A DNA stretch of 10,716 nt from an uncultured Blautia sp. (GTDB taxonomy: Bacteria > Bacillota > Clostridia > Lachnospirales > Lachnospiraceae): NCBI GenBank assembly GCA_934426285.1, contig CAKRYE010000061.1, positions 1-10,716 of the forward strand. The letters are read 5' to 3'. Made by a program: the position numbers and the translations under genes. Below the pieces are notes generated by a model. That model searched no databases. It saw only the letters and a program-made list of their open reading frames with translations, and was not told where the DNA came from. Shown here piece by piece: positions 1 to 10,716 of the stretch. The first letter of the stretch is position 1. Each line of letters starts with the position of its first letter.

Positions 1-114
1 ATACCAGGTTCCAATAACATCCTTTTCTTCAAGGGCATAAACACTTACGCTCATAAAGCCTGCCATTAAGACTCCTATTGTTCCTACCATCCACAACCTC
101 ATTTTTTTACTCAT
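1..114 (-). CDS. Exported protein of unknown function, N-terminal fragment
   Basis: Only the first 38 codons are inside the window; the gene continues past the left edge. The start ATG (112-114) is preceded by an AAAGGAG ribosome binding site at 123-129. The residues read as a classic signal peptide: a basic start (MSKKMR), a hydrophobic core (LWMVGTIGVLMAGFMSV) and a probable signal peptidase I site after S-V-Y-A, near residue 26. The mature part begins LEEKDVIGTWY. A glycine-threonine-tryptophan-tyrosine stretch near the mature start occurs in lipocalin-like exported proteins, but the fragment is too short to assign a family. The secreted location is well supported; the function is unknown. 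Confidence 0.7.
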   Translation of the reverse strand, partial: MSKKMRLWMVGTIGVLMAGFMSVSVYALEEKDVIGTWY

Positions 115-159
115 ACAAACATCTCCTTTCTTTTTATAATCGTGTTTTTGTTTATCTGC

Positions 160-187
160 ATTATACGTGAACACTCAAACATTTACA
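160..187 (-). promoter_or_regulatory. Candidate promoter of the exported protein gene
   Basis: On the minus strand a perfect TATAAT -10 box lies at 160-165. About 16 bp upstream, at 182-187, is a poor -35 candidate (TGTAAA). The site lies about 45 bases before the start codon. The -10 is convincing; the -35 is weak, so an activator may be needed. Confidence 0.4.
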
Positions 188-230
188 CTATCACTTCTGA
201 CAGTAACATGTTTTTTTCACATATTAAATA

Positions 231-275
231 AAAAATATGACTACCACCTCTCTGTGAGGAAATAGTCATATTTTT
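231..275 (-). terminator. Intrinsic terminator after bsh
   Basis: A perfect 13-bp inverted repeat (231-243 with 263-275) has a further CCTC/GAGG stem inside its loop. On the minus strand it is followed by a T-rich stretch. It lies 15 bases after the bsh stop codon and would end that transcript before the exported-protein gene. The outer stem is A/T-rich with T-runs on both sides, so it could also act on the plus strand. Confidence 0.8.
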
Positions 276-290
276 GTTTGTTTTAAAATA

Positions 291-1268
291 TTATCTGTTT
301 TGAAATTTAATTTGTTCTCCCTGAATCAATGGATAGCAGACCAATTTATCACTGTCCAGATTTTCCATGTGCATATCTACCCCACTGATCTGATGGTTTT
401 CATACGTATTATAATAATAAATCCCTTTTGTAGCATTACAGCAGGAAGTATATAAGGTAATCTCATACTTTCCGTCGGAAACCTCACAACAGCCACGCTG
501 CTGATCTACAGACCCGAGGATATGGAAAAACTGGCTGACGCTCTCCTCCTCTGATTCACCGGAAAAAGCATTTGCTTTTGTAAATGCCACACGTACAAAA
601 CGAGAAGCCGAAGAAAGATCTCCCGGAAGACCAAGGGCTCCCATTCCACGGCTGTATGCATTGAGGGGAAGATTGCTGCCAAATGTATTCACGGGCTGTT
701 TCGGTGAAAGGTGCATATAGTTATTCAATTGAAACATTTGCTGTGGAAAAGGCGGGTTGTTTGTGAGGACGCCAACCGGATTATCATAAACATGGAGACC
801 ATCAGACATAGATTCTACTGTAATAGCTTCCTTTTCATCAGCAATGATCCAATGCAGTTGGGCTAAAGGAAATTGTTCACTGAAAGGAGTATTCACTATA
901 TTAATATGAGCAAGTTTTTCCCGAACCTCTGTTACAGAAGAACACTGACTTAGAATCCAGGGAATAAATTCAAACTGTGCAACGTTATCCCCTTCCGTCT
1001 GAACTTCAGAATAAGAAGCATTCCCCACAAAATTAAGGCCTGCCATACCAAGCCCTTTTTCATTGACAGCATCATAATACAGGGGATAATTATCTGCTAC
1101 ATGAGCCATCCCAATAATCCCATAATGATTTTTCAATTCACCGGCATGCCGAAAATGAAACGGGTAATTGCGCGGTGTAACAGTAACCTGATCACCATAA
1201 GAGAATTCATAATCCAGCGTTCTTCCGAAATAAAAATCTTTTGTTTTATAAGTTGCTGCTGTACACAT
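291..1268 (-). CDS. bsh: Bile salt hydrolase (choloylglycine hydrolase)
   Basis: This enzyme cleaves the amide bond of glycine- or taurine-conjugated bile salts in the cytoplasm, releasing free bile acid and the amino acid. The 325-residue length matches the family (about 315-330). The N-terminal-nucleophile fold needs Cys as residue 1 after Met removal, so the second of two in-frame ATGs (1266-1268) is chosen. It gives MCTAATYKTK and stands 7 bases from AAGGAGG, whereas the ATG at 1272-1274 is only one base away. Expected active-site residues are present: Cys2, Arg16, Asp19, Asn79 (in GLNF; penicillin V acylases usually differ here), Asn170 and Arg223. An SRG motif lies in the substrate-loop region at 206-208. 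The gene appears monocistronic, with its own promoter (1295-1324) and terminator (231-275). There is no signal peptide, as in Gram-positive BSHs. The family call is firm; substrate preference is inferred. Confidence 0.95.
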   Translation of the reverse strand: MCTAATYKTKDFYFGRTLDYEFSYGDQVTVTPRNYPFHFRHAGELKNHYGIIGMAHVADNYPLYYDAVNEKGLGMAGLNFVGNASYSEVQTEGDNVAQFEFIPWILSQCSSVTEVREKLAHINIVNTPFSEQFPLAQLHWIIADEKEAITVESMSDGLHVYDNPVGVLTNNPPFPQQMFQLNNYMHLSPKQPVNTFGSNLPLNAYSRGMGALGLPGDLSSASRFVRVAFTKANAFSGESEEESVSQFFHILGSVDQQRGCCEVSDGKYEITLYTSCCNATKGIYYYNTYENHQISGVDMHMENLDSDKLVCYPLIQGEQIKFQNR

Positions 1269-1294
1269 GATCATTCCTCCTTAAATTCTTTTTT

Positions 1295-1329
1295 ATTATA
1301 GCCAACAATTATAATATAAATCAATTGTT
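1295..1329 (-). promoter_or_regulatory. bsh promoter with overlapping dyad
   Basis: On the minus strand, -35 TTGATT (1319-1324), an 18-bp spacer and a perfect -10 TATAAT (1295-1300) precede the bsh ribosome binding site by about 15 bases. A 7-bp inverted repeat (AACAATT at 1304-1310, AATTGTT at 1323-1329) covers the -35 and much of the spacer. It is placed where a repressor could block RNA polymerase. The promoter is reasonably supported; the operator is a guess. Confidence 0.6.
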
Positions 1330-1347
1330 TTTTAATATAACAAAAAA

Positions 1348-1385
1348 GATACCACTCAGCCATCTTTTCATGTCTGAGTGGTATC
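1348..1385 (-). terminator. Terminator of the symporter-amidohydrolase operon
   Basis: A perfect 12-bp inverted repeat (1348-1359 with 1374-1385) with a 14-base loop is followed on the minus strand by TTTTTTGTT. It starts about 18 bases after the stop of the creatininase-family gene. It separates that operon from the bsh promoter, so bsh is probably transcribed independently. Confidence 0.88.
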
Positions 1386-1403
1386 CCTTCAGATTTCTAT
1401 CTA

Positions 1404-2159
1404 TTAAAGTTTCATCTGCTTCATTTCTTCCAGGAAATCACGGATATAGGATACTGCCAAATCCAGAGCTTCCTGTCCAAGTTCTGCTGAAGAATCCTTC
1501 GGATCAAAAGGTCCGAACCAGCCGCTTGGAGCAATTTCTTTGGTATCTCTCACAAGACGGACGATACCACCCTTGAAATTAACTGCCTGGATATAAGCCG
1601 CTTTCATATTCTCAGAAGGATCCTGTGCATTGATAGGCTTGCTAAGTTCCAGATGTACTGATTCCGGAGCAATTGCCATCATAGCTGAAGTCTCCAGAAC
1701 GTCACCATGACCACCTTCAAACTTCTTGTCCAGCTGAGCTACCAGACTCCACCAGTCTACACTGGCACATACACCACCTTTATGATATACCTCCAGAGCT
1801 GCACGGTCAATGGATGGAGTATTGCCGCCATGGCCATTCAGAATTACAAAACGTTTTGCACCATGCTGCATCAGAGAATCCATGATGCCATGCAGAACCA
1901 TATAAAGTCCTTCATAACCAATATTAATACTTCCCTCAAAGCTTAAGTGATAAGGACATACACCGTAAGGAACAGTAGGTGCTACGATTACATTGTCTAT
2001 ATCCTCCACATGATCTGCCAGATAGGACGGTACCATAAAATCCGTTCCCAATGCACTCTGCGTTCCGTGCTGCTCAGTGCTTCCTACCGGAATCACAATA
2101 ATCGGATCCTTTTTAAAAGCTTCTTTTGCCTGTGCTGTAGTCATTTTTGCAAGATACAT
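1404..2159 (-). CDS. Creatininase-family metal-dependent amidohydrolase
   Basis: A 251-residue cytoplasmic protein of the creatininase family, whose members hydrolyse cyclic or linear amides (creatinine, formamides, the ring of some inositol derivatives, mycofactocin precursor). Family signatures are clear: PVGSTEQHG at 24-32 (likely metal ligands Glu29 and His31), GTD at 38-40 (Asp40), NGHGGN at 108-113 (His110) and GGHGDVLETS at 149-158. The position of the second-metal Glu of true creatininase (H-x-E) is glycine here (HGG). That is common in the wider family and argues against creatinine as the specific substrate. An AGGAGG site lies 10 bases before the start. It is last in an operon, 21 bases after the symporter stop, so its substrate is probably imported by that symporter. 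Family membership is firm; the reaction is unknown. Confidence 0.85.
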   Translation of the reverse strand: MYLAKMTTAQAKEAFKKDPIIVIPVGSTEQHGTQSALGTDFMVPSYLADHVEDIDNVIVAPTVPYGVCPYHLSFEGSINIGYEGLYMVLHGIMDSLMQHGAKRFVILNGHGGNTPSIDRAALEVYHKGGVCASVDWWSLVAQLDKKFEGGHGDVLETSAMMAIAPESVHLELSKPINAQDPSENMKAAYIQAVNFKGGIVRLVRDTKEIAPSGWFGPFDPKDSSAELGQEALDLAVSYIRDFLEEMKQMKL

Positions 2160-2180
2160 TTCAAATACACCTCCTGATTT

Positions 2181-3659
2181 TTATGCCATAAAGTGACGAT
2201 CAATAGTCTCCTGTGGTGGAGTTTCTGTAAATTTACTTACGACGATCATTACGATAGAAGCAATGATGGTAGTCGGGAATAATGCATGGAAGCCCATAGC
2301 CAGCGCTTTGACTGACGGATTCATGGTAAAGAGTAACAGGGAAATAATACCTGCGATAACTGCTGCGACTGCTCCCTTTGCTGTTGCTTTCTTCCAGTAA
2401 ATTCCAAACAGAATCGGCACTACAAAAATTGCCATTCCGGAAAATGCAAACAGGTTAATTTCAAAAATACTGCCTGGCTGGAATACACCAAAGCAAATTA
2501 CGATGATACCGATGATTACAGTTACTACTTTGGACAGTTTCATAACAGTCTCATCTGTAGCATCCTTATTGATAATCTTCTGATAAATATCACGGGTAAC
2601 AGCACCGGTAGTAGTTACCAGAATACCATCGATCGTGGACATACCTGCTGCCACAATACCTGCGATGAAAATGGAGGCCAGGAAAGGATTCAAACCTCTC
2701 TGCAGAATCATAGGAATAATCTGATCTGCCTTCTCAATATTCTGAATGGAAGCAATACCATTTACACCGGCCCACTCAATCAGAGTTGCAGAGAAAAACA
2801 TACCTGCAGTACCAAGAAGAATTGCTTTGAACATGGTTTTATGATCTTTCATGGCAAAGAACTTAGTAAACAGGTGAGGCTGTCCCATAGTAAAGAACGA
2901 CCATAGCACAATATTGGATACATAATATGTCCAAGGCATATAACCGTTGGCGCCCGGGAAGGTCAGATAAGCCTCATTCATACTCTGAAGTGTATGGTTA
3001 ATGTTGGAGAAACCTCCACCCATTACTACAGATACAATAAATGTAACCACTGCAGTAGCAATCATCAGAGATCCCTGGATAACGTCCGTCATCATGGCAC
3101 CTTTCATACCACCGCTCATACAGTAGAGAATAACGATAATACCCATTCCCACAACGCCTACCCATTCAGGCAGTCCGGTAAATACATGTACAATAACACC
3201 TGCTCCGATAATCTGTGCGCCCATCATCGGAACCAGGAAGAAGAGCATCATCACGCCCAAAACACCGCTCATATTCTTGGAGTGATAACGGTCTGTCAGG
3301 TAATCGGCCATAGTCAGGAAACCATATTTATGACCAAGAGTAATCAGCTTACGGCCAATGAGAAGAGCCGGAAGAATCATACAGAACACAGCTCCAGGTA
3401 CAGAGATAGCCATTCCTGCATAGCCTACGCCATAAATGGTTCCCGGTGTACCAAGAAAGGTTCCCATAGAAAACTGGGTTGAGAAATATGCAATACCACT
3501 TACTACCACACCAGCCTTTCCGCTCAATACGAAGAAATCGCCAATGCTATTCGTCTTACGTCCTGCATACCAACCAATAAATGCCATAATTCCAAGATAA
3601 AGTACTAACACTGTATAGAAAGGAATTGGTGATGGCTGAATTACTGCTGCTCCATTCAT
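2181..3659 (-). CDS. Sodium/solute symporter (SSS family)
   Basis: A 492-residue membrane transporter of the sodium:solute symporter family, of the size and hydrophobic pattern of the 13-helix members such as the pantothenate and proline permeases. Helix 1 spans about 14-33. An unwound-helix motif with FSTQFSMGTFLG lies at about 59-70. GQPHLFTKFFAM (259-270) and the helix-8 motif AAGMSTIDG (337-345, Ser341/Thr342 at the expected Na2 site), followed by RDIY, are typical of the family. It probably imports a small organic anion, amino acid or polyol with Na+. Its ATG follows the TAA of the upstream small membrane gene with no gap, and its ribosome binding site (GAGGAGGA) lies in the last codons of that gene, so the two are probably translationally coupled. 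The substrate cannot be read from sequence. It is not a member of the BASS bile-acid symporter family. Confidence 0.9.
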   Translation of the reverse strand: MNGAAVIQPSPIPFYTVLVLYLGIMAFIGWYAGRKTNSIGDFFVLSGKAGVVVSGIAYFSTQFSMGTFLGTPGTIYGVGYAGMAISVPGAVFCMILPALLIGRKLITLGHKYGFLTMADYLTDRYHSKNMSGVLGVMMLFFLVPMMGAQIIGAGVIVHVFTGLPEWVGVVGMGIIVILYCMSGGMKGAMMTDVIQGSLMIATAVVTFIVSVVMGGGFSNINHTLQSMNEAYLTFPGANGYMPWTYYVSNIVLWSFFTMGQPHLFTKFFAMKDHKTMFKAILLGTAGMFFSATLIEWAGVNGIASIQNIEKADQIIPMILQRGLNPFLASIFIAGIVAAGMSTIDGILVTTTGAVTRDIYQKIINKDATDETVMKLSKVVTVIIGIIVICFGVFQPGSIFEINLFAFSGMAIFVVPILFGIYWKKATAKGAVAAVIAGIISLLLFTMNPSVKALAMGFHALFPTTIIASIVMIVVSKFTETPPQETIDRHFMA

Positions 3660-3908
3660 TTATTTGTCCTCCTCATCGTAAGTGTGATATTCTTTTCTCT
3701 TCATACACATGCGGTAATAAACAATAATCAGCGCAAATGTAATGACAGCGTGAACAATCCAGCCAAATACATAGAGCGGAATACCACCAAATGCCGGAAT
3801 ATAGGTCTCGCTGTAGAAAAACGGGAACGGAATCATAATGAATACAAACATAACCAGAAAAATAATCAACCATGTCCGTTCGAAGTGTTTCTCAAAAAGT
3901 TTCTTCAT
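3660..3908 (-). CDS. Small two-helix membrane protein paired with the SSS symporter
   Basis: An 82-residue protein with two membrane segments (about 13-32 and 45-66), a basic N-terminus and an acidic C-terminal tail. Small proteins of this layout (DUF997/YhdT-like or DUF3311-like) are often encoded just before SSS transporters such as panF; the exact family is not certain here. The start at 3908 is chosen because AAGGAGG (3918-3924) stands 9 bases upstream. An upstream in-frame ATG at 3944 has no such site and lies beyond the palindrome at 3924-3939. The stop codon abuts the symporter start. A role as a transporter subunit or assembly partner is inferred from gene order. Confidence 0.75.
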   Translation of the reverse strand: MKKLFEKHFERTWLIIFLVMFVFIMIPFPFFYSETYIPAFGGIPLYVFGWIVHAVITFALIIVYYRMCMKRKEYHTYDEEDK

Positions 3909-3923
3909 AGCCTTTTTCCTCCT

Positions 3924-3939
3924 TTTCTTTCGAAAGAAA
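3924..3939. promoter_or_regulatory. Perfect 16-bp palindrome, candidate operator
   Basis: TTTCTTTCGAAAGAAA is a perfect palindrome directly upstream of, and touching, the ribosome binding site of the small membrane gene. A nine-base part of it (TTCTTTCGA) recurs in the same orientation at 3970-3978. GAAA/TTTC-containing palindromes are plausible RpiR-type operators, and the rpiR gene is divergent from here. A short leader hairpin is the alternative. Confidence 0.5.
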
Positions 3940-4003
3940 CTCATGTAATATATACTATAATATTAAAGATTCTTTCGATTTTTTTGTTAAGCATATACTT
4001 TAC

Positions 4004-4032
4004 TTTATATTTCCTATTATACATGTTATAAT
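4004..4032 (+). promoter_or_regulatory. Promoter of the rpiR-type regulator
   Basis: On the plus strand TATAAT at 4027-4032 is preceded by TGT, making an extended -10. A partial -35 (TTTATA, 4004-4009) lies 17 bp upstream. It faces and overlaps the minus-strand promoter, so the two cannot easily fire together. Confidence 0.55.
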
Positions 4033-4043
4033 AGTTTTGTAAA
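4016..4043 (-). promoter_or_regulatory. Promoter of the symporter operon
   Basis: On the minus strand, -35 TTTACA (4038-4043, one mismatch to consensus), a 16-bp spacer and a perfect -10 TATAAT (4016-4021) predict a transcript start near 4009 and a leader of about 100 bases. Its spacer contains the -10 box of the divergent rpiR promoter, and the two -10 boxes are mirror arms of a perfect inverted repeat (4014-4034). Confidence 0.65.
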
Positions 4044-4120
4044 GTTTTTACTTAAATTTTTATGAAAAAAATCTAAAATTTTGCATGAACTATGCAGAGA
4101 AAGGACATCGTGTAATATAT

Positions 4121-4963
4121 ATGGATATTTTAGAGCATCTCCAGGAACTTTATCCTACCCTGACGAAAAAGCAGAAAACCATTGCAGATTATCTGATCGC
4201 CAATTTGGAGGAAATCAGTTACATTACACTGGCACAGCTAAGCCATCAGACCGGTACTTCAGAGCTGACTTTACTCCGTTTTTGTCAGAAACTGGGCTGC
4301 TCCAGCTTTCTGGACTTAAAGGAGCAGTTCCGGGAATATACTCAGAAAATGATTAAGCAGGCCTCCTCTTCTTCCTTTTTTCTGCCGGAACGCATCTCAG
4401 GCGAAGCCTCCGAGCGGGAACGGATCCTTCACGAAATCTGCAATACAGAGGCTACAGTTTTCTCTGATTTTATTGCTGGCATCAATCTGGAATCAGTGAT
4501 AAAGGCTTCTGATGAAATCCGGAAAAGCAGCCGTATCTACATCTTTGCCCATGATATTTCCCTGGTACCCGGTAAATTCCTGCAGGGTCGTCTGGAAATC
4601 CTGTACCTTAATGCTGTGTTGATTGATTTATCAGACCTGGAATTGACCCAGAAGACCATCCAACAGCTGACGGATGGTGATCTGGTAATCTTTTTCTCTT
4701 TCCCCCGCTATTATTTTCCTATTGGAAATATTGCTAAAAAAGCGGCAAAATCCGGTGTACCGATTCTGACCATCACCGACAGCGATGCTTCTCCGGCGGC
4801 AGCACACAGCACACTTTTGCTGCTTTGCCCCACCTCTACGAAGCTGTTTTACAACTCCATGACCGTGCCCATGGCCATGCTCAATATCCTGGCTTCCTGT
4901 CTTGTTATCGACAGTGTATCGCCAGCAGAACGTCAGATCTTTATTGATACCTTGCCATCCTGA
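4121..4963 (+). CDS. RpiR/MurR-family transcriptional regulator (HTH + SIS-like domain)
   Basis: A 280-residue DNA-binding regulator. The N-terminal HTH_6 domain (about 1-77) has the family pattern: LTKKQKTIADYLIANLEEISY, then a helix-turn-helix around TLAQLSHQTGTSELTLLRFCQKLG. The C-terminal part (about 120-265) has the alpha/beta pattern of an SIS domain, including KSGVPILTITDSDASPAA. The usual phosphosugar loop is replaced by FFSFPRYYF, so the ligand may not be a sugar phosphate. The start at 4121 fits the family's normal N-terminus (MDILEHLQELYP). Its only purine-rich site, AAGGA, is 15 bases away, and an in-frame ATG at 4085 has no site at all. It is divergent from the symporter operon, with overlapping promoters, and probably controls it. 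It shares a terminator with iadA. Confidence 0.88.
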   Translation: MDILEHLQELYPTLTKKQKTIADYLIANLEEISYITLAQLSHQTGTSELTLLRFCQKLGCSSFLDLKEQFREYTQKMIKQASSSSFFLPERISGEASERERILHEICNTEATVFSDFIAGINLESVIKASDEIRKSSRIYIFAHDISLVPGKFLQGRLEILYLNAVLIDLSDLELTQKTIQQLTDGDLVIFFSFPRYYFPIGNIAKKAAKSGVPILTITDSDASPAAAHSTLLLLCPTSTKLFYNSMTVPMAMLNILASCLVIDSVSPAERQIFIDTLPS

Positions 4964-4976
4964 TTTCCAGACAAAA

Positions 4977-5021
4977 AAACCGGATATACAAGTTTCCCAC
5001 AGGAAACCACATATCCGGTTT
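4977..5021. terminator. Bidirectional terminator between rpiR-type gene and iadA
   Basis: An 11-bp perfect stem (AAACCGGATAT 4977-4987 with ATATCCGGTTT 5011-5021) encloses a second hairpin (TTTCC 4993-4997 / GGAAA 5002-5006). T-rich runs follow on both strands: TTTCATTTTTATTC on the plus and TTTTTTTG on the minus. It lies between two convergent genes and would serve both. Confidence 0.9.
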
Positions 5022-5040
5022 CATTTTTATTCTCTTTTCA

Positions 5041-5065
5041 TAGCTGTTCGATTTCTGACCAGTTA
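5041..5065. repeat. Hairpin repeat, copy downstream of iadA
   Basis: Plus strand reads TAGCTGTTC, a 6-base gap, then CTGACCAGTTA, followed by a long T-run. The same two blocks in the same order, with a longer middle, occur in the iadA leader (6243-6286). The arms here pair imperfectly (about 7 of 9 positions). It lies 17 bases after the iadA stop codon. Confidence 0.5.
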
Positions 5066-5082
5066 CCTCTTTTTTTTATCTT

Positions 5083-6222
5083 TTATTTCTCGTAAGTTCC
5101 TTTTCGAAGTATCTCTCCATCCTTCATAAAGATCTCTCCCCTTGCCACATAGGTATCCAGCGTCAGGTTCTGATCAAACAGCAACAGATCTGCATCGGCC
5201 CCTTCTGCCACAATTCCCTTGATTCCCTGTAAATCCAGGCTCTCCGCCACCTGACAGGTCATATAAGGCAATGCTTCCTCCAGATTCATTCCAAGGGCCT
5301 GCACCATATATTTCAACTCTTTATAAAGCGCATCCACACCAGACACACCTATCTCTAAAAGGCTGCCGTCCTCCGCATAATTAGACCAGCTTCCATGTCC
5401 GTCAGAGCTCATGGTAATATGCTCTGTGGGCAATCCCCGCTTTTTCGCCTCCAGAACACATTCTCCCGGTGAAGTGTGCATACCGCAGGTCAGATCAATA
5501 TAACCTCCCTGACTTAAAAATTCATATCCATCCTCCAGCAGCTTTTCATTCCGGTTCACGTGAGTGGGTCGGAAAATCCGTACGGGAACAGAACTCTCCT
5601 CCAGTGCCCGGAATATCGGAGCCAGACCAGCCTTGTCATCTCCCATGTGAAGCACCACAATACCCGGTTTTCCACTGAGCATTCCCGCCACACGGGCTTT
5701 GCTTGCAATCTGAATCAGCTGATCCTCCGTCACATTAGGTGCCCTGTGATCAGAGATTGCCAGCTTCACACCCAGAATCTCCTTCACAAATACAATATCT
5801 CGATCTATCTCGCCTGTGAGCGTCGGGCTGGGATATCCGTAAGCACCTGTAAGCATATAAGCACTCACGCCCTCTTCACAGAGTACCCGGGTCTTCGCGT
5901 AAAGATTGTCCACACTCCTGGTAATACCATCTGTGCCCAGAAGCCCCACCACTGTTGTAATACCGTTCTCTACCAGCTCCGACATCTGTAATTCCGGTGT
6001 CCGCGTATGAAAGCTTCCCTCTCCGCCACCCCCGGTGATATGTACATGCTGATCTAAAAATCCGGGTGTAAGAATTTTCCCCTCTGCATCCAGTATCTCA
6101 CATTCCACAGGCAGTTCTCCGATGGAATCCTGCATACATTCAATCTTTCCTCCGCAAATCAAAAGATCTTTTTTCCCGAGATATTCCGGTGCGTAAACCT
6201 CTGCATTCTTTACCAATAACAT
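5083..6222 (-). CDS. iadA: Isoaspartyl dipeptidase (M38 family)
   Basis: A cytoplasmic binuclear zinc peptidase of the amidohydrolase superfamily. It cleaves beta-aspartyl (isoaspartyl) dipeptides left by breakdown of damaged or dietary protein. At 379 residues it is close to the E. coli enzyme (390). All expected metal ligands are present: His59 and His61 (DQHVH), the bridging carboxylated lysine Lys153 (GVKLAISDHR), His192 (VLHMGD), His221 (RPTHVNRN) and Asp274 (SSDGHGS). The substrate-loop motif GGGGEG follows the HxH. The start is ATG at 6220-6222 with AGAGGA 6-7 bases upstream. It has its own promoter (6317-6345) and a structured leader, and is convergent with the rpiR-type regulator. 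The annotation is firm; whether it belongs to the neighbouring regulon is open. Confidence 0.95.
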   Translation of the reverse strand: MLLVKNAEVYAPEYLGKKDLLICGGKIECMQDSIGELPVECEILDAEGKILTPGFLDQHVHITGGGGEGSFHTRTPELQMSELVENGITTVVGLLGTDGITRSVDNLYAKTRVLCEEGVSAYMLTGAYGYPSPTLTGEIDRDIVFVKEILGVKLAISDHRAPNVTEDQLIQIASKARVAGMLSGKPGIVVLHMGDDKAGLAPIFRALEESSVPVRIFRPTHVNRNEKLLEDGYEFLSQGGYIDLTCGMHTSPGECVLEAKKRGLPTEHITMSSDGHGSWSNYAEDGSLLEIGVSGVDALYKELKYMVQALGMNLEEALPYMTCQVAESLDLQGIKGIVAEGADADLLLFDQNLTLDTYVARGEIFMKDGEILRKGTYEK

Positions 6223-6286
6223 AACTGTTCCTCTTTTTCCCGTAGCTGTTCATTACACAAGTGCTTTCAGCGGTTCTGAACAGTTA
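6222..6286 (-). promoter_or_regulatory. iadA leader with two alternative hairpins
   Basis: In the minus-strand transcript the arm UAACUGUUCA (6277-6286) can pair with UGAACAGCUA (6243-6252; 9 of 10 pairs). Alternatively its first nine bases pair perfectly with GAACAGUUA (6222-6230), which includes the end of the ribosome binding site, the spacer and the A of the AUG. The two pairings exclude each other. The inverted repeats are visible in sequence; a regulatory role is inferred. Confidence 0.45.
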
Positions 6287-6316
6287 CTTTTCCTTTTTTA
6301 TTTGGTTTCTACTCCA

Positions 6317-6345
6317 AGTATATACGATGGAACCTGTTTTGTCTA
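6317..6345 (-). promoter_or_regulatory. iadA promoter
   Basis: On the minus strand, -35 TAGACA (6340-6345, one mismatch to consensus), a 17-bp spacer and -10 TATACT (6317-6322, one mismatch) predict a start near 6310. The resulting leader of about 88 bases contains the alternative hairpins at 6222-6286. Confidence 0.65.
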
Positions 6346-6399
6346 TGCAAGTTATTGTTATAAAATCTTGAAGAGTCTGAAAAACTTGCAGATTTTATA
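6346..6399. repeat. Interleaved inverted repeats between the Cys-rich gene and iadA
   Basis: Two perfect dyads interlock here: TGCAAGTT (6346-6353) with AACTTGCA (6383-6390), and TATAAAATCT (6359-6368) with AGATTTTATA (6390-6399). The second could be a weak terminator for the upstream minus-strand gene, but no T-run follows it. The first abuts the iadA -35 box. Confidence 0.4.
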
Positions 6400-6410
6400 C
6401 ATTCTGCCCT

Positions 6411-6917
6411 CTATCGACTGAATAAGCTACCTTTCCTCTTCTTGATTTTTTGCCATCCAACAGTACCCATACACCCCAGAGCCAGCCCTGTCACCAGCGC
6501 AGTGACGGCAATTCCCACATCGCTATCGCCGTACATGCTCTGTCCTCTGGAAATATCTCTCGAATCCAGCTCTATATCGCAGACCTTGCAGTATGTAGTT
6601 TTACCGTAGGTATCCCAAGTATGGCCGTAATTCCCGTATTCGACACCGCATCTGATGCAAATCGCGCTCTTTGTACACATCGGTGTGCCATCGCTGATAT
6701 GAGGTGTCAGGACAGAGAGTACTACATTTCCGCAGTTGGTACATGTATAAGTAAAATGATGCTGGGTATTATCCTCATATTCATAGGAAAGGGTCACTGG
6801 CTTCCGGTCACCGCAATTACTGCAATAAGTTTCTTCCTCCGTCGCATATGCTGCCATCGGCAGGGCAGCCAGAAGTATACAGCACATGATCAGGGCGCTA
6901 AAGAATCTCTTTTTCAT
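6411..6917 (-). CDS. Cysteine-rich exported protein with C-terminal membrane anchor
   Basis: A 168-residue protein of no recognised family. It has a signal peptide (basic MKKRFF, hydrophobic core, probable cleavage after A-Y-A at about 25). The extracytoplasmic domain holds four CxxC pairs (32-35, 59-62, 87-90, 110-113) plus Cys81, arranged as two zinc-ribbon-like units or redox pairs. One membrane helix follows (about 134-154), then a basic tail (KIKKRK). It is thus predicted to be anchored with the Cys-rich part outside. Its ATG overlaps the stop of the membrane hydrolase gene (ATGA). Its ribosome binding site (AGGAGG) lies in the last codons of that gene, so the two are co-translated and probably work together at the cell surface. 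Zinc binding versus disulfide chemistry cannot be settled from sequence. Confidence 0.8.
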   Translation of the reverse strand: MKKRFFSALIMCCILLAALPMAAYATEEETYCSNCGDRKPVTLSYEYEDNTQHHFTYTCTNCGNVVLSVLTPHISDGTPMCTKSAICIRCGVEYGNYGHTWDTYGKTTYCKVCDIELDSRDISRGQSMYGDSDVGIAVTALVTGLALGCMGTVGWQKIKKRKGSLFSR

Positions 6918-8035
6918 TTTGCCTCCTCCTTTTTATTTGTTGTCAAGTCATAGTGATAAACATCATCCCAATTACGGCGAATTGCAATATCAGCGGTAAG
7001 GTCGGTATTATTGTAATTGATTGACCACTGCGTATTGCTAGTAATGCTTTCGGGATTCGGGTCCTGTGAAGAAGCCTGCAGTGCAGCCCACATAGTTTCA
7101 TCAGTGTAATTACCCTTTTGCTGTTCAAAAACATCCAACACAGCATCGTAACGCTCTCTGCCGTGACCATAGATTCCATTTTTCTGGTTCGGCTCCACCA
7201 TATCCTTATGCAGGATATAGAAATTGGTGACCGCCTCCGTTGGCGTTGCCACAAGCTCCCTCGTCTCGCTGTCACAGTCATATTCAACAACCCTGCCATC
7301 CCCGGACCCATCGGTTATGTAAAAATGGTAGTCACGGCCGCTGGTGGCAAACATGTCATAGCCTTTCAGCAATTCTATGGCTTCCTCAGTGGTCGAAGCA
7401 CGGTCAAGCACCAGACGAATAGCCAGAGTTGTCGCTATCGTCGGCTTTCCTGTGTCCTGATGAACCGGCTCACTGTCGAGTGTCAGCACCGCTATGGAAA
7501 CCCCTTTTTCATTCACCCCATCAAGGCAGATAAATGGAGCAGTCAGTGCCGTCATCTTCTTCTTGATGCTCTCATCGGCCTGATTTGCACCTACATTGTC
7601 AAGTGCTGTGAAAGCGACAGACTTGTATCCGTCTCTCGGCATACAGTAGACAAGCATTGCCGATGTATCATTCTTAAAATCATAATTTCGTCCCATATGG
7701 ATATCGCCGTCTGTGTCTTCCAAAGTGAAGGCTGTGCAGCCAAAATCTGGAACTTTGATGCTAACAGGCAGAAGGGGCAGTGCTTCCTTGAGAATGGCAT
7801 CCACCATGCTCTGATTATCCGTGATTCCATAGTTGATGATATCGTCCAGACTGTAATCGTATTTGATGTCCATGCTGTAGAGGTTATACCCATCTGAATA
7901 ATCGGTAATTCTTTCTATACTGTTCATTGATTGAATGCGGGTAAAGTAGATGCCGACAAATGCAATTACAAGAACCAACGCCAAAGCAATGATTCCGCCC
8001 AAAACACGCAGTGTAATTTTTAATGGCTTTTTCAT
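6914..8035 (-). CDS. Membrane-anchored Ntn hydrolase, choloylglycine hydrolase/acyl-transferase superfamily
   Basis: A 373-residue protein with an N-terminal membrane helix (about 10-31), a linker of about 68 residues, then an N-terminal-nucleophile domain. The nucleophile is predicted at Cys100 (DFGCTAFT), followed by the family's Arg116 and Asp119 (GRNYDF), NEKGVS at about 175-180 and a C-terminal TQWSINYN...RNWDDVYHYDL block. Relatives hydrolyse linear amides: bile salts, penicillin V, N-acyl ethanolamines, acyl-homoserine lactones. In the bsh product of this window Cys is residue 2. Here it is deep inside, so activation probably needs cleavage before Cys100, as in acid ceramidase-type relatives. 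The start at 8035 has GAAGGAGGAG just upstream; a longer reading frame to 8173 lacks a convincing site and is not used. The active domain most likely faces outside. The substrate is unknown. Confidence 0.85.
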   Translation of the reverse strand: MKKPLKITLRVLGGIIALALVLVIAFVGIYFTRIQSMNSIERITDYSDGYNLYSMDIKYDYSLDDIINYGITDNQSMVDAILKEALPLLPVSIKVPDFGCTAFTLEDTDGDIHMGRNYDFKNDTSAMLVYCMPRDGYKSVAFTALDNVGANQADESIKKKMTALTAPFICLDGVNEKGVSIAVLTLDSEPVHQDTGKPTIATTLAIRLVLDRASTTEEAIELLKGYDMFATSGRDYHFYITDGSGDGRVVEYDCDSETRELVATPTEAVTNFYILHKDMVEPNQKNGIYGHGRERYDAVLDVFEQQKGNYTDETMWAALQASSQDPNPESITSNTQWSINYNNTDLTADIAIRRNWDDVYHYDLTTNKKEEAK

Positions 8036-8173
8036 TTTATCTCCTCCTTCTCTTGTTCCTGAGCTTTGATTTTCTTCTGTCTCCACCGTATGCAGAAAAC
8101 CGTCAATGCTACTCCTGCAGCAAAGGCAATGTCTTTCCAGCCATAACTCCCCCCGGAAATTTTCGCACTTCAT
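8032..8173 (-). pseudogene. Frameshifted small membrane-protein ORF
   Basis: One minus-strand frame, open from 8169 to the TGA at 8032-8034, encodes a good membrane helix (DIAFAAGVALTVFCI) with a basic-acidic tail (RWRQKKIKAQEQEKEEIK). That TGA overlaps the next gene's ATG by four bases, as is typical of coupled genes. The frame itself has no ATG. The ATG at 8171-8173 lies in another frame, and the two join if the run of six Gs (plus-strand C8149-8154) had five. The product would then be a 46-residue protein. Possible explanations are a decayed gene, phase variation at the G-run, ribosomal slippage or a sequencing error. The site before the ATG (AAAGGG) is weak. Confidence 0.4.
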
Positions 8174-8227
8174 ATCCCTTTACTATATAAAAGACATAAA
8201 ATCCCAAATCCTTTCACCCAAAATCAA

Positions 8228-8270
8228 AAAAAATTCAAAAAAAATCAGCCGCTCCAAGAAATGGAACGGC
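8228..8270 (-). terminator. Terminator of the sigma factor-PrsW operon
   Basis: In minus-strand RNA GCCGUUCC (8263-8270) pairs with GGAGCGGC (8248-8255) over 8 bp with one G-U pair, around a 7-base loop. UGAUUUUUUUU and a second U-run follow. It lies about 25 bases after the prsW stop and cuts the operon off from the downstream membrane hydrolase cluster. Confidence 0.88.
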
Positions 8271-8295
8271 CACACAGTATACTTGCAGAGATATT

Positions 8296-8940
8296 CTATA
8301 GTTTAAATCCTATTTTCATTTTGGAAAGAATCAGTTTTACAGCAAAGAGGAAGACAATCATCAGTGAAGGGAACAGGTATCCTATCATCTGCCATGATCC
8401 GTCTGCTGTGATAAGCAGATTATAAATTCCATGGAATCCGGTACTGGCACCAAGTATTCCGACTGTTCCTGTGACTGCCAGCCAATGGCGGCGAAATACA
8501 AAGGAAATCCCAAAGCCGGTCAATATACCGCAAAGAATATGAAGTGCCCCTGCAGAAATACCCCGAATCAGCAGAAATGTAAAATTTGCCGCCCCGTTTT
8601 CAGTCAGATAGCAGACATTTTCAAAGGTGGTAAATCCCACTGCAAGTGCAATGGCGGCTATCGGCAATTCCTCTGGCTTCGGCTCAAAGATCAGAAAGAA
8701 GAACAGCAACGGTATCAGCTTCATCACTTCCTCACAGACTGGAGTGATCTCTATAGCAGTCACAGTCATATCTGTTCCATAATATCCCATGAAGAAACTG
8801 CTGACATAAGCCGAGAGCAGGCAGGTGCCCATGCCAAGGATTACGAACAGCATAAAACGACGAGCTGAGCCTTTGGTGAAAAACAATGCCAGAATCAATG
8901 GAATGGCAAGGCAGATAAATATATTTTCAATATAAGTCAA
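8296..8940 (-). CDS. prsW: PrsW-family intramembrane metalloprotease
   Basis: A 214-residue polytopic membrane protein with the PrsW motif set: EEVMK (Glu70, Glu71, Lys74), GFTTFENVCYL (Phe106, Glu107, Asn108), His134 in GALHILCGILTGFG and FHGIYN (His170, Asn174). In Bacillus subtilis PrsW makes the first cut in the anti-sigma factor RsiW to free SigW. In Clostridioides difficile PrsW acts on the partner of an ECF sigma factor. This gene is last in an operon with an ECF sigma gene and a candidate anti-sigma gene, which fits that role. The start is TTG (8938-8940), overlapping the upstream TGA, with GGGAGGTG 8 bases before it; no good ATG exists nearby. The length is similar to B. subtilis PrsW. 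Family call firm, target inferred. Confidence 0.85.
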   Translation of the reverse strand: MTYIENIFICLAIPLILALFFTKGSARRFMLFVILGMGTCLLSAYVSSFFMGYYGTDMTVTAIEITPVCEEVMKLIPLLFFFLIFEPKPEELPIAAIALAVGFTTFENVCYLTENGAANFTFLLIRGISAGALHILCGILTGFGISFVFRRHWLAVTGTVGILGASTGFHGIYNLLITADGSWQMIGYLFPSLMIVFLFAVKLILSKMKIGFKL

Positions 8941-9554
8941 TTTCGCTTCACCTCCCGCAAAGTCAGAGGCAGCAGTGCCGCCATAGATAGATTAAATGTA
9001 ATGTCCACAGCGAAATAGAGATTAAAGTGAGTATAATCTTGCGTGAAATCAGAAACCAGATACACAAGCAGCTGTAATACCACACAGCATATCATTAAAA
9101 TGTCCATTCCTTTATGAACAGTGCTGTACTTCATATTCGATATGGAGAAGTACACGGTTGCCCCCGCTGTGAGCGAAAAAAGCGCAGAGATGAAATAAGA
9201 GGGTCCGAAAACCTGATCCGCAAAGGCTACCACCGCAATGATTGCTGCCACGGCTACGGCTGGAATGTAGAAGCGATGTTTTACTCCCTCCGTTCGCAAG
9301 ATTTGTGCCGACAGGTAGAAAAGCCAGGCGGAAAGCCAGGAGATTTCCGCCACATAAAAAACCTGCGGCCAAATGCCGATGATAACCAGATACAGCACGT
9401 AATATGTAGTTCCCATAGCAAAACAGGCATACGCGAGAGAGAGTACCATAAGACTGCGGCTTTTATGGTGCAAGGCAAAAATGCCGGAGGAAAGAGCAAG
9501 GCAAAACAACAGTAACACTTGAAAAAGATTGTCAATCAGTTCAAAGTTTTTCAT
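8937..9554 (-). CDS. Seven-helix integral membrane protein, candidate sensor
   Basis: A 205-residue protein, almost entirely hydrophobic. About seven membrane segments are visible (roughly 9-28, 35-57, 64-86, 94-112, 116-137, 149-167, 177-198), with short loops and a basic end (REVKRN). No catalytic motif or known family is recognised. The layout resembles the 7TM sensory halves of some membrane kinases, but no kinase domain follows. Its start overlaps the preceding gene by 14 bases, with AGGAGG 9 bases before the ATG, and its stop overlaps the TTG of prsW. Gene order suggests that it senses a membrane signal or scaffolds the sigma/anti-sigma/protease complex; this is inference. Confidence 0.75.
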   Translation of the reverse strand: MKNFELIDNLFQVLLLFCLALSSGIFALHHKSRSLMVLSLAYACFAMGTTYYVLYLVIIGIWPQVFYVAEISWLSAWLFYLSAQILRTEGVKHRFYIPAVAVAAIIAVVAFADQVFGPSYFISALFSLTAGATVYFSISNMKYSTVHKGMDILMICCVVLQLLVYLVSDFTQDYTHFNLYFAVDITFNLSMAALLPLTLREVKRN

Positions 9555-9891
9555 CCCTGTCGCCCTCCTGCCTCTTACATTTCTCTCTACGATGCAGACG
9601 ATACAGAAGCACAGTAACGCTCACCCCCAGAAGAAAGCACAATAAACCCATCAGAATATAAGTGAGTGCTGCATGATTTCCAATCAGGCTTGCTGCACCT
9701 GACGTGTGACTGACTCCGCCCAATGCACTCATTACCAATCCCGGCATGAAAGCTCCAATACCAACCACCAGCACAAGGCAGGCTACGATACAGCAGCTAT
9801 CCAGTATACGTTGTTTCTTTTTTCGATTTTCTTCCTTTATTTCTTCTGTCCGCTTATGAATCAGACGGACACGCTCTTCATTCGTCCGCAT
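9541..9891 (-). CDS. Two-helix basic membrane protein, candidate anti-sigma factor
   Basis: A 116-residue protein. It has a strongly charged N-terminal region (1-30, RTNEERVRLIHKRTEEIKEE then KKK), a membrane helix (about 32-56), a short outside loop (57-73), a second helix (74-97) and a basic tail. Both ends are predicted cytoplasmic. It lacks the HxxxCxxC zinc anti-sigma motif, so it is not a classical ZAS-domain protein. It directly follows the sigma gene (14-base overlap; AGGAGG within the sigma 3' end) and shares an operon with a PrsW protease. That position and topology suggest a short membrane anti-sigma factor whose N-terminal helix binds the sigma factor and which the protease cuts. 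No homologous family is recognised with certainty. Confidence 0.7.
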   Translation of the reverse strand: MRTNEERVRLIHKRTEEIKEENRKKKQRILDSCCIVACLVLVVGIGAFMPGLVMSALGGVSHTSGAASLIGNHAALTYILMGLLCFLLGVSVTVLLYRLHRREKCKRQEGDRDEKL

Positions 9892-10429
9892 AAGTAAATC
9901 CCTCCTGTTCCAGTATCGTTTTCAGGCGCTGCTTTCCCCGGTGAACAAGATTTGTGATTGCATATTCGCTTTTACCCATGACCGCAGCTGCACTTTGGTA
10001 ACTCATATCCTCAAAGTAAACCAGATACAGAGCCTCTCTGTACTCAGTCTTCAGTTTTTCCAAAGCAGCATAAAGCTGTCGTCTCTTCTCATCCTGCAAC
10101 AACTGTGTATCGACAAAACTGTCGCTTTGTAACTCAAATTCTAGTTTCTCCAGTTGGACAAACAAAAACCGATGCTTGTGCCTGTGGCGAAAAGCCAGAT
10201 GACGTGCCGTTTTATAAAGGTAAGCTTTGAAGCTACCTTTATCATCAATAGGGCGTTCCTTAGCAAAAACCAGTGAGAAGGCTTCTATCATCAGGTCTTC
10301 AGCATTGTGGAAGTCCTGCAAATATCCATTTATATATAAGATCAGCGCATCGCCGTATCGTTCCACCAGTATATTGGCGGCCTGCTCTTCGCCAGTAAGA
10401 TACCGCCTGTATAATGTTTCATCTGTCAT
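9878..10429 (-). CDS. ECF-type RNA polymerase sigma factor
   Basis: A 183-residue sigma-70 family protein of ECF size. Region 2 spans about 8-85 (core contact NAEDLMIEAFSLVF at 42-55; -10 recognition helix around FKAYLYKTARHLAFRHRHK at 67-85). After a linker, region 4 spans about 117-175: LEKLKTEYREALYLVYFEDM, then a helix-turn-helix SYQSAAAVMGKSEYAITNLVHRGKQRLK. The start ATG at 10427-10429 is chosen for fit to the family and an upstream AGAAGGGG; the open frame extends to a TTG at 10513, which would add 28 unlikely residues and overlap the promoter. It is first in an operon with a candidate anti-sigma factor, a 7TM protein and PrsW, so release by proteolysis is the likely activation route. 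Confidence 0.88.
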   Translation of the reverse strand: MTDETLYRRYLTGEEQAANILVERYGDALILYINGYLQDFHNAEDLMIEAFSLVFAKERPIDDKGSFKAYLYKTARHLAFRHRHKHRFLFVQLEKLEFELQSDSFVDTQLLQDEKRRQLYAALEKLKTEYREALYLVYFEDMSYQSAAAVMGKSEYAITNLVHRGKQRLKTILEQEGFTYADE

Positions 10430-10498
10430 TACATATGCCGCCCCTTCTATGTTTGCATTATGATCATGAAAAGCTCCTTCTTCATTTTTGATACTTTC

Positions 10499-10527
10499 AG
10501 TATAGTACCACAAATCTTAACATACAA
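10499..10527 (-). promoter_or_regulatory. Candidate promoter of the sigma factor operon
   Basis: On the minus strand a -10 TATACT (10499-10504) lies 17 bp from a partial -35 (TTGTAT, 10522-10527), about 70 bases before the sigma start. A short dyad AGGAA-CA-TTCCT (10529-10540) lies immediately upstream. No GGAAC/CGTC pair typical of many ECF-dependent promoters is seen, so autoregulation is not evident. Confidence 0.4.
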
Positions 10528-10596
10528 TAGGAACATTCCTGATTTATTTAATAAAGTCATCCATCAGCATTGATATCTTTTTCTCCGGCTTTTGGT

Positions 10597-10634
10597 AAAA
10601 AATAAGAGAAACGTTGCAAAATCAACGTTTCTCT
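10597..10634 (-). terminator. Terminator of the tRNA-Leu transcript
   Basis: A perfect 12-bp stem (AGAGAAACGTTG 10605-10616 with CAACGTTTCTCT 10623-10634) with a 6-base loop is followed on the minus strand by TATTTTTTA. It lies 12 bases after the tRNA 3' end. Confidence 0.92.
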
Positions 10635-10646
10635 CACTCATAATCA

Positions 10647-10716
10647 TGCCGCAGACCGGAATCGAACCGGTACGGGTATCACTACCCACGGGATTTTAAG
10701 TCCCGGGCGTCTGCCA
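10647..10716 (-). tRNA. tRNA-Leu (anticodon TAA), 5' part outside window
   Basis: The minus strand from the right edge reads TGGCAGACGC (D-loop end), then an anticodon arm CGGGA-CTTAAAA-TCCCG with anticodon TAA, and a long class II variable arm. The T-arm follows (ACCGG-TTCGATT-CCGGT), then the acceptor 3' strand CTGCGGC with discriminator A. No CCA is encoded after it (ATGATT follows). The acceptor 5' strand and most of the D-arm lie beyond the window. Confidence 0.93.

Follow-up and report, generated by a model that had tools for sequence, protein, structure and literature searches.

A candidate self-contained sigma/2TM/7TM/PrsW signalling cassette and its downstream operon in Blautia and relatives

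Four overlapping genes of an uncultured Blautia sp., which encode an ECF-type sigma factor, a protein with two transmembrane helices (2TM-A), a seven-helix membrane protein (7TM) and a PrsW-family protease, appear to belong to a signalling cassette that is complete in itself and acts on one promoter, in which release of the sigma factor would depend on 2TM-A, on PrsW and on gating by the 7TM protein; we give this reading a probability a little under 0.6. The operon itself is confirmed and recurs in relatives. It lies in a stretch of 10,716 nt (the window), and its features are collected in Table 1. The sequence-only reading took the four genes, up to the terminator, as the complete unit, and that operon stands, but it appears to be only half of the unit. 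The overlooked downstream half comprises a candidate dedicated promoter, a second 2TM gene (2TM-B, decayed in the window) and a payload operon.

Table 1. Features of the cassette and its downstream operon in the window
Feature	Position	Strand	Remarks
Housekeeping promoter of the sigma operon (weak candidate)	10499-10527	-	TTGTAT - 17 - TATACT; not listed by the scan
ECF-type sigma factor, 183 aa	9878-10429	-	ATG at 10429-10427; Pfam Sigma70_r2 and r4_2, TIGR02937
2TM-A, 116 aa, proposed anti-sigma factor	9541-9891	-	No family above cut-off
7TM probable sensor protein, 205 aa	8937-9554	-	Homologous to the 7TM N-terminus of hybrid histidine kinases
PrsW-family intramembrane protease, 214 aa	8296-8940	-	TTG start; PF13367
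Intrinsic terminator after PrsW	8246-8272	-	Hairpin of 11 pairs (6 G-C) and T-run
ECF-like candidate promoter of downstream operon, GGGTGAAAGGATTTGGGATTTTATGTCTTTTATA	8186-8219	-	25.2 bits
Decayed second 2TM gene (2TM-B)	8032-8148	-	MAGKT-like start at 8144
Payload gene, membrane-anchored CBAH/C45-type Ntn hydrolase, 373 aa	6914-8035	-	PF02275
Payload gene 2, 168 aa	6411-6917	-	No family above cut-off; overlaps preceding gene by 4 bases

The four-gene operon and its proteins

Recomputed from the gene ends, the overlaps have the 14, 14 and 4 bases originally claimed, and the operon does end at a terminator-like hairpin with a T-run. The sigma factor is confirmed as an ECF type by Pfam (r4_2, 52.5 bits against a cut-off of 25.7; r2, 35.8 against 24) and by NCBIfam (TIGR02937, 76.5 against 42.9). 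The protease likewise belongs to the PrsW family, as proposed, both by profile (PF13367, 63.2 bits against 23.5) and by the E-E, E, H, H residues that we take to be the active site. Of these, E70, E107, H134 and H170 are present in all 51 copies and E71 in 50, so that the presumed active site appears intact in nearly every copy. On NF033739, the PrsW equivalog of the B. subtilis type, the window protein scores 32.8 bits, below the cut-off of 225.

2TM-A has a basic, conserved N-terminal helix followed by two hydrophobic transmembrane helices, which are seen both by sequence and in a weak AF2 model (pLDDT 69). The profile search that had been suggested for the 2TM and 7TM proteins reached no curated cut-off in Pfam or NCBIfam, and 2TM-A has no match to a ZAS-type or other zinc-anti-sigma domain in either collection, in agreement with the zinc motif having been called absent. 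Conservation is centered on the N-terminus (MRt.eER; M1, R2, E6, R7 and R14 rank with the best-conserved residues) and on a loop pair, A67-S68, that is not kept in 2TM-B. The pair drew attention because RsiW of B. subtilis is reported to be cut between Ala168 and Ser169, a site that the literature consulted did not confirm. A precomputed holin-type Pfam label (PF07332) is attached to two among 120 listed 2TM homologues, and the window protein scores 20.6 bits on this family, below its cut-off of 28.4. At one locus (L006) a single reading frame spans the sigma factor and 2TM-A, which may be an assembly indel. Genomic linkage suggests a putative anti-sigma role, as at least one 2TM gene is present in all 48 sigma-bearing modules; 2TM-A is missing from four of them, each of which has 2TM-B.

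The 7TM protein is probably a sensor, because the same domain heads hybrid histidine kinases. Its profile matches the N-termini of such kinases and one HD-GYP-like protein; 12 ORFs (736-1253 aa) match at E 9.0e-16 to 5.6e-29, 11 of them over nearly the whole profile and one on a cut contig. The motifs EN..Q, GW and EY..WTSS are common to the 7TM protein and the kinases (by eye), and E5, N9, Q12, W73 and D184 are invariant in the 44-row 7TM alignment. The earlier suggestion was of a sensor that gates cleavage, and it is the sensor part that gains support here. The AF2 model (pLDDT 91.4) suggests a rhodopsin/GPCR-like bundle, a possible likeness to microbial rhodopsins and GPCRs in fold only. 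In microbial rhodopsins the retinal-binding lysine lies in helix 7; helix 7 of the 7TM protein has no conserved lysine (every second row of the 44-row alignment, plus further rows), which argues against a microbial rhodopsin, and there is neither a rhodopsin family match in Pfam nor a meaningful sequence match of the profile in the PDB.

The candidate promoter and the payloads

The site directly behind the PrsW terminator scores 25.2 bits on a motif trained without the window; the next best site in the window reaches 5.6 bits, and the maximum of 200 shuffles is 12.8 bits. The motif consists of two blocks (by eye 14 bases apart), mostly GGTG[AG][AG]AG and TGTAC or TGTCT, which in the window read GGTGAAAG and TGTC. 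At least 12.9 bits are reached in 36 of 49 downstream regions, and in nearly every scoring locus the motif lies 32-60 bases ahead of the 2TM-B start. The 13 regions under the threshold belong mostly to divergent or decayed modules. In 14 genomes searched throughout, all pattern matches fall directly behind PrsW. The first pattern gave 10 sites in nine of nine genomes, one behind each of 10 modules out of the 11 known in these genomes; the eleventh copy (G001) has another promoter type, matched by a second pattern that gave seven sites in six of six genomes (six modules; an Oscillibacter module with two payload genes carries two of the sites). Reversed-pattern controls gave no match in either genome search. 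Since the matches are confined to this position, the sigma factor probably serves a single neighboring operon; that it recognizes the motif is suggested by proximity and uniqueness.

Upstream of the sigma gene, no ECF-like site was found within 150 bases (best 0.7 bits, n = 48), and autoregulation from such a promoter is rejected for the bases scanned. A TATAAT box is present within the same distance in 17 of 39 nonredundant relative loci (shuffles: mean 2.9, maximum 8).

The target operon of relatives usually begins with 2TM-B, followed by a secreted payload that overlaps it by 4 bases in 19 of 41 loci. In the window 2TM-B is decayed: its second transmembrane helix and charged tail are in a different frame from the MAGKT-like start, and its stop overlaps the ATG of the payload gene. 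The candidate promoter is nonetheless retained. The window payload matches the CBAH profile (PF02275, 55.7 bits against 20.4) and scores 70.7 bits on NCBIfam C45_proenzyme, under that family's cut-off of 85. A 73% identical hydrolase lies behind the same promoter in an Oscillibacter (L001), so that one payload family occurs behind the same promoter at two separate loci. Payload gene 2 has a signal-peptide-like N-terminus, CxxC pairs and a C-terminal hydrophobic helix (by eye). Other payloads in relatives are surface proteins with SLH, Ig-like and Listeria-Bacteroides repeats, or an LD-carboxypeptidase-like gene with peptide-transporter-like genes. Modules that are 99% identical in DNA from sigma to PrsW hold unrelated payloads, a pattern of payloads evidently swapped between near-identical modules.

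Distribution of the module

Conservation of the gene order in relatives had been set as a check, and the order does recur: sigma-2TM-7TM-PrsW is found in 44 of 51 PrsW-bearing loci, in a collection that started from the 7TM protein. Taxa with the conserved module include Lachnospiraceae, Oscillospiraceae and Holdemania. Oliverpabstia intestinalis carries all parts: sigma, 2TM-A, 2TM-B, 7TM, PrsW and a payload. With 351 homologues of the 7TM protein and 335 of the 2TM protein (E <= 0.001) in addition to the recurring order, the operon is not a chance arrangement. The 51 modules are defined by a PrsW match near a 7TM match, and some of them (L085-L087) are almost identical to one another. The set omits L018 and L024, which duplicate L092 and L100, L110 (a kinase-type 7TM on a cut contig) and weak 7TM matches in G919, G957 and G1004; L092 and L089 are excluded from the 2TM alignments. 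The 44 include two loci with a broken sigma frame (L088, L121) and two with a partial 2TM-A (L092, L121). One locus (L106) retains 7TM-PrsW without sigma or 2TM, and the pair can therefore exist apart.

Among Lachnospiraceae the module is not common, being present in at least 16 of 397 genomes; tallies from the genome searches are lower bounds, as scoring was confined to a few top candidates in each genome. An upstream HTH gene did not hold up as a general part: a strict text pattern places one at no fewer than nine of 48 loci, and similar peptides occur at loci that the pattern misses. No encoded relative was found on viral contigs, and no PrsW relative on plasmids at 1e-15. A phage search matched two records, the larger of which (MT835688.1) carries the module amid genes that by eye are of housekeeping type, such as those for pyrimidine synthesis; it looks like bacterial chromosome, and a phage-borne module is therefore not supported.

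A proposed circuit and its alternatives

The sigma operon would be transcribed from a housekeeping promoter, as the TATAAT boxes in relatives suggest, so that the parts would stand ready beforehand. At rest, the sigma factor would be held at the membrane by the short basic N-terminal helix of 2TM-A. The 7TM protein would sense an extracytoplasmic or membrane signal, as its homology to kinase sensor domains suggests, and license the co-encoded PrsW to cut 2TM-A, likely at A67-S68 in the outer loop. The released sigma factor would then use the one promoter behind the terminator, to which motif, position and uniqueness all point. In relatives 2TM-B, to which the payload often appears translationally coupled, would re-capture the sigma factor and end the response. 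Counting against this circuit are the weak model of 2TM-A, the 13 downstream regions under the motif threshold, the 7TM-PrsW pair that stands alone at L106 and the holin-type label of two 2TM homologues. If 2TM-A binds the sigma factor and is a PrsW substrate, as we infer, the module may be a new form of sigma control by regulated proteolysis.

The 2TM proteins might instead be adaptors of 7TM-PrsW, with the sigma factor held otherwise, for example by the part of the 7TM protein that faces the cytoplasm, or controlled by its own abundance. We regard this as unlikely, although the 2TM proteins resemble no known anti-sigma family above cut-off, their cytoplasmic N-terminus has only about 30 residues, and four sigma-bearing modules have no 2TM-A. 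Those four carry 2TM-B, however, the conserved M1, R2, E6, R7 and R14 are N-terminal, and one locus joins sigma and 2TM-A in a single frame, if this is not an indel. It is less probable still that PrsW and the 7TM protein act mainly on the payload or 2TM-B, in processing or export, and that the sigma factor sets expression only. A role in the processing of polymorphic toxins has been proposed for PrsW domains (PMC3482391), and the payloads are exported and often overlap 2TM-B; yet PrsW shares its operon, ahead of the terminator, with sigma and 2TM-A and not with the payload, and payload-specific cutting is disfavored because unrelated payloads accompany nearly identical modules.

We consider it similarly improbable that the motif is another cis element (an operator or leader-RNA element) or a side effect of the terminator, whose T-run it closely follows. 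The 13 regions without the motif would fit such an element, but its two-block form at a near-constant place ahead of 2TM-B, its restriction to sites behind PrsW in the genomes searched and its persistence in the window despite the decay of 2TM-B favor the candidate promoter.

The proposed circuit resembles sigmaW-RsiW-PrsW of B. subtilis in its ECF sigma factor, membrane-bound (here putative) inhibitor and PrsW, which makes the first cut in that system (PMC5358783, PMC10202637, PMC3498285). RsiW is described there as having a single transmembrane segment and a CHCC zinc domain (PMC5358783), whereas the candidate inhibitor here has two helices and no zinc-family match; further, a probable 7TM sensor is co-encoded, and one neighboring promoter probably takes the place of a regulon. 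SigI-RsgI of Clostridium thermocellum, with several alternative sigma factors per genome, also links an outside signal with secreted proteins (PMC4711584). The cassette instead encodes its 7TM protein apart from the putative inhibitor and brings its own PrsW. In SigI-RsgI, sensing is located in the anti-sigma factor itself. The hybrid kinases (L063-L069, L071-L074) have a homologous N-terminal 7TM domain, with a kinase as output where the cassette has a sigma module. BtsS is another 7TM histidine-kinase receptor; the sequence homology refers to the kinases found here. Among the papers listed, titles and opening lines of abstracts contain no description of the sigma-2TM-7TM-PrsW module, which may already have an ECF group number in the 2021 re-classification.

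There is about an even chance that the cassette is horizontally mobile, a sense-and-display device of kinase-type 7TM receptor, own PrsW, private sigma factor and one promoter. The promoter and the first signal-peptide bases would then form a docking site for exchanged surface or secreted proteins, and the receptor-to-surface-protein circuit would move between bacterial classes with its output replaced. Kinases and sigma modules have in common a probable sensor domain, to which no Pfam family was assigned in the proteins scanned. To our knowledge, little has been established about what triggers PrsW. Here the likely sensor, the protease, its likely substrate, the sigma factor and probably its sole promoter all lie within about 2.3 kb, a compactness that makes the question of the PrsW trigger directly testable, and the cassette would be an unusual example, in gut bacteria, of a regulatory cassette with an exchanged output protein.

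The sigma operon and its relatives

We rate the module of sigma (an ECF-type sigma factor), 2TM-A (the proposed anti-sigma), 7TM (a putative sensor) and PrsW as a new form of sigma control that resembles sigmaW-RsiW-PrsW. It departs from that system in that 2TM-A has neither of the two defining features of RsiW, the zinc-binding domain and the single transmembrane segment, and in that its PrsW is not of the B. subtilis equivalog type. A literature search found no description of a sigma-2TM-7TM-PrsW module, although an ECF group number may already exist. The computed gene ends bear out the four-gene operon of the sequence-only reading, with overlaps of 14, 14 and 4 bases, and a profile search of Pfam and NCBIfam gave no family at cut-off for 2TM-A or 7TM.

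Features of the sigma operon and the proposed target operon in the window
Feature	Position	Strand	Remark
sigma	9878-10429	minus	passes Pfam cut-offs
2TM-A	9541-9891	minus	below every Pfam/NCBIfam cut-off
7TM	8937-9554	minus	below every Pfam/NCBIfam cut-off
PrsW	8296-8940	minus	passes Pfam cut-offs
terminator	8272-8246	minus	3' of PrsW
predicted promoter	8219-8186	minus	25.2 bits with the window-excluded motif
decayed 2TM-B	start at 8144	minus	MAGKT start, resembling MTGKT of relatives
payload gene	6914-8035	minus	N-terminal membrane anchor (by eye) and CBAH/C45-like domain
second payload gene	6411-6917	minus	4-base overlap with 6914-8035

The gene order is kept in relatives: it recurs in all 10 loci of a genome-collection scan with the 7TM alignment (in one, L004, sigma has a frame break) and in 44 of 51 PrsW-bearing loci. 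Sigma is present in 48 of the 51 (missing in L106, L129 and L130), and 2TM-A alone is missing in four. Whole-genome searches with 7TM alignments matched at least 13 of 250 genomes in the family of the Oscillibacter genome and at least 6 of 295 in its order, and at least 29 of 397 in the family of the Oliverpabstia genome (Lachnospiraceae) and at least 9 of 291 in its class (two only at E > 5e-4); each count is a minimum, since the searches scored just a few top candidates per genome. Of the 29 Lachnospiraceae genomes, 16 read as carrying standalone modules, 12 as kinase-type only and one as ambiguous (G919). PrsW is the best conserved of the four proteins and 7TM the least (78-79% versus 48% in L001-L003, for example), a pattern that would fit adaptation of the 7TM part to differing signals.

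Several loci depart from the common layout. L106 has a 7TM-PrsW pair without nearby sigma or 2TM genes, flanked by transporter-like genes; L109 has two tandem sigma-7TM-PrsW modules within a single genome, of which the first lacks 2TM-A; and in L006:4094-5008 (+) sigma and 2TM-A form a single 304-aa frame, which would be a natural fusion or else an indel from assembly. Three 2TM homologues (P0175, P0186 and P0207) have source names of other kinds, MgtC/SapB family in two and DUF4179 in one, probably transferred from annotations elsewhere.

A probable promoter behind PrsW

The terminator of the sequence-only reading stands, but by stopping there that reading missed a predicted promoter and its probable target operon beyond it, where relatives share a conserved block. 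EM training on 31 nonredundant regions upstream of 2TM-B, the first gene of the target operon, with the window excluded, gave the motif gGGTGGGAGTTTTTTtgaTTTTaTGTATCTATAT (25.6 bits). Against the 25.2 bits of the window site, the next best site in the window reaches 5.6 bits, and the highest score in 200 shuffles is 12.8. Of the 49 loci with enough sequence, 36 reach at least 12.9 bits no more than 420 bases from the PrsW stop, most of them belonging to the training set, against 8 of 2,026 random 440-base pieces from the same loci, a control not fully cleared of the known sites. Most of the 13 loci that score lower hold decayed or divergent modules. Two of the 13, L099 and the first module of L109, have another pair in common, TTAGGAAT and GGACTC, at a spacing of 13 bases (judged by eye); the common motif lies behind neither of the tandem L109 modules.

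Of two patterns searched genome-wide, the first matched 10 sites in nine genomes and the second 7 sites in six (14 different genomes in total), with no matches for either pattern reversed. By coordinates each site is just downstream of PrsW, except for the second L001 site, 1.4 kb further on behind the first L001 payload gene. The first pattern matches 10 of the 11 known module copies in its nine genomes, and in the eleventh (G001:C51) the promoter is of the other type, picked up by the second pattern. Within 150 bases upstream of sigma the motif is absent (best 0.7 bits, n=48), and a TATAAT box is present there in 17 of 39 nonredundant loci (shuffles: mean 2.9, maximum 8). Since the sites lie almost exclusively behind PrsW and none upstream of sigma, sigma probably serves one neighbouring promoter without driving its own operon. 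Directly 5' of sigma, at least 9 of 48 loci (L085-L087, L091, L093, L095, L103, L119, L120) carry a small helix-turn-helix, excisionase-like gene (RFGRSWAIP; named by eye), which may mark the left end of a mobile unit.

Probable target operons and exchange of payloads

A 2TM-A paralogue, 2TM-B, follows PrsW on the same strand in 41 of the 51 loci, at 50-304 bases in 39 of them and at 1,552 and 1,909 bases in L085 and L108. In four of the ten loci without it (L005, L092, L097, L116), the available sequence runs on for less than 400 bases; L116 and L122 have an opposite-strand 2TM gene, no 2TM-B was found behind PrsW in L106, L118, L121 or L130, and the window holds a remnant only. In 19 of the 41, 2TM-B overlaps the next gene by 4 bases. 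The gene after 2TM-B usually encodes a large secreted protein, and many of these payloads share a very similar signal peptide (MKKRILSILL...) despite differing mature parts; six that were scanned contain SLH, Flg_new, Big_2, MBG or dockerin domains, among others. Four loci (L006, L007, L009, L090) instead have an S66 LD-carboxypeptidase-like gene, then transporter-like genes (by eye), and four (L089, L108, L126, L129) have neither type.

L001 (Oscillibacter), L002 (Holdemania) and L003 (Oliverpabstia) represent two classes and three families. As compared in their copies L085-L087, their sigma-to-PrsW DNA is 99% identical, and payload residues 36-700 have no significant similarity; by our own arithmetic, identity between L002 and L003 stops some 16 codons past the start of the payload gene. 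Among the 45 closest module pairs, several at 84-90% identity have unrelated payloads and others shared ones. One module, complete with promoter (40.9 bits) and followed by the gene of a large secreted protein, is in a GenBank 'Bacteriophage sp.' record (L141, MT835688.1) whose DNA appears to come from a bacterial chromosome.

Proposed working and the window's own probable targets

We propose that the module works similarly to sigmaW-RsiW-PrsW: 7TM would sense a signal, PrsW would cut 2TM-A and release sigma, sigma would fire the one promoter 3' of PrsW, and 2TM-B would reset the system. The sequences themselves show gene linkage, the promoter motif, 7TM homology to kinase sensors and intact PrsW residues; sigma-2TM binding, PrsW cleavage, 7TM gating and 2TM-B feedback are our inferences. 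We count as a supporting pattern that all 48 sigma-bearing modules retain at least one 2TM gene.

In the window, the second helix and tail of the 2TM-B remnant are in a different frame from the MAGKT start, and its stop overlaps the ATG of the first payload gene. Solved relatives of this payload protein are choloylglycine and bile salt hydrolases (weak matches in a sequence search, best E 1.5e-4). L001 has a 73% identical counterpart behind its first promoter copy, in the layout first promoter, hydrolase gene, second promoter copy, 2TM-B, SLH payload; a search of the other loci then collected returned only further copies of the L001 place. Since the window and L001 both place the enzyme behind the promoter, two separate loci share this pairing. 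Another choloylglycine-hydrolase gene, a full-length one (291-1274, minus strand; PF02275, 347 bits) lies in a separate cluster of the window. Because the window keeps 2TM-A alone, its feedback arm may have been lost, and the response may be longer-lived.
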